From assembly GCF_030269305.1 (NCBI RefSeq), contig NZ_BSTC01000001.1, positions 509,467 through 573,466 on the forward strand: DNA of 64,000 bases, in the 5' to 3' direction. The position numbers and the translations under genes were made by a program. Shown piece after piece: positions 1 through 64,000 of this stretch. The notes beneath the pieces were generated by a model. The model saw only the letters and a program-made list of their open reading frames with translations. It was not told the origin of the DNA and ran no database searches. Numbering within the stretch: position 1 is the stretch's first letter; every line of letters begins with the position of its first letter. This DNA comes from Kineosporia sp. NBRC 101731 (lineage in GTDB: Bacteria > Actinomycetota > Actinomycetes > Actinomycetales > Kineosporiaceae).

Positions 1-84
1 AGGGGAGCGCCAACAGGGCGCTGAGAGTGCAGGCAACTGCAGACCCTCGAACCTGATCCGGGTCATGCCGGCGAAGGGAGTCGA
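1..84 (+). promoter_or_regulatory. TPP (thiamine pyrophosphate) riboswitch
   Basis: This is a THI-box aptamer. Conserved blocks are visible: CTGAGAG at 21-27, a small TGCAG/CTGCA hairpin around 28-41, and the core ACCCTCGAACCTGATCCGGG at 43-62 followed by the CGGCGAAGGGA block to 79. The 5' strand of the closing P1 helix lies at or just before the window start, so a few bases may be missing. TPP riboswitches repress thiamine synthesis and uptake genes when the cofactor is abundant; the ykoEDC transporter genes lie directly downstream. Recognition is by conserved sequence and is strong. Confidence 0.93.
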
Positions 85-116
85 GCTTCTCGGTCATGGC
101 CGAGCTGTGTGCCTTC

Positions 117-162
117 GTCTTCGGAGGGGCGCGGCGGCGGGTCACGGCACCCCTCCGAAGAC
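117..162 (+). promoter_or_regulatory. 13-bp inverted repeat, probable riboswitch expression platform
   Basis: A perfect 13-bp inverted repeat (GTCTTCGGAGGGG at 117-129, CCCCTCCGAAGAC at 150-162) separated by 20 bases lies between the TPP aptamer and ykoE. The ykoE ribosome-binding site GGAGGAG (163-169) begins at the next base. There is no T-run, so classical termination is not obvious. The right arm contains a CCCCTCC anti-Shine-Dalgarno sequence. I infer a structure that controls ribosome access or Rho-dependent termination; the mechanism is not shown by sequence alone. Confidence 0.6.
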
Positions 163-177
163 GGAGGAGCAACACCC

Positions 178-939
178 ATGAGAAACATTCTCTGGACCGG
201 TCCGCGGCTGTACGCGGCCCTGGCCGCGATCGCGCTGGCGATGGTGATCTACCTGGTCGGCCTGCCGGCGGGCGTCTCGGTCTTCGACACGACACTGGCC
301 GACCTGACACTGCCGATCGCGCTGTTCGTGGGCACGGCCGGCGTCGCGATCACCGCCGCCACGGCGAGGGCCGGACGCTGGCGGGTCGTGGACATCGTCA
401 CCGCCAGCGTGCTCGGTGTCGCGGGCGGCCTGGTGTTCGCGGTCTGGAACGCTGCCTCCACCCCGCTGCGGGACGCGATGGTGCCTCCCACCTCGGCGAT
501 CATCGCCGGGGTATGGCTGTTCCCGGCCGTGCTCGGGGCCCTGGTGGTGCGCAAGCCGGGCGCCGCGGTCTACACCGAGCTGGTCGCGGCGGCGCTCTCC
601 GCGCTGGTGGGCAACGAGTGGGGCTTCTCCACGGTCTGGTACGGCCTGGTCGAGGGCATGGGGGCCGAGGTGGTGTTCGCCCTCGTGCTCTACCGGCGTT
701 ACGGGCTGCCCACCGCGCTGTTCGCCGGGGCCGGGGCCGGTGTCGCGGTCGGCCTGCTCGACAGCCTCATCTACTACCCGGAAACGCTCGGTGCGGCCGG
801 GAAATTGGCCTACGTGCTGATCGCGATGGCTTCGGGTGTGGTGATCGCCGGGATCGGTTCGTGGCTGCTCACCCGGGCCCTGGCCGCCACCGGAACCCTG
901 GCCCCACTGGCCTCGGGACGCAGCGCCGAACGTGTCTGA
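178..939 (+). CDS. ykoE: ECF transporter substrate-binding (S) component, YkoE family (thiamine/HMP)
   Basis: A 253-residue integral membrane protein with about six hydrophobic segments, matching the YkoE family of S components that bind hydroxymethylpyrimidine or thiamine for the energy-coupling-factor transporter. The ATG at 178 is chosen over upstream starts because GGAGGAG lies 8 bases before it and the extra N-terminal residues of a longer reading would run through the riboswitch hairpin. The gene overlaps ykoD by 8 bases. Control by the TPP riboswitch upstream supports the thiamine assignment. Which of thiamine, HMP or a related compound is the true substrate cannot be read from the sequence. 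Confidence 0.88.
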   Translation: MRNILWTGPRLYAALAAIALAMVIYLVGLPAGVSVFDTTLADLTLPIALFVGTAGVAITAATARAGRWRVVDIVTASVLGVAGGLVFAVWNAASTPLRDAMVPPTSAIIAGVWLFPAVLGALVVRKPGAAVYTELVAAALSALVGNEWGFSTVWYGLVEGMGAEVVFALVLYRRYGLPTALFAGAGAGVAVGLLDSLIYYPETLGAAGKLAYVLIAMASGVVIAGIGSWLLTRALAATGTLAPLASGRSAERV

Positions 940-2452
940 GGCCCGCCCTCCGCTGATCGAGGCGCGGGGCTGGGGCTGGCGGCACTCCACCCGCAAGGCC
1001 TGGGCGGTGCAGGGGCTCGACCTGCGGGTCGAGCCCGGCGAGCGGGTGCTGCTGCTCGGTGCCAGCGGGGCCGGTAAGTCCACCCTGCTCGCGGGTCTGG
1101 CCGGGCTGCTCGACCCGGAGGAGACCGGAGGGGACGAGGAGGGGGCCCTGCTGCTGGACGGCGTGCAGGCCCGTCGGGCGCGGCAGGAAGCCGTGCAGGA
1201 CGGGCAGGCTCTCACCGGCCTGCTGCTGCAGGACCCGCAGGCCCAGACGGTACTGGCCCGGTGCGGTGACGACGTGGCCTTCGGGCTGGAGAACCACGCC
1301 GTGTCCGACATCTGGCCCCGGGTGCGGAAAGCCCTGGAAGGCGTGGGGTTTCCCTATGATCTGGCCCATCCGACCGGAAGGCTGTCCGGTGGGGAACGGC
1401 AACGGCTCGCCCTGGCCGGGGTGCTCGCGCTCGATCCGGGCCTGCTGCTGCTCGACGAACCCACCGCCATGCTCGACCCGGAGGGCGCCGACCTGGTGCG
1501 CCGCACGATCGCGACTGTGCTGGAACTGACCGGTGCGGGCTGCATTCTCGTTGAGCACCGGGTGCAGCCGTGGCTACCGTTCATCGATCGGGTCGTGGTG
1601 CTGGAACCCGGCGGTGGCGTGTACGCGGACGGACCGCCGGATCAGGTCTTCGACGAGCAGGCTTCGTCGCTGGTCGCGGCGGGTGTGTGGGTGCCTGGAG
1701 GGCGTCCGGAATGGAGGACGCGGGTGAGCGGGGAGGTTCTGCACGACCACGAACGGGGTTTGCCACTGCTCACGGCGGAGAAGCTGGCGGCTCGCCGACC
1801 GGGTCAGGCCGAGCCTCCGGTGCGGGACGTCGACCTGACGGTCCGGGCCGGGCGGGCGCTCGCCGTGACCGGGCCCAACGGGGCCGGGAAGTCGACCCTG
1901 GCGTTGGCCCTGGCGGGCCTGACCGCTCCCGCGGCCGGCGACCTCACGGCCTCCGAACGGCTTGCGAAGGGTCTCGGCCCGCACCCGCACGCCTGGAAGG
2001 CGGGTCAGCTGGTGAGCCGGATCGGCACGGTGTTCCAGGACCCGCAGCATCAGTTCGTCGCGCCGACCGTGGCCGGGGAGCTCGCGGTCGGGCCGGAACG
2101 GGTTGCGGCTCAAGGTAAAAGCTGGTGGCAGCGCCAACCGGGCGGGCACGCGTCCGCCATCGGGTCGGAAGAGATCCTGCAGCGCCTGCGGTTGGACCAC
2201 CTGGCGCGGGCCAACCCCTACACCCTGAGCGGGGGCGAGCAGCGGCGGCTCTCGGTGGCGACCGTGCTGGCCACCGCCCCCGACGTGCTGGTGCTCGACG
2301 AGCCGACCTTCGGGCAGGACGCGCGCACCTGGACCGAGCTCACCACGCTGTTGCTGGAGTTGCTGGGCGAGGGCCGGGCGGTGGTCGCGGCCACGCACGA
2401 CCTCGACCTGGTGACGGTGCTGGCCGACCACGGAGAGGTGATGGCGCTGTGA
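932..2452 (+). CDS. ykoD: ECF transporter ATP-binding protein with two ABC domains, YkoD family
   Basis: A 506-residue protein made of two fused ABC ATPase domains. Domain 1 has Walker A GASGAGKST (about 43-51), signature LSGGERQRLALAG and Walker B LLLLDEPTA; domain 2 has Walker A GPNGAGKST (about 314-322), signature LSGGEQRRLSVAT and Walker B VLVLDEPTF. This double-ATPase arrangement is typical of YkoD in ykoEDC operons, where it powers uptake through YkoE and YkoC. The GTG start at 932 lies inside the ykoE end, and the stop overlaps the ykoC start as GTGA, so the three genes are translationally coupled. Both domains keep their catalytic motifs, so both look active. Confidence 0.92.
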   Translation: MSEARPPLIEARGWGWRHSTRKAWAVQGLDLRVEPGERVLLLGASGAGKSTLLAGLAGLLDPEETGGDEEGALLLDGVQARRARQEAVQDGQALTGLLLQDPQAQTVLARCGDDVAFGLENHAVSDIWPRVRKALEGVGFPYDLAHPTGRLSGGERQRLALAGVLALDPGLLLLDEPTAMLDPEGADLVRRTIATVLELTGAGCILVEHRVQPWLPFIDRVVVLEPGGGVYADGPPDQVFDEQASSLVAAGVWVPGGRPEWRTRVSGEVLHDHERGLPLLTAEKLAARRPGQAEPPVRDVDLTVRAGRALAVTGPNGAGKSTLALALAGLTAPAAGDLTASERLAKGLGPHPHAWKAGQLVSRIGTVFQDPQHQFVAPTVAGELAVGPERVAAQGKSWWQRQPGGHASAIGSEEILQRLRLDHLARANPYTLSGGEQRRLSVATVLATAPDVLVLDEPTFGQDARTWTELTTLLLELLGEGRAVVAATHDLDLVTVLADHGEVMAL

Positions 2453-3240
2453 CTGCGCTGCTGGAGGGTCTGGACATCCGCGAGGCCTCCCGGGCGCCTC
2501 TGGCCCGGGCCAATCCGGCCGCGAAACTGGCTGTGGCATCGGTGATCTCGATCGGCCTGATCCTCACGGTGGATCCGGTGACGGCAGGGGTGGCCCTGGC
2601 CCTGGAGTTGCTGGCGCTGCCCTTCTGCGGTCTGAGCCCCCGGAAACTGTTCCGCAGCAGCTGGATCATCCTGCTCGGGGCGATCCCGGCCGGACTGCTC
2701 ACGCTGGTGTTCGGGGTGGACGACGGGGCCACCCTGATCGGGCTCGGCCCGGTGACGATCACCGAGGGCTCGCTCAGCTCGGCGATTGCGATCACCCTGC
2801 GGATCCTGGCGATCGGGCTGCCCGGGGTGGTGCTGCTGGCTACCACCGACCCCACCGACCTGGCCGACGCGCTGGCCCAGAACCTGCACCTGCCGCACCG
2901 GTTCGTGCTCTCCGCCCTGGCCGCTCTGCGCCTGGTCGGTCTGCTGGCCCAGGAGTGGCAGACGCTGACGATGGCCCGTCGTGCCCGGGGTCTCGGCCAT
3001 GGTCTGAAACAGGCGCTGGGTCAGGTGTTCGCGCTGCTGGTCATCGCGATCCGGCGGGGTACGGTGCTGGCGACCACGATGGAGGCCCGGGGATTCGGGG
3101 TGGACGCACCCCGCACCTGGGCGCGGCCCAGCCGGTTCACCTGGTTCGACGGGGTGGTGGTGCTGGGTGGTGTGCTGGTGGCGGTGGCTTCCACGGCCGC
3201 GGGGATCGCGGCAGGCACCTGGAACCTGGTGCTCACCTAG
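2449..3240 (+). CDS. ykoC: ECF transporter transmembrane (T) component, YkoC/EcfT family
   Basis: A 263-residue membrane protein that couples the YkoD ATPases to the YkoE binding subunit. It has the EcfT layout: N-terminal membrane segments, a cytoplasmic region with two Ala-Arg-Gly coupling motifs (ARRARGLG, and EARGFG further on) and C-terminal membrane helices. The GTG start overlaps the ykoD stop by 4 bases. The stop at 3238-3240 is only 3 bases from the end of the convergent NuoF-like gene, and I see no terminator hairpin between them. With ykoE and ykoD it completes a riboswitch-controlled vitamin B1 importer. Confidence 0.9.
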   Translation: MTALLEGLDIREASRAPLARANPAAKLAVASVISIGLILTVDPVTAGVALALELLALPFCGLSPRKLFRSSWIILLGAIPAGLLTLVFGVDDGATLIGLGPVTITEGSLSSAIAITLRILAIGLPGVVLLATTDPTDLADALAQNLHLPHRFVLSALAALRLVGLLAQEWQTLTMARRARGLGHGLKQALGQVFALLVIAIRRGTVLATTMEARGFGVDAPRTWARPSRFTWFDGVVVLGGVLVAVASTAAGIAAGTWNLVLT

Positions 3241-3243
3241 GGG

Positions 3244-4500
3244 TTACTCGTAGGTGCAGAACCCGTCCACGTGGTTCCCGATCTCCGGGCTGAAGGTCTC
3301 GAGCATGGAGTTCACCAGCCGGGCCGTGCCGTCCGGGTGCGCGCACGCGCCCCGGCCGGTGACCAGGCCGGTGAGCTGCTCGATCCGCTCCACCAGACTC
3401 GCCGCCTCGCGGTGTGAGCGCACCCGCGGAAGGCGCGTGCAGGCGTCTGCCAGCGCCGGCAGTCCGTTGGTGCACGGGCCGCACCGCTTGGCCCGCTGCC
3501 CGGCGAGATAGTCGACGATCGATGCGGTGTAGCTGAGGGGACAGTCACCGGGCAGCATCGGCAGCAGTACCCCGGCCCCCAGCCTCGCGCCGAAACGGGC
3601 CAGGTCGGCGGGGCTGAGCGTGCAGCTCGTGACCTGCTGCGGCGACAGCCAGGTGCCGTGGTAGCCGCCGACCAGCAGCGGCCGGGCCGGGTCGTACCCG
3701 CAGAACTCGAGCATCTCGGCCAGCGGCACCCCGTGCGGGGCCTCCAGCACCAGACCACCCGGGCCGTCCGCCGAGATCGACAGCAACCGGGTACCGGGGT
3801 CGGCCGAGGTGCCCCAGCGGGCGTATCGCTCGGGCCCGAGGTCACTCACGGCCGCCAGGTGGGCCAGCGTCTCGGCGTTCGAGAGCAGGGTGGGGCGCCC
3901 GCGGAGTCCGGAGTAGGCCGACGGGGTGCGCGAGGTGACCGGCAGGTTGTCGCGGCCGGAGATCATCTCCAGCACGGCCGCCGACTGCCCGCCGACGAAT
4001 CCTCCGCTGGTGGTGTGCATCTCGTACTCGACGGCCTTGCGCCCCCGGTCCCGCTCACCGATCGCGGCGCGGATCGCCGCGACCACGCTCGGCCGTTCAC
4101 CCGGAACCGCGACGTGCACGTGGTGAATGTCGAGCGCATCGGCCAGGAGCTGGGCGCCGTCGAGCACCAGGTGCGGGGCCGACAGCATCAGGCTGCTGTC
4201 TTTCGCACTGGCCGGTTCCCCCTCGGAGCAGTTCACCACCAGCTCGCGCTTCTTGCCCGACTCCACCGCGGCCTGCAGCTTGCGGGCGAACGGGAACTCC
4301 GCCCCGCCGCGCCCGGTCAGGCCGATCTTCCAGCTCATCTCGATCAGTTGCGGCACCGTCGTGCGGGCCGGCTCGTTCCACAGCCGCCGGTGTACCGGCA
4401 GGCTCGCACTGCCGTCCGGGCCCACGCCGCGCAGGAGCAGCGGGCCGTCCAGCAGGGAGACCACGCCGTGGAAACCGGCCTCCACGTCGGTGTGCGTCAT
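3244..4500 (-). CDS. NuoF-like flavin/iron-sulfur protein (51-kDa NADH dehydrogenase subunit family)
   Basis: A 418-residue protein related to NuoF/HoxF, which oxidise NADH with FMN and pass electrons to a 4Fe-4S cluster. The Gly-rich flavin/NAD region GRGGAEFPFARK (63-74) and the NCSEGEPASAKD motif (90-101, like the NuoF NADESEPG-type loop) are present. The C-terminal cluster region has RCGPCTNG (Cys340, Cys343) and a later Cys386, but the first Cys expected from the NuoF CxxCxxC pattern is Ala, so the cluster may be altered or have another ligand. It is the last gene of a four-gene minus-strand operon and overlaps the ferric-reductase-like gene by 4 bases. It is not part of a complex I operon. 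Its electron acceptor is probably the adjacent membrane protein (inference). Confidence 0.75.
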   Translation of the reverse strand: MTHTDVEAGFHGVVSLLDGPLLLRGVGPDGSASLPVHRRLWNEPARTTVPQLIEMSWKIGLTGRGGAEFPFARKLQAAVESGKKRELVVNCSEGEPASAKDSSLMLSAPHLVLDGAQLLADALDIHHVHVAVPGERPSVVAAIRAAIGERDRGRKAVEYEMHTTSGGFVGGQSAAVLEMISGRDNLPVTSRTPSAYSGLRGRPTLLSNAETLAHLAAVSDLGPERYARWGTSADPGTRLLSISADGPGGLVLEAPHGVPLAEMLEFCGYDPARPLLVGGYHGTWLSPQQVTSCTLSPADLARFGARLGAGVLLPMLPGDCPLSYTASIVDYLAGQRAKRCGPCTNGLPALADACTRLPRVRSHREAASLVERIEQLTGLVTGRGACAHPDGTARLVNSMLETFSPEIGNHVDGFCTYE

Positions 4501-5123
4501 CGGGACCGCTCCCGGGCCCGGGCCTGCCGGCGGCTACCGGCCGGCGAATGGCGCTCCAGGCGGCGCTCGGTGCCGAACGTGCCCAGCCGCACCACCACCG
4601 ACCAGACCACCACACCGACGCAGAGCACGCTGACCGCGACCGACCAGGTCTCGCGGCTGTCGGTACCGATACCGAAGCCGTGCACCAGCCCGGCGCCCCA
4701 GCCCAGGTACGAGGTCAGGTGGATGGCCCGCCAGGTGCGCGAACGGAACCGGGTGCGGGAGAGTCCGGTGAGCACGGTGACGATGATGAAGTCGGTGGCC
4801 AGCGTGCCGAGACCCAGCCACAGCGGCTCGTATTCGCCCCGGAACGGGACGAGGACGTCCCACCAGCGGATGTTCACGAACTCGTCGATCACCGCCAGCG
4901 CCGCGTGCGCGATCAGCAGGGCCACCGCCAGCAGCGAGATGTTGCGGTGCAGGTGCTGGGTGACGAACCGCGGCCAGAACCGGGACGACGCCCGCACCGT
5001 GGAAAGTACGCCGAGCGCTACGGAGAGCGTCATCAGGACGAGCAGGATCACGCCCGTGCCCCGGTTCAGGAACCAGGTCAGCCGGTCGTCCTTGAACGCC
5101 TCGGTGAAGAAGTCGAGACTCAT
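4497..5123 (-). CDS. ferric-reductase-like transmembrane protein
   Basis: A 208-residue membrane protein with about five to six helices. Histidines occur in paired helices (HLHRNISLLAVALLIAH, and HLTSYLGW followed by GLVHGFGIG), the pattern expected for bis-histidine b-type haem ligands in ferric-reductase/NOX-like domains. There is no NAD(P)H/FAD domain on this chain, so electrons must come from a partner, plausibly the NuoF-like protein encoded immediately downstream (4-base overlap). The start MSLDFF at 5123 is preferred because it overlaps the apbE stop by 4 bases and removes a low-quality 48-residue extension. It ends in a basic cytoplasmic tail. Confidence 0.78.
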   Translation of the reverse strand: MSLDFFTEAFKDDRLTWFLNRGTGVILLVLMTLSVALGVLSTVRASSRFWPRFVTQHLHRNISLLAVALLIAHAALAVIDEFVNIRWWDVLVPFRGEYEPLWLGLGTLATDFIIVTVLTGLSRTRFRSRTWRAIHLTSYLGWGAGLVHGFGIGTDSRETWSVAVSVLCVGVVVWSVVVRLGTFGTERRLERHSPAGSRRQARARERSR

Positions 5124-6142
5124 GCGCTCACGGGCCAGCCCGCGACCCGGTGAACCATGCCGTCCGCGTCGACCAGCCGCGCGGCCACGTCCTCGTGCTC
5201 CAGCCAGTCCACGGCGTCGCGGCCGCGCACGATCGACGAGGTACTGATGGCGTTCGCCTCCACGCACGAGACCCCGCAGGCCGTGACCGTGCGGAAGGCG
5301 GCATCCACCGGGCGACCGGTGCGCGGGTCGAGCAGGTGGTGCAGCTCACCGTCGTTCCACCAGCGCCGGGCCAGAACGGACGAGGTGGCCAGGCCGCCCT
5401 CGGTGATCACCACGATCTCGGCGCCCGGCTCGGCCACGTCTTCGGGGAGTTCGGTGACCGAGACCCGCCACGGGTGGGTACCCGGCGGGGTGGTCGGCAG
5501 CAGGCCGATCGCGACGTCACCACCCAGGCTGATCACCAGGTCGGTTCCCACCTCGGAGGGCACGGTCTCGGCAATCAGGTCGGCGGCGAACGCCTTACCG
5601 GTCGCCCCGAGGTCGAGCGACACATCGTGGGGAACCCGCACTGCACCCTGGGGGTCGATCTCGATCTCCCGCCAGGCACTCGTGCGGGCCGGGTAGGACG
5701 CCTGGGCCGGATCGCCGGAGACCAGGCCCGGCGTGATCGTGGAGTCCAGGGCCTGCCCGGCCGCCATCGACCGGCGCAGCTCGTCGATGTCCCGGTCGTA
5801 ACCCAGCGCGAGCAGCTGTCGCCCCAAGGTCGGGTCGACCAGGCCGTCGGTCAGGTCGGCCGCCCACACCGCCGCGGACACCGCCCGGCACAACAGCGGC
5901 GTCACACCCACCCAGTCACCGGCGGCCCGGTTGACCCGGGCCAGGTCGGAGTCGGTGCGGAACCGGCTGGCCGCCCGGTCCACGTCGGCCAGGATGCGCT
6001 CGCAGGCCGCCCGCGCCGCGTCCAGCTTCGCGGCGTCGGCCACGACCAGGGCGGCGTAACTGCCCAGCGCGTTCCAGCGGGCCGTGCCGTAGCTGATGGT
6101 CGAGCTGATGGTGGTGCCGGAGCTTTCGGGGGCGGAGGGCAT
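5120..6142 (-). CDS. apbE: FAD:protein FMN transferase, ApbE family
   Basis: A 340-residue protein of the ApbE family, which uses FAD to attach FMN covalently to a Thr of target proteins. Recognisable blocks are the DADxAxSRF-like segment (DVDRAASRFRTDSDL), the LDLGATGKAFAADL motif, LVISLGGDVA, and the C-terminal LLDPRTGRPV metal-site region. No lipoprotein or signal peptide is evident, so it may act in the cytoplasm. Its start shares one base with the stop of the Thr-rich protein gene (TGATG) and its end overlaps the membrane redox gene. No FMN_bind-domain target is encoded in this operon, so its substrate is unknown. Confidence 0.88.
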   Translation of the reverse strand: MPSAPESSGTTISSTISYGTARWNALGSYAALVVADAAKLDAARAACERILADVDRAASRFRTDSDLARVNRAAGDWVGVTPLLCRAVSAAVWAADLTDGLVDPTLGRQLLALGYDRDIDELRRSMAAGQALDSTITPGLVSGDPAQASYPARTSAWREIEIDPQGAVRVPHDVSLDLGATGKAFAADLIAETVPSEVGTDLVISLGGDVAIGLLPTTPPGTHPWRVSVTELPEDVAEPGAEIVVITEGGLATSSVLARRWWNDGELHHLLDPRTGRPVDAAFRTVTACGVSCVEANAISTSSIVRGRDAVDWLEHEDVAARLVDADGMVHRVAGWPVSA

Positions 6143-6672
6143 CAGGAGCCGCTCGAGGGGACCGCCGGCGGCGACGTGGTCGTGGTGGTGGTCGTCGTCG
6201 TGGTGGTCTCTTCCTCGGCCGCGGTGGTGGTCGTGCTCGTCGCCGGCGTGGTGGGTTTCGAGGTGGCCGTCGAGGTCTTGGTGGTCGCCTTCGTCGTGGC
6301 GGCCGAACTGGGGACGTCGGTCCCGCCCCCCTGCGTGGCCCGGGTTTTCGTGGTGGTGGCCGCGGCGGTGGAACCCTGCTGGCCCGTGGTGCTGCCGCCG
6401 GCCCGCTTCTTCCGGCGGGGCGCACCGGTGGCCTCGGCGGTGGGGGTGGCATCCGCCGAGGACTTGTTCCCGGACTGGTCCGGGGCCTGGGTCTGAGCCT
6501 GCTGCGCCTGCTGGGCGGTGGCCTTCTTCACCTCGTCCTGACCGCGGGTCTGCGAGGCGGCCAGCGCGGTGGTGCCGCCGACGGCGACGAGGGTGATCGC
6601 GGTGACCGCACCGGTCAGGGTGCCCGCGACTCTCAGGCCGCGGTCTCGGTCGTCAGGGCTCACAGAACGCAC
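6142..6672 (-). CDS. membrane-anchored threonine-rich low-complexity protein, unknown function
   Basis: A 176-residue protein I do not recognise. Residues about 14-38 form one hydrophobic segment (signal anchor or signal peptide), followed by a Gln/Ala stretch, a basic PRRKKR patch and a long Thr/Ser/Pro/Ala-rich tail with an 11-residue run of Thr near the C-terminus. This looks like an extracytoplasmic disordered linker or glycosylated stalk. It is the first gene of the operon with apbE, the haem membrane protein and the NuoF-like protein, occupying the place where an FMN_bind protein is often found. A GTG start at 6672 or 6663 is possible. Thr richness also suggests possible O-glycosylation (inference). 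Confidence 0.6.
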   Translation of the reverse strand: MRSVSPDDRDRGLRVAGTLTGAVTAITLVAVGGTTALAASQTRGQDEVKKATAQQAQQAQTQAPDQSGNKSSADATPTAEATGAPRRKKRAGGSTTGQQGSTAAATTTKTRATQGGGTDVPSSAATTKATTKTSTATSKPTTPATSTTTTAAEEETTTTTTTTTTTSPPAVPSSGS

Positions 6673-6824
6673 CCGCCCACTGTGGGGTCACCTCGGTGAA
6701 GAGCCGGTCATCCAATTCTCAAATAAACCTCAACCGAACGGAGTTGCCGCAGGTCGGTGTACGCAAGTGATCACGGACGGCTAACGGTATGAACCGTTCG
6801 GCCCCAGCTGCGTTCCGGCGTCCC

Positions 6825-8198
6825 TCAGGACTGTCCGACGAGCTTGCGGAGCTTCTGGCCCAGACCGCCACCGGCCGAGCCGCGTCGCTGCCGCATGCGC
6901 TCGCGGGTCCGGGTCTCGGCGGGGCTCAGCACCACCTGCACCTTGGCCCCGCCCAGACGGGAACGTCCCAGTTCCAGCCGTCCGCCCGAGGCGATCGCCG
7001 CCCGGCGCACGATGTCCAGGCCCAGACCGGAGGAGCCGGCGTTGCTGTGCCCCCGGGCCACCACGTCGGCGCCCGGCAGCCCGTTGCCGCCGTCCTGCAC
7101 GGCCAGCACGATCTCGTGCGCGGCGTTGGTGTTCACCGTGACCTCGAGCGGCACGCCCTCCTCGGTGTGAGCGAACACGTTGTCGATCAGCACGTCCACC
7201 ACGTCGGTGAGCTCCACCGGGTCGATCCGCGCCCAGGTGGGGCGGCTCGGCAGCCAGGTGCGCAGGGATCGTCCCTGCTCGTCGGCCAGCGCCGACCAGA
7301 ACGCCACCCGCTCACCGACCAGCGCGGCCACGTCGCAGCGCGAGGCCACGTTCGGCCGGACCGGGCGCCGGGCGTCCTGCACCACCGCGTTGACCGTGCG
7401 CTCCAGCGTGGCCACGTGCTCCTCGATGCGCTGGGCGACCTCCGGGTCGGCGATGGCCTCGACGTCCAGGCGCAGCGCGGTGACCGGTGTGCGCAGGCGG
7501 TGCGAGAGGTCGGCGACCGACTCCCTCTCGGAGATCAGCAGCTGCTCGATGCGGGCCGAGAGCCGGTTGAGCGCCCCGGCCATGGCCACCACCTCGGGTG
7601 GCCCGTGCTCGGGACTGCGGATGTCGAGGCGGCCGTCGCGGATCGAGTCTGCCGCTGCGGCCAGGTCTTTGATCGGGTCGCTGAGTCTTCGCGCCAGGGT
7701 GTCGGCGGCTCCGACGGAGAGCGCCAGCAGCAGCGCGCCCAGGGCGCCGAGGATCCAGCTGGCCTGGCCCACGCCGTCGTGCAGCTCGGCCCCGCTGACC
7801 TCGGTGCGCACCACGTAGGCGCCCTCGGTGCTCAGCACCGGCGCGTAGACCACGGCCTCACCGTCGGCGCGGTTGGTGAACGCCAGTCCGTTGCGGGCGC
7901 GGTCGACGTTCGTCGAGTCGTTGCCGACCTTGGCGCCCAGGGTGTCGCCGTCCGGCAGGAACACCGTGGTGATGCCGAGCGGACCCTTGGGAGCCTTCGC
8001 GGCGGTCTTCAGCGCTTCCTCGGCCGCGCCCGCACCGTTCGCGGCGGCGATCTGCGCGAGGTTCGTGGCGTCGGACGTTGCGGTGGACAGCGTGCGTTCC
8101 TCGGCCAGCGACCGCAGCAGCAGCGTGAGCGGGATCAGGAATGCCAGCACCACGGCCGAGGTGGTGGCGGCAACCAGCAGGGTCAGACGCCAGCGCAT
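6825..8198 (-). CDS. sensor histidine kinase with HAMP domain
   Basis: A 457-residue membrane kinase. Two membrane helices (about 5-28 and 147-168) flank an extracytoplasmic sensor of about 120 residues, followed by a HAMP region (about 168-220), the phospho-acceptor H box DLSHRLRTPVTAL with His233, and an ATPase domain with an N box (DVLIDNVFAHT) and a GLGLDIV G2 box. The C-terminal tail is basic. It is encoded 3 bases downstream of the response regulator at 8202, so the two form one operon and a cognate pair. The signal is unknown. A small AACGGT/ACCGTT hairpin (6783-6798) follows the gene. Confidence 0.9.
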   Translation of the reverse strand: MRWRLTLLVAATTSAVVLAFLIPLTLLLRSLAEERTLSTATSDATNLAQIAAANGAGAAEEALKTAAKAPKGPLGITTVFLPDGDTLGAKVGNDSTNVDRARNGLAFTNRADGEAVVYAPVLSTEGAYVVRTEVSGAELHDGVGQASWILGALGALLLALSVGAADTLARRLSDPIKDLAAAADSIRDGRLDIRSPEHGPPEVVAMAGALNRLSARIEQLLISERESVADLSHRLRTPVTALRLDVEAIADPEVAQRIEEHVATLERTVNAVVQDARRPVRPNVASRCDVAALVGERVAFWSALADEQGRSLRTWLPSRPTWARIDPVELTDVVDVLIDNVFAHTEEGVPLEVTVNTNAAHEIVLAVQDGGNGLPGADVVARGHSNAGSSGLGLDIVRRAAIASGGRLELGRSRLGGAKVQVVLSPAETRTRERMRQRRGSAGGGLGQKLRKLVGQS

Positions 8199-8201
8199 GT
8201 T

Positions 8202-8888
8202 CTAGTCGGCGCCCGGTGCGACCAGACGGATGCCCACGCCACGCGTGCTGTGCAGGTAGCGCGGCTCGGCGGCCGACTCCCCGAGCTTGCGGCGCAGCCA
8301 GGACAGGTGCACGTCGATGGTGCGGTCACCGCCGCCGTACGGCTGCTGCCAGACCTCGGCCAGCAGCTCGCGCTTGCTGACGACCTCGCCGGCGCGCTGG
8401 GCCAGGGCCAGGAGCAGGTCGAACTCCTTGCGCGACAGCTCCAGCGGCTCACCGTCCAGGGTGGCCACCCGGGTGCGGGCGTCCAGCGCCAGACCGCCGA
8501 CCGTGAGCGGGCCCTCGGTCTTCTGCGGCCCGCCGCGGCGCAGCACCGCGCGGATCCGGGCGTCCAGGTGATCCGCGCCGAACGGCTTGGTGACGAAGTC
8601 GTCGGCACCCGCGTCCAGCGCCTTGACGGCGTCCGTGTCCTCGTCCCGGGCCGTGACGACGATCACCGGGACCTCACTGACGGCACGCAGCATCGTCAGC
8701 ACCTGGATGCCGTCGACGTCGGGGAGACCGAGGTCGAGCAGGACTACGTCCGGCCGATCGTCGATCACCGACTGCAGGCCGGGGAGACCGCCCGGTTGCC
8801 ATTGCACTGCGTGACCGCGATCGGTCAGAGCTCTGGAGAGGGCCGCGCGGATCCCCGCGTCGTCCTCAATGATCAGAATGACCGCCAC
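8202..8888 (-). CDS. OmpR/PhoB-family response regulator
   Basis: A 228-residue two-domain regulator. The receiver domain has the acidic pair (EDD at 8-10), the phosphorylated Asp52 in LLDLGLPD, the conserved Thr in VVTARD and Lys in TKPFG. The C-terminal winged helix (about 130-225) contains the family motifs RKEFDLLLAL and TIDVHLSWLRRKLG. The GTG at 8888 is chosen because the receiver fold begins directly there (MAVILIIEDD); the longer reading adds 61 residues that run across the upstream palindrome. It pairs with the kinase at 6825 and is divergent from the exported-protein gene at 8989. Confidence 0.92.
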   Translation of the reverse strand: MAVILIIEDDAGIRAALSRALTDRGHAVQWQPGGLPGLQSVIDDRPDVVLLDLGLPDVDGIQVLTMLRAVSEVPVIVVTARDEDTDAVKALDAGADDFVTKPFGADHLDARIRAVLRRGGPQKTEGPLTVGGLALDARTRVATLDGEPLELSRKEFDLLLALAQRAGEVVSKRELLAEVWQQPYGGGDRTIDVHLSWLRRKLGESAAEPRYLHSTRGVGIRLVAPGAD

Positions 8889-8917
8889 GTGCGCGACGCT
8901 ACCGGCTGATGAGTGGT

Positions 8918-8940
8918 TCCGGACATTCTGAATGTCCGGA
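8918..8940. promoter_or_regulatory. perfect 23-bp palindrome, candidate operator
   Basis: Eleven-base arms (TCCGGACATTC at 8918-8928 and its exact complement at 8930-8940) surround one central base. The site lies in the 100-bp divergent region between the response regulator (start 8888) and the exported-protein gene (start 8989). A perfect dyad of this length fits a dimeric regulator that could control both directions. OmpR-family regulators usually prefer direct repeats, so a different regulator is also possible. Confidence 0.6.
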
Positions 8941-8988
8941 TCTACACCCACCCGGCTCAACGCTATGGTGCCGACGGAGGTGATTTGG

Positions 8989-9981
8989 GTGAAACGCCGG
9001 TTCGTCGGCACCCTGCTCGCATGGCTCGTGGCGGTCGCCCTGGTGGCCGCGATCGCCTCTTTCGCCATCACTGCGGCGGGGCGTCAGGTGACGTCCGCGC
9101 CGGTCTCCGACTCATCACCCATCGCAGTTCCGGCCCCTGCTGACGCGGCACTCGTCACTGACAGTGGCTCGCTCTTCGGCGTTCCGTCGACCGGTCCGGT
9201 GCCCGTTCCCGAGGTTGACGAGGAGCGACCCGTCAGCCGCGTCGTGAACGCGCGGGGAGGTCAGATCCAGGCTCGTTGTGCGGGGCAGGACGTGAGTCTG
9301 GCCGGTGGATACGCGCGGCCCGACCGGGGCTGGCGGGCTCAGATCCGCTCCGCCGAGCCGAACCGGCTCGAGATCGTCTTCTCCCACGAGTCCCGGCGGG
9401 CCGCGCTGGTCACAGCGGTGTGCGACGACGGCGAGCCGACGTTCCGGCAGGCCTCGATCGACCCGCGGGCCTCGGTCCGGGCGCCGGAGGGCCCGTCCAG
9501 GAGCGAATCCGGGCGCCCCGATTCACGTGTGACGGAGATCTCGTCGCGTCCTACCCTTTCGGCTGAACCCGCGATCCCTTCCCGCACTCCCGCTCCCTCG
9601 CCCACCGGAGCCCCGACGTCCTCGCGCACGGGGACCGCGCCGGCTCCCGGCGGTGGGGCGACCACCTCACGGAACCCACCGGTGACCTCGTCCGGTGGTG
9701 AGTCCGGTGGTGGGTCCGGCGCGCCGCCGGCCGGTATCGCCGCGACGACGCCGTCGCCCGGGCGCTCGCGGGTGCCCTCGGCTCCTGCGGTTCCACTGGA
9801 TCCGACGGCTTCCCCGGCCGACCGGGGGTCTTCGTGTGCTTCGCCCGGCCCGGGTGCAGCGACCGTGCCGCAGGGGGAATCCGGTTGCGGGACGGCCACG
9901 TCCGGCGTTCCGGGCGATTCGGGCGGCGCCGATGGATCGGACGGCGAGGGGTCGGCACCGGCCGGACCGGTCGGCCGGTGA
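8989..9981 (+). CDS. exported/membrane-anchored protein with Pro/Ser/Gly-rich tail, unknown function
   Basis: A 330-residue protein with an N-terminal signal anchor (MKRRFVGTLLAWLVAVALVA), a compact folded segment of about 75 residues carrying two Cys (ARCAGQDVSL and VTAVCDDGEP) that could form a disulfide outside the cell, and a long Pro/Ser/Thr/Gly-rich C-terminal half with two further Cys pairs. The GTG at 8989 has GGAGG 8 bases upstream (8976-8980). Similar Cys-paired small beta domains occur in actinobacterial secreted proteins, but I cannot name the family. Its divergence from a two-component operon suggests a link to the sensed signal (inference). Confidence 0.62.
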   Translation: MKRRFVGTLLAWLVAVALVAAIASFAITAAGRQVTSAPVSDSSPIAVPAPADAALVTDSGSLFGVPSTGPVPVPEVDEERPVSRVVNARGGQIQARCAGQDVSLAGGYARPDRGWRAQIRSAEPNRLEIVFSHESRRAALVTAVCDDGEPTFRQASIDPRASVRAPEGPSRSESGRPDSRVTEISSRPTLSAEPAIPSRTPAPSPTGAPTSSRTGTAPAPGGGATTSRNPPVTSSGGESGGGSGAPPAGIAATTPSPGRSRVPSAPAVPLDPTASPADRGSSCASPGPGAATVPQGESGCGTATSGVPGDSGGADGSDGEGSAPAGPVGR

Positions 9982-10030
9982 GCCGATCGGGTTTTCCTGG
10001 GATCCGGGAACATCGGTCGCGTGCCGGTAG

Positions 10031-10050
10031 TTGAGTGAGGCAGACTCAAG
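10031..10050. promoter_or_regulatory. HAIR operator (HspR-binding site) upstream of dnaK
   Basis: TTGAGT (10031-10036), 7 bases, then ACTCAAG (10044-10050). This matches the HspR-associated inverted repeat consensus CTTGAGT-N7-ACTCAAG except for the first base. HspR represses the dnaK operon in Streptomyces and Mycobacterium by binding such sites, with DnaK as co-repressor. hspR itself is the fourth gene of the operon, giving an autoregulatory loop. Confidence 0.93.
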
Positions 10051-10092
10051 TTTGGTCAGTCCCGAATTGACTAGGTCGACGGACTGCACCAA

Positions 10093-10113
10093 CCTGAGTG
10101 GGGGCCACTCAGC
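10093..10113. promoter_or_regulatory. second, degenerate HAIR-like site
   Basis: CCTGAGT (10093-10099), 7 bases, then ACTCAGC (10107-10113): the same half-site spacing as the first HAIR, with the inner CTGAGT/ACTCAG perfectly inverted. Its centre is 63 bp from the first site, close to six helical turns, so HspR bound at both would lie on the same DNA face. It sits 26 bases before the dnaK start codon. Confidence 0.6.
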
Positions 10114-10138
10114 TCTTACACGAAGGGAACCAAACATC

Positions 10139-12003
<1,865 letters not shown>

Positions 12004-12004
<1 letters not shown>

Positions 12005-12801
12005 TGGGTGAGCAGACTGTCGATCCGTCGGAAGGTGACGGTTCGAGTTCCTCGGGGCCGACCATCCGCGACCGACGTCGGCTCGACCCGGAAACCGGCG
12101 AGGTGCGCCAGGACTCGTCCGCCGAGGGTGAGCCGGAAGAGTCCGGCTCACCCGAGTCGGCCGGGAAGGACTCGGCGAAGAGCCAGAACGGCGGCCGGCA
12201 CGTCGGGAAACCCTCGTCCTCCGGCTCCGAGGACCTCGGGGAAGGCGTCGTGCCCGGTGAGACCGGGTCCGACCGGCCCGACGAGAACGAGAACGACGGC
12301 GAGGGTGAGGGTGAGGAGAGCGTGACTGCGGAAGAGATTTCGCTGGACGGGATCCTGGCCGACCTCGACGCCGCCCGGTCCTCGGCGGCCGAGCGGCTCG
12401 GCGACCTGCAGCGCCTGCAGGCCGAGTTCGTGAACTACCGGCGCCGGGTCGACCGTGACCGCGACGTGGCCAAGGACACGGCGACCGCCGGTGTGCTGGA
12501 GGCTCTGCTTCCGGTGCTCGACGACGTCCACCTGGCCCGTCAGCACGGCGATCTGGAGACCGGGCCGTTCGCGGCGATCGCGGAGAAGCTCGAGGCGGTG
12601 CTGGAGCGGTTCGGTCTGGTCCGGTACGGCGAGGCCGGGGAGGAATTCGACCCCTCCGTCCACGAGGCGCTGATGCGCACCGAGGCGGAACTGGCCGAGG
12701 GCACCACGACGACCACGGTCGTCCAGGTGCTCCAGCCCGGCTATCGCAGTGGTGACCGGGTGCTGCGAGCAGCCCGGGTCGCCGTCGCCGACCCAAACTG
12801 A
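12004..12801 (+). CDS. grpE: nucleotide exchange factor GrpE
   Basis: A 265-residue GrpE. Residues 1-110 are a hydrophilic, acidic, probably disordered N-terminal extension that is longer than usual; the conserved part runs from about 110 to the end, with the dimerising coiled coil, the FVNYRRRVDRDR segment and the C-terminal beta domain ending EALMRTEAEL and VLQPGYRSGDRVLRAARVAV. It releases ADP from DnaK. The start is the ATG sharing a base with the dnaK stop (TGATG); a GTG one codon earlier (12001) is equally possible. A very strong hairpin follows before dnaJ. Confidence 0.96.
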
Positions 12802-12815
12802 CACCTCGTCCGTGA

Positions 12816-12857
12816 CCGGAGCGGGAAGCGGCTGCTGTCAGCCGCTTCCCGCTCCGG
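12816..12857 (+). terminator. 19-bp hairpin between grpE and dnaJ (attenuator, terminator or processing site)
   Basis: The arms CCGGAGCGGGAAGCGGCTG (12816-12834) and its exact complement (12839-12857) enclose a CTGT tetraloop. This is a perfect 19-bp stem inside the operon, 14 bases after the grpE stop. No T-run follows. It could cause partial termination, RNA processing or stabilisation of the dnaK-grpE part, setting a lower level of dnaJ-hspR (inference). Confidence 0.6.
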
Positions 12858-12884
12858 GCCTCCCGGCGGCTCAAGGAGAGACAC

Positions 12885-13985
12885 ATGGCGGGCCAGGACT
12901 GGTTCGAAAAGGACTTCTACTCGGTACTCGGGGTGCCGCAGAACGCCAGTGCTGCGGACATCAAGAAGGCGTACCGCAAACTCGCGCGCCTGCATCACCC
13001 GGATGCGAACCCGGGCGACAAGGGTGCCGACAAGCGGTTCAAGGAGGTCGGCGAGGCCTACGCGGTGCTCTCCGATGCCGAACAGCGGCAGCAGTACGAC
13101 GCTATCCGGGCGATGTCCCGGGGCGGTGCGCGGTTCACGGCCGGCGGTGGCGGTGGTCCGTCCGCGGGTAACGGTGCGGGCTTCGAAGACCTGCTGGGCA
13201 ACCTGTTCGGCGGCGGTATGCCGGGCGGTGGCGGTATGCCCGGCGCCGGGCAACAGCGGGTGCGCTACACCACGGGCGGAAACGCGGGTGCGGGTACGGG
13301 GGCCGGCGGCCGGAGCGGCGCCGAGTCGCCCATCTTCGAAGACATGCTCAACGGTCTCTTCCCGCCGGGGAGTGCCGGTGCCGGTGGTTACCGGTCACCG
13401 CGCGGCCCGATGCGCGGCGGCGACCTGAATGCCACGGCCACCCTCACTTTCCGGCAGGCGATGGAGGGTGCACAGCTCAATCTGCGGGTCGACGACCCGC
13501 AGGCCGGACTGCGCACCATCACGGCCCGGATCCCGGCCGGGGTCAGGGCCGGCCAGAAGGTACGCCTGCGGGGCAAGGGCAAGATGTCGGACGTCGGCGG
13601 CGAGCCGGGCGACCTCTGGGTCACCGTCTCGGTCGAGCCGCACCCGATCTTCACGCTCGACGGGGCCGACGTGCGCGTCACGGTGCCGGTCACCTTTCCC
13701 GAGGCTGTCTTCGGCACCGAGGTCGAGGTGCCGACACCCGACGGTGCCCGGGTGAAGATGAAGGTTCCGGCCGGCACACCCTCCGGGCGCACGCTGCGTG
13801 CCCGCGGCCGTGGGGTGAAGACGGCCAAGCGTACCGGCGACCTGCTGGTCACCCTCCAGGTGGCCGTTCCGCAACGGGTGGACGGCAAGGCCCGCGAGGC
13901 GCTGAAGACGTTCGCCGAGAACACGGCCGGGGAGAACCCCCGCGCCGACCTGTTCTCCCGTCTCGACGACAACCGCCCGAACTAA
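12885..13985 (+). CDS. dnaJ: DnaJ-family co-chaperone lacking the zinc-finger domain
   Basis: A 366-residue J protein. The J domain (about 8-75) has the essential HPD at 38-40, followed by a Gly-rich linker (about 85-175) and the two C-terminal beta-barrel substrate domains ([19 protein letters not shown] to the end). There is no cysteine anywhere, so the CxxCxGxG zinc-binding domain of class A DnaJ is absent; the chain passes from [11 protein letters not shown] directly to [15 protein letters not shown]. By architecture it is a class B (CbpA-like) protein in the position normally held by DnaJ1. The ATG follows AAGGAGA. It stimulates DnaK ATPase and delivers substrates. Confidence 0.92.
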
Positions 13986-13993
13986 GGCATGTC

Positions 13994-14449
13994 ATGGCTG
14001 ACGAGATCAACGTCGAGTTCAGCGTCGACCCGGACGCACCCATCTTCGTCATCTCGGTAGCGGCACAACTCGCCGGGATGCACCCGCAGACGTTGCGGCA
14101 GTACGACCGACTCGGCCTGGTGACCCCGGGCCGGTCGGCCGGCCGCGGCCGTCGGTACTCGGCCCGTGACGTCGCGTCCCTGCGCGAGGTACAGCGCCTT
14201 TCCCAGGAAGAGGGCGTGAACCTGGCCGGGATCAAGCGGATTCTCGAGCTGGAGTACGAGAACCGGGCCTTGCGCGGCCAGGTCGAGCAGCTCATGGACG
14301 AACTGCGCCTGATGCAGGCCAAGCTGCGCAGCGCCGGGAGGGTCTTCGCGGCCGAGCCCGGCGGCGACATCGTTGCGGTGCCTCCCGGTCGCCGTCCGCG
14401 ACGGCCTGTCACCTCCACGGCGCTGGTCGTCTGGCGGCCCGGCCGGTAA
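13994..14449 (+). CDS. hspR: heat-shock repressor HspR (MerR family)
   Basis: A 151-residue MerR-type regulator. The N-terminal winged helix-turn-helix contains FVISVAAQLAGMHPQTLRQY and GLVTPGRSAGRGRRYS, typical of HspR; a coiled coil (about 85-115) provides dimerisation, and the C-terminal tail is basic and hydrophobic. HspR binds HAIR sites with DnaK bound, repressing its own operon and clpB until heat damage draws DnaK away. Matching sites lie upstream of dnaK (10031, 10093) and clpB (21543). It starts 9 bases after dnaJ. Confidence 0.95.
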   Translation: MADEINVEFSVDPDAPIFVISVAAQLAGMHPQTLRQYDRLGLVTPGRSAGRGRRYSARDVASLREVQRLSQEEGVNLAGIKRILELEYENRALRGQVEQLMDELRLMQAKLRSAGRVFAAEPGGDIVAVPPGRRPRRPVTSTALVVWRPGR

Positions 14450-14460
14450 GACTGGTGCCC

Positions 14461-14946
14461 ATGGATTCCGAGCTTGCCTCCCTCATCGAGGAGATCGAAG
14501 ACCAGGAGCGCCGTCTGCGGCTGCCTGGCTTCGACAATGACGACGCCTGGCAGATCGGCATCATCCTGGTCGAGCTCGCTGCGTCCCGCCGTGCTCCGGT
14601 GACCGTCGACCTGCGCCGCAACGGCCAGCAGCTCTTCCACTACGCCCTGCCCGGCACCAGCGCCGACAACGATGCCTGGATCCGCCGAAAGGCGGCTGTG
14701 GTAGATCGTTTCGGGCTGTCTTCGCTCCTCGTGGGCCGTCAGGCGTTCGCCGACGGCGTCTCTTTCGAAGAACGCTTCCGGCTCGACCCCGACCAGTACG
14801 CGGCGCACGGCGGGTCGTTCCCGGTGCACGTGCACGGTGTGGGAGTGGTCGGCACGGTCACCGTCTCCGGTCTGCCGGAGGTGGAGGACCACCGGATGGT
14901 CGTGGCCGGGCTGGAGCAGTACCTGGACGACCTCAGCAAGAACTGA
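14461..14946 (+). CDS. UPF0303/HbpS-like (haem-degrading domain family) protein
   Basis: A 161-residue single-domain protein resembling UPF0303 (the YBR137W/HbpS-like fold, formerly DUF336-related). Features include the N-terminal helix LIEEIEDQERRLRL, the W-containing strand DAWQIG, the FHYALPGTSADNDAWIRRKAAVV segment and a HVHGVGVVGTVTVSGLP segment. Family members have been tied to haem or oxidative-stress sensing, and some yeast homologues to chaperone complexes, but activity here is unproven. It lies 11 bases after hspR and before a terminator-like hairpin, so it is probably the last gene of the heat-shock operon. An earlier GTG (14455) is possible. Confidence 0.72.
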   Translation: MDSELASLIEEIEDQERRLRLPGFDNDDAWQIGIILVELAASRRAPVTVDLRRNGQQLFHYALPGTSADNDAWIRRKAAVVDRFGLSSLLVGRQAFADGVSFEERFRLDPDQYAAHGGSFPVHVHGVGVVGTVTVSGLPEVEDHRMVVAGLEQYLDDLSKN

Positions 14947-14973
14947 TCTCAGGAGGAACAGGCACGACGGGCG

Positions 14974-15002
14974 CTGACGGCGATTGCGGGGATCGCCGTC
15001 AG
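14974..15002 (+). terminator. hairpin after the dnaK operon
   Basis: An 11-bp perfect stem (CTGACGGCGAT at 14974-14984, ATCGCCGTCAG at 14992-15002) with a 7-base loop lies 27 bases after the last gene of the heat-shock operon. There is no U-tract, as is common for actinobacterial terminators. Confidence 0.6.
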
Positions 15003-15402
15003 GAGCACCAGGAGGGCCCGCCCAGCTTCCTCCGGCGATCACCCCGTTCACCGCGTTCCCGGGGTACGCAGGTCGATGCGGACGCCGACGCGCCCGGTGA
15101 AGGGCTCGGGCTCTGAAGCCTCATCGACGTCCAAAAGTTCTGCCATCAGACCGAATCCAGAGTCGGCAACCAAGTCGGCCGCCCCCGGATCCCCACCGCC
15201 GACTCGAGCGCGAGCGGCCGTGACCGGCTCTGCCGGTCGTGGGTTGCTGAGCAGCGGCAGCGCCGGCTCCGCAGTCGTGTGGGCGCTCACCTGGTGTCCG
15301 GGCGAGCTGGTTGACGGGCCATCAGGCTCACGACAGGTCACTGGGTCCCACTGCGCGGTTACATGGTGCGAATCGCGTGATGGTGACTTTCAGGAGGATC
15401 AG
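15003..15402. other. non-coding stretch with no convincing gene
   Basis: About 400 bases between the heat-shock operon terminator and the DUF192 gene. A 97-codon open frame exists on the minus strand (15048-15341), but it has weak codon bias, no ribosome site and no recognisable family, so I do not call it. The plus-strand frame that runs into the DUF192 gene from 15076 is low-complexity before 15403. Confidence 0.5.
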
Positions 15403-15729
15403 GTGACCGGGTTGCTCGTGGACGGTGTCGAGGTTGCCGAGGTGGAGGTGGCTACGAGCTATGTCCAGCGGTCGCGGGGGCTGCTCGGCCGGGACGGGGT
15501 GGCGACCGGGCTGGTGCTCCGGCCGGGGTCGAGCGTGCACACGATCGGCATGCGTTTTGCGATCGACGTGGTCTATGTGCGGCGCGACGGAACGGTGCTG
15601 GCGGTAGTGACGATGGTTCCGCAGCGGGTCGGGCTTCCCAGGCTGCGCTCCGGCTGGATCCTGGAGACCGAGGCCGGGCGGGCAGCGGGATGGGGCATCG
15701 CACCGGGGCGTCATCTCAGCCTGATGTGA
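15403..15729 (+). CDS. DUF192 family protein
   Basis: A 108-residue protein of the DUF192 family. The hallmark motifs RSRGLLGRDG and SSVHTIGMRFAIDVVYVRRDG are present, followed by the conserved W and the C-terminal GRAAGWGI segment. The GTG at 15403 has AGGAGG at 15392-15397. DUF192 proteins form a small beta-barrel of unknown activity that in actinobacteria often sits near prepilin or secretion genes; no such genes are here. A 12-bp palindrome (GTAGTCGACTAC, 15739-15750) follows 9 bases after the stop and could be part of a terminator or an operator. Confidence 0.85.
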   Translation: MTGLLVDGVEVAEVEVATSYVQRSRGLLGRDGVATGLVLRPGSSVHTIGMRFAIDVVYVRRDGTVLAVVTMVPQRVGLPRLRSGWILETEAGRAAGWGIAPGRHLSLM

Positions 15730-15944
15730 CCACTCAAGGTAGTCGACTACTTTCGGTCGCCTGTTCCAATTCCGGTTTCTGCTAAGCATTTGATAGCTCA
15801 GTGTTATGAACGCTGCGCATCTAGCGTGATCTCATTCACTGAGAGTGCGTCTCGGGTTCAATTGGCCCTAAAGTGGTCCACGTCGTCGTGAGTACACCGT
15901 GTGATCGACTCGCGGCGTCCGGAGGGAAGAAGGGAGATGCCCGA

Positions 15945-16385
15945 GTGTTCAGGGGACAGTTGAGTCCGCGTCTTCGGAGGGGAGAAGCGGATGGCGCTGC
16001 ACTCGGGGAGATCCCGCCCGGGGTCGAGGCGGTGCGCGGTTGGTGGCAGGACCTGCTGAGTGGGACGAGGTCCCGCGCGGAGGTCTCGGCCCTGGCCGAG
16101 GGCTGGGCCCGGGGCTCGCGCCTGGTGGAGTGTCCTTTCGCGCGCCGGGGGCTGTGGCACCTCTACCGGGCGGGGCTGCTCGACGCCGAGACCGGGGCGC
16201 CGGTCCGGTCCCGGTCGGAACTCCTTGCGGCGTATGAGACCTGGTGTGCCGACCAGGTTCTGGCCGCGCACGATCCGCAGGCCTGGCGCCTGGTGGCGCG
16301 GGACCGGACGCTCGCGGTCCTCGAGGCCTCCCGGTCGGCCGGTCGTCCGCTGCGGCGACGCCCATCCCTTTCACGGATGCACTGA
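15945..16385 (+). CDS. small helical protein of unknown function
   Basis: A 146-residue hydrophilic protein with good codon bias that I cannot assign firmly. The pattern WWQDLLSGTRSRAEVSALAE followed by a W-containing helix and YETWCADQ resembles a group of small actinobacterial proteins in which a surface-charged helical domain follows a short beta strand, but this is memory and not a match. The GTG at 15945 is chosen because GGGAG (15932-15936) lies 8 bases upstream; the alternative GTG at 15873 adds a low-quality N-terminus. It stands alone between DUF192 and the exported A-B-A-B operon. Confidence 0.55.
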   Translation: MFRGQLSPRLRRGEADGAALGEIPPGVEAVRGWWQDLLSGTRSRAEVSALAEGWARGSRLVECPFARRGLWHLYRAGLLDAETGAPVRSRSELLAAYETWCADQVLAAHDPQAWRLVARDRTLAVLEASRSAGRPLRRRPSLSRMH

Positions 16386-16556
16386 TTCGGCCACGGCCCG
16401 GAGTGCCCGTCTGGCGCTGAGTTACGCACCAACCGTTCTGGCCTAGGGGTTTTGCCGGAGTGTGACCGGCTCGGGCGGTTCTGCCCTAGGGTCGGCGCCC
16501 AGTGGGGACTGAAGGGATATCTTCCGTTGGATACCAATGTTTTCGGGGGGACGGCG

Positions 16557-17687
16557 GTGCGCCGTGCCTCGATCGGTGTCGTCGTTCTGCTGACCGTCGC
16601 CGCGGTCGCGGGGTCGGCGCAGGCCTCGGCCACCCCGACGGCCACCCCGACGGCCACCCCGACGACCACCCCGACCGCGATGCCGCAGGACCAGCTGGCG
16701 GCGCAGAAGGTGCCGGTGCTCGGGTCCACCACCCTGCGCCAGGAGATGGACGGCACCAAGACGAAGGCGACGCTGCTGGTGAACGGGGTTCGCCGGATTC
16801 CCGGGGCAACGGTGCTCTACTACTCGGCCGGTCTGTCCGAAGGTGCGCGCCCGGAGGACTGGTACAAGTTCACCTCCGGTGCGACCGACCGGAACATCGC
16901 TATCAGCAGCATCGGGAACGTGCGCCTGGTGGACTTCTCCGGCGAGAGGATCTACACGCCGCTCCACGAGGACGACGGCGGCACCGACGGCACGGCGATG
17001 ACCTCGCCCTACCGTTCCTGGCCGAATTTCGAGCCGGGAGGCACGTTCTACACGTTCTACGCGGTGATGCCGGAGCTGCCCGAAGACCTCGACTCGGTGG
17101 ACGTGCTGGTCGGGCACGGCGACGTCGTGCAGAACGTGCCGATCAGTGACGGCGTGATGGAACCGGCCTCCCTCCAGGTGGAACCGATCCGGATGGGCGA
17201 GGCCTGGCCGCAGATCGACCAGGCGGCGGCCGCTTCCTCGCTGCGCCCGCAGGACTCGGTGCGCCCGCTGACCACGACCGTCGCGAATGCCGACGGCACG
17301 GTGACGCAGGAGAGCACCGACGAGACGACCACGGTCAACCTCTCGTCGGACGTGTTGTTCGGGGTCGACTCCGCGACGCTCGACCCGTCCGCCGACCAGG
17401 TGCTGCAGAAGGCCGCCGACGCGGTGAACTCCTCGGCCGGGAGCGGCGAGATCGAGATCGTCGGCCACACCGACAGTTCCGGCAGCGATGAGCACAACCT
17501 GAAGCTGTCCCGGCGCCGCGCCCGGGCCGTGGCCCGGGCCTTGAAGCCGCTGATCACCGTGCCCGGGGTCACCTACCGGATCTCCGGCCGGGGAGAGCAG
17601 GACCCGGTCAGCGGCAACGACACCGAGGCGGGCAGGAAGAAGAACCGCCGGGTCGGCGTGGTCTTCGGGCAGGAGGGGGCGAAGTGA
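16557..17687 (+). CDS. exported protein A1 with C-terminal OmpA domain
   Basis: A 376-residue protein: signal peptide (about 1-25), a Thr/Pro repeat (ATPT repeated), a domain of about 220 residues shared with the protein at 18304, and a C-terminal OmpA-like peptidoglycan-binding domain (about 265-375) with SSDVLFGVDSATLDPSA, EIVGHTDSSGSDEHN and LSRRRARAVA. OmpA domains bind diaminopimelate in the cell wall. The shared domain has the segments KVPVLGSTTL, NGVRRIPGA and GGTFYTFYAVMPELPED. The GTG at 16557 starts a clean signal peptide. It overlaps the next gene by 4 bases and is first in a four-gene operon. Function unknown; a wall-anchored role is inferred. Confidence 0.78.
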   Translation: MRRASIGVVVLLTVAAVAGSAQASATPTATPTATPTTTPTAMPQDQLAAQKVPVLGSTTLRQEMDGTKTKATLLVNGVRRIPGATVLYYSAGLSEGARPEDWYKFTSGATDRNIAISSIGNVRLVDFSGERIYTPLHEDDGGTDGTAMTSPYRSWPNFEPGGTFYTFYAVMPELPEDLDSVDVLVGHGDVVQNVPISDGVMEPASLQVEPIRMGEAWPQIDQAAAASSLRPQDSVRPLTTTVANADGTVTQESTDETTTVNLSSDVLFGVDSATLDPSADQVLQKAADAVNSSAGSGEIEIVGHTDSSGSDEHNLKLSRRRARAVARALKPLITVPGVTYRISGRGEQDPVSGNDTEAGRKKNRRVGVVFGQEGAK

Positions 17688-18307
17688 GGCGATCGGCGAT
17701 CGTGGCGGTGCTGGGGCTGCTCCTGGTGGCCGGGGCCGGTGGGCTCTACCTGTCCGGCCGGGACGAGCCGGCCGCCGCTGCCCCCGAGGCGGCACCGGTG
17801 GCCACGACGGGTGAGCTGACCGTGGAGGACGCCACCCGGACGTTCCTGGGAGACAGCGCGCCCGTCGGTCCGGCGGTCGCCTCCGAGAAAGGCGTGATCT
17901 ACGCCTACGACCAGGACACCTCCACGAGCTACGACGCGCCCGGAACCCTCGACATCCTGGCCGTGGACGTCAGCGAATCGTCGACCCACGTGAGGTTCTC
18001 GATGAGCGCTGAGTCGGAACTGCGACTTCGGCTCGCCGGGTACATCGAGACCACGCTGTCGGGTTTCCACACCGCCACGCTGGTGGCGGAACAGGCCGAC
18101 CTGTCGATGACCGGGGCCCGGTGGATCGGCGCGAACGAGCTGTCGGCCGACTGCACCTGCGGCCGCCGGCCGGAGGTCGTCGACGCCGACGGGGTCGAGG
18201 TCAGCCTGCTGTTCCCGGCCCTGCCCGCGTCCGTCACCGAGGTCCAGCTCAAGGTGCCGGGTTTCGTCCCGCTCACCGCCCCCGTCAACCGAGTAGGTGC
18301 GGAATGA
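17684..18307 (+). CDS. exported protein B1, unknown function
   Basis: A 207-residue protein with an N-terminal membrane/signal segment (about 3-24) and an extracytoplasmic domain. It is a paralogue of the protein at 18984: both have a SExGVIYAY segment, ESSTHVRFS, a CTCGR motif with two close cysteines, and a C-terminal block LLFPALPASVTEVQLKVPGF. I do not recognise the family. The GTG start overlaps the A1 stop and the stop overlaps the A2 start (ATGA), so A1, B1, A2 and B2 are translated as one coupled unit. The constant A-B pairing suggests that A and B proteins interact (inference). Confidence 0.7.
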   Translation: MRRSAIVAVLGLLLVAGAGGLYLSGRDEPAAAAPEAAPVATTGELTVEDATRTFLGDSAPVGPAVASEKGVIYAYDQDTSTSYDAPGTLDILAVDVSESSTHVRFSMSAESELRLRLAGYIETTLSGFHTATLVAEQADLSMTGARWIGANELSADCTCGRRPEVVDADGVEVSLLFPALPASVTEVQLKVPGFVPLTAPVNRVGAE

Positions 18308-18987
18308 GACACATCATCGCGCTGGCCCTGGCCGGGACCCTGACCTCGGCCACCACCGGCGGCGTCTCGGTCGCGGAGCTGGGTGACCAGAAGGTGCCGG
18401 TCCTGGGTTCCACCACACTGGCCCAGGACATGGAGTCCGAGGGGGTCAAGGCGACGGTGCTGGTGAACGGGGTGCGCCGGATCGACGGGGCGACGATCGT
18501 CTACTACTCGGCCGGGCTGCCGAAGGGCGCGCCGGCGCAGAGCTGGTCCGCCTTCAACGCCTTCGCGTCGGACCGCGTCTCGGCGGCCTCGGGTGGTGTC
18601 GGCAACGTGCGGCTGATCGATTTCCCGCACCAGAAGATCTACCTGCCACTGGTGAAGATGTCGCAGTACGGCACCGAGCAGGCCATGGTGTCGCCCTCGG
18701 CGGCCTGGCCCTCCGACGAGTCCGGGGGCACCTTCTACACGTTCTACGCGGTGATGCCGGAGCTGCCCGACGACGTCGGCACGGTCGATGTGATGGTGGG
18801 GCACGGCGACATCGTGCACGACGTGAAGGTCGACGAGGGTGTGATGGAACCGGCCTCCTTGCAAGAGAAACCGATCCGGATGGGCCAGGTCTGGCCGTTG
18901 ATCGACCAGGTCGCCGCGGCGGGTTCGGTGGCGCCGGAAGACTCGGTCCGGCCCCTGATCGGCAGATCGACGGAGGAGGGGCAGTGA
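18304..18987 (+). CDS. exported protein A2, paralogue of A1 without the OmpA domain
   Basis: A 227-residue protein with a short signal peptide (about 1-24). The mature part aligns with the middle domain of A1 through KVPVLGSTTL, KATVLVNGVRRI, YYSAGL, GNVRLIDF, GGTFYTFYAVMPELPDD, VMVGHGDIVHDV and GVMEPASLQEKPIRMG, then stops where A1 continues into its OmpA domain. It therefore lacks the wall anchor. It overlaps B1 and B2 by 4 bases at each end. The two copies have diverged considerably in connecting loops, so the duplication is not recent. Confidence 0.7.
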   Translation: MRHIIALALAGTLTSATTGGVSVAELGDQKVPVLGSTTLAQDMESEGVKATVLVNGVRRIDGATIVYYSAGLPKGAPAQSWSAFNAFASDRVSAASGGVGNVRLIDFPHQKIYLPLVKMSQYGTEQAMVSPSAAWPSDESGGTFYTFYAVMPELPDDVGTVDVMVGHGDIVHDVKVDEGVMEPASLQEKPIRMGQVWPLIDQVAAAGSVAPEDSVRPLIGRSTEEGQ

Positions 18988-19586
18988 TCAGCAGGGACAG
19001 ACGCCGCGCCGGGCTGGTGCTCCTGGCGGGCCTGGTGGCGGTGGCCGTGGCGGCGGTGATCTTCGTGCAGGGTGGTGGCCTGACGAAGTGGCGTACCGGG
19101 GGCGAGGAGCTGTCGGTGCGCGATGCCACTGCGAAGTATCTCGATCAGGCGCCGCAGCGGGCGCCGGCCCTGGCCTCGGAGCAGGGCGTGATCTATGCGT
19201 ACTCGCCGGACGACTACCAGAGTTACGAGGCGACCGGCACTCTCGAGGTGCAGGCCGTGGACGCCGGGGAATCGTCGACACATGTGCGGTTCTCACTGAG
19301 CGCGTCGTCGGAGCAGCAGCTGAGTTCGGGCCGGTACACCGACAGCAGCGGCGCGGGATTCCGTACGGCCACTCTCACGGCGGCCGGGCAGACCGTGACG
19401 GGCGCCGAGTGGACGGGCGCCGACGGGGGCCGGGCGGACTGCACGTGTGGCCGGGAACCGAAGACCGTGGGGCCCGCCGGGATCGACATCAGTCTGCTGT
19501 TCCCGGCCCTTCCCGGGTCGGTGACCGAGGTTCAGCTCACCGTGCCGGGTTTCGTTCCGCTCACGGTTCCCGTGTCCGGGCGATGA
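18984..19586 (+). CDS. exported protein B2, paralogue of B1
   Basis: A 200-residue protein with one N-terminal hydrophobic segment (about 9-29) and an extracytoplasmic domain closely following B1: SEQGVIYAYSPDD, ESSTHVRFSLSA, GFRTATLT, ADCTCGREP and SLLFPALPGSVTEVQLTVPGF. The CTCG cysteines are conserved in both copies, so they may form a disulfide or bind metal. It is the last gene of the A-B-A-B operon and ends inside a long hairpin. Function unknown. Confidence 0.7.
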   Translation: MISRDRRRAGLVLLAGLVAVAVAAVIFVQGGGLTKWRTGGEELSVRDATAKYLDQAPQRAPALASEQGVIYAYSPDDYQSYEATGTLEVQAVDAGESSTHVRFSLSASSEQQLSSGRYTDSSGAGFRTATLTAAGQTVTGAEWTGADGGRADCTCGREPKTVGPAGIDISLLFPALPGSVTEVQLTVPGFVPLTVPVSGR

Positions 19587-19604
19587 CATGACCCGGACAC
19601 GGGA
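19570..19604. terminator. 12-bp hairpin between convergent genes
   Basis: CCCGTGTCCGGG (19570-19581) and CCCGGACACGGG (19593-19604) form a perfect 12-bp stem with an 11-base loop. The left arm overlaps the last codons of B2, and the right arm ends 12 bases before the stop of the convergent gene at 19617. It could end transcription from both sides. Confidence 0.7.
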
Positions 19605-19616
19605 GGCCGGGATGGG

Positions 19617-20219
19617 TTACCGGGACTGCAGGGCGTCCAGCGCCACGGCCATGGCGGCGGCCAGACGGCCGTCCAGACGGGCGCCCGGCACCTCGACCTC
19701 GTAGCGGTCACGCAGTGAGCGCTTGCGCTGCGAGCTCAGGAGCACCGTGCCGTCCGGGTCGGTGAAGTCGAAGTGGAAGACGAACGGCGACGGCAGATCG
19801 CTGAGGACGGGCAGGAACTCCCAGACCCGGCGGGCGATCGCCACGTTCTTGTTGCGCTCGGTGCCGAACAGTTCCACCGGGCTGTTGGCGAAGCCCATGT
19901 GCCACGAGCTGCGCAGGAGTGACTTGCCGAAGTCCTTACGGAACCAGCCGATGGTCTGGCCGGTGGCGTCCTGGACGTCGTAGGTGGCGCCGAGGTCGAG
20001 ACGCTGACGGGCCTTGAAGCTGAACACCGGCTCCGTGCGGTTCTCGTCCGCGTAGAAGGTGACCTCCTCCTTGAACGCCAGGCGCTTCTGCTGGGCGAAG
20101 GCCAGCAGGTCACCGGTACTGCCGTCGGGCCGCAGCTCGCGGATCTCGTAACGGTTGACCATCAGGGTGATCTTCTGGGTCACCGCGAAACGCTCGATGC
20201 TCCTCAGGTCGGAGACCAT
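19617..20219 (-). CDS. LURP-one-related (tubby-like) family protein
   Basis: A 200-residue cytosolic protein of the LURP-one-related/scramblase-like beta-barrel family. Typical features are YEIRE followed by FAQQKRLAFKEEVTFYADE, VFSFKARQRLDLGATYDV, and GWFRKDFGKSLLRSSW. Members share a 12-stranded barrel around a hydrophobic helix; the bacterial role is not established. An ATG at 20219 with GAGAAG 9 bases upstream is used; an internal ATG at 20162 (MVNRYEIRE) would give the minimal domain. It is monocistronic and convergent with the A-B-A-B operon. Confidence 0.78.
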   Translation of the reverse strand: MVSDLRSIERFAVTQKITLMVNRYEIRELRPDGSTGDLLAFAQQKRLAFKEEVTFYADENRTEPVFSFKARQRLDLGATYDVQDATGQTIGWFRKDFGKSLLRSSWHMGFANSPVELFGTERNKNVAIARRVWEFLPVLSDLPSPFVFHFDFTDPDGTVLLSSQRKRSLRDRYEVEVPGARLDGRLAAAMAVALDALQSR

Positions 20220-20736
20220 CAGTTCACGCTTCTCTCTGTACAGACGTCCGATATGTGCGGGTCATTGTTGCGTAGGGCAGCGTTCCGTGTCCGGCGCTTT
20301 GAACGGTCCACCCATTGCTCACTTAAAGTAGTGATCCACCGCGATTTCGTCGATATGACCCCAATACTCCTTGACGTCGGATTGCGCTATCTGAGAGGTT
20401 TTTCCAGCAAGGTTCGGCGGTGTCGATCCAGTCCTCGTGACAGCCCGTACGAATCTCACCACATACTCAGAACTGCAACTAGGACACTCTGCGTGAGGCA
20501 TCGGCCCGCATGAGTCCCACCAGGCTGCGGGGCCTGGGTGGTGCGACATCGAGCGCGCTGCCCAGGTCTCGCCCCCAACCGCGGTTCCCGGGTGGCCGGA
20601 ATGCGCCAATCGCGATCTCATTCCTTCCAGCGGTCCCAATTGTTGCTCGGCCGTTCGGGTATGCCACGGTTACCCGGCAGTGCGCCGGCAAGGTGCGTGC
20701 TCAGCCTGCTCCCAGATCGTCATGAAGGGTTTGGTC
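20220..20736. other. 517-bp lower-GC intergenic region, no convincing gene
   Basis: The first half (20220-20480) is noticeably richer in A/T than its surroundings and should hold the promoter of the minus-strand LURP-one-related gene. A 106-codon minus-strand frame (20319-20639) includes a CPSC motif but lacks a ribosome site and normal codon bias. I see no RNA gene or repeat. Confidence 0.4.
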
Positions 20737-21450
20737 GTGATCATCCGTCGGCTCGTCGGGGTCGTACTCGTGGTGCTTGTGCTGCTGGTCGTTGTCGACC
20801 GCGTGACATGGTGGGCAGCCCGCCGCGTGGTCGCCGAGAGAGTCCAGAGCGAGGCCGGCCTGGCAGAGCGACCAGATGTCGAGGTGCACGGATTCCCGCT
20901 GCTCACTCAGGCTCTCGGGGGTAAGTACGACCAGGTCAACGCCAAGGTCGACGACCTCAGCGTGCAGGACGGCGTCACTGTCGACCAGCTCGACGTGGAG
21001 ATGCGGGGCATTCACGCCAGCCTCGGCGACCTGGTGAAGCACCGCGTGGGTGACGTGCCGGTCGACTCCGCCGTGGCCGACGCGACGGTGGGGTACGCGT
21101 CCATCGACCGGGTGGTCGCGGACAACATGCCCGACGACAACCTCAAGGTGGAATTCACCGAGGGCGACGGCGGAAACCTTTCCATCACCGGCACCTACGA
21201 GAGCCCGCTGGGCAGCACCCAGTTGCAGGGCGAGGCCGGCGTCACGATCAAGGACGGGGACCTGTTGCTGCAGCTGACGCAGGACTCCCTCGCCGACATC
21301 GACCCGCTGCTGCGCCCGCAGGTGAAGTCGCTGCTGAACCGCTCCTACCACCTGCCCGAGCTGCCGTTCGGGTTCACCGCGCAAGACGTGACGGTGGGCC
21401 AGGAGGGCGTGACGGTTCGCGCCACGACCACCGAGGTCCAGTTGAGCTGA
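20737..21450 (+). CDS. LmeA-like phospholipid-binding protein (DUF2993)
   Basis: A 237-residue protein with an N-terminal membrane anchor (about 3-24, Val/Leu-rich) and an extracytoplasmic DUF2993 domain. Family traits are DVEVHGFPLLTQALGGKYDQV, VDQLDVEMRGI and the C-terminal LPELPFGFTAQDVTV. LmeA of mycobacteria is a periplasmic phospholipid-binding protein needed for lipomannan elongation; the role here is inferred by family. The GTG at 20737 has GAAGGG 7 bases upstream; the ATG at 20722 lacks such a site. An intrinsic terminator follows. Confidence 0.82.
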   Translation: MIIRRLVGVVLVVLVLLVVVDRVTWWAARRVVAERVQSEAGLAERPDVEVHGFPLLTQALGGKYDQVNAKVDDLSVQDGVTVDQLDVEMRGIHASLGDLVKHRVGDVPVDSAVADATVGYASIDRVVADNMPDDNLKVEFTEGDGGNLSITGTYESPLGSTQLQGEAGVTIKDGDLLLQLTQDSLADIDPLLRPQVKSLLNRSYHLPELPFGFTAQDVTVGQEGVTVRATTTEVQLS

Positions 21451-21469
21451 CGTCACACCGAGGCCATGA

Positions 21470-21505
21470 GGGCCGGGATCCCCACTCGGGGTCCCGGCCC
21501 TTTTT
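21470..21505 (+). terminator. intrinsic terminator with U-tract
   Basis: GGGCCGGGATCCCC (21470-21483), a CACT-like loop, and GGGGTCCCGGCCC (21488-21500) form a 13-bp stem with one bulged T, followed directly by TTTTT (21501-21505). This is the most classical terminator in the window and ends the lmeA-like transcript. Confidence 0.92.
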
Positions 21506-21542
21506 CGTTCCCGGGAAAGCAGATGACGCAGGCATGCGCTAA

Positions 21543-21563
21543 CTTGAGTGGAACAGACTCAAC
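21543..21563. promoter_or_regulatory. HAIR operator (HspR-binding site) upstream of clpB
   Basis: CTTGAGT (21543-21549), 7 bases, ACTCAAC (21557-21563): one mismatch from the HspR consensus, at the last base. It lies 58 bases before the clpB start, so HspR from the dnaK operon should control clpB too. Confidence 0.93.
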
Positions 21564-21620
21564 TCTGTCAGCGTTGCGAAGTGCAGTAGTTCCATCAGCA
21601 CTCGGAGGTAACTGAGCACC

Positions 21621-24290
<2,670 letters not shown>

Positions 24291-24302
24291 CACTCGCCAT
24301 GA

Positions 24303-24344
24303 AGCAGCGAAGCCCTCGCCGATCCCGGCGAGGGCTTCGCTGCT
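24303..24344. terminator. 18-19-bp bidirectional terminator between clpB and the subtilase gene
   Basis: AGCAGCGAAGCCCTCGCC (24303-24320) and its exact complement (24327-24344) form a perfect stem, closed by a GATCCC loop whose outer G-C can add a nineteenth pair. It sits between convergent genes, 13 bases after the clpB stop and 16 before the subtilase stop. Confidence 0.85.
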
Positions 24345-24359
24345 GTGAGGACGTCGGGG

Positions 24360-26411
<2,052 letters not shown>

Positions 26412-26702
26412 GCGCAGCACTCTACGGGGGCGCACCGACAGGATGCCGGACCCGCGACCGGGCACAGGGGCGAAAATCGTGCGTTCCGTAGTCACCCTCA
26501 TACGTTTCGGTGATCGATTGACTGGTCCTTCCGGACCTCCTATTTCGTGCTTGACCGAGATTTAAATTGTGGAATCTGAACGGCCCGGGCGTGTCCGGCG
26601 TCAGGAAAAGCGTTTCCGGTCGGTCGAGACAAGTGCGGTGTCGGTTCCCGGCTACGTCACTGGAGCCCCGGTGGACCCGGGCGTTCGCTAGGTTTACCGG
26701 GT

Positions 26703-29700
26703 ATGGGACCGGTGGCCGGGTCGTTGGTGCTCGGCCGGCTGGCAGCAGCGCGAGGGCGTCAGGCCGCGGTGCTGATCGCGCTCGCCGTCGCCGTGCTCAT
26801 CCCGGTGCTGATCGGTGCGTCCACCCAGATCACGGCCGATGCCGCGCTCGGCCGCGCGCTCCAGCGACTGCCGGTCGGGGAACGCAGCGCGATCGTCTCG
26901 TTCAACGGCTTTCTCACCCCGGACGAGCTCGCGGCCATGGATCGGCTCTCCCGCGATCGTCTCGCCGACCTCACCCAGGGCCCGGTCCGGCGCCAGCTGG
27001 TGCACCGCACGCTGTCCGACGGTTCGGGCGTCGACTTCGTGCTGGCCGCGACCGACGGACTGGCCGGGGCGGTGCGCCTCGTCAGCGGCCGGATGCCCGC
27101 CGGCTGCACGCCGCAGCGCTGCGAGGTGGTCGAGATCGAGGCCACCACGGGAGATCTCGCCGGTGCTCAGCCGCGCGTCGCGGACCTCGGCCTGGTGGTG
27201 GTCGGCACGGTGCGGCGGTCCGACCCGCTGCTGCTCAGCGGCACCTTCGGGATCGACGGGCGGACACCGGTGCTGCTGGCCGACGGCGTCGGGCCGGTGA
27301 CCGGGGTGAGCGCGTTCTCGGCGATCGGCCACAGCTACGGCTGGGTGGGAGAACTCGACCGTTCGGTGATCTCGGCCCGGGGGGTCCAGGGGTGGATCGG
27401 GGTGGTCGACGCGGCGGCGGACGCGCTGGTGAGAGGTCGTCCCGGAACCATTCTCACCGTTCCGGAGAGCGGGGTGGCGGCCGAACTGGACCGGGCGGAC
27501 GCTTCCGCGAGCCGATTCAGTCTGCTGGCCGGTGGGTGCGGGCTGCTCCTGCTCGGCGCGGCGATGATCGGCGGGGCCGCGTTACGGCCCGACGTCCTGC
27601 GCTTCGCCGAGGCCCTGCGGCGGCGTGGGCTGGGACCCGTGCGGATCCGCGTCGTGGTGCTGGGGGAAGCGCTCGTCCTGGTCGTGGCGGCGGGTCTGGT
27701 CGGCCTGGGGCTCGGGGCCGGTGCGGCGGGCGTGTTGCTCGCCGACGCGGGGCTGCTCACCCGGGCCGCGGTCGGGGAAGCGCTCGTCTCCGCCCTGCCG
27801 ATGGTGATCGGTCTGCTGGCAGCCGCTTTCGCACTGCTCGCGATCGTGCTGCGGCCCGGTGCCGCGAACGAGCCGGCGGCCTGGCGGGCGGTGACCGGGT
27901 CGGCCGCCGGTGCTCTGGCGGCCCTGGTCCTGATCGCCTCCCGGGGCAGCGCCGACAGCAGCCGGCCAGACTCGCTGCTCGTCGCCCTGCCCGCGCTGCT
28001 CCTGCTATCGGCGGCGCTGCTGGCCGCCCGCACCTGGCCCTGGCTGGTGCGCGCGGTGCTGCGGTTGCTGCCCCGCCGCGCGGTGGCCGCCCGCCTGGCC
28101 GTCACGGGTATCGCCGGGCGCCCGCTGATCGCGGCCTCCTGTCTGGCCCTGCTCGTCGCGGCCATCGGGGCCACGGGTTTCGCGGCCTCCTACCGGGCCA
28201 CGCTGGATCGGGGAGCGCTGGATCAGGCCGCGTTCGCGGTGCCCACCGACGTTCGCGTCACCTCGGGGTCGAGGCCTGTGCTCGCCGAGGCCTCCCTCGC
28301 CGACTACGCCCGGTTGGCGCCCGGTTCCACCGTCGTCCCGGTGCTGCGGCAAGCCGGTTCGCTCAAGGTCGGCGCCGGTCGCACCGACGTGATCCAGTTC
28401 GTCGGCACCGATCCCGCGGCGCTGACGGGGATCCGGAGATGGTCGGCGGTGGTGGGTGACCCCGACCCGAGGGCCGTGGCCGGCCGGATCGATGTGGCGA
28501 AGGCATCGGCCGGGCTCGGGCTCCCGGCCGGATCGGTGATGAAGATCGCTCTGCGCCGCGAACTTCCGGACGTGCTGGTGATCGCCTGGCTGCGGGCCGC
28601 GGACGGCCGCGAGAGCGCGGTTCATCTGGCCTCGAAAGACGATGTGCTGGTGGGTGAGCTGCCGGCCGGTCGCTGGTCACTGGCCTCGCTGGCGGTGAGT
28701 CAGGACGAGGGCGCCGGCACGCGCCGTCAGCATCGTCTCGGGGAGAGCGCCAGTACGGCCGAGATTCCCTCGGGTGTCATCGGTCTGGGGTCGGTGACAG
28801 TCGACGGCGCCGCGGTGGACAACCCGTGGGGAGCCTGGAACGGCGAAGGGCTGACGATCGCGCCGGGCGGTGCCTGGGCGGACTTCACCTACCGGATCAC
28901 CGCGGCCAGCGCGTTCGTCTGGTCCACTCCGATCCCGGCCGGTGCCCCCGGATCGAGCGTGCCGCTGCGGGTGGCGGCCGACCCCGTCACCGCCGCCCAG
29001 TCGTCCACCCTCACGCTGACCCTCGCCGGTCAGAGCGTGACTGCCCAGGTGGTCGCTACCCTGCCCCGGTTCCCCACGGTCTCCGGCCGGTTCGTGCTGG
29101 CCGACGCCGACGGTCTCGGCCCGCTGTTCTCCCGCCTCACGCCCGGGGCCGGGCAACCCGGCGAGATCTGGCTCGGGCTGCCGGATCTGCCGGATCTGCC
29201 GGATTCTGGAACGACGGACGAGGTGAGGACGGCGTTCGCGGCGGCCCCCTTCGACGGGGTCACCGCCCAGTGGTCGGCCGGGGTGGCGCGCGACCTGCGC
29301 ACCGACCCGGTGGCCCAGGGGGCGCAGCGGGTGCTGTTCCTGGCCGCCCTGGCGACCCTGGCCGTGGCGCTGGCCGCGGTGGTGCTGCTGGTGGTCGGTG
29401 AGCGCACGGAAGACGCGGCCGAGTTCCTCACCTGGGAAGCAGGCGGGTTGCGGCCCGGGCTGTTACGTCGGGCGCTGTGGGGGAGAGCCGTGCTGATCGT
29501 CGTGGTGGCGGTACCGGCCGGGGTGGTCGCGGGCCTGGCCCTCACCGTGCTCACCGCGCGGCTGGTCCGCCTCACGGCCGGGGCCGGGGTACCTCAGCCG
29601 CCACTCGTGCCGGTGGTCGGCGCCGGTACCGCGATCCCGCTGGTGCTGGGCGCTTTCGTCGTCGCCCTGGCCGTCGCCGCCGGGGTGGCACTGACGTCGT

Positions 29701-29726
29701 TCCGGGAGGAGGAGCCGCGATGGTGA
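26703..29726 (+). CDS. FtsX-like ABC transporter permease
   Basis: A 1007-residue membrane protein with about ten helices in the FtsX/MacB-type layout: an N-terminal helix, a large extracytoplasmic domain (about 45-270), a group of helices, a second long extracytoplasmic domain (about 510-860) and a C-terminal bundle of three or more helices. It is coupled to the double ATPase gene (7-base overlap), so both form one transporter or mechanotransmission complex. Substrate unknown. A TAGGTT hexamer (26689-26694) precedes the ATG closely with no clear ribosome site, suggesting a very short or absent leader. Confidence 0.82.
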   Translation: MGPVAGSLVLGRLAAARGRQAAVLIALAVAVLIPVLIGASTQITADAALGRALQRLPVGERSAIVSFNGFLTPDELAAMDRLSRDRLADLTQGPVRRQLVHRTLSDGSGVDFVLAATDGLAGAVRLVSGRMPAGCTPQRCEVVEIEATTGDLAGAQPRVADLGLVVVGTVRRSDPLLLSGTFGIDGRTPVLLADGVGPVTGVSAFSAIGHSYGWVGELDRSVISARGVQGWIGVVDAAADALVRGRPGTILTVPESGVAAELDRADASASRFSLLAGGCGLLLLGAAMIGGAALRPDVLRFAEALRRRGLGPVRIRVVVLGEALVLVVAAGLVGLGLGAGAAGVLLADAGLLTRAAVGEALVSALPMVIGLLAAAFALLAIVLRPGAANEPAAWRAVTGSAAGALAALVLIASRGSADSSRPDSLLVALPALLLLSAALLAARTWPWLVRAVLRLLPRRAVAARLAVTGIAGRPLIAASCLALLVAAIGATGFAASYRATLDRGALDQAAFAVPTDVRVTSGSRPVLAEASLADYARLAPGSTVVPVLRQAGSLKVGAGRTDVIQFVGTDPAALTGIRRWSAVVGDPDPRAVAGRIDVAKASAGLGLPAGSVMKIALRRELPDVLVIAWLRAADGRESAVHLASKDDVLVGELPAGRWSLASLAVSQDEGAGTRRQHRLGESASTAEIPSGVIGLGSVTVDGAAVDNPWGAWNGEGLTIAPGGAWADFTYRITAASAFVWSTPIPAGAPGSSVPLRVAADPVTAAQSSTLTLTLAGQSVTAQVVATLPRFPTVSGRFVLADADGLGPLFSRLTPGAGQPGEIWLGLPDLPDLPDSGTTDEVRTAFAAAPFDGVTAQWSAGVARDLRTDPVAQGAQRVLFLAALATLAVALAAVVLLVVGERTEDAAEFLTWEAGGLRPGLLRRALWGRAVLIVVVAVPAGVVAGLALTVLTARLVRLTAGAGVPQPPLVPVVGAGTAIPLVLGAFVVALAVAAGVALTSFREEEPRW

Positions 29727-31459
29727 CCGTGGACGTGCACGACGCGTTCTGTCTGCACCCACTGCCGGAGGGCGGGGCGGTCGCGGCGTTGCGAGGGCTG
29801 GGCCTGAGCGTGCCGCGCGGTGAACTGCTGGTTGTCCACGGGCCCAACGGCTCCGGAAAGACCACGCTCATGCGCGTTCTCGCCGGTGAGCAGCGACTGG
29901 CCGCCGGCCGGGCCACGGTGGCCGGGCTGGATCTGGCCACCGCCGGGGCTCGTGACCTGGCCCGCTGGCGGTCGGGTCGACTCGGTCAGGTCGACCAGGA
30001 CGCGCGTCGGCTGCTGCGCCCGGAGTTCGACGTGCTCGACAATGTGGCGTTGCAGTCGCGGATCGCCGGTAAGCCGCGGGCCCAGGCCCGTTCCCTGGCC
30101 GCGGCGGCGCTGGACGAGCTCGGCCTGGGCGATCTGGCGCGCTGCCGGGTGAGTGAGCTGTCCGGCGGTCAGCGGCAGCGGGTGGCGATCTGCGCCGCCC
30201 TCGCCCACCGCCCCGATCTGGTGCTGGCCGACGAGCCGACCGGGGAACTCGACCTGGCCTCGGCCGACCAGGTCTACGGGCTGCTGGAGAAGGCTGTGCG
30301 CGAGGCGGGGGCCACGCTCGTGATGGTGACCCACGACCGGCGGGCGGCCCAGATCGCCGACCGGGTCGTGCGGATCCGCGACGGCCGGATCAGTGAGAGC
30401 TGGGTGCCTTCCGGGTCGGAGGCACTGGTGATGGACGACCGCGGCTGGATCCGTCTGCCCCAGGCCGTTCGCGATCAGGTGCCGGGTGGTGCGCTCTGGG
30501 CCCCGGAGGTCGGGGAGGGAAGGGTCGGTCTGCGGCGAACCGGGCTCTCGGACGCTCGCGGAGAGGTTCTGCCTGATCACGGACGAGGTCTGGCTGCGGG
30601 TCGTGCGGGTCGTGCGGGTCGCGGGGAGGGAAGGCCCGGGCACGCCGAGGGTCTGGCGGGTGGTCGCGGGGAAAGTTCGCCTGATCACGGACGGGGTCTG
30701 GTCGGTGATCGCGGGGAAGGGCCGCCGGATCACGGCGCGGGGCTGGTCGGCGGACGTGGGGAAGGGCTGCCCGATCGCGGCGTGGGTCGGGGGCGTGGAC
30801 GCGGGGAGGTCGTGGTTGAGCTCTCCGGGGTTCGGCTCAGCTATGCCGGTTCCTCACGGCAGTACGTGCTGGGGGCACCGCCCGGGCCCGGTCTGGACCT
30901 GACCGTGCGCGGCGGGGATCTCGCGGCGGTGTCGGGACGGTCCGGCACCGGGAAGAGCTCGCTGTTGCGGGTGGTGCTCGGTCTCCAGAAACCGGACGAG
31001 GGCGTGGTCCGGCTGGGTGGGCAGGACCTGACCGGGCTGGACCGGGACCAGCGGGCCAAGCTCCGCGGTCAGCTGAGTGCGGTGGTGATGCAGCAGGTGC
31101 ATCTGGCCCTGACCGCCGACGCGGCCGGGGTCATCGACCTGGCCCGCGCCGCCCGGGGGTTACCGGCCGACCGCGAGCGGGTGCTCGAACTGCTGGGCCG
31201 GCTCGGGCTCCAGGGGCTGGCCCGCCGCCGGGTGGCCTCCCTGTCCGGCGGGGAGCGTCAGCGCGTGACCCTGGCCCGGGCGCTCGCGCTGGACCCGGGG
31301 CTGCTGGTGCTGGACGAGCCCACATCGCAGCTCGACGAGGCCTCGGCCCAGCTGGTCACCGCAGTGCTGGAGCAGACGGCGCGCAGTGGCACCGCGGTTC
31401 TGGTGGCCACCCACGATCCGGTGCTCTCAGCGGCCGCCAGTCACCTCGTCCTTCATTAA
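29720..31459 (+). CDS. double ABC ATPase of an FtsX-type transporter, with a repetitive linker
   Basis: A 579-residue protein with two ABC domains. Domain 1: Walker A GPNGSGKTT (about 41-49), signature LSGGQRQRVAICAA, Walker B LVLADEPTGE. Domain 2: Walker A GRSGTGKSS (about 412-420), signature LSGGERQRVTLARAL, Walker B LLVLDEPTSQ. MacB-type ATPases are normally single-domain, so a fused pair serving one FtsX permease is unusual. About 90 residues of degenerate Gly/Arg/Asp repeats join the halves. The start ATG follows GGAGGAG and overlaps the permease gene. The stop overlaps the convergent xthA stop. Confidence 0.85.
   Translation: MVTVDVHDAFCLHPLPEGGAVAALRGLGLSVPRGELLVVHGPNGSGKTTLMRVLAGEQRLAAGRATVAGLDLATAGARDLARWRSGRLGQVDQDARRLLRPEFDVLDNVALQSRIAGKPRAQARSLAAAALDELGLGDLARCRVSELSGGQRQRVAICAALAHRPDLVLADEPTGELDLASADQVYGLLEKAVREAGATLVMVTHDRRAAQIADRVVRIRDGRISESWVPSGSEALVMDDRGWIRLPQAVRDQVPGGALWAPEVGEGRVGLRRTGLSDARGEVLPDHGRGLAAGRAGRAGRGEGRPGHAEGLAGGRGESSPDHGRGLVGDRGEGPPDHGAGLVGGRGEGLPDRGVGRGRGRGEVVVELSGVRLSYAGSSRQYVLGAPPGPGLDLTVRGGDLAAVSGRSGTGKSSLLRVVLGLQKPDEGVVRLGGQDLTGLDRDQRAKLRGQLSAVVMQQVHLALTADAAGVIDLARAARGLPADRERVLELLGRLGLQGLARRRVASLSGGERQRVTLARALALDPGLLVLDEPTSQLDEASAQLVTAVLEQTARSGTAVLVATHDPVLSAAASHLVLH
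30550..30810 (+). repeat. degenerate tandem repeats encoding the linker between two ABC domains
   Basis: Imperfect units of about 45-51 bases recur, each reading approximately GEGLPDHGRGLVGGR. At least four units are recognisable (GEVLPDHGRGL, GESSPDHGRGL, GEGPPDHGAGL, GEGLPDRGVGR). Unit lengths are multiples of three, so the frame is kept, which supports selection for a flexible linker of variable length. Confidence 0.75.
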
Positions 31460-32238
31460 GAAAGCTCGACGATCACCGGAGCGTGGTCGGAGGCACCCTT
31501 GCCCTTGCGCTCCTCGCGGTCGATCGACGCGGTCTTGACCCGCTCGGCCAGGGCCGGGGAGGCCAGGGCGAAGTCGATGCGCATGCCCTGGCGCTTGGGG
31601 AAGCGCAGCTGGGTGTAGTCCCAGTAGGTATAGGCGCCGGGGGTGTGAGCGCGCACGACCTCGGCGAAGCCGGCCTCCACCACACCGTTGAAAGCGTCGC
31701 GCTCGGGCTGCGACACGTGGGTGCTGCCCTCGAAGGCCGCCATGTCCCACACGTCCTCGTCGAGCGGAGCCACGTTCCAGTCACCGACCAGGGCGATCTG
31801 GGCCTGCGGGTCAGCGGCGAGCCAGTCCTGGCCGGCGGTCTTCAGCGCGGCCAGCCACTCCAGCTTGTAGACCAGGTGGGGATCTTCGAGCGTGCGGCCG
31901 TTGGGCACGTAGAGGCTCCAGAGACGCACGCCGGCGCAGGTGGCGCCGATGGCCCGGGCCTCGGCGGCCGGCGGGTCGCCCCAGCTCGGCATGCCCGGGA
32001 AACCGAGCTCGACGTCATCGATCCCGACCCGCGAGATGATCGCGACGCCGTTCCACTGTGAGTGGCCGAGGTGGGCCACCTGGTAGCCGATCTCCTCGAA
32101 CCGCGCGGTGGGGAACTGCTCGTCCTTGCACTTGGTCTCCTGGACGGCGACCACGTCCACGTCGCTGCGTTCCAGCCAGGCCACGGCCCGGTCGACCCGT
32201 GCCCGCATCGAATTCACGTTCCAGGTAGCGATCCGCAC
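31456..32238 (-). CDS. xthA: exodeoxyribonuclease III (AP endonuclease family)
   Basis: A 260-residue protein of the ExoIII/XthA family, which cuts at abasic sites in base excision repair. Motifs: MRIATWNVNSMRAR at the N-terminus, QETKCKDEQFP with the metal-binding Glu, YVPNGR, LVGDWNVAP with catalytic Asp and Asn, and the terminal GASDHAPVIVEL with the catalytic His. The GTG at 32238 matches the usual family N-terminus; a GTG at 32277 has a better ribosome site (GAGG) and would add 13 residues. It overlaps the end of the ABC ATPase gene by 4 bases, convergently. Confidence 0.92.
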   Translation of the reverse strand: MRIATWNVNSMRARVDRAVAWLERSDVDVVAVQETKCKDEQFPTARFEEIGYQVAHLGHSQWNGVAIISRVGIDDVELGFPGMPSWGDPPAAEARAIGATCAGVRLWSLYVPNGRTLEDPHLVYKLEWLAALKTAGQDWLAADPQAQIALVGDWNVAPLDEDVWDMAAFEGSTHVSQPERDAFNGVVEAGFAEVVRAHTPGAYTYWDYTQLRFPKRQGMRIDFALASPALAERVKTASIDREERKGKGASDHAPVIVELS

Positions 32239-32395
32239 CTCGCGAGGGTATCTGCCGATGACTGCCGATGAGGCCACGACTGCACCTCACCCGAACGGCT
32301 GCGGACCGTCCGAGTGCAAGGAGTGATCAGCCACTGACATCCGACTACACAGTGCGATGAACTGTCATTCAATCGGACGTCAACTGGATGGAGCG

Positions 32396-34996
32396 ATGGG
32401 ACATCTCTGGGTGACCACGAAGAGCCCTGCCGCCCGGTTCGCAGCGGGGGCCGGCGTGCTCGGTGTGCTCGTGATCGGCCTGGTCCCGGTGCTGCTCGGC
32501 CGGCCCGCCCCGCTTCTGGGCACGAGCACCCTGCCCTGGTGGGCGTTCGCGATCGCGTTCGCCGTCACCGAGGCCTGCGGCCTGAACGTGAACGTCCGGG
32601 GGCGTCGCTACCCGATCTCGCTCAGCGGTATCCCGCTGATCACCGGCCTCTACCTGTCCGACCCGGGCCCGCTCCTGATCGCCCGCCTGCTCGGCAGTGT
32701 GGCCGTGGCCGCCTGGTACCGCCGGCACAATCCTGTCACCCTGCTCACCGGGGCCTTTGCGGTGATCGCCGGCACCGGGGTGGCCGAGCTGCTGTTCCGC
32801 ACCCTGGTGCTGCCGTACGGCGTGCTCAGTTACCCCGGCCGCCTGATGACGCTGGCCGTGGTGGTGGTCGCGGCGCTGGTCGAGATCTGCCTGCTGCTGC
32901 GGGTGCACCTCGACGCCGCCGGACGGCGGGCCGAGGCCCTGCGGTTACTGGTGCGCGCGGTCGCGGCCGGGGTCATGGGTGCCGCGATCGGCCTGATCCC
33001 GGTGATCTCGATCAGCCGGGGGGAACCCTTGCTGACCGCGGCCGTGATCGGCCCCGGTCTGGTGCTCGGCCTCCACGCGTTCGCGATGCTCTCCGAACGG
33101 CACGCCCGCCTGCACCGCCTGTACGAGCTCTCCGAGGCCCTGGCTCACCAGCCGGCCCCGGCCCGCGCCATCCCGCTGGTGCTCGAGCAGTCTGCCGATC
33201 TGCTGCGCGCCCGCTACTCCGAGCTGGTGCTCAACGACGATCTGGGCCGTTCCACCTCCGGCCGGCGGCTCTGGAGCCACCGCTCGGGACACGTGATCGG
33301 CCCCCGCACCCCCGCGGACGACCTCTTCCCGCTGCCCTTCCCACCGATCGGCCCGTCCGGGGCCGGGATGCTGGTGCGTGGCCGCGACCGGGCTGAGCGC
33401 GACTTCCTGCGGGCCCGCGGTCTCGGCCAGGCCGTGCTGGTGCCGCTGCGCATCGACGACGACGTGGCCGGGCACCTGCTGGTCGGTGAGCGCAGCGGTG
33501 GGGAGCGCGGTTTCGCCGCGTCCGACCTGGCCACGCTGCAGACCGTGGCGGGCCGGGCCGCCGTCGCCCTGAGCAACGGGCACCTGATGGAACGGCTGCG
33601 CTTCGAGGCCCGGCACGACGAGCTCACCGGTCTGCCCAACCGCCTGGACTTCCGGGCCCAGCTGGACGGGTGGGTGCCCGAGCTGGTGTCGGGCAGCCGG
33701 TCGTGCGCGGTGATGCTGCTCGACCTCAACGGTTTCAAGGCCATCAACGACACCCTCGGTCACCAGGCCGGCGACCAGTTGCTGCGGGAGCTCGCCGGTC
33801 GTCTCGGCCGGGTCGCGGGTCGCGGCACGACGGTCGCGCGGCTCGGTGGCGACGAGTTCGCGGTGCTGGCCCCGGGCCTGGGCGACGATGCCGCCCGGGC
33901 CCTGGCCCGGCGCCTGCTCACGGTCTTCGACGAGCCGGTCACGCTGGAGGGCCAGGAACTGCGGGTCAGCGGCTCCCTGGGAGTGGCCGTCGGCCCGGAC
34001 CAGGGCACCACCGGGGCCGAGCTGCTGCGCCGCGCCGACGTGGCGATGTACGTGGCCAAGTCAGCCAAGTCAGCCAAGTCGGCCGGCGGCGGGTACCGGA
34101 TGTTCACCCGGTCGATGGACCTGCCCGCGTCGCAGTTGCAGACCCTGGCCACGGCCCTTGAGGAGGCCCTGCTCCAGGACCGCATCGGCATCGCCGTGCT
34201 GCCCGTGGTCGATCTGGTGACCGGCCGGGTGCACGCACTGGAGGCCCTGGCCCGGTGGAACCACCCGGAGCTGGGCGAGGTGCCGCCCGAGGACTTCTTC
34301 GCCGCCGCCGAGCGCAGCGGCCTGGTGACCGAGCTGTCCCGCCGGGTGCTCGACCAGGCGCTGGCCGCGGCCCGCGAGTGGCTGGAGAACGGCCAGCAGG
34401 TGCGGGTCGCGGTCAACCTGGCTCCCGGCTGGCTGGCCGACCCGACCCTGCCCGAGCAGATCACCACCGCGCTCGCGGTGCACGACCTCCCGCCCGACCT
34501 GCTCTACCTGGAGGTGACCGAGGGCGATGTGATCGACGAGCAGGATCATGCGCTGGCCTCGTTGACCCGGCTGCGGGCCTTGGGGGTGCGGTTGTCGGTG
34601 GACGACTTCGGCACCGGATACTCCTCGCTCACCTTCCTGAGCCGGCTGCCGGTGAGCCAGGTCAAGATCCACCAGTCGCTGGTGCAGGAGCTGCGGGCCG
34701 GCGGGACCGGCCGGGCCGTCGTCCAGTCGATCATCGACCTCGGGCGCAACCTGGGCCTGGAGGTGGTGGCGGAGGGGGTCACGGACGCCCACACCCGGAT
34801 CGAGCTGAAGCGGATGGGCTGTGGTTTCGGCCAGGGCTACTACTTCAACGCCCCGGTGGCCGTGGGTGATCTGACCTGGGCGGCCGGGCACCGGCTGCGC
34901 ACTCCGGTCACCCTTCCACCGGCCCCGCGGGTGGTCGGGGCCCTGGATACCCTGGACGAATGCAGCCCACAGACAGCCCCTCCCTCGGCGCCGTGA
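32396..34996 (+). CDS. membrane GGDEF-EAL protein (cyclic di-GMP turnover)
   Basis: An 866-residue protein. An N-terminal MASE-like membrane region (about 8-225, seven or eight helices) is followed by a GAF-like domain (about 240-395), a GGDEF domain with intact RLGGDEFAVL, and an EAL domain with ALEALARW, VNLAP, YLEVTEGD, DDFGTGYSSL, EVVAEGV and GFGQGYYF. Both catalytic motifs look competent. The position of the inhibitory RxxD site reads RGTT, so product inhibition is probably lost, and the usual KID of the EAL domain is KIH. It may make or degrade c-di-GMP. The ATG at 32396 follows GGAG. It overlaps pyrE by 37 bases. Confidence 0.9.
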   Translation: MGHLWVTTKSPAARFAAGAGVLGVLVIGLVPVLLGRPAPLLGTSTLPWWAFAIAFAVTEACGLNVNVRGRRYPISLSGIPLITGLYLSDPGPLLIARLLGSVAVAAWYRRHNPVTLLTGAFAVIAGTGVAELLFRTLVLPYGVLSYPGRLMTLAVVVVAALVEICLLLRVHLDAAGRRAEALRLLVRAVAAGVMGAAIGLIPVISISRGEPLLTAAVIGPGLVLGLHAFAMLSERHARLHRLYELSEALAHQPAPARAIPLVLEQSADLLRARYSELVLNDDLGRSTSGRRLWSHRSGHVIGPRTPADDLFPLPFPPIGPSGAGMLVRGRDRAERDFLRARGLGQAVLVPLRIDDDVAGHLLVGERSGGERGFAASDLATLQTVAGRAAVALSNGHLMERLRFEARHDELTGLPNRLDFRAQLDGWVPELVSGSRSCAVMLLDLNGFKAINDTLGHQAGDQLLRELAGRLGRVAGRGTTVARLGGDEFAVLAPGLGDDAARALARRLLTVFDEPVTLEGQELRVSGSLGVAVGPDQGTTGAELLRRADVAMYVAKSAKSAKSAGGGYRMFTRSMDLPASQLQTLATALEEALLQDRIGIAVLPVVDLVTGRVHALEALARWNHPELGEVPPEDFFAAAERSGLVTELSRRVLDQALAAAREWLENGQQVRVAVNLAPGWLADPTLPEQITTALAVHDLPPDLLYLEVTEGDVIDEQDHALASLTRLRALGVRLSVDDFGTGYSSLTFLSRLPVSQVKIHQSLVQELRAGGTGRAVVQSIIDLGRNLGLEVVAEGVTDAHTRIELKRMGCGFGQGYYFNAPVAVGDLTWAAGHRLRTPVTLPPAPRVVGALDTLDECSPQTAPPSAP
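34948..34953 (+). promoter_or_regulatory. candidate -10 hexamer of a leaderless pyrE promoter
   Basis: TACCCT ends 6 bases before the pyrE ATG, so a transcript starting at the A of the ATG would have this hexamer at -12 to -7. It lies inside the 3' end of the GGDEF-EAL gene. No good -35 is visible. Inferred from spacing only. Confidence 0.45.
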
Positions 34997-35529
34997 AAGA
35001 CGAACTGCGCGAGCTGATCCGCAAACTCGCCGTGGTGCACGGCAAGGTCACGCTGTCCAGCGGCAAGGAGGCCGACTACTACGTCGACCTGCGCCGCATC
35101 ACGCTCGACGGCCAGGCCGCGCCGCTGGTCGGGCGGGTCATGCGCGACCTGGTGAAAGACTGGGAGTTCGACGCCGCGGGCGGGCTGACCCTGGGCGCCG
35201 ACCCGGTGGCCACCTCGATGCTGCACGCCGCCGCGGCGGCCGGTGAACGGCTCGATGCCTTCGTCGTGCGCAAGCAGGGCAAGGCCCACGGTCTGCAGCG
35301 CCGCATCGAGGGGGCCGACGTGCCGGGCCGTCGCGTGCTCGCCGTCGAAGACACCTCGACCACCGGTGGTTCCGTGCTGACCGCCGTCGAGGCGCTGCGC
35401 GAGGCCGGTGCCGAGGTGATCGGGGTCGCCGTGATCGTCGACCGGGGCACCGGCGCCCGGGAGAAGGTGGAGGCCGCGGGTCTGCCCTACCGGTACGCGT
35501 ACGACCTGTCCGATCTCGGGCTTTCCTGA
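34960..35529 (+). CDS. pyrE: orotate phosphoribosyltransferase
   Basis: A 189-residue PyrE, which makes orotidine monophosphate from orotate and PRPP in pyrimidine synthesis. Motifs: HGKVTLSSGKEADYYVDLRR, GGLTLGADPVA, AFVVRKQGKAHGLQRRIEG (catalytic loop Lys) and the PRPP-binding VLAVEDTSTTGGSVLTAVEAL. It is not near other pyr genes. The ATG at 34960 gives a 37-base overlap with the upstream GGDEF-EAL gene; a GTG at 34993 would nearly abolish the overlap and also fits the family N-terminus. lemA follows 11 bases after. Confidence 0.95.
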   Translation: MQPTDSPSLGAVKDELRELIRKLAVVHGKVTLSSGKEADYYVDLRRITLDGQAAPLVGRVMRDLVKDWEFDAAGGLTLGADPVATSMLHAAAAAGERLDAFVVRKQGKAHGLQRRIEGADVPGRRVLAVEDTSTTGGSVLTAVEALREAGAEVIGVAVIVDRGTGAREKVEAAGLPYRYAYDLSDLGLS

Positions 35530-35540
35530 CACGCTGGACC

Positions 35541-36113
35541 ATGCTCATCGCGCTGGTCGTCGTGGTCGTTCTGCTCGGGGGCCTCGCGCTGGGGCTCGGT
35601 TACAACGGCCTGGTCCGGCGGCGGAACCAGGTGCAGGAAACCTGGAGACAGATCGAGGTCGAGCTGACCCGGCGTCACGACCTGGTCCCGAACCTGGTGG
35701 AGGCGGTCAGGGGTGACGCCTCGTCCGAGCGGGAGCCCCTCGATGCTGTCCTCCGGGCCCGGGACAACGCTGCCACGCCGGGCGCCTCGGTCGCTGAACA
35801 GGCTGAGCACGAGGGGCAGCTGTCCCAGGCCCTGGGCCGGCTGCTCGCCGTCGCCGGGGCGTGTCCCGGCCTGACGGCGAACGAGAACTTCCTGAGCCTG
35901 CAGAACGAGCTGGTGAGCACGGAAGACCGGATCGCGGCCGGCCGGCGCTCCTACAACGCGCACGTGCGTGACCTGAACACCCGGGTCGAGTCGGTGCCGA
36001 CGAACATCGTTGCCGGCGCATTCGGCTTCGAGCGGGCCGACTACTTCGAGGCTGAGAACGGGCACGTGGCCGCGCCGATCAAGCCCAGCGAGCCGGGCAA
36101 GCCGATCAGCTAG
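35541..36113 (+). CDS. LemA family protein
   Basis: A 190-residue LemA protein with one N-terminal membrane helix (about 2-22) and an extracellular or cytoplasmic helical bundle. The family motif NGLVRRRNQVQETWRQIEVELTRR is clear, followed by DLVPNLVEAVRG, LQNELVSTEDRIAAGRRSYN and the FGFERADYFEAE C-terminus. Function of LemA proteins is unknown. It may be cotranscribed with pyrE (11-base gap) and ends convergently with dedA, overlapping its stop by 8 bases. Thus there is no room for a terminator between them. Confidence 0.88.
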   Translation: MLIALVVVVVLLGGLALGLGYNGLVRRRNQVQETWRQIEVELTRRHDLVPNLVEAVRGDASSEREPLDAVLRARDNAATPGASVAEQAEHEGQLSQALGRLLAVAGACPGLTANENFLSLQNELVSTEDRIAAGRRSYNAHVRDLNTRVESVPTNIVAGAFGFERADYFEAENGHVAAPIKPSEPGKPIS

Positions 36114-36726
36114 GACCCGCCTTGACGCGGTGGGACCGGCGCCTGTCCACCACCAGCGCCACCACGGTCGCCGTGATAGCGACGGCGGCGACGACGTAGG
36201 CGGCCCACTTCACCCACGGCACGTGGTGGGCGGCGTAGCCGATCAGGATCATTCCGCTGCCCCAGATCAGGGCTCCGAGCACGTTCGCGAGCAGGAACTT
36301 CGGGTACGGCATGCGGCCGATCCCGGCGATGATCGGCGTGAAGGTGCGCACCCAGGGGATGAACCGGGCGACGATGATCGCCAGTGGGCCCCAGCGTTCG
36401 TAGAACGCCTCGGCCCGGTGCACCCGGTCGGCGTTTCTGCCCGCCCGGCGTAACAGCCAGGGCCGGCCGAAGCGCCGCCCGGTCCAGTAGCCCACGGCGT
36501 CACCGGCCACCGCGGCCACCGCCGTCCCCCCGGCCAGCAGGCCGAGGTTCAGGTCGGAGGCCGGCTCGGCGGCCAGGAGCCCGGCCGCGAACAGCACGCT
36601 GTCACCGGGCAGAAAAAACCCGACGAGCAGACCGGACTCGACGAAGACCAGGGTGAACACGACGAGGTAGACCGTGGTCGTGGCCATCGACGAGATGTCG
36701 GAGAGACTCGTCCACCAGTGCGCCAT
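36106..36726 (-). CDS. DedA family membrane protein (short paralogue)
   Basis: A 206-residue DedA/SNARE-associated (VTT) protein. Motifs: ESGLLVGFFLPGDSVLFAAGLLA, GDAVGYWTGRRFG, and the conserved ARFIPWVRTFTPIIAGIGRMPY segment with the essential Arg. DedA proteins have been linked to undecaprenyl-phosphate or phospholipid flipping. It lies 21 bases downstream of a second dedA gene in the same direction, and its end overlaps lemA. Confidence 0.9.
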   Translation of the reverse strand: MAHWWTSLSDISSMATTTVYLVVFTLVFVESGLLVGFFLPGDSVLFAAGLLAAEPASDLNLGLLAGGTAVAAVAGDAVGYWTGRRFGRPWLLRRAGRNADRVHRAEAFYERWGPLAIIVARFIPWVRTFTPIIAGIGRMPYPKFLLANVLGALIWGSGMILIGYAAHHVPWVKWAAYVVAAVAITATVVALVVDRRRSHRVKAGPS

Positions 36727-36747
36727 CGGTTGCCGCCGGTCGCCGGA

Positions 36748-37593
36748 TCAGCGCCGGCCGTCGTACCCCTGATCGGGGCGGTTCGGGTCGTAGTGCTGCT
36801 GCGGGATGCCGCTGGGGATCGTCGCGTCGTCGGCCGCGTAGGGCTGGCCGAACTGGTCGTGGCTGCTGGCGAACGGGTCGCTCTCAGCCGGCGGCAGGAA
36901 CGGCTCCTCGCCGGCGTCCTGCGCCGCAGCGGCCGTGGCCTCCGGCGAGACGGTGGCCGGCTTGCTCCGGTGACGCCACGCCTCGAAGCCCATCGGAATC
37001 ACCGACACCACGACGAGCAGCAGCAGGCCCGCCTCGATGTGGTCGCGGAACAGCGGGATGTTGCCCAGCAGCTTGCCGAGGACGGTGATGCCCGAGGCCC
37101 AGAGCACGGCGCCGATGGCGCTGTAGATGAGGTATTTGCGGCGGTCCATCTTGCCGACGCCCGCGGTCACGGTGATGAAGGTGCGCACCAGCGGGGTGAA
37201 CCGGGCCAGCACGATCGCGACCGGGCCGTAGTGGTCGAAGAATTCCATCGTCTTGTCGACGTACTCGCGCTTGAACAGCTTCGAGTTTTCCTTCTTGAAG
37301 ATGGCGGGCCCCGCGGCCCTGCCTATCTCGTAGCCGACCACGTTGCCCAGGAAGGCGGCCAGGGTGAGCACCAGGCAGGCCAGCCAGAGCGGGAAGTCGA
37401 TGTCGCCCCGGCCGATGAACAGGCCGATCGTGAACAGCAGGGAGTCGCCGGGCAGGAAGAACCCCAGCAGTAGCCCGCATTCGGCGAAGATGATGAGCGC
37501 GCCGACCCAGAGGGCGACCCCACCCAGGTCGGTGAGCAGGGTGTCAGGATTCAGCCACGCCGGCCCGAGGGCCATGGGCACGCTTGTCAGCAC
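36748..37593 (-). CDS. DedA family membrane protein (long paralogue)
   Basis: A 281-residue DedA protein. The membrane domain (about 10-215) has ECGLLLGFFLPGDSLLFTIGLFIG, GNVVGYEIGRAAGPAIF and LARFTPLVRTFITVTAGVGKMDRRKY; a hydrophilic, probably disordered tail of about 65 residues follows and ends GYDGRR. The tail is absent from the neighbouring paralogue. The start is a GTG at 37593 or the ATG at 37575; neither has a visible ribosome site, and a hairpin lies directly upstream. It is first in a two-gene dedA operon. Confidence 0.9.
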   Translation of the reverse strand: MLTSVPMALGPAWLNPDTLLTDLGGVALWVGALIIFAECGLLLGFFLPGDSLLFTIGLFIGRGDIDFPLWLACLVLTLAAFLGNVVGYEIGRAAGPAIFKKENSKLFKREYVDKTMEFFDHYGPVAIVLARFTPLVRTFITVTAGVGKMDRRKYLIYSAIGAVLWASGITVLGKLLGNIPLFRDHIEAGLLLLVVVSVIPMGFEAWRHRSKPATVSPEATAAAAQDAGEEPFLPPAESDPFASSHDQFGQPYAADDATIPSGIPQQHYDPNRPDQGYDGRR

Positions 37594-37594
37594 G

Positions 37595-37624
37595 GCGCCC
37601 AGCCTACGGCGTCAGGCTGGGCGC
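37595..37624. promoter_or_regulatory. 11-bp inverted repeat at the start of the long dedA gene
   Basis: GCGCCCAGCCT (37595-37605) and AGGCTGGGCGC (37614-37624) with an 8-base spacer, one base upstream of the dedA GTG and about 90 bases before the divergent methylase gene. It could be an operator, a 5' leader hairpin masking the dedA start, or, read on the plus strand with its TTTCTG tail, a terminator remnant. Confidence 0.45.
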
Positions 37625-37716
37625 TTTCTGTCCGTCTCATGAGGGCTTGGTCCACGAGGACGTACAACGTGGCCCACCCCACAGCTGGTTCCCGGTTCTA
37701 GGGCAGGATCGCCCGT

Positions 37717-38373
37717 GTGAGTGAGCAGTCGATGGTGGACGACGAAGAGTTCCGTTCCGCGCCGGTGGGGGTGGGACCGTGGCCCGGCCCCTGGCCGGAG
37801 GACCCCCGGTACGACCCGGAACTGCTCGGGCAGGGCGACCGGCGCAACGTGCTCGACGAGTTCCGGTACTGGACCGTCGAGGCGATCGTGGCCGAGCTCG
37901 ACACCCGGCGGCACGCGTTCCACGTGGCCATCGAGAACTGGGCCCACGACCTGAACATCGGTTCGGTGGTGCGCACCGCGAACGCCTTCAACGCGGCCGG
38001 GGTGCACATCGTCGGGCGCCGTCGCTGGAACCGGCGCGGGGCCATGGTGACCGACCGCTACCTGCACGTTCACCATCACGAGGATGCGGACGCCCTCACC
38101 CGGTGGGCCGCCGGCGAGGGGCTCACCGTGATCGGCATCGACAACGTGCCGGGTTCGGTACCGATCGAGACCGCCGTCCTGCCGCGCGACTGCGTGCTGG
38201 TGTTCGGCCAGGAAGGGCCCGGCCTCTCGCAGGCCACGCTCGACGCCTGCTCCCAGGTGCTGTCGATCACCCAGTTCGGATCGACCCGCTCGATCAACGC
38301 CGGGGCCGCGGCCGCGGTCGCCATGCACGCCTGGGTGCGGCAGCACGCGGTCATTCCTGGCGCAGTGCCGTGA
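37717..38373 (+). CDS. TrmH/SpoU family RNA 2'-O-methyltransferase
   Basis: A 218-residue SPOUT-class methyltransferase. Conserved motifs are NIGSVVRTANAF (motif 1), VLVFGQEGPGLS (motif 2) and STRSINAGAAAAVAMHAW (motif 3), which form the knotted S-adenosylmethionine site. Such enzymes methylate a ribose in tRNA or rRNA; the target cannot be told from sequence. An N-terminal acidic extension of about 60 residues precedes the catalytic domain. The start is GTG at 37717, with a CAGGAT hexamer just upstream and no ribosome site, suggesting a leaderless transcript. Confidence 0.88.
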   Translation: MSEQSMVDDEEFRSAPVGVGPWPGPWPEDPRYDPELLGQGDRRNVLDEFRYWTVEAIVAELDTRRHAFHVAIENWAHDLNIGSVVRTANAFNAAGVHIVGRRRWNRRGAMVTDRYLHVHHHEDADALTRWAAGEGLTVIGIDNVPGSVPIETAVLPRDCVLVFGQEGPGLSQATLDACSQVLSITQFGSTRSINAGAAAAVAMHAWVRQHAVIPGAVP

Positions 38374-39196
38374 TCCGCCCGTTCGGGGTCAGCGTCACCC
38401 GCACGTAGGCCTCCCCGCCGGGCAGGGAGCGGTTGAGCGTCTGCACCAGCTCCTCCGGGGTCTTGCGGCCGTCGACGAGCAGGGTGGCCCCCGGCTCGAT
38501 GACCAGCTGGGTCGCCGGGCCGGTCACCCTCGTCGGCTCCTCCCGGCTCATCGGCTCGAAGGTGACCCGCACCGATCCCTGCTCGCTGCGCCCGGCGCTG
38601 ATCCGGCCGAAGAGCAGGGTGCTTGAGGACGTCGCGGTCATCTGCGTGCGCACGGTGCCCGGGACGGTGGTCGGCTCCCGGGGGGCCGGCGGCATCGAGT
38701 GCCCCAGCCAGATCGCCAGCAGGGCCGCGGCGACCAGACAGGCACCGGCCACCACCCATCCGGCCCGACGGCGGCGGCGCAGCCAGGCGCCCCGCCGCAT
38801 GACGGTGGCGAGATCGTCCGGGCCGGGGCCCGGGATCTCGCCGGGCCGCAGTTCGGTCTCGTCGTCGAGCAGTACCTCGCGGCCGGGCTGCTGACGCTTG
38901 AGCAGGCCGAGGGCCTGGGTGCGCGCGGCCATCGAGACCCAGGCCACGGCCGAGGCGGCGAAGCCGGTGGTGCCCGACCAGCGCGCGTGGGCCCGGGCCA
39001 GCGTGGCCAGGGTGACCTCCTGGGCGCCGGCCCGGTTGCCCAGCTCGGTGTGCGCGGCTGTGAACGCCGAGCGGTAGAGCTCGGGAAAGAGGGTGGCGAA
39101 GTCGGCCGGACGGCCCACCCGGGTCGGCCGCGGTGTGTTCTGCGTGTGCTGTGTGGTCTGTGGAGTCTGGGGGGTCTGCGTGTCGGTGGTCGTCAT
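38351..39196 (-). CDS. single-pass membrane protein with SigE-like N-terminal region, unknown function
   Basis: A 281-residue protein. After a Thr/Gln/Pro-rich start, residues about 35-100 resemble region 2 of SigE-family ECF sigma factors (FATLFPELYRSAFTAAHTEL and RAGAQEVTLATLARAHARW) but without a recognisable region 4. An Arg-rich patch and one membrane helix (about 165-185) follow, then an extracytoplasmic domain of about 95 residues. Such a layout could be a membrane-tethered regulator, but no function is established. The ATG at 39196 is used because the open frame upstream runs through non-coding sequence. Its end overlaps the TrmH gene by 23 bases. Confidence 0.65.
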   Translation of the reverse strand: MTTTDTQTPQTPQTTQHTQNTPRPTRVGRPADFATLFPELYRSAFTAAHTELGNRAGAQEVTLATLARAHARWSGTTGFAASAVAWVSMAARTQALGLLKRQQPGREVLLDDETELRPGEIPGPGPDDLATVMRRGAWLRRRRRAGWVVAGACLVAAALLAIWLGHSMPPAPREPTTVPGTVRTQMTATSSSTLLFGRISAGRSEQGSVRVTFEPMSREEPTRVTGPATQLVIEPGATLLVDGRKTPEELVQTLNRSLPGGEAYVRVTLTPNGRITALRQE

Positions 39197-39522
39197 CTCA
39201 CCGCCGTCTCCTCTTCGGGTCTGCGGGCGCTCGCTCACGCTACTGGGCGGTGCGGGGACAATTCTCGCGATCGGTGCAGGTCGCAGCCCTTCGAGCGGCA
39301 TGTCAGCCGCAGGGGCGAGGTGCCTGTCGGGCGTACCGGCGATGGCGGTGGGCACCTGTGCCCGGGTTCGGTCACGAGTCAACAACGGGCGGCCGGTGCC
39401 TGTGAGCCCCTCTTGCGGGGCCGGTGCCGGGTGGTTGCCGACAGGTGCCGATGGACGACCTCGGCTGCCGGTTCGTTGCTGGCGTGTCGGGCGGGAATCA
39501 CTCCGCCGGGAGGGAACACCTC
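39197..39522. other. 326-bp region without a gene
   Basis: Lies upstream of the SigE-like membrane protein gene and downstream of a gene fragment. Open frames here are shadows without family matches or ribosome sites. It should contain the promoter of the minus-strand gene starting at 39196. I see no repeats or stable hairpin. Confidence 0.4.
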
Positions 39523-39790
39523 TCAGGAGATGAACTGCTCGAACAATGACGTGATCGTGTTGTCGTCGGTGAGCCGCATCCAGACCCCGACCTGGGTGGG
39601 ACCGCCGGCGTCCTGGTGGGCGTCCCAGTTGCGCTTCATCTGGGCGATCGAGATCTTCCGCCCCTTGGTCGCGGAGCCGTCCGCCGGGTCGAGCAGCGCG
39701 TCGGCACCCTCGATCCGGGCCTGGGGGTCGAGCCGGAACTCCGTGGGCTGGTGCCCTTCTTCTTGCCGTCCAGACCCCTTGCTTCGTGAT
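39523..39790 (-). pseudogene. 5'-truncated gene fragment
   Basis: Read on the minus strand, about 75 codons with normal high-GC codon bias lead to a TGA at 39523-39525, including PTEFRLDPQARIEGADALL, KGRKISIAQMKRNWDAHQD and GVWMRLTDDNTITSLFEQF. No ATG, GTG or TTG start exists in this frame upstream; a start appears only in another frame (ATG at about 39793, reading GLDGKKKGTS), so a frameshift plus loss of the 5' part fits. The fragment ends at the PadR operator. I do not recognise the parent gene. An alternative is a short real gene with a sequencing error. Confidence 0.45.
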
Positions 39791-39831
39791 GCATACCCGG
39801 TATAGCTTTCCTCTCGCCATACTGGGTATGC
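39791..39831. promoter_or_regulatory. inverted repeat upstream of padR, candidate PadR operator
   Basis: GCATACCCGGTAT (39791-39803) and ATACTGGGTATGC (39819-39831), 15 bases apart, are inverted repeats with one mismatch. They lie 29 bases before the padR ATG. PadR regulators bind dyads of this kind in their own promoters and repress the adjacent transporter operon until a ligand binds. Confidence 0.7.
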
Positions 39832-39859
39832 AGTGCTGATCTTGGAGGGGAGTGCCGGG

Positions 39860-40381
39860 ATGTCTGTCCGTCAGAGCCTGCTCGCGATCCTCGCGGAGGG
39901 GTCGCAGTACGGGTACCAGCTCCGGCACGAGTTCGAGGTGCGCACCGGCCGGACCTGGCCGATCAACATCGGCCAGGTCTACACGACGCTGAACCGCCTG
40001 GTCCGGGACGGACTGGTGGAGGAGGCGGAGCGGGGTGAAGACGGTTCGGTGAACTACCGGCTCACCTACTCCGGGCGCGAGGAGGTCGAGCGGTGGTGGG
40101 GTACCCCCGTCGACCGTCAGGCGCCGAACCGCGACGAGGTGGCCATCAAAGTGGCCCTCGCAGCCACGGCGCCGGGCGTCGACGCGTTCGCGGTGATTCA
40201 CCGCCAGAAGGCCGAAACCCTGCGCGTACTGCAGGGATATACCAAGGAGAAGCGCTCGCTGCCGGATCCGGTGCAGGGTGACGCCCTGGCCCGGCAGCTC
40301 GTGCTCGATCATCTGATCTTTGTGGCTGAGGCCGAGGCACGCTGGCTCGACCTGGTCGAGCAGCGGCTGCGTGCCCGCTGA
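39860..40381 (+). CDS. PadR family transcriptional repressor
   Basis: A 173-residue PadR protein: N-terminal winged helix (about 1-85) with SLLAILAEGSQYGYQLRHEFE, WPINIGQVYTTLNRLVRDGLV and the wing YRLTYSGREEVERWW, and a C-terminal dimerisation helix region. The ATG at 39860 follows GGAGGGG; a GTG at 39833 is less likely. It lies 13 bases before an ABC ATPase gene and a permease gene, so it probably represses that exporter and itself through the dyad at 39791-39831. PadR-linked exporters often respond to antibiotics or other membrane-active compounds (family knowledge; ligand here unknown). Confidence 0.92.
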   Translation: MSVRQSLLAILAEGSQYGYQLRHEFEVRTGRTWPINIGQVYTTLNRLVRDGLVEEAERGEDGSVNYRLTYSGREEVERWWGTPVDRQAPNRDEVAIKVALAATAPGVDAFAVIHRQKAETLRVLQGYTKEKRSLPDPVQGDALARQLVLDHLIFVAEAEARWLDLVEQRLRAR

Positions 40382-40394
40382 GAGGGGCAATGCC

Positions 40395-41141
40395 ATGAGT
40401 GTCGAAGCACAGTCCACCGGGTCGTCGGCTCTGCCGGACCGCCGCCCCGTGCTGCTCAGCCTGAACGACGCAGCCCGGGTGCACGGTGAGGGAACCGCTG
40501 TGCCGGTGCGCGCCCTGAACGGCGTGAGCCTGGAGGTTCGCGTGGGTGAACTCGTCGCCGTGATGGGCCCTTCCGGTTCCGGCAAGTCCACCCTGCTGCA
40601 CCTGGCCGGCGGTCTCGACACCCCCACCTCGGGTGACGTGGTGGTCGACGGGGTGAGCATCGCCGGGCTCTCGGTGAAGGCCCGGGCGGCCCTGCGTCGT
40701 CGCAGCGTCGGCTACGTGTTCCAGGATCTGAACCTGGTGCCGGCCCTGACCGCCGCCGAAAACGTCATGCTTCCGAGGGAACTCGACGGTGTCGGAACCC
40801 GGCAGGCCCGGCAGGAGGCCCGCGGGGCCCTGCGCGAGGTCGGCGTGGAAGATCTGTTCGACCGGTTTCCCGAGGAGATGTCGGGCGGTCAGCAGCAGCG
40901 GGTCGCGATCGCCCGCGCGCTCGTCGGGCCGCGCCGTCTGGTGCTGGCCGACGAGCCCACCGGCGCCCTCGATTCGCTGACCGGTGAGGCCATCATGAAG
41001 GTGCTGCGGGCCCGGGTGGACGACGGTGCGGCCGGACTGCTGGTCACGCATGACGCCCAGCACGCGGCCTGGGCCGACCGCGTGGTGTTCCTGCGCGACG
41101 GCAAGATGGTGGAATCTGCTGCCGGAAGCGGAATCTCGTGA
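40395..41141 (+). CDS. ABC transporter ATP-binding protein, MacB/LolD type
   Basis: A 248-residue single-domain ABC ATPase of the MacB/LolD family. Walker A GPSGSGKST (about 57-65), Q-loop VFQDLNLVPALTA, signature MSGGQQQRVAIARAL, Walker B LVLADEPTGALDS and the H-loop VTHD are present. It powers the FtsX-type permease encoded next (overlap at the stop codon). Together with PadR this is a standard repressor-exporter operon. Confidence 0.93.
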   Translation: MSVEAQSTGSSALPDRRPVLLSLNDAARVHGEGTAVPVRALNGVSLEVRVGELVAVMGPSGSGKSTLLHLAGGLDTPTSGDVVVDGVSIAGLSVKARAALRRRSVGYVFQDLNLVPALTAAENVMLPRELDGVGTRQARQEARGALREVGVEDLFDRFPEEMSGGQQQRVAIARALVGPRRLVLADEPTGALDSLTGEAIMKVLRARVDDGAAGLLVTHDAQHAAWADRVVFLRDGKMVESAAGSGIS

Positions 41142-43966
41142 TGCTCGAGAGAATCGTGGTGTGGCGTGCGGCTCTGCGCCTGGCCCGCCGGGACGCCTGG
41201 CGCAACAAGGGCCGCAGTGCTCTGGTCGCCCTGATGGTGGCCCTGCCGGTGCTCGCCCTGGCGACGGTGTCGGTGCTGTGGCGCTCGGACGAGCGTGATC
41301 CCCAGGACGACGTGCGGGTGCGGCTGGGTGTGCAGGCCCAGGCCGAGATCACGTACGGCTACGAGGCCGCGCTCGTGCAGACCCCGGACGGCCGCGACTA
41401 CACCTCGCGCGACGACCCGCCCGTCGACGAGGAGCCCGGCCCGGCGACCATGGCGCAGTTCGAGAAGGCGGTCACCCCGCTGATCCCCGCCCGCGACCAG
41501 GTGGTGTCCGAGTGGTCGGTGAACTCGAACCGCAACCTTCAACGGGGAGACCGGCTGATCGGCGCGACCCTGCGCGAGATCGACTACACCGCCAACGGTC
41601 TCGGAGGTCTCCTGGAGCAGGTGGCCGGCCGGGCCCCGGAACGGGCCGGTGAGGTGGTGGTCAGCCGTCGTCTCGCGGACGCCGGGGAGAAGGTGGGTGA
41701 CCCCGGGGTGAAGGTGGGTGACCGGCTCACCTATCGGCCCGCGGGGAACCCGGAGCGGAGCCTGACCGTGGTGGGCGTCGTGGACGGCCTGACCCTGGAG
41801 AGCAGCAAGGAGGTCATCGGGCGGCCCGGCACCTTCATCACCGCTGCGGTACGGGGGGCGCTGAAGCCCCAGGACGACACTTATGGCGGCGCCTACACCC
41901 GATCCCGGTTGATCGTGGTCGGTCCGGACCCGGTCACCTGGTCCGACGTGCTCGACCTCAACGAGCGGGGTGCGGTGGTGCTGAGCCGCCAGGTGATCGC
42001 CGACCCACCTCCCGCCACGCAGTTGTTCTACAACAACGACCGTGACCTGGGGGATACCTCCGGTGAGTTCGTGGGCATCACGGTCGTGGTGATCGGCATG
42101 GTGCTGCTGCAGATCGCCCTGCTGGCCGGGCCCGCCATCGCGGTCGGCGCGCGCCGCAACCAGCACACCCTTGCCCTGCTGGCCGCGACCGGTGCGCAGC
42201 GGCGTCATCTGCGCACCGTCGTGCTCGCCACGAACGGGGTGATCGGCCTGGTCAGCTGCACCGCCGCGGCCGGGCTGGGAACCCTGCTGGGCATCGTGAT
42301 CATCGCCGTGCTGCGGGCTCACGACGTCACGATCGTCCGGATCGACGTGCACCCGATCGACCTCCTGGTGCTCGTCGGGGTCGGCGTGTTCACCTCCCTC
42401 GGGGCATCACTGATCCCGGCCCGGCAGGCGGCGAAGCTCGACGTCGTCGCGGCCCTGACCGGCCGTCGCGGTTACTCCCCGCCCGCGCTGCGGGTGCCGG
42501 TGCTCGGCCTGGTGCTCGTGGCGATCGGCACCGGGCTGGCGGTGTTCACCTCGAAAGCCGACCTGCCCTTCGTGACCGTTCTCGGTCTCGGCCTGGCTGA
42601 GATCGGCCTGGTCGCGGCCTCCGGTGCGATCGTGGCGCTGGCCGCCCGCCTGGCCGTGCGGCTGCCCTTCAGCGCCCGGTTCGCCCTGCGCGACGCCGCC
42701 CGTCAGCGTGGCCGTACCGCTCCGGCCGTGGCCGCGGTGCTCGCGGCGATCGCCGGTGGCAGCGCGGCGCTGGTCTACATGGCCGCGCAGGACGATTACG
42801 ACCACCGCAACTACCGGCCGACCGCGGCCGCCGGGGTGATCACGGTCGACGCCCACGGCTACTCGTTCGACGACGCGGAGGTGTCGTTGCCCCGGGCCGA
42901 GGCATTGCTGCGGAAGGAGCTGCCGATCGGCACGTTGCAGCCGTTCCGGACGCCGAAGTGGGGGGACGACGGGGACACGGAGGTCATGCTGATCCCTCTT
43001 CTGCCGCCTGACCTCGAGTGCCCGTCCTTGCCCATCGACGCGGGGGTCTCGATGAGTGCTCCCGCGAGCATGGTCACGGGCTCTGAGCCGGGCCCCTGCC
43101 CGGGCCGCAGCGAGCCCGAGACCATCGAGTTCGGGCGCGGCGACCTCTTCGACGACGGCACCGTGCTCCAGGTCCTGACCGACGGGGCGGCTCCGGCCGC
43201 CGCGGCCGCGCTCACGGCGGGCCGGGTCGTCACCACCGACCCGGAGGTGATCTGGCCGGACGGCAAGGTGCACATCTCGGTCGAGCGCTGGTCGGACGAC
43301 GACGATGACGGCGATGACGACATCCAGGCCACCGTCGTCGCCCTGGACGCCGTGCCGTGGCCCTCCGGAGACCGGAAGCTCACCGGTCTGGTGTACCCGC
43401 CGGCGGCCGCCGGGAAGCTCGGGGTCGAGCTGGAGGCGAGCGGCTTCCTGGCCGACACCACCCGATCGGTGACCAAGGACGAAGAAGATCGGATCAACGA
43501 TCTGCTGCATATCGAGGCCGGTGTGCAGATGGACGTGGAGCGCGGTTACGTCAGCCAGTACGCGCTGGGGCTGCTGGCCCTGCTCGTGGCCGCCGCGGTG
43601 ATCAGCCTGGTCGGCACCTTCACCGCGGTCGGTCTGGCCGCGGCCGAGTCGAGGGCCGACCTCTCCACGCTGGCCGCCGTCGGTGCCGGGCCGGGAGTGC
43701 GGCGCCGGCTGGCCGCGGCCCAGGCCGGGGTGATCTCCGGACTGGGTGGGGTGCTCGGGGTGGTGAGTGGGATCCTGGCCGGCTGGGTGCTGATCCGGAT
43801 GCAGCGGGACTGGAGCGCCGTCACCTCGGACGAGAACCTGTGGCGGCTGGTCCTGCCCTGGTGGCACCTGCTCGCCGTCGGCCTCGGGATCCCGCTGCTG
43901 GCGATGCTGATCGCCTTCGGCACGACCCGTTCCCGGCTCACCGTGGTACGCCGGCCCGGGCAGTAG
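41141..43966 (+). CDS. FtsX-like ABC transporter permease (PadR operon)
   Basis: A 941-residue permease with an N-terminal helix (about 27-47), a large extracytoplasmic domain, three helices with an FtsX core (about 305-440), further helices (about 450-550), a second extracytoplasmic domain containing an Asp-rich stretch (DDDDDGDDD-like), and three C-terminal helices. This ten-helix layout is that of MacB/BceB-related exporters without a partner membrane fusion protein. The ATG shares one base with the ATPase stop; a GTG one codon earlier is possible. It is a different subfamily from the permease at 26703, though topology is alike. A strong terminator follows. Confidence 0.85.
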   Translation: MLERIVVWRAALRLARRDAWRNKGRSALVALMVALPVLALATVSVLWRSDERDPQDDVRVRLGVQAQAEITYGYEAALVQTPDGRDYTSRDDPPVDEEPGPATMAQFEKAVTPLIPARDQVVSEWSVNSNRNLQRGDRLIGATLREIDYTANGLGGLLEQVAGRAPERAGEVVVSRRLADAGEKVGDPGVKVGDRLTYRPAGNPERSLTVVGVVDGLTLESSKEVIGRPGTFITAAVRGALKPQDDTYGGAYTRSRLIVVGPDPVTWSDVLDLNERGAVVLSRQVIADPPPATQLFYNNDRDLGDTSGEFVGITVVVIGMVLLQIALLAGPAIAVGARRNQHTLALLAATGAQRRHLRTVVLATNGVIGLVSCTAAAGLGTLLGIVIIAVLRAHDVTIVRIDVHPIDLLVLVGVGVFTSLGASLIPARQAAKLDVVAALTGRRGYSPPALRVPVLGLVLVAIGTGLAVFTSKADLPFVTVLGLGLAEIGLVAASGAIVALAARLAVRLPFSARFALRDAARQRGRTAPAVAAVLAAIAGGSAALVYMAAQDDYDHRNYRPTAAAGVITVDAHGYSFDDAEVSLPRAEALLRKELPIGTLQPFRTPKWGDDGDTEVMLIPLLPPDLECPSLPIDAGVSMSAPASMVTGSEPGPCPGRSEPETIEFGRGDLFDDGTVLQVLTDGAAPAAAAALTAGRVVTTDPEVIWPDGKVHISVERWSDDDDDGDDDIQATVVALDAVPWPSGDRKLTGLVYPPAAAGKLGVELEASGFLADTTRSVTKDEEDRINDLLHIEAGVQMDVERGYVSQYALGLLALLVAAAVISLVGTFTAVGLAAAESRADLSTLAAVGAGPGVRRRLAAAQAGVISGLGGVLGVVSGILAGWVLIRMQRDWSAVTSDENLWRLVLPWWHLLAVGLGIPLLAMLIAFGTTRSRLTVVRRPGQ

Positions 43967-43971
43967 AGACG

Positions 43972-44005
43972 TCCGGGGTGCCCCGGGAGGAGGGCACCCC
44001 GGACC
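43972..44005. terminator. 13-bp bidirectional terminator
   Basis: GTCCGGGGTGCCC (43972-43984) and GGGCACCCCGGAC (43993-44005) form a perfect stem with an 8-base loop, between the permease stop and the stop of the convergent HAD gene at 44011. Confidence 0.82.
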
Positions 44006-44010
44006 GCTTC

Positions 44011-44787
44011 TCACACCAGGTCGATCAGGGTCTCGATCGACGGCACGATGTGGGACGGGCGGAACGGGTAACGCTGCACGCCCTCCCGGGTGGTGGAGCC
44101 GGTCAGGACCAGGAAGGTCTCCAGGCCCGCCTCCATGCCGGCCACCACGTCGGTGTCCATCCGGTCGCCGATCATCGCGGTGTACTCGGAGTGGGCGTCG
44201 ATCTTGTTCAGGGCGCTGCGGAACATCATCGGGTTGGGCTTGCCGACGATGTACGGGTCCCGGCCGGTCGCCCGGCTGATCAGCGCCGCCACCGCACCGC
44301 AGGCCGGCAGCGGGCCCTCGGCCGAGGGCCCGGTCGGGTCGGGGTTGGTCGCGATGAACCGGGCGCCGCCCTCGATCAGCCGGATTGCCTTGGTGATCGC
44401 CTCGAACGAGTAGGTGCGCGTCTCACCCAGCACCACGAAGTCCGGGTCGGTGTCGGTGAGCACGTAACCGGCCTCGTGCAGGGCCGTGGTCAGCCCGGCC
44501 TCGCCGATCACGTAGGCCTTGCCGCCGGGCAGCTGGTCGGCCAGGAACTGGGCCGTGGCCAGGGCCGACGTCCAGATCGACGACTCCGGCACGTCGAGGC
44601 CGGAGGAGAGCAGGCGGGCTCGTAGGTCTCGCGCGGTGTAGATCGAGTTGTTCGTCAGCACCAGGAAGGGGCGTTCCTTCTCCTGCAGACGCTGCAGGAA
44701 CTCGGCGGCTCCCGGCAGAGCCAGGCCCTCGTGGACCAGAACGCCGTCCATGTCGGTCAGCCAGCAGCGGATCTCCCGCGTGTTCAT
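44011..44787 (-). CDS. HAD-IIA family hydrolase (NagD-like phosphatase)
   Basis: A 258-residue HAD phosphatase. Motif I LTDMDGVLV holds the nucleophile Asp12 and acid/base Asp14; motif II is VLTNNS; the IIA cap lies between them and IVGKPNPMMF (motif III Lys); motif IV is MIGDRMDTDV. NagD-like enzymes dephosphorylate sugar phosphates or nucleotides, or repair glycolytic side products. The particular substrate is unknown. It is monocistronic. Confidence 0.9.
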   Translation of the reverse strand: MNTREIRCWLTDMDGVLVHEGLALPGAAEFLQRLQEKERPFLVLTNNSIYTARDLRARLLSSGLDVPESSIWTSALATAQFLADQLPGGKAYVIGEAGLTTALHEAGYVLTDTDPDFVVLGETRTYSFEAITKAIRLIEGGARFIATNPDPTGPSAEGPLPACGAVAALISRATGRDPYIVGKPNPMMFRSALNKIDAHSEYTAMIGDRMDTDVVAGMEAGLETFLVLTGSTTREGVQRYPFRPSHIVPSIETLIDLV

Positions 44788-44883
44788 GCTTCTCCTACCT
44801 GTTCGAGTCGTATGCCCCCGGCTCGAACCGTACTGCGGCTGGTCGCCGAAGACCCGCGGGGGAAGTGGGGGCGCCTCCCCGGG

Positions 44884-46236
44884 TTACTTGCCCACCCATG
44901 CGTCGAGGTCGAAAGCCGCTGCCAGCGCCGCCATCCCGGCGTCGCTCGGGTGCAGGTGGTCGCCCGAGTCGTTCGCCGGGAGCAGCCGCTGCGGATCCGC
45001 CGGATCGCGCACGGCCGCGTCGAAGTCGACCACCGCGTCGAACTCCGGCGCCGTGCGCACCCAGCCGTTCACCAGCGTCCTCTGCTGCTCCTTCTCCGGT
45101 GTCAGGCAGCCGGTCGCACAGGTGAAGGGGGTGAGCGTGGCCCCCACCACCCGCAGGCCGTGCTCGTGGGCGCGGTCGGCCAGCTGGGTCAGGCCGTCGA
45201 TCACCGTGGTGGCCGGGGTACCCGAGGCGATGTCGTTGATGCCCAGCGCGATCACCACGACCCGCACGTCCGGCCGGTCCAGGACATCGTGCCCGAACCG
45301 GCGCAGCCCGGAGGCGCTGGGCGAGGCGCAGCCCTGGTTCTCGGACACCACCCGGTTGCCGCCGATGCCCTCGTTGAGCACGCCCAGGGTGGCCGTGCCG
45401 GCGTGCTGGTGCATCCGGGCCGCGAGGAGATCGGGCCAGCGCCGGTTCGCGTCCGGGGTGGAACTGGCGCCCTCGGTGATCGAGTCGCCGAACATGCTGA
45501 TCGTGCCGGTGCCGGCCGGATCGGGCACGTCGATGCCCTCCAGCCAGTACCAGGACGACACCGAGTGGGTGAACACATCACCGGCGGTCGCACCCGCGTG
45601 ATCGCCCTCGGCGAGGTAGGAGGTCGCGACCGGCCGGCTGTGCCCGGTGCCGGCCGCGGTCGGGCCCCGGGGCACCACGTCGATCGCCAGCGACCGGCGC
45701 AACGGTCGGGAGAGTTCGACCGGATCGCTGATCACCCGCCCGCCCGGCGGGATCTCGACGTCCCGGGCGCCGCCGAACGTCACTGGACGCACCGAGCCGC
45801 CCTGCACGGACGGACCGTTGTCCAGGGCGAGCCCGGCGGTGACCTTCGACAGACGCACCGGTTCGGTGCCGAAGGTGTTGGCCAGGCGGAGCTGGAAGCG
45901 ACTGCCCCCGAGGGTGGGGCGAACCACCTGGCGCAGGGTGCGGCCGGTGAGGTCGGGGCCGTCGATGTCCTGGACCGCTGTGCTCCAGGCACCGCTCCAG
46001 CCGGGCTCCACGGTGCGGGGCAGGGCCGAGATCGTCCGGTCGGCGCTGGAGGGTGAGGGGGTGGGTGCGACGGTGACCGTCTCACCGGGGAACGCCGCGG
46101 TGGGGCAGGAGTGGGCGCCGGCGGACGGCGCGGCGCCCAGACCGTGCTCATGCCCGGCCGACACCAGCACGACGACCGCGGTGACGGCCCCGGCCGAGGC
46201 CAGGGCCATCCAGGCGTTACGGGTGTGCCTCTTCAC
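44884..46236 (-). CDS. secreted SGNH/GDSL hydrolase
   Basis: A 450-residue secreted esterase/lipase-type protein. After a signal peptide (about 1-30) and a Pro/Ser region, an N-terminal beta domain of about 170 residues (GWSGAWSTAVQDIDGPDL, QVVRPTLGGSRFQLRLANTFG) precedes the SGNH domain with block I FGDSITEG (Ser nucleophile), block II NEGIGGNR (Gly), block III GINDI (Asn) and block V DHLHPSD (Asp and His). All catalytic residues are present. Family members remove acyl groups from sugars, lipids or cell-wall material. It is monocistronic and ends 97 bases from the HAD gene start. Confidence 0.9.
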   Translation of the reverse strand: MKRHTRNAWMALASAGAVTAVVVLVSAGHEHGLGAAPSAGAHSCPTAAFPGETVTVAPTPSPSSADRTISALPRTVEPGWSGAWSTAVQDIDGPDLTGRTLRQVVRPTLGGSRFQLRLANTFGTEPVRLSKVTAGLALDNGPSVQGGSVRPVTFGGARDVEIPPGGRVISDPVELSRPLRRSLAIDVVPRGPTAAGTGHSRPVATSYLAEGDHAGATAGDVFTHSVSSWYWLEGIDVPDPAGTGTISMFGDSITEGASSTPDANRRWPDLLAARMHQHAGTATLGVLNEGIGGNRVVSENQGCASPSASGLRRFGHDVLDRPDVRVVVIALGINDIASGTPATTVIDGLTQLADRAHEHGLRVVGATLTPFTCATGCLTPEKEQQRTLVNGWVRTAPEFDAVVDFDAAVRDPADPQRLLPANDSGDHLHPSDAGMAALAAAFDLDAWVGK

Positions 46237-46324
46237 TGCCCCTCCCGGCGGGACGTGTGAATCTCATTCGGCACACCCGCGGGCCGGCTGAAGAATCAAC
46301 TCCTCAGTGGAGCACTAGGTTCCG

Positions 46325-47425
46325 TCAGGAGGCAGCGGGAAACGTGGCACCCCGCCCGACGGCCCCACCGGTCCGGGCCGGGTTCATCTCGACCTCGTCG
46401 AAGGTGCTGACGGTCATCCGGACATCACAGGCCAGGCGATCACCGACGGCCGGCGGCTTCACCCCGGGCGGCACGATGAGCATCGAGACCTGCATGTGCG
46501 CCACGTCGGCGTAGTGCAGTTTCTTCCCGGCCCAGCGGAACGGCGAAGGACTCCAGCCGGCGCCGTGCGCGGCGCCCTGCACCACGCTCTTCATGATGTT
46601 CTTCAGGCCGACCCGGCCGGAGCTGGCCTGCAACCCGATGCCGTGCGCGGTGCCGCCCGAGACCACGAGCAGCGTGCCACCGTGCATCCGGCGCTGCCGG
46701 TACCCCACGGCCTCGCGGTGCGGCACCGTGCGGGCGTCGAGCACCGTGCCGGTGACCTTGAAGGTGCTGCGGTCGGCCAGCCACAGACCGGTGCCGACAC
46801 GCGGGCGGACGGTGATGCCGGGCTCGGCGGCCCGGAGCGCGGTCAGTTCGGCCGCGGTCAGGTGCGATACCCAGAACGTGTCCACCGGGACGCGCGCCGT
46901 GCGCAGTTCGTAGATCGCCCGGTGCACCGACTGCACCACTTCCTGCCGGTCACCACCGCTGGGCAGGTGCATGGCGATGCCGGCCAGGCGCACCCGGCTC
47001 AGCGGTTCGGCGAGCCCGGCCAGTTCGGTGAGCTGCACGCCGTGCCGGTGCACCGGCGAGTCCAGCTCCAGAATCACCTGGATGCCGGTGTCGCCCTGGT
47101 CGGCCAGGTAACGCAGCACGTCGGCGTGGGCGACCGTGCGGATCACCGAACCCGCCGGCCGGGAGGCCTTCAGCGCCTCGGCCATGGTCATCGGGCCGAG
47201 CACCGCGATGCTGCCGTGGAATGCCGTTCGTACCGAGGCCATCTCGGCCTCCGTGCCCACCGCCACCGTGTCCACGCCGAGTCGCGTGGACAACTCCGCC
47301 AGCCGTTCGCGTCCGAAACCGTAACCGTTGCCCTTGATCACGGGCACCACCGCCGGGAACTGCTCGGCCGCCCCCCGGACGCTGGCCTCCCAGCGGGGCT
47401 CGTCGATCGTCAGCGTGAAAGTCAT
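46325..47425 (-). CDS. alanine-racemase-like PLP enzyme (fold type III)
   Basis: A 366-residue protein. The N-terminal TIM-barrel matches alanine racemase, with the PLP lysine (Lys31) in VVPVIKGNGYGFG in place of the common KANAYGHG. The C-terminal part (from about 245) differs from typical Alr: it contains YRQRRMHGGTLLVVSGG and a KKLHYADVAHMQVSMLIV segment, and I cannot place the usual catalytic Tyr of the second domain with confidence. It is translationally coupled (4-base overlap) behind femX, so a role in D-amino acid supply or modification for peptidoglycan is likely. True racemase activity should not be assumed. Confidence 0.72.
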   Translation of the reverse strand: MTFTLTIDEPRWEASVRGAAEQFPAVVPVIKGNGYGFGRERLAELSTRLGVDTVAVGTEAEMASVRTAFHGSIAVLGPMTMAEALKASRPAGSVIRTVAHADVLRYLADQGDTGIQVILELDSPVHRHGVQLTELAGLAEPLSRVRLAGIAMHLPSGGDRQEVVQSVHRAIYELRTARVPVDTFWVSHLTAAELTALRAAEPGITVRPRVGTGLWLADRSTFKVTGTVLDARTVPHREAVGYRQRRMHGGTLLVVSGGTAHGIGLQASSGRVGLKNIMKSVVQGAAHGAGWSPSPFRWAGKKLHYADVAHMQVSMLIVPPGVKPPAVGDRLACDVRMTVSTFDEVEMNPARTGGAVGRGATFPAAS

Positions 47426-48612
47426 GCCCGCGCCCTCTGAACTTTCTGGTAGGTCTGGAAAGCCTTGTGCCAGAACGGGGAGAGGGAGAATTCCCACTCG
47501 CCCGCGGTCTCCACCACGTGACCGCCGGCGCCCAGCTTGAACCGCAGCAGACCGGCGAGCCGATCGTTCTCGTCCAGGGTGTCGGCGATGCCCCGGAAGT
47601 CGTAGACCCAGTTCCCGCGGGCCAGCGCGGCCTGCATGGAGGTCCACTGCATGGCGGTCGGGGCCTGCACCTCACGGTGCCGCGAGGTCGAGGCGCCGTA
47701 GGTGTACCAGCAGGTGCGATCCACATCCACGGTCAGCGCCGCGGACAGGGCCTCACCCTGATACTCGCTGATCCACAGGCGCAGCATCGGCTCCGGGCCG
47801 GAGTTCAGCGCCTTCCACATGGTGGTGAAGTAGTCGGCCGGGCGCGGCGTGAAACCGTCACGCTCACCGGTCTCGACGTACAGCTCATGGAAGATCGGCA
47901 GGTCGCCCGCATCGCCCTGGCGCACCGTGACACCGGCCGCGGCAGACTTCTTGATGCTGCGGCGCCACTGCTGGTTCATGTTCTTCAGGAGCTGCTCGGG
48001 GGTGCGGTCACGCATGTCCACCCGAACACCCAGGCGCGGCTGCCCGGAGGTGAACTCGCCGGAGTCGTTCTCCAGCGAGACCCAGCCGGTGGCCTGCAGG
48101 ATCCGCATCAGCGACAGACCGGTGGGAACGGCCTCGTCGGGCTCGAGCCCGGAGAAACGGGTGACGCCCTCGGCGGCCAGACCGCTCTTGGCGGTCGCCG
48201 TGCCCCAGGTGCGTACCGTCTGGGTCGGGCCGATCCGCAGGGCGAACGCGTGCTGCGCCTTCAGATACTCCTGGAACGGGTCCAGCCACTGACGCGGCGC
48301 TTCCACCACGCGGTCCCAGGGCAGCGTCGGCCCCTCGGGCACGTAGGCCAGGCTGCGGTTGGTACCGGGCACCGGCCGGTACAGCACCAGGGCAGCGCCG
48401 ACCACCTCACCGTCTTCGATCCAGCCGATGCTCTCGTTGCGCCAGGCCTTCTTCACGCCGCCCCAGGCCGGGGTCTGCAGAATGCTCGCCGCGTGGGTCT
48501 GGGCGAAGCGGGTGTGCTCGGCGGCCGGGATCTGCCGCACCGTGAGCCCGGGCTGCTTCGCGGGCCACAGGACGGTGCCGGAGCGGGTGGAGCGGACATC
48601 TGTTCCAGGCAT
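47422..48612 (-). CDS. femX: FemX/FemAB-type peptidoglycan bridge aminoacyltransferase
   Basis: A 396-residue Fem-family protein with two GNAT-like halves and the helical arm typical of aminoacyl-tRNA-dependent transferases that add the first bridge amino acid to the lipid II peptide. Recognisable parts: FAQTHAASILQTPAWGGVKKAW, SLAYVPEGPTLPW, QQWRRSIKKSAAAGV, FHELYVETGERDGF, WYTYGASTSRHREVQAPTA and VYDFRGIADTLDENDRLAGL. In Streptomyces FemX adds Gly to lipid II. It is the first gene of an operon with the racemase-like gene and diverges from the kinase gene at 48777. Confidence 0.9.
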   Translation of the reverse strand: MPGTDVRSTRSGTVLWPAKQPGLTVRQIPAAEHTRFAQTHAASILQTPAWGGVKKAWRNESIGWIEDGEVVGAALVLYRPVPGTNRSLAYVPEGPTLPWDRVVEAPRQWLDPFQEYLKAQHAFALRIGPTQTVRTWGTATAKSGLAAEGVTRFSGLEPDEAVPTGLSLMRILQATGWVSLENDSGEFTSGQPRLGVRVDMRDRTPEQLLKNMNQQWRRSIKKSAAAGVTVRQGDAGDLPIFHELYVETGERDGFTPRPADYFTTMWKALNSGPEPMLRLWISEYQGEALSAALTVDVDRTCWYTYGASTSRHREVQAPTAMQWTSMQAALARGNWVYDFRGIADTLDENDRLAGLLRFKLGAGGHVVETAGEWEFSLSPFWHKAFQTYQKVQRARA

Positions 48613-48764
48613 GTGTATGAGGGTGCTTCCTGTGGCCGGGTCACCACATCAGGCCACGGTATGGTCCCGTGGTGCTTTTGGGGGATTGTCTCCTCCTGAA
48701 GTACGACCACGGGTCGCCCTTTCGTTCATCCTCCAGAAGGAGGAACCCGGCCACGTCCTGCCTT

Positions 48765-48770
48765 TATCGT
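48765..48770 (+). promoter_or_regulatory. candidate -10 hexamer of a leaderless kinase promoter
   Basis: TATCGT ends 6 bases before the GTG start at 48777, placing it at -12 to -7 of a transcript that begins with the start codon. No ribosome-binding site is visible upstream of that GTG, in agreement. Confidence 0.5.
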
Positions 48771-48776
48771 CGTAGG

Positions 48777-50183
48777 GTGACCATTCAGCCACCCACCGAC
48801 GTCACGCAACGTGCCAGGGTGAGTGCGGTCCGGGGCTTCCTGCACGACCGGGTTCTGCCCCCGCTGCCGGCCGCGATCATCGCCGCCGGGCTCTTCGTGA
48901 CCACCTTCGCCGGGGTGCCCTGGCTGATCCGGAACGGCTGGGACCCGGCGAATCCCGGCAGCTACCTCTGGCTGTCCGCGGTCATGACGGTCGTGCTGCT
49001 GACCCGCGACCGGTTTCCCCGGGCCACCCTGCTGGCGCTGGTGCTGCTCTACCCGCAGGTCTACGGCGGCTGGCTGGACACCGACCTGCACGTGCTGCCC
49101 TTCGTCCTGGCCGGCTACTCGGTCGCGGCCCAGGGTGCCCTGGCCACGGTGTGGACGGTGCTGGCGTGTGAGATCGGGGTGCTGCGCGACTCGCTGTTCT
49201 ACGGTCCGGACCCGCAGGAATGGGCGGTCCGGGCCCTCTTCGACGACCCGGCGAACGTCGGGTTCATCAACGTCCCAAGGATTTTCATCCTTTCCGCCGC
49301 TGTGATCGCCACCGTTCTGCTCGGCCGGGCGTCGTATCGGCAGAGGCGGGCGAACGAGGAGCTCCGCCACCGGCAGGAAGAGCTGGAACGGTTGCGTGAG
49401 ATTCAGGCCGATCAGCTGGTCGCCGCCGAGCGCACCCGGATCGCCCGGGAGCTGCACGACGTGGTGGCGCATCACATCAGCGCGGTCGTGCTGCGGGCGC
49501 AGGCCGCCGACCGGGTCGCCGACGCCCGTCCCGAACAGCTGCGGGAGGCCGTGCGCTGGATCGCCCTGGACGGTCAGCAGACCCTGGCCGCCATGCGCCA
49601 GGTGGTGAAGGTGCTGCGGTCCACCGACTCGGCCGGGCCCCTGACCCCGCAGACCACCCTGGCCGAGATCCCGGAGATCGCCGGCCGGATGGAGGCCGTG
49701 GGCATGCCGGTGGAGCTGCGTCTGCCCCCGGTGCAGCCGATCCTGCCCGCGGCGGTGGAACTCGCCGCGGTGCGGATCATTCAGGAATCCCTGACGAACG
49801 CCCTGGTGCACGCCCGGGCCGGCCGGGCCCTGGTGGTGCTGCAACTGACGGGCGACAGCCTGCTCATCGAGGTGCACGACGACGGCGGCCCGGCCGCCGC
49901 CAAACCTGACGACGCATCCGCGGTCGCCCGCTGGGCGCGACGCCCGGTCACCACCCCCCGGGGCATCGCGGTGGCTGACAGCCCGCAGGAGTCGCGCCGT
50001 GCGTCCACCTTCGGGTCCGGCCACGGCCTGGTCGGCATGCGCGAGCGGGCCGCCTCGTGCGGGGGCACACTGGAGACCGGTCATTCGTCGCTGGGTGGGT
50101 GGCTCGTGCGGGCCCGGCTGAGCATCTCGATGGAGAACGACTCCGCTGGGGAACCGCACGCGGCGCTGCGCCCGGCTGTCTGA
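48777..50183 (+). CDS. NarL-type sensor histidine kinase (HisKA_3)
   Basis: A 468-residue kinase. The N-terminal half has four to five membrane helices with little outside the membrane; a coiled coil (RQRRANEELRHRQEELERL) leads to the HisKA_3 dimerisation domain with the phospho-acceptor His in RIARELHDVVAHHISAV, then an ATPase domain with the N box IIQESLTNALVHA and the G boxes EVHDDGG and GHGLVGMRERA. A 45-residue insertion sits between the two G boxes. It is followed by its response regulator gene after an 11-bp tandem repeat. The start GTG is supported by a leaderless -10 hexamer. Confidence 0.88.
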   Translation: MTIQPPTDVTQRARVSAVRGFLHDRVLPPLPAAIIAAGLFVTTFAGVPWLIRNGWDPANPGSYLWLSAVMTVVLLTRDRFPRATLLALVLLYPQVYGGWLDTDLHVLPFVLAGYSVAAQGALATVWTVLACEIGVLRDSLFYGPDPQEWAVRALFDDPANVGFINVPRIFILSAAVIATVLLGRASYRQRRANEELRHRQEELERLREIQADQLVAAERTRIARELHDVVAHHISAVVLRAQAADRVADARPEQLREAVRWIALDGQQTLAAMRQVVKVLRSTDSAGPLTPQTTLAEIPEIAGRMEAVGMPVELRLPPVQPILPAAVELAAVRIIQESLTNALVHARAGRALVVLQLTGDSLLIEVHDDGGPAAAKPDDASAVARWARRPVTTPRGIAVADSPQESRRASTFGSGHGLVGMRERAASCGGTLETGHSSLGGWLVRARLSISMENDSAGEPHAALRPAV

Positions 50184-50184
50184 A

Positions 50185-50227
50185 GCCGTCGATGAGCCGT
50201 CGATGAGCCGTCGATGAGCCGTCGTGA
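50185..50227 (+). repeat. 11-bp tandem repeat between kinase and regulator genes
   Basis: GCCGTCGATGA occurs three times head to tail (50185-50217), with a fourth, partial copy (GCCGTCGTGA). It fills the gap between the kinase stop and the regulator. Each unit carries an ATGA, and 11-bp spacing is about one helical turn. Confidence 0.8.
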
Positions 50228-50306
50228 AGGCCGTCTCGCACCCGACCCGGACATCGTGCGAGAGTGCGCCGGACCGATGCCGTTCGAGCAGGGAACCCGC
50301 GATCTC

Positions 50307-51074
50307 ATGACCACTGCGCACATCTCGGCGCCCGGCCGGCCCATCCGGGTCGGCGTCGTGGACGACCAGGGCGTGATCCGCGCCGGGCTCACGATGATTC
50401 TCGACCATGAGGCCGACCTGACCGTGGTCGGCGAGGCCGGTGACGGGGCCCGGGCACTGGAGATGGTCGCCGCCGTGCGGCCCGACGTGGTGCTGATGGA
50501 CATCCGGATGCCGGTGCTGGACGGCATCGAGGCCACCCGCCGCATCGTCGCGGGCGAGGGGCCCGTGCCCGCCGTGCTGGTGCTCACCACGTTCGACGAC
50601 GAGGAGTACGTGCTCGGCGCGATCCGGGCCGGTGCCAGTGGTTTCCTGCTGAAGGACGCGGGTCCCGACGTTCTGGTGTCCGCGGTGCGGACGGTGTTCG
50701 GCGGCAACTCGCTGGTCGACCCGGTGGTGACCAACACGCTCATCGCCCACTGTCTCGAACTGGAACGCTCACTGCCCCCGGCGGTGCCCGCGTCGTCCGT
50801 ACCCCTGGCCCCTGGCACCGCGGCGGCCCGCACTCTCTGGGCCCCCAAACTGGCCGCCCTGAGCGAGCGAGAGCGGCAGATCCTGGTGGGCATGGCCCGG
50901 GGGCTGTCGAACACCGATCTGGCCGGTCACCTGGTGGTCAGCGAGACCACGGTGAAGTCGCACGTGAGCTCGGTGCTGGCGAAACTCGGTCTACGCAACC
51001 GGGTGCAGGCGGTCGTGGTGGCCTACGAGACCGGTGTGGTGTCGCCAGGCGACCAGGCGCCCCAGAGCTGGTGA
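50307..51074 (+). CDS. NarL/FixJ-family response regulator
   Basis: A 255-residue regulator. Receiver domain: VGVVDDQ (acidic pair), phosphorylated Asp in VVLMDIRMPV, Thr in VLTTFDDEEYV and Lys in GFLLKDAGP. C-terminal LuxR-type helix-turn-helix: LSERERQILVGMARGLSNTDLA and ETTVKSHVSSVLAKLGLRNR. It is the partner of the kinase at 48777. The ATG at 50307 (MTTAHIS) is chosen; ATG 50277 or the start at 50214, within the repeat, would lengthen the N-terminus. Confidence 0.92.
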   Translation: MTTAHISAPGRPIRVGVVDDQGVIRAGLTMILDHEADLTVVGEAGDGARALEMVAAVRPDVVLMDIRMPVLDGIEATRRIVAGEGPVPAVLVLTTFDDEEYVLGAIRAGASGFLLKDAGPDVLVSAVRTVFGGNSLVDPVVTNTLIAHCLELERSLPPAVPASSVPLAPGTAAARTLWAPKLAALSERERQILVGMARGLSNTDLAGHLVVSETTVKSHVSSVLAKLGLRNRVQAVVVAYETGVVSPGDQAPQSW

Positions 51075-51439
51075 GTAGCCTGGATCACTCGTTGCCTGGC
51101 TCACGTCACGCAAAGCGCCCACTTGTGTCACTTTAGTCCCGAATGTCTCTTGGGTCACGTCACTTGTCCGGACAAGTTGGACACGCGCCCCGGAGAATTT
51201 TTTCTGAGACGCGTCAAACGTTGACATGGGCCAGTGCAAGTCAGATCCGGGCCTTCGAAAGCACGGTCATAGCCTCACGTAAGCGCGCGCCCGGAGGCGG
51301 TTCACGTGCAAGGATCGGCGTAGCGAGAGCGACATGAAGGTCCGCAGGGCTCCTCTCCTGACCGTGCGCCGGTGTGGGTGGCCCCCTGATGGGACCACCA
51401 CGCTGATAACGCACGACGAAACGCACAGGAGCTCCTCTG
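51075..51439. promoter_or_regulatory. 365-bp fba upstream region with a 16-bp palindrome
   Basis: A perfect palindrome ACTTGTCCGGACAAGT (51162-51177) lies in a region rich in TCAC repeats (GTCAC at several places from 51105 to 51162). A TTGACA hexamer occurs at 51221-51226, but no good -10 lies 17 bases on. The palindrome is a candidate operator for regulation of the glycolytic gene fba. No gene is seen here. Confidence 0.5.
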
Positions 51440-52462
51440 ATGCCGATTGCAACCCCCGAGGTCTACGCGGAAATGCTCGACCGCGCCAAGGCCGGGTCCT
51501 TCGCCTATCCCGCCATCAATGTCACCTCGTCCCAGACGCTGAACGCCGCGCTGCGCGGCTTCGCCGAGGCGGGAAGCGACGGCATCGTGCAGATCTCCAC
51601 CGGTGGGGCCGAGTACGCCTCGGGTTCCACGGTGAAGAACATGGTCACCGGTGCGGTGGCGCTGGCGCAGTTCGCGCACGAGGTGGCGAAGAACTACGAC
51701 ATCAACATCGCGCTGCACACCGACCACTGCCCGAAGGACAAGCTCGACGGCTACGTCCGCCCGCTGCTGGCGATCAGTACCGAGCGCGTCGCCCGCGGCG
51801 AGAACCCGCTGTTCCAGTCGCACATGTGGGACGGCTCCGCGGTGCCGCTCGAAGAGAACCTGAAGATCGCCTCCGAGCTCATCGACCTCACGGCCGCCGC
51901 CCGGATCATCCTCGAGGTCGAGATCGGTGTCGTCGGTGGTGAGGAGGACGGCATCGCCAACGAGATCAACGACAAGCTCTACACCACGGTGAACGACGCG
52001 CTGGCCACCGTCGACGCGCTCGGCCTGGGTGAGAAGGGCCGCTACATGACGGCTCTCACCTTCGGCAACGTGCACGGCGTGTACAAGCCGGGCAACGTCA
52101 AGCTGCGCCCGGAGATCCTCAAGGAGATCCAGGACGCGGTCGGCTCCCGCTTCGGCCGGGAGAAGCCGTTCGACCTGGTGTTCCACGGCGGCTCGGGCTC
52201 GCTGCCCGAAGAGATCTCCGCCGCCGTCGACTTCGGCGTGGTCAAGATGAACGTCGACACCGACACGCAGTACGCCTTCACCCGGCCCGTGGTCGAGCAC
52301 ATGTTCCGTAACTACGACGGCGTGCTCAAGATCGACGGGGAGGTCGGCAACAAGAAGATGTACGACCCCCGGGTGTGGGGCAAGGCGGCCGAGGGAGGCC
52401 TGGCCGCCCGCGTGGTCGAGGCCTGCCAGGCACTGCGCAGCGCCGGCACGAAGATTTCCTGA
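51440..52462 (+). CDS. fbaA: class II fructose-bisphosphate aldolase
   Basis: A 340-residue class II (zinc-dependent) aldolase that splits fructose-1,6-bisphosphate in glycolysis and makes it in gluconeogenesis. Signature segments: YPAINVTSSQTLNAAL, INIALHTDHCPKDKL with the zinc His and catalytic Asp, LEVEIGVVGGEEDG, TFGNVHGVYKPGNV, and the phosphate-binding LVFHGGSGS followed by VKMNVDTDTQYAFTRP. Length and motifs match the long class IIA group common in actinobacteria. It is preceded by AGGAG and followed by a hairpin. Confidence 0.96.
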   Translation: MPIATPEVYAEMLDRAKAGSFAYPAINVTSSQTLNAALRGFAEAGSDGIVQISTGGAEYASGSTVKNMVTGAVALAQFAHEVAKNYDINIALHTDHCPKDKLDGYVRPLLAISTERVARGENPLFQSHMWDGSAVPLEENLKIASELIDLTAAARIILEVEIGVVGGEEDGIANEINDKLYTTVNDALATVDALGLGEKGRYMTALTFGNVHGVYKPGNVKLRPEILKEIQDAVGSRFGREKPFDLVFHGGSGSLPEEISAAVDFGVVKMNVDTDTQYAFTRPVVEHMFRNYDGVLKIDGEVGNKKMYDPRVWGKAAEGGLAARVVEACQALRSAGTKIS

Positions 52463-52480
52463 CGTAGGAAGATCGGGGTC

Positions 52481-52517
52481 CGTGCGGTTCTGACCCGTGA
52501 AGGGGAAGAACCGCACG
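52481..52517 (+). terminator. 11-bp hairpin after fba
   Basis: CGTGCGGTTCT (52481-52491) and AGAACCGCACG (52507-52517) form a perfect stem with a 15-base loop, 19 bases after the fba stop. No T-run follows. A GCCCGGACGA direct repeat comes next. Confidence 0.65.
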
Positions 52518-52576
52518 AACAGGCCCGGACGAGCCCGGACGAGCGTCTCATCGCTCCACTGGGGCAGAATCACCTC

Positions 52577-53014
52577 GTGACCACGCATCAGAACCTGTTC
52601 AACTCGCCGCCGCCCACTCTCCTTCCGGACGACGCGGTGTCTCGCGATGCGATCGCCGCCGGCGCCCCGCTGGAGAACGTGGCCGCGACGACCCCGTCGC
52701 ACTGCCTTCCCTGGGCCGCCCTGGCCGAGCGTGCGCTCGAGGCCGGTAACGACGTCGAGGCGTACGCCTACGCCCGCACCGGCTACCACCGTGGCCTCGA
52801 CGCACTGCGCCGCGGTGGCTGGAAGGGCCACGGCCCGGTGCCGTGGTCGCACGTCCCGAACCAGGGTTTCCTGCGCGCTCTCGCGGCCCTCGGCCGCGCC
52901 GCCGCCGCCATCGGTGAAGACGAGGAGCGCGACCGTATCGCCGCGTTCGTCGCCGACTGTGACCCGGAGGCCGCCGCTGCGCTCAACGTGCTGAGCTGGG
53001 CGGTCGAGCGCTGA
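52577..53014 (+). CDS. DUF3151 family protein
   Basis: A 145-residue protein of the actinobacterial DUF3151 family. The conserved block AYAYARTGYHRGLDALRRGGWKG followed by GPVPWSHVPNQGFLRAL is clear, with an N-terminal LPDDAVSRDAIAAG segment and a helical C-terminus (TPR-like helices). Function unknown. Its gene commonly lies next to fba in actinobacteria, as here. A CAGAAT hexamer 6 bases upstream of the GTG (52565-52570) predicts a leaderless mRNA. Confidence 0.88.
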   Translation: MTTHQNLFNSPPPTLLPDDAVSRDAIAAGAPLENVAATTPSHCLPWAALAERALEAGNDVEAYAYARTGYHRGLDALRRGGWKGHGPVPWSHVPNQGFLRALAALGRAAAAIGEDEERDRIAAFVADCDPEAAAALNVLSWAVER

Positions 53015-53037
53015 ACCAGACCCGCGGCAGTGCCCCG

Positions 53038-55445
<2,408 letters not shown>

Positions 55446-55462
55446 GAAGCCTTCACACCTGA

Positions 55463-55493
55463 GGACGCCGCTGGTCACCGACCGGCGGCGTCC
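55463..55493 (+). terminator. 13-bp terminator after purA
   Basis: GGACGCCGCTGGT (55463-55475) pairs with ACCGGCGGCGTCC (55481-55493), including one U-G wobble, with a 5-base loop. CTCGTTT follows. It lies 17 bases after the purA stop. Confidence 0.75.
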
Positions 55494-55641
55494 CTCGTTT
55501 GTGGGGCGAGAACCTTTCTGGTTCAGGCATTACCGGAAGGTCCGAAGCCGCCACGCCGTCCCGGGCACGTTCTGCGCCGGACGGTCACCCTTAGTCTCTG
55601 GTCGTTCGCGTGGGGAGCGCGGCCGTTCCGGGGGAGATTCG

Positions 55642-56343
55642 GTGCTCGAATGGGTTGTCTCGTCGCTGGCCGTGCATGCGTTCGGGGTCGGCACCGTGGT
55701 GCTGGCGGTGGCCGTCAGCGTGCCGCAGTACCTGCATCTGCGACGGGGCGGCACGGCGGCCGGGGTCAGCCTGCCGGCGGTGCTCAACTCCGCGATCAGT
55801 TTCTTCGCCTGGACCGCCTATGCGCTGTACATCACGGACGGCTGGCTGATCGCTTCCTCCGCCGTCGGCCTGCCGTTCGCGGCGATCACCGTGTACGCCG
55901 CCTGGAAGGCCGGGGCCGCCCGGGAGCGGATGTGGTTGCCGGCGGTGTGGTCCGGGGTGCTGCTCGGCACCGGGATGCTCGATCTGATCACGGGCCGGCA
56001 CGCGGCCGAACTCGTCGTGGGAGCCTCGATCGGCTGGTTCGTGATTCCCGCCATCGTGAAAGCCTGGACCAGTAGAGATGTTTCCGGGATCGCCGCGGGG
56101 TCTTGGTGGGTCCAGGCGCTGGAGGGCGGGCTCTTCCTCGGCTACGGGCTGGCCGGTGACGTCTACGCGTCAGTGGTCTACGGGGTCGTGGCCATGGCCG
56201 GATCCGGCGCCGTGCTGGGACGTCTTGCACTGGGCTACCGCCCGCTCCGGGTGCCGCGTCATCGGGCCGACACACCGCGCATCGTGCCGCAGCGCCACGT
56301 CCGGTCCCGTACCGGGCCGGTGCGCCTCACAGCTCCTGGGTGA
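55642..56343 (+). CDS. PQ-loop (SWEET-like) membrane protein
   Basis: A 233-residue membrane protein with about seven helices. Two internal halves contain PQ-loop-type segments: VAVSVPQYLHLRRGG with TAAGVSLPAVLN, and a second half starting IGWFVIPAIVKAW followed by DVSGIAAGSWWVQ. This double repeat is the architecture of SWEET/PQ-loop proteins, some of which carry sugars; the substrate here is unknown. The GTG at 55642 has GGGGAG 5 bases upstream. The C-terminal tail is basic and overlaps the end of the convergent sigma factor gene by 17 bases. Confidence 0.75.
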   Translation: MLEWVVSSLAVHAFGVGTVVLAVAVSVPQYLHLRRGGTAAGVSLPAVLNSAISFFAWTAYALYITDGWLIASSAVGLPFAAITVYAAWKAGAARERMWLPAVWSGVLLGTGMLDLITGRHAAELVVGASIGWFVIPAIVKAWTSRDVSGIAAGSWWVQALEGGLFLGYGLAGDVYASVVYGVVAMAGSGAVLGRLALGYRPLRVPRHRADTPRIVPQRHVRSRTGPVRLTAPG

Positions 56344-57310
56344 GTCCGCTGCGCAGGATGTTGAGGCTCTTGGTCAGTAGCCGGGAGACGTGCATCTGCG
56401 AGACGCCCACCTCGGCCGCGATCTGGGACTGTGACAGTCCTTTGCCGAAACGCAGCTCCAGGATGCGGCGTTCGCGCACCGGGAGGCGGGCCAGCAACGG
56501 TCGCAGGGTCTCCCGCTGCTCCACCAGCTCGATCCCGGCGTCTTCGAAAGCCTTGCCCATGCGGTCGGAGTCGTCGGCCGTCGTCTGCAGCGGCACGGTG
56601 ATGTAGGCGCTCGCGGTCTCCAGCGCTTCGAGCACGAGATCCGCGTCCACGTCGAGGTATTGGGCGATTTCCCGGACGGTGGGGGAGCGGTCGTGGGTGT
56701 GGGTGAGGGTTTCGCGGGCTTCGGAGACGCGGCGGCCGAGGTCTTGGATGCGGCGGGGGATGCGCATGGCCCAGCCGCGGTCGCGGAAGTGGCGGCGGAT
56801 TTCTCCGACGATGGTGGGGACGGCGAAGGCGGCGAAGGCTCCGCGTTGGGGGTCGAAGCGGTCGACGGCGTGCAGGAGGCCGATGGTGCCGACCTGGACG
56901 AGGTCGTCGTAGGGTTCGCCGCGGCCTTTGAAGCGTTGTGCGAGGTGGTGGACGAGGGGCAGGTGCGTCTCGATGACCTTGCGCCGCAGCTGCTGGTAGT
57001 GCGGGTGGGTCGCCGGCATCGCGGCCAGGCGGTACAGATCCGGGTCGCCCAGTGCCACCGCGTTGTCGGGGTCGTCGGGGTCGTCAGGGTCATTGAGGTC
57101 ATTGAGGTCATTGAGGTCGCTGAGGTCGTCCGGGTCGTCTACGTCGCCCCGGTGTTCCCGGGGATCATCGTCCGGGATGCCGGGAGCCTCGGCGATGACC
57201 TGTTCATCGGGTTCCCGCGGTGCCGCCGGTTTCTCCGGGCACCGGATGATCTCCGGCTGACTTCTCGGGAGCACGCGCAGGCGGGCGTCGGCGTCCGGCT
57301 GCAGACTCAC
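56327..57310 (-). CDS. SigB/SigF/SigG-family RNA polymerase sigma factor
   Basis: A 327-residue group 3 sigma factor. Region 2 includes PYDDLVQVGTIGLLHAVDRFD and FAVPTIVGEIRRHFRDRGW; region 3 RSPTVREIAQYL; region 4 LPVRERRILELRFGKGLSQSQIAAEVGVSQMHVSRLL. About 90 residues precede region 1.2/2, including an acidic tandem repeat. The GTG start overlaps the upstream RsbW-like gene as GTGA, so sigma and anti-sigma factors are coupled. Such sigma factors direct stress or developmental genes. The partner anti-anti-sigma factor is not in the window. Confidence 0.93.
   Translation of the reverse strand: MSLQPDADARLRVLPRSQPEIIRCPEKPAAPREPDEQVIAEAPGIPDDDPREHRGDVDDPDDLSDLNDLNDLNDPDDPDDPDNAVALGDPDLYRLAAMPATHPHYQQLRRKVIETHLPLVHHLAQRFKGRGEPYDDLVQVGTIGLLHAVDRFDPQRGAFAAFAVPTIVGEIRRHFRDRGWAMRIPRRIQDLGRRVSEARETLTHTHDRSPTVREIAQYLDVDADLVLEALETASAYITVPLQTTADDSDRMGKAFEDAGIELVEQRETLRPLLARLPVRERRILELRFGKGLSQSQIAAEVGVSQMHVSRLLTKSLNILRSGLTQEL
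57064..57139 (-). repeat. 9-bp tandem repeat encoding an acidic Asp/Leu/Asn/Pro stretch in the sigma factor
   Basis: The unit GTCATTGAG (plus strand) is repeated three times from about 57089, with a variant GTCGCTGAG, and flanked by GTCGTCGGG variants. Translated, it reads DLSDLNDLNDLNDPDDPDD. The unit is a multiple of three, so copy-number change keeps the frame. Confidence 0.8.
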
Positions 57311-57816
57311 TTCTCCGCCCGCCCCGGCACACTGAGCTTGATCCAGGTGCCGTCCTGCCAGGCGCCGGTGACCACGTCGCCGGCCAGAGCCCGCAGCACC
57401 GACCAGGAGAAGCTGGCCTCGCGCGGCAACTCGGCGACCGGCCCGGAGATGGTCACGGACAGGTTCTGGCTGCCGACCAGGCCGACCTCGAAGGCGGCGT
57501 CGAGAGTGCGGCCCGGGTGCGCACGACCGGCCAGCAACAGGGAGCAGGCCTCGTCCACCGCGATGCGCAGGTCTTCGATCTCGTCGAGGGTCAGGTCCAG
57601 TCGGGTGCCGAGCCCAGCGGCTGCGGTACGCACGACGGCGAGGTAGGCAGGATCAGCCGGAACCCGCAGATCCACCGTGTCGAGGTTCCGGTCTTGCTCG
57701 ACGACGCCGGAGCGCTGCCTACCGCGAATCGTGCTCACATCCCCCCGTGACAAAGACCGACCCCGGCCGTAGCGGTGCGCGGATCGTTCGTCACGGAACG
57801 ATACCAATGTCACCAT
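57307..57816 (-). CDS. RsbW-type anti-sigma factor (HATPase_c)
   Basis: A 169-residue protein of the RsbW/SpoIIAB family of anti-sigma kinases. After a basic N-terminal extension of about 55 residues, the ATPase domain shows LDLTLDEIEDLRIAVDEACSLLL (N box; Asp-Glu-Ala in place of the Asn-rich form seen in some relatives) and a C-terminal WIKLSVP strand. It should bind the coupled sigma factor and perhaps phosphorylate an anti-anti-sigma partner. The ATG at 57816 is chosen because TACCCT lies exactly 6 bases upstream (leaderless promoter); a GTG at 57738 would give the conserved domain with a shorter leader. Confidence 0.82.
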   Translation of the reverse strand: MVTLVSFRDERSAHRYGRGRSLSRGDVSTIRGRQRSGVVEQDRNLDTVDLRVPADPAYLAVVRTAAAGLGTRLDLTLDEIEDLRIAVDEACSLLLAGRAHPGRTLDAAFEVGLVGSQNLSVTISGPVAELPREASFSWSVLRALAGDVVTGAWQDGTWIKLSVPGRAEK

Positions 57817-57822
57817 CGGAAC

Positions 57823-57828
57823 AGGGTA
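57823..57828 (-). promoter_or_regulatory. candidate -10 hexamer of the rsbW-sigF operon
   Basis: On the minus strand TACCCT is followed by 6 bases and the ATG at 57816, placing it at -12 to -7 of a leaderless transcript. It is the same hexamer and spacing as at pyrE. Confidence 0.5.
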
Positions 57829-57834
57829 GTGCAC

Positions 57835-58140
57835 TCAGAGTTGCAGTTGTCCAGGCCTCAAGACAAGGCCAAGCAACGGAACCCACTCGGCCGGTCACGA
57901 GTAGTGAAGCCCCGTACCTGTTCGGCCTTATAGGTAATTCTGCCCGTCCGGGGGCGCATCGTCCGCTGTTTATGGCCTCGCCCAGAAGTTTCTTGAGGTC
58001 AGTTCTGAGCAAGTCGCGCCTGCAGTAAGAGTGCAATGCGACATAAGGAGCGATAGGCGTAAATCGAACGACGGCAACTCAGTTCATGGTCGGAGGGCCC
58101 AGTCGTCCGGCGCCCGGGCCGAGCACGCAGGCGCGCCTCC
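57835..58140. other. 306-bp lower-GC intergenic region
   Basis: Between the anti-sigma gene promoter and the end of the convergent-to-nothing MFS gene (its stop is at 58141). Composition is more A/T-rich than the genes. I see no ORF with a ribosome site, no strong hairpin and no RNA gene. Confidence 0.4.
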
Positions 58141-59409
58141 TCAGCGCTTGCTCAGGGCGCCCTCGCGTGACTGAGGGGCGCCCGCAGTCGGAGGCTGGTG
58201 GACGTCCTCCATGGTGGTGGTGCGGACGACCTGCGTGCTGGGGCCCTCGGTCATGCCCGCGTACACCGCGATCGCGACGCCGAGGAAGCCGAGGCCCACG
58301 GCGACGAGGTTGGGGGAGTTGTAGCCCCAGCCGGCCGCGATGGTCGCACCGCCCAGCCAGGCACCGATCGAGTTCGCGATGTTGAAGGCCGCGTGCATGC
58401 TCGCCGCGGCGAGGTTGGGGGCACCACCGGCCAGGCTGATGATGCGGTTCTGCAGGGCGGGGAAGGCCATGGTGTTGGCGAACGGGAACAGGAAGATCAG
58501 TGCGGCCGAAGCGATCTTGTTGCTGGAGGCGAAGTAGAAGATCGCGGCGATGACGACGTTGGCGCCCATCGCGCTGTAGATCACCCGGGTGCCGTCGTAA
58601 CGGTCGGACAGGCGCGCGCCGATCAGGTTGCCGAAGGTCATGCCCAGACCGAACAGCACCAGCAGGGGGGTGATGCTCGACTCGGCGTAGCCCGCGACCT
58701 CGGTCATCATCGGGGCGATGTAGCTGAAGGTGGCGAAGGTGGCGCCACCGCCGATGGTGGCCACACCCAGGGACAGCCAGATCTGCTTGTTCTTGAAAGC
58801 GCTCAGTTCGTGCCGCAGGTGCGGGGCGTCGGGCGAGGACGGGTCGATGCGCTCACTGCGCGGCACGGCCGCCAGCACGCCCAGGGCCCCGGCCAGCTCG
58901 ACCACGGCGACCAGCACGAGCACCAGTCGCCACGAGGTGTTCTGGCCGATGAAGGTGGTCATCGGCACACCGACGACGTTCGCGATGGTCAGCCCGGCGA
59001 ACACCACGGCCATGGCCTGACTGCGCTTGTTCTTCGTTACCAGGTTGGCGGCCTGCACGGCGGCCACGCCGAAGAACGCGCCGTGCGGCAGACCGGAGAG
59101 GAACCGCATCACCAGCAGCGACCAGAAGCCCGGCATCATCGCGGAGACGAGGTTGCCCACGGCCAGCGCCACCACCAGGCTGACCAGGAGTCCTTTGCGC
59201 GGGAAGCGGACGGACGCGGCGGTCAGGAGGGGCGCTCCGATCACCACACCGATCGCGTAGGCGGAGATCAGGTTGCCCGCCTGGGGCACGCTGACGTCCA
59301 GGTCGTTCGCAATGTCCGGAAGTAGACCCAGGGCGACGAACTCGCCCGTGCCCAGGCCGAAACTACAGATGGCCAGTACCAGTAGCGCGCGCCGTACGGG
59401 AGTGATCAC
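58141..59409 (-). CDS. MFS transporter, DHA1/AraJ-like
   Basis: A 422-residue major facilitator with twelve predicted helices. It resembles AraJ/YdhP-like DHA1 exporters: LAICSFGLGTGEFVALGLLP, motif A variant VRFPRKGLLVSL, MRFLSGLPHGAFFGVAAVQAA, motif C-like GLTIANVVGVPMTT and SDRYDGTRVIY in the second half. Substrates of the group include sugars and drugs; none can be assigned here. The GTG at 59409 starts just before helix 1. The second half of the window end carries a close paralogue in the same direction. Confidence 0.88.
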   Translation of the reverse strand: MITPVRRALLVLAICSFGLGTGEFVALGLLPDIANDLDVSVPQAGNLISAYAIGVVIGAPLLTAASVRFPRKGLLVSLVVALAVGNLVSAMMPGFWSLLVMRFLSGLPHGAFFGVAAVQAANLVTKNKRSQAMAVVFAGLTIANVVGVPMTTFIGQNTSWRLVLVLVAVVELAGALGVLAAVPRSERIDPSSPDAPHLRHELSAFKNKQIWLSLGVATIGGGATFATFSYIAPMMTEVAGYAESSITPLLVLFGLGMTFGNLIGARLSDRYDGTRVIYSAMGANVVIAAIFYFASSNKIASAALIFLFPFANTMAFPALQNRIISLAGGAPNLAAASMHAAFNIANSIGAWLGGATIAAGWGYNSPNLVAVGLGFLGVAIAVYAGMTEGPSTQVVRTTTMEDVHQPPTAGAPQSREGALSKR

Positions 59410-59666
59410 AGTTCTGCCGCCCCTTTCGCAAGTTTTCGAGGATGGCCAGGGGCGCGCGGGCGCACCACGAACCGCCCGAGAAAATGCTCCACCAGGGAGT
59501 AATTTCGGGCGGTGCGGGACAAGTTGCGGGGCGGCATCATTGAGCCCTAGTGCCGAGCGAGTCGACGACTGCTGGCGCCACTGGCTGTTTCACAGGGTAC
59601 AACCGGCTACCCCGCGTCGTATTCCCCTGCCACGTAAACACTAGGTGCCATCGCGGGTACTCCTGG

Positions 59667-61685
59667 TCACGACCGTCGCTCGCCGGGAGGGGTCCGCCGG
59701 TTCTGGAGGGCCCGGGCGAGGTCGGCGGCCGAGGCCCAGCCCGGGCGGGGGCCGGATTTCTCGGTCGCGCCGGGGCCGGTGACGACGGGGATCGGGTTGG
59801 TGTCGTCGCTGGGCGGGCCCGGTGGAAGGCGGTCCGGGATCGGGCGCTCCGGGGCGGGACGCTTCGACGGCGGGTCATGGGGGACGTGGTGGTCGGGACG
59901 GTCGTGGTGGTCGGGGATGCGGTGCCCCGGCACCAGGTGTTCCGGGGTGGGGTGTTCCGGGGCGGGGTGCTCCGGTGCCGGGCGGGCTGAGACGGGGCGT
60001 TCCGGCATCTGGCGTTCCGGGGTGGGACGTCCTGGTGTCGTGCGGGTCGAGACGGGGTGTTCCCGAGTGGAGCGTTCCGGAGCACTGCGTTCCGCGGCGG
60101 GGTGTCTCGGAGCCGGGCGCGCCGGCCCACGGTGGTTCAGGGCCGTGCGTTCTGGTGCCCTGAGTTCTGGTGCCGTGCGTTCCGGGGGCAGATGTTCCAG
60201 GGCTGCGTGTTCCAGGCCTGGACGTTTCGGAGCGGGGCGGTCCGGCGCCGCGAGCTGGGGTGCCGTGCGTGCGGGTGCCGTGCGTTCGGGTGGTGTGCGC
60301 TCCTGGACGTGACGCTCCACGAAGCGCCGCTCCCGGACGGGGATGACCGGGTGGGGCTGGCTGATCCGGGGCACCGGCCCGGTGTTGCTGTACCGGCCGA
60401 TCACGGGGATCGGGTTGGTGTTCAGCCCGACGACCGGGATGCGGATCGGTGCCGTGACGGGGCGGGCCGGATTGGACCCCGGCACGGTCTGCGGGGGTGG
60501 GAGGGCCGAGGCGAGGGAGTACCGGGTGCGGGAGGCGTGCCACGCGATCCCGGCGGCGACCAGTCCCAGGCCGACGGCGACGAGGTTGGGTGAGTTGTAG
60601 CCCCAGCCGGCCGCGATGGTCGCGCCGCCCAGCCAGGCGCCGAGGGAGTTCGCGATGTTGAAGGCCGCGTGCATGCCCGCGGCGGCCAGGTTCGGGGCGT
60701 CGCCGGCCATGCTGATGATCCGGTTCTGCAGGGCGGGGAAGGCCATGGTGTTGCAGAACGGGAAGAGGAAGAGCAGGAACGCCGAGGCGATCCGGTTGCC
60801 CGCGCCGAAGTAGAAGGCGGCCGAGACGATCACCTGGGCGGCCATCACGCCGTAGATCACCCGGGTCACGTCGTAGCGGTCGGCCAGCCGGGCACCGACC
60901 AGGTTGCCGAAGGTCATCCCCAGCCCGAACAGCACCAGCAGCGGCGTGATGGCAGAGGCGCCGTACCCGGCCACCTCGGTCATCATCGGTGAGATGTAGC
61001 TGAAGGTCGCGTGGATCCCGCCGCAGCCGATCACGGCCACCACCAGGGACAGCCAGATCTGCCGGTTCTTGAAGGCGTTCAGCTCCCGCCGCAGGTTGGG
61101 GGCGTCCGGCAGACCGGGAGCGATCCGCGGGCTGCGCGGCACGACCACGAGGACGCCCAGGGCGCCGATCAGCTCGACCGCGGCGATCAGCACGAACACC
61201 ATGCGCCAGGTGGTGTGCTGCCCGGTGTAGGTGGCCAGCGGCACGCCGACAACGTTGGCGATGGTCAGCCCGGCGAACACGATGGCCATCGCCTGGCTCC
61301 GGCGGGCGGGCGGCACCAGCTTCGCGGCCTGCACCGAGGCCAGCCCGAAGAACGCGCCGTGGGGCAGACCGGAGAGGAACCGCAGCACGAGCAGGCTGCG
61401 GAAGTCCGGCATCGCGGCGGAGAGCAGGTTGCCCAGCGCCAGCGCCACCACCAGGCTGATGAGCAGGCCCTTACGGGGAAAACGGACGGAGGCCGCCGCC
61501 AGCAGGGGAGCGCCGATCACCACGCCCAGCGCATAGGCCGAGACCAGGTGGCCGACCTGGGGCACGCTGGCGTCCAGATCGTTCGCGACGGCCGGCAGCA
61601 GGCCGACCACGACGTACTCGCCCGTGCCCAGCCCGAAGGCGCAGACCGCCATGGCCAGCAGTGCGCGGCGCACCGGATCGAGCAT
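59667..61685 (-). CDS. MFS transporter with a 270-residue Pro/Arg/Glu-rich repeat tail
   Basis: A 672-residue protein. Residues 1-395 are a complete twelve-helix MFS domain closely related to the neighbour at 58141 (shared GLGTGEY, RFLSGLPHGAFFGLASVQAA, GLGMTFGNLVGARL and GGATIAAGWGYNSPNLVAVGLG). Residues about 400-672 are predicted disordered: imperfect PERTAPE/PEHPAPE-type units of about five residues, flanked by two copies of TNPIPV. Fused tails of this length are rare in MFS proteins. The ATG at 61685 gives the same N-terminus as the paralogue. The tail may be extended by slippage of its repetitive DNA. Confidence 0.85.
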   Translation of the reverse strand: MLDPVRRALLAMAVCAFGLGTGEYVVVGLLPAVANDLDASVPQVGHLVSAYALGVVIGAPLLAAASVRFPRKGLLISLVVALALGNLLSAAMPDFRSLLVLRFLSGLPHGAFFGLASVQAAKLVPPARRSQAMAIVFAGLTIANVVGVPLATYTGQHTTWRMVFVLIAAVELIGALGVLVVVPRSPRIAPGLPDAPNLRRELNAFKNRQIWLSLVVAVIGCGGIHATFSYISPMMTEVAGYGASAITPLLVLFGLGMTFGNLVGARLADRYDVTRVIYGVMAAQVIVSAAFYFGAGNRIASAFLLFLFPFCNTMAFPALQNRIISMAGDAPNLAAAGMHAAFNIANSLGAWLGGATIAAGWGYNSPNLVAVGLGLVAAGIAWHASRTRYSLASALPPPQTVPGSNPARPVTAPIRIPVVGLNTNPIPVIGRYSNTGPVPRISQPHPVIPVRERRFVERHVQERTPPERTAPARTAPQLAAPDRPAPKRPGLEHAALEHLPPERTAPELRAPERTALNHRGPARPAPRHPAAERSAPERSTREHPVSTRTTPGRPTPERQMPERPVSARPAPEHPAPEHPTPEHLVPGHRIPDHHDRPDHHVPHDPPSKRPAPERPIPDRLPPGPPSDDTNPIPVVTGPGATEKSGPRPGWASAADLARALQNRRTPPGERRS

Positions 61686-61842
61686 GCTGGCCGTCCTTTG
61701 CCTACTTCTGGTCCTGTGCCCGACCGGGACCGGTGGCACCTCCTAGGGCGGTGAGCCCGAGCCGGAAAGTGACTGTGTCATAAGATGCGGCTAGCCGCCA
61801 GGTGCCGTTTGTGCTATCGACCAGCCACTGAATGTTGTTGCG

Positions 61843-62778
61843 CTATGCCGACTTGCGCGCCGGGGTCTTCTTGGCTGCGGTCTTGCTCGCGGTCTTCTTG
61901 GCCGGGGCCTTCCTGGCCGTGCCGGTCTGGGCGGCTGCGGTCTTGCGGGCAGGGCTGCGGGAGGCGGTCTTCTTCGCCGGGGCATCGGCCGGCTTCTCGC
62001 CCCGGGACGCCTTCGCCCGGTCGACACTGGCCTGCAAAGCCGAAAGCAGGTCCACCACCTCGGTCGTGGCCTCCTCGTCGGCCTTCACCGGAGCCGGCTC
62101 GGCGCCCTCGAGCTTCGCCTCGACCAGCTGCACCAGCGCCTGCTGGTACTCGTCCTCGTACTGATCCGGCTCGAAATCCGCGGCCATCGAGTCGACCAGC
62201 GACGCCGCCATCCGCAGCTCCTGCGGGCGCAGGTCCACCTCGTCCTCGAGGATCGGGAACTCCGCCGCCCGGATCTCGTCGGGCCACAGCAGGGTCTGCA
62301 TCATGATGACCCGATCGCGCACCCGCAGTACGGCGAGTGACTCACGCTGACGCAGGGCCACCTTCACCACGGCCACCCGGTCGGTCGCCTCCAGGGCCTC
62401 GCGCAGCAGGGCGTAGGGCTTGGCGGCGCGCGCGTCGGGCTCCAGGTAGTACGACTTGCCGAACAGCACCGGGTCGACCTGGCCCGTCGGCACGAACTCG
62501 ACCACGTCGATCTCGCGGCCCGTGCTCAGCGGCAGGGCGTCGAAGTCCTCGTCGGTGAGCACCACCAGGCGGCCGTCTTCCGACTCGTAGCCCTTCGCCA
62601 GCTGGTCCCACGCCACTTCTTCGCCGCACACGCTGCACATCCGCTTCATCCGGATGCGCCCACCGTCTTCCCGGTGCACCTGGTGGAAGCGGATGTCGTG
62701 CTCCTGGGTCGCCGAGAACAGCCGGACGGGAACGTTGACGAGGCCGAACGAGACCGCGCCCTTCCAGATGGCTCGCAT
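61843..62778 (-). CDS. ku: non-homologous end-joining protein Ku
   Basis: A 311-residue bacterial Ku. MRAIWKGAVSFGLVNVPVRL begins the Ku core, with FHQVHREDGGRIRMKRMCSVCGEEV (Cys pair), LGR-free LYYLEPD region (SYYLEPDARAAKPYALLREAL) and LVDSMAADFEPDQYEDEY. The last 50 residues are Lys/Ala/Thr-rich (AKKTA repeats), like the DNA-binding C-terminal extension of actinobacterial Ku. It binds broken ends and recruits LigD, whose ligase gene is divergently encoded at 62995. GAGGAGA precedes the ATG; the longer open frame upstream is not coding. Confidence 0.95.
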   Translation of the reverse strand: MRAIWKGAVSFGLVNVPVRLFSATQEHDIRFHQVHREDGGRIRMKRMCSVCGEEVAWDQLAKGYESEDGRLVVLTDEDFDALPLSTGREIDVVEFVPTGQVDPVLFGKSYYLEPDARAAKPYALLREALEATDRVAVVKVALRQRESLAVLRVRDRVIMMQTLLWPDEIRAAEFPILEDEVDLRPQELRMAASLVDSMAADFEPDQYEDEYQQALVQLVEAKLEGAEPAPVKADEEATTEVVDLLSALQASVDRAKASRGEKPADAPAKKTASRSPARKTAAAQTGTARKAPAKKTASKTAAKKTPARKSA

Positions 62779-62829
62779 CGTCTGTCTCCTCAGTTGTCGC
62801 GCTGATCGACCCTGGCAGGACGGTTTAAA

Positions 62830-62853
62830 TCCGACAGGACATGTCAAGTCGGA
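62830..62853. promoter_or_regulatory. 24-bp interrupted palindrome between ku and ligD
   Basis: TCCGAC (62830-62835), GACATGTC (62838-62845) and GTCGGA (62848-62853) form a dyad with 20 of 24 positions symmetric. It lies in the 216-bp divergent region, about 52 bases before ku and 142 before the ligase start, and so is a candidate shared operator for the repair genes. Confidence 0.55.
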
Positions 62854-62994
62854 CACGCCGAAAACCTGGAACCAAGCATGACTGCTTGGTCTCACTCCTG
62901 CCAGTGTCGACTCGGTTACCCGCTGAAAATCATCGGTCCGCGCGGCGGGGCGATTGAGGCCGTGATCGACACCCCCATGTGCTCTCATGTGGCC

Positions 62995-63939
62995 ATGCGC
63001 CCCATGCTCGCGACGCCGGCCGATGCCGACCGCGGGCTCCCGACCGACGCCGAACGCTGGGCCTACGAGGTCAAATGGGACGGCTGGCGGGTGCTCGCCG
63101 ACATCCACGACGGCGCCGTGCGGCTCTGGAGCCGGTCGGAGCGGGAGATCACCCCGGCCTTCCCCGAGCTGGAGGCGATCGGCCGGGCCCACCCCGACGT
63201 GCTGCTCGACGGCGAGATCGTCATCCTCTCCGGGGGTGTGCCGTCGTTCACGGCGCTCGCCGACCGCATCCACGTGACCGACCGGCGCAAGGCGCAGGCG
63301 CTCGCCGCCCGGGCTCCGGCCACGCTGATCGCCTTCGACGCGCTGCGGATGTACGGCGTGGACCTGAAGCGTCGCACCTGGCAGGAACGGCGGGAGGCCC
63401 TGGAGCGGCTGCCCGCCTCGGGCGATCACTGGCAGCTGTCACCGGTCTACGACGACGTCGGCATCCTGCTGCACGCCACTCTCGAGCAAGGGCTGGAAGG
63501 AGTGGTGGCCAAGCGGCGCGGTTCCGACTACCGGCCCGGCGTGCGCAGCAGTGACTGGCGCAAGCTGGCCCACCGCCGGGTGCAGTCGGTGATCGTCGGG
63601 GGCTGGCGGCCCGAGGTGAACGCGCGCAACCCGGTCGGAGGGCTGCTGATCGGCATTCCGTACCAGGGGCAGTTGCGGTTCGCGGGGCGGATGGGCAGTG
63701 GGTTGACCGCACCGGGGGTGCAGGCCGACCTGCGCCGTCTGCTGACGCCGTTACAACTGGAGAAGTCACCGTTCGACGACCCGGTGCCCCGGGCCGACGC
63801 CAAGGGGGCGACCTGGACGCAACCGCGTCTGGTGGTCGACGTGCGGCACATGGGCCGCACGGACAACGGGCGACTGCGGCAGCCGGTCTTCCGGGGCATC
63901 CGGGCCGATCTGGAAGCGCAGGACGTCCGCCACGAGTGA
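62995..63939 (+). CDS. ligD: ATP-dependent DNA ligase, LigD ligase-domain type
   Basis: A 314-residue ATP-dependent ligase. The adenylated Lys is in YEVKWDGWR (motif I), followed by LLDGEIVI (motif III-like), LIAFDALRMYG, EGVVAKRRGSDYRPG (motif IV) and WRKLAHRR (motif V). An OB domain (VIVGGWRPE, AGRMGSGLTAP) completes it. It is the ligase part of the NHEJ enzyme LigD encoded as a separate protein; the polymerase domain appears to be the next gene. The ATG at 62995 starts MRPMLATPA, the usual family beginning. Divergent from ku. Confidence 0.92.
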   Translation: MRPMLATPADADRGLPTDAERWAYEVKWDGWRVLADIHDGAVRLWSRSEREITPAFPELEAIGRAHPDVLLDGEIVILSGGVPSFTALADRIHVTDRRKAQALAARAPATLIAFDALRMYGVDLKRRTWQERREALERLPASGDHWQLSPVYDDVGILLHATLEQGLEGVVAKRRGSDYRPGVRSSDWRKLAHRRVQSVIVGGWRPEVNARNPVGGLLIGIPYQGQLRFAGRMGSGLTAPGVQADLRRLLTPLQLEKSPFDDPVPRADAKGATWTQPRLVVDVRHMGRTDNGRLRQPVFRGIRADLEAQDVRHE

Positions 63940-63948
63940 GGGGGAACA

Positions 63949-64000
63949 GTGGCCGGAGAGGAACAGCTGGTCGAGGTCGAGGGACACACCCTGCGGCTGC
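63949..64000 (+). CDS. LigD-type NHEJ polymerase/primase domain (partial, cut by window end)
   Basis: Only 17 codons are visible, beginning VAGEEQLVEVEGHTLRL. This resembles the start of LigD polymerase (archaeo-eukaryotic primase) proteins, which open with a VEVEGRxLxLTNLDKVLYP-type stretch. AGGGGG lies 5 bases before the GTG. Position directly after the ligase gene agrees. Identification rests on few residues. Confidence 0.55.
   Translation, partial: MAGEEQLVEVEGHTLRL

Follow-up and report, generated by a model that had tools for sequence, protein, structure and literature searches.

The gene array A1-B1-A2-B2 at positions 16557–19586 (+) of the window, the 64,000-nucleotide stretch of the Kineosporia sp. 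NBRC 101731 genome analyzed here, probably encodes the membrane-wall anchor pair of actinobacterial Tad pili, left in this genome as an intact orphan module after deletion of the pilus locus. Four findings underlie this reading: A and B share a homologous domain, they are constantly paired, the pair is linked to Tad genes in relatives, and the corresponding Tad locus is deleted in the window.

Composition of the four-gene array

All four ORFs of the array are open, and every junction is a 4-base overlap of the GTGA/ATGA type, as the initial annotation, which had described two alternating pairs of overlapping genes, correctly stated. A1 (16557–17687, +; 376 aa) comprises a Sec-type signal peptide, a Thr/Pro-rich linker, an A beta-sandwich domain (16707–17270, +; delimited by alignment and by a profile match of 9.8e-68, A1 itself being a member of the profile), and a C-terminal OmpA peptidoglycan-binding domain (17355–17648, +). 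A2 (18304–18987, +; 227 aa) consists of a signal peptide and an A-domain only, without OmpA. B1 (17684–18307, +; 207 aa) and B2 (18984–19586, +; 200 aa) each begin with a membrane segment, which is followed by a B beta-sandwich domain. The pairs are indeed paralogous, the N-domains of A1 and A2 being 58% identical and B1 and B2 52–57% identical. This locus is the sole occurrence of A in the 8.26-Mb genome.

The CTCG motif and FPALP block that had been noticed in both B proteins are present in each, as DCTCG and FPALP. In its wider form the former motif reads CxC, which 20 of 25 B proteins contain; judging by sequence and alignment, its Cys-Thr-Cys codons lie at 18152–18160 (+) in B1 and at 19440–19448 (+) in B2. 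CxC also occurs in some A proteins from other bacterial families (genomes G016, G178, and G266) and is absent from Kineosporia A proteins. A vicinal disulfide or a metal site are candidate roles for it.

Among the four proteins, PF00691 matches A1 only (residues 267–364, E 1e-18, 67.9 bits against a cut-off of 27.2), so the assignment of an OmpA domain to just one A copy stands. The domain carries the peptidoglycan-contact motif NxxLSxxRAxxV as NLKLSRRRARAV, a motif found in 21 of 25 A copies, and its fold matches OmpA-C, MotB, and TagL (Z 13–18; 16–17.5 for MotB and TagL). Motif and fold together make it a putative peptidoglycan binder. Two other matches were discarded: Peptidase C80 on A1 (E 0.095) is below cut-off and overlaps OmpA, and LPXTG anchoring of B1 was rejected, the Gram_pos_anchor match (E 0.26) being below cut-off and corresponding to the N-terminal hydrophobic stretch.

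The N-terminal membrane segments of B1 and B2 look uncleaved. Most other B proteins have a lipobox instead (15 of 25), and most Kineosporia copies have a transmembrane segment; these membrane and signal calls come from reading the sequences by eye and from the lipobox pattern, with no dedicated predictor behind them. Given the membrane segments of B1 and B2 and the lipobox in most other copies, B appears to be membrane-anchored rather than simply exported. The earlier description of all four proteins as exported needs correction for B. The proposed division into one anchored and one free complex is not supported, since B2, too, has a membrane anchor.

Searches of Pfam and NCBIfam gave no match to the A N-domain or to B, in line with the original impression that these proteins fall outside described families. 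The two are, however, related to each other. A profile-profile comparison of 13 A-domains with 13 B proteins gave E 5.9e-6, and more diverse sets (20 and 21 members) gave E 4.8e-12 with a probability of 97.6%. Individual HMMs cross-match as well: the A profile finds the B protein of G016 at 3.5e-5, and the B profile finds A2 of the window at 3.4e-5. AlphaFold2 models of B1 (mean pLDDT 76) and A1 (84) are beta-sandwiches with the main strands in similar order; that the A-domain folds like B is judged from the profiles and this strand order, the fold search with A1 having been filled by OmpA matches. By these comparisons, B and the N-terminal part of A are homologs with a beta-sandwich fold, and the array is therefore one domain used four times. 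The initial annotation was right in seeing a true, unnamed partner pair and missed both this homology and the pilus context described below.

Constant pairing and linkage to Tad loci

B is the next gene directly 3′ of A in all 25 A copies, which come from 17 genomes; the A-then-B order is thus seen in 16 genomes besides the window genome. The identical 4-base overlap joins the two genes at 23 of the 25 junctions, one pair lies 9 bases apart, and one (contig C6 of G266) has a B gene with an unsettled start. None of these A copies occurs independently of B, as had been anticipated for obligate partners. Distances in the A-domain and B-domain trees are correlated with r 0.93 over 24 pairs, the highest value among 2000 permutations being 0.34; for the ten Kineosporia copies alone, r is 0.85, a value matched by none of 5000 permutations. 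Since the distances mirror each other, A and B duplicate as a unit, as the alternating order in the window had suggested; the two proteins may well pair physically, too.

The A form without OmpA is likewise recurrent. One Kineosporia clade of such proteins includes A2 of the window and its orthologs in G004 and K. babensis, and the form arose separately in G266, a member of another family, where an A′-B′-A-B array again contains one A without OmpA. For these reasons, the form without the domain is not an accident of the window genome.

Beta-sandwich domains are common in adhesins, and multiple divergent copies occur, so that A and B might be taken for surface adhesins or filament-associated proteins for surface contact rather than anchors. 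In our opinion this is quite improbable, as the peptidoglycan motif of most A proteins (21/25) and the attachment of B to the membrane indicate a location at the cell wall rather than on the filament.

Anchoring is the reading favored by the genomic context. In 14 of 18 loci, A-B lies within or beside Tad/Flp genes. The 14, four of them from Cellulomonas and four from Kineosporia, include those of G016, G001, G003, G038, G060, G178, G266 (contig C11), the Cellulomonas genomes, G004, K. babensis, and G007, the last being counted on the strength of Flp and TadG-like genes only because its contig ends there. The gene set at completely read loci consists of CpaB, TadZ, TadE, TadA, TadB, TadC, a histidine kinase, a response regulator, the Flp pilin, and a TadG-like protein. 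In G004 and K. babensis, the genes dnaK-grpE-dnaJ-hspR and an HbpS-like gene are followed by the full Tad set, a large pilin-like gene, a DUF192 gene, and the A-B pairs, after which come a homolog of window 19617–20219, LmeA, and clpB. The full Tad locus of these two species thus lies where the array lies in the window, flanked by dnaK-hspR and clpB. The first proposal, that the array is an independent and undescribed cell-surface system, is not supported: in most relatives, the pair belongs to a Tad/Flp pilus locus, and this synteny rules out a stand-alone surface system as its origin.

The pair is not a universal pilus part, since a profile search found A in only 16 of 347 genomes of the order. 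A contig scan with one conserved peptide returned six loci and understates the distribution, for which the profile searches, covering 347 and 396 genomes, give a better estimate. The literature on the Flp pili of M. luteus and M. tuberculosis names no OmpA protein, and the available papers, searched for an OmpA gene in Tad loci of actinobacteria or of Streptomyces, described none, which is not proof of absence.

Several further features of these loci were observed. Most Tad loci encode one or two large proteins of 420–490 aa (L030 8319–9779, L027 9290–10693, L049 14844–16259, L032 2115–3380, and others), most of which have a Flp-pilin-like N-terminus and an unnamed C-terminal domain and are possible pilus-tip proteins or minor pilins; one large pilin-like protein compared with Pfam had no match. 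The Tad locus of G003 encodes a small protein that by eye resembles Barstar (L030 7709–8191). The gene directly after A-B in G038 (L028 6393–8141) appears by eye to have OmpA between an A-like N-part and a B-like C-part, of which the profile confirms OmpA only. K. rhizophila has, downstream of hspR, a tandem arrangement of two Tad loci that differ in type (L091 and L046).

Beyond the order, weak profile matches led to a genus that appears to be Streptomyces-like, in which the matching proteins are lipoproteins some 200 aa long. Seven loci were read in this genus. Six have TadA-B-C and Flp and end with a B-like lipoprotein followed by a protein that consists of OmpA only; the remaining one (G688, contig C15) has no Tad genes nearby. 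In G461, from another class, a B-like and an OmpA gene form a two-gene pair, with no Tad genes in the stretch read. These arrangements suggest that the ancestral pair consisted of a B-domain lipoprotein and an OmpA protein, and that A was formed when a second copy of the domain was placed before OmpA. In G710, a single long frame (L117 8783–11488) has weak A-like domains, one of them with CLCS, and the stretch that contains it has an OmpA match at its 3′ end; this frame may be a fusion of both domain kinds.

Loss of the pilus locus and retention of A-B-A-B

The borders in the window are those of the G004 and K. babensis Tad locus. Between them, 14946–15394 holds only a 41-codon pilin-like remnant (15054–15176, −), which matches the large Flp-pilin-like exported protein of relatives' Tad loci with E values of 9e-07 and 6e-07 and is also found in G002. 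It is followed by the DUF192 gene (15394–15729, +; PF02643, 4.6e-14), which by synteny accompanies the Tad locus in relatives, and by a small gene (15873–16385, +) that has no Pfam match and whose homologs adjoin A-B in G004 and K. babensis. The sister species G002 has the same borders, remnant, and junction, and of its A-B-A-B only the 3′ end of B2 is left. Compared with its relatives, then, the window has lost the Tad locus by a deletion that left the pilin-like remnant, the DUF192 gene, the small gene, and A-B-A-B.

The small gene has a homolog in K. rhizophila that sits after a pilin-like gene with an unnamed C-terminus. On L033 of that species, one gene (3205–4518) joins a pilin-like N-terminus to a C-terminus of another kind, and the homolog follows (2799–3296), with no Pfam match. 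Such a pair could be a pilus-borne antibacterial effector and its immunity gene; if so, window 15873–16385 would be an orphan immunity gene.

The cognate Tad machinery is absent from the window genome as a whole. Its best TadA (353 bits, 50% identity) lies on another contig without A-B, and the best TadAs of G108 and G230 score 315 and 235 bits, whereas those of A-B loci exceed 600. A check of G108 and G230 for a hidden cognate TadA found none close. Other Tad-type loci of the window genome, which are of distant types (contigs C15, C2, C17, and C8), gave no match to A, B, or OmpA over the stretches that were read. The presence of A-B without a close TadA in these three genomes implies that the pair may work without that pilus.

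In our judgment, it is improbable that the array is a relic in decay that no longer has a function. The Tad machinery is gone and a neighboring gene is a remnant; A-B has been almost completely lost in G002; and the four proteins diverge fast, with 61–71% identity to those of G004 as against 79–91% for two flanking genes. Against decay of this kind speak the four intact ORFs, which retain their 4-base overlaps and conserved motifs, and a neutral simulation. Divergence at 4-fold sites between the window and G002 is 0.11–0.26, or roughly 0.055–0.13 per lineage, and in this simulation, which presupposes a single deletion common to both species, uses a simple substitution model, and does not count frameshifts, none of the four ORFs acquired a new stop in 2.2% of runs at 0.05 changes per site and in 0.25% at 0.08. 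The result favors selection after pilus loss if the deletion is indeed common to both species. The intact frames therefore suggest that the array has been kept for a retained or new role.

The survival of the frames after a deletion common to the sister species also speaks for a general envelope module, a membrane-to-wall tether or stress factor that only travels with Tad and whose main job in the window is pilus-free. The orphan pairs of the window genome, G108, and G230, the second pair of G266, situated away from its Tad locus, and the B-like and OmpA pair of G461 also agree with such a module. We nevertheless consider it rather unlikely: most A-B loci are Tad-linked (14/18), in the Streptomyces-like loci the cognate pair terminates the pilus locus, and in G002 the loss of Tad was followed by that of almost all of A-B.

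A candidate anchor for monoderm Tad pili

We propose that A and B descend from a single extracytoplasmic beta-sandwich domain and that the pair would act where membrane and wall meet in actinobacterial Tad (type IVc) pili. In the cytoplasmic membrane, B would be retained through a lipid in most relatives and through a transmembrane segment in most Kineosporia copies, while A would be secreted and then fixed on peptidoglycan via its OmpA domain. The two would probably bind through their homologous domains, and the resulting bridge between membrane and wall may anchor or align the pilus machine. A2-B2 would form a second complex, tethered to the membrane without wall contact. In the window genome, with the cognate machinery deleted, the four genes would stay as an intact orphan module.

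The closest functional parallel is CpaD, a lipoprotein required for Caulobacter Tad biogenesis and predicted to bind peptidoglycan by an OmpA-like fold (PMC13170226). Like A-B, this outer-membrane lipoprotein is encoded in a Tad locus, belongs to the envelope, and has been proposed to attach the machine to peptidoglycan (PMC13170226). Unlike A-B, it belongs to a diderm and partners a secretin, and no secretin was seen in A-B loci; moreover, A-B divide the OmpA domain and the membrane-held domain between two proteins. The CpaD family model is not among the Pfam matches of A or B up to E 1.

A second parallel is offered by the archaellar stator ArlF/ArlG (FlaF/FlaG), a membrane-anchored beta-sandwich pair located next to the motor of a type IV filament. 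Descent of Tad from archaeal type IV pili has been proposed (PMC6668835). ArlF and ArlG derive from a filament protein (PMC8667602); the N-termini of A and B, by eye, are instead a Sec-type leader (A) and a lipobox or plain membrane segment (B). The solved structures most similar to the B model are weak matches, all below the trust level of Z 8, under which chance beta-sandwich matches fall: YcdA (6.8) and YjhA (6.4), both DUF4352-type lipoproteins, FlaF (6.2), FlaG (5.6), and MPT63 (5.5). The DUF4352-type lipoproteins and MPT63 (YcdA, YjhA, 3qfg) are the best of these (Z 5.3–6.8, Foldseek E 0.012), yet neither the A-domain nor B has a Pfam match to DUF4352- or MPT63-like profiles or any sequence match to these proteins. 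The comparison with ArlF/ArlG is an analogy of role within a related filament family, not a family assignment; A-B would resemble CpaD or ArlF/ArlG in role and probably belongs to neither family.

Other machines are anchored by OmpA-C domains, namely those of MotB/MotS, T6SS TagL, and YfiB, with which the C-domain of A1 shares its fold (Z 15–18) and NxxLSxxRAxxV. Their N-terminal partner domains are unrelated to that of A, and A2 differs from them in having no OmpA domain.

A review of monoderm pili treats their anchoring in thick peptidoglycan as an open question (PMC6916266). It is possible, although doubtful in this full form, that A-B is a stator-like membrane-to-wall anchor that arose by domain duplication, represents the missing wall anchor of monoderm Tad pili, was kept under selection in this lineage once the pilus had been lost, and has been repurposed as a free-standing envelope tether. 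The A and B genes are candidates for holding and guiding Tad pili through the thick monoderm wall, and they add a constant partner pair without a family name in which a split into wall-anchored and unanchored forms recurs. The related species with and without the pilus constitute a natural experiment for such an anchor.
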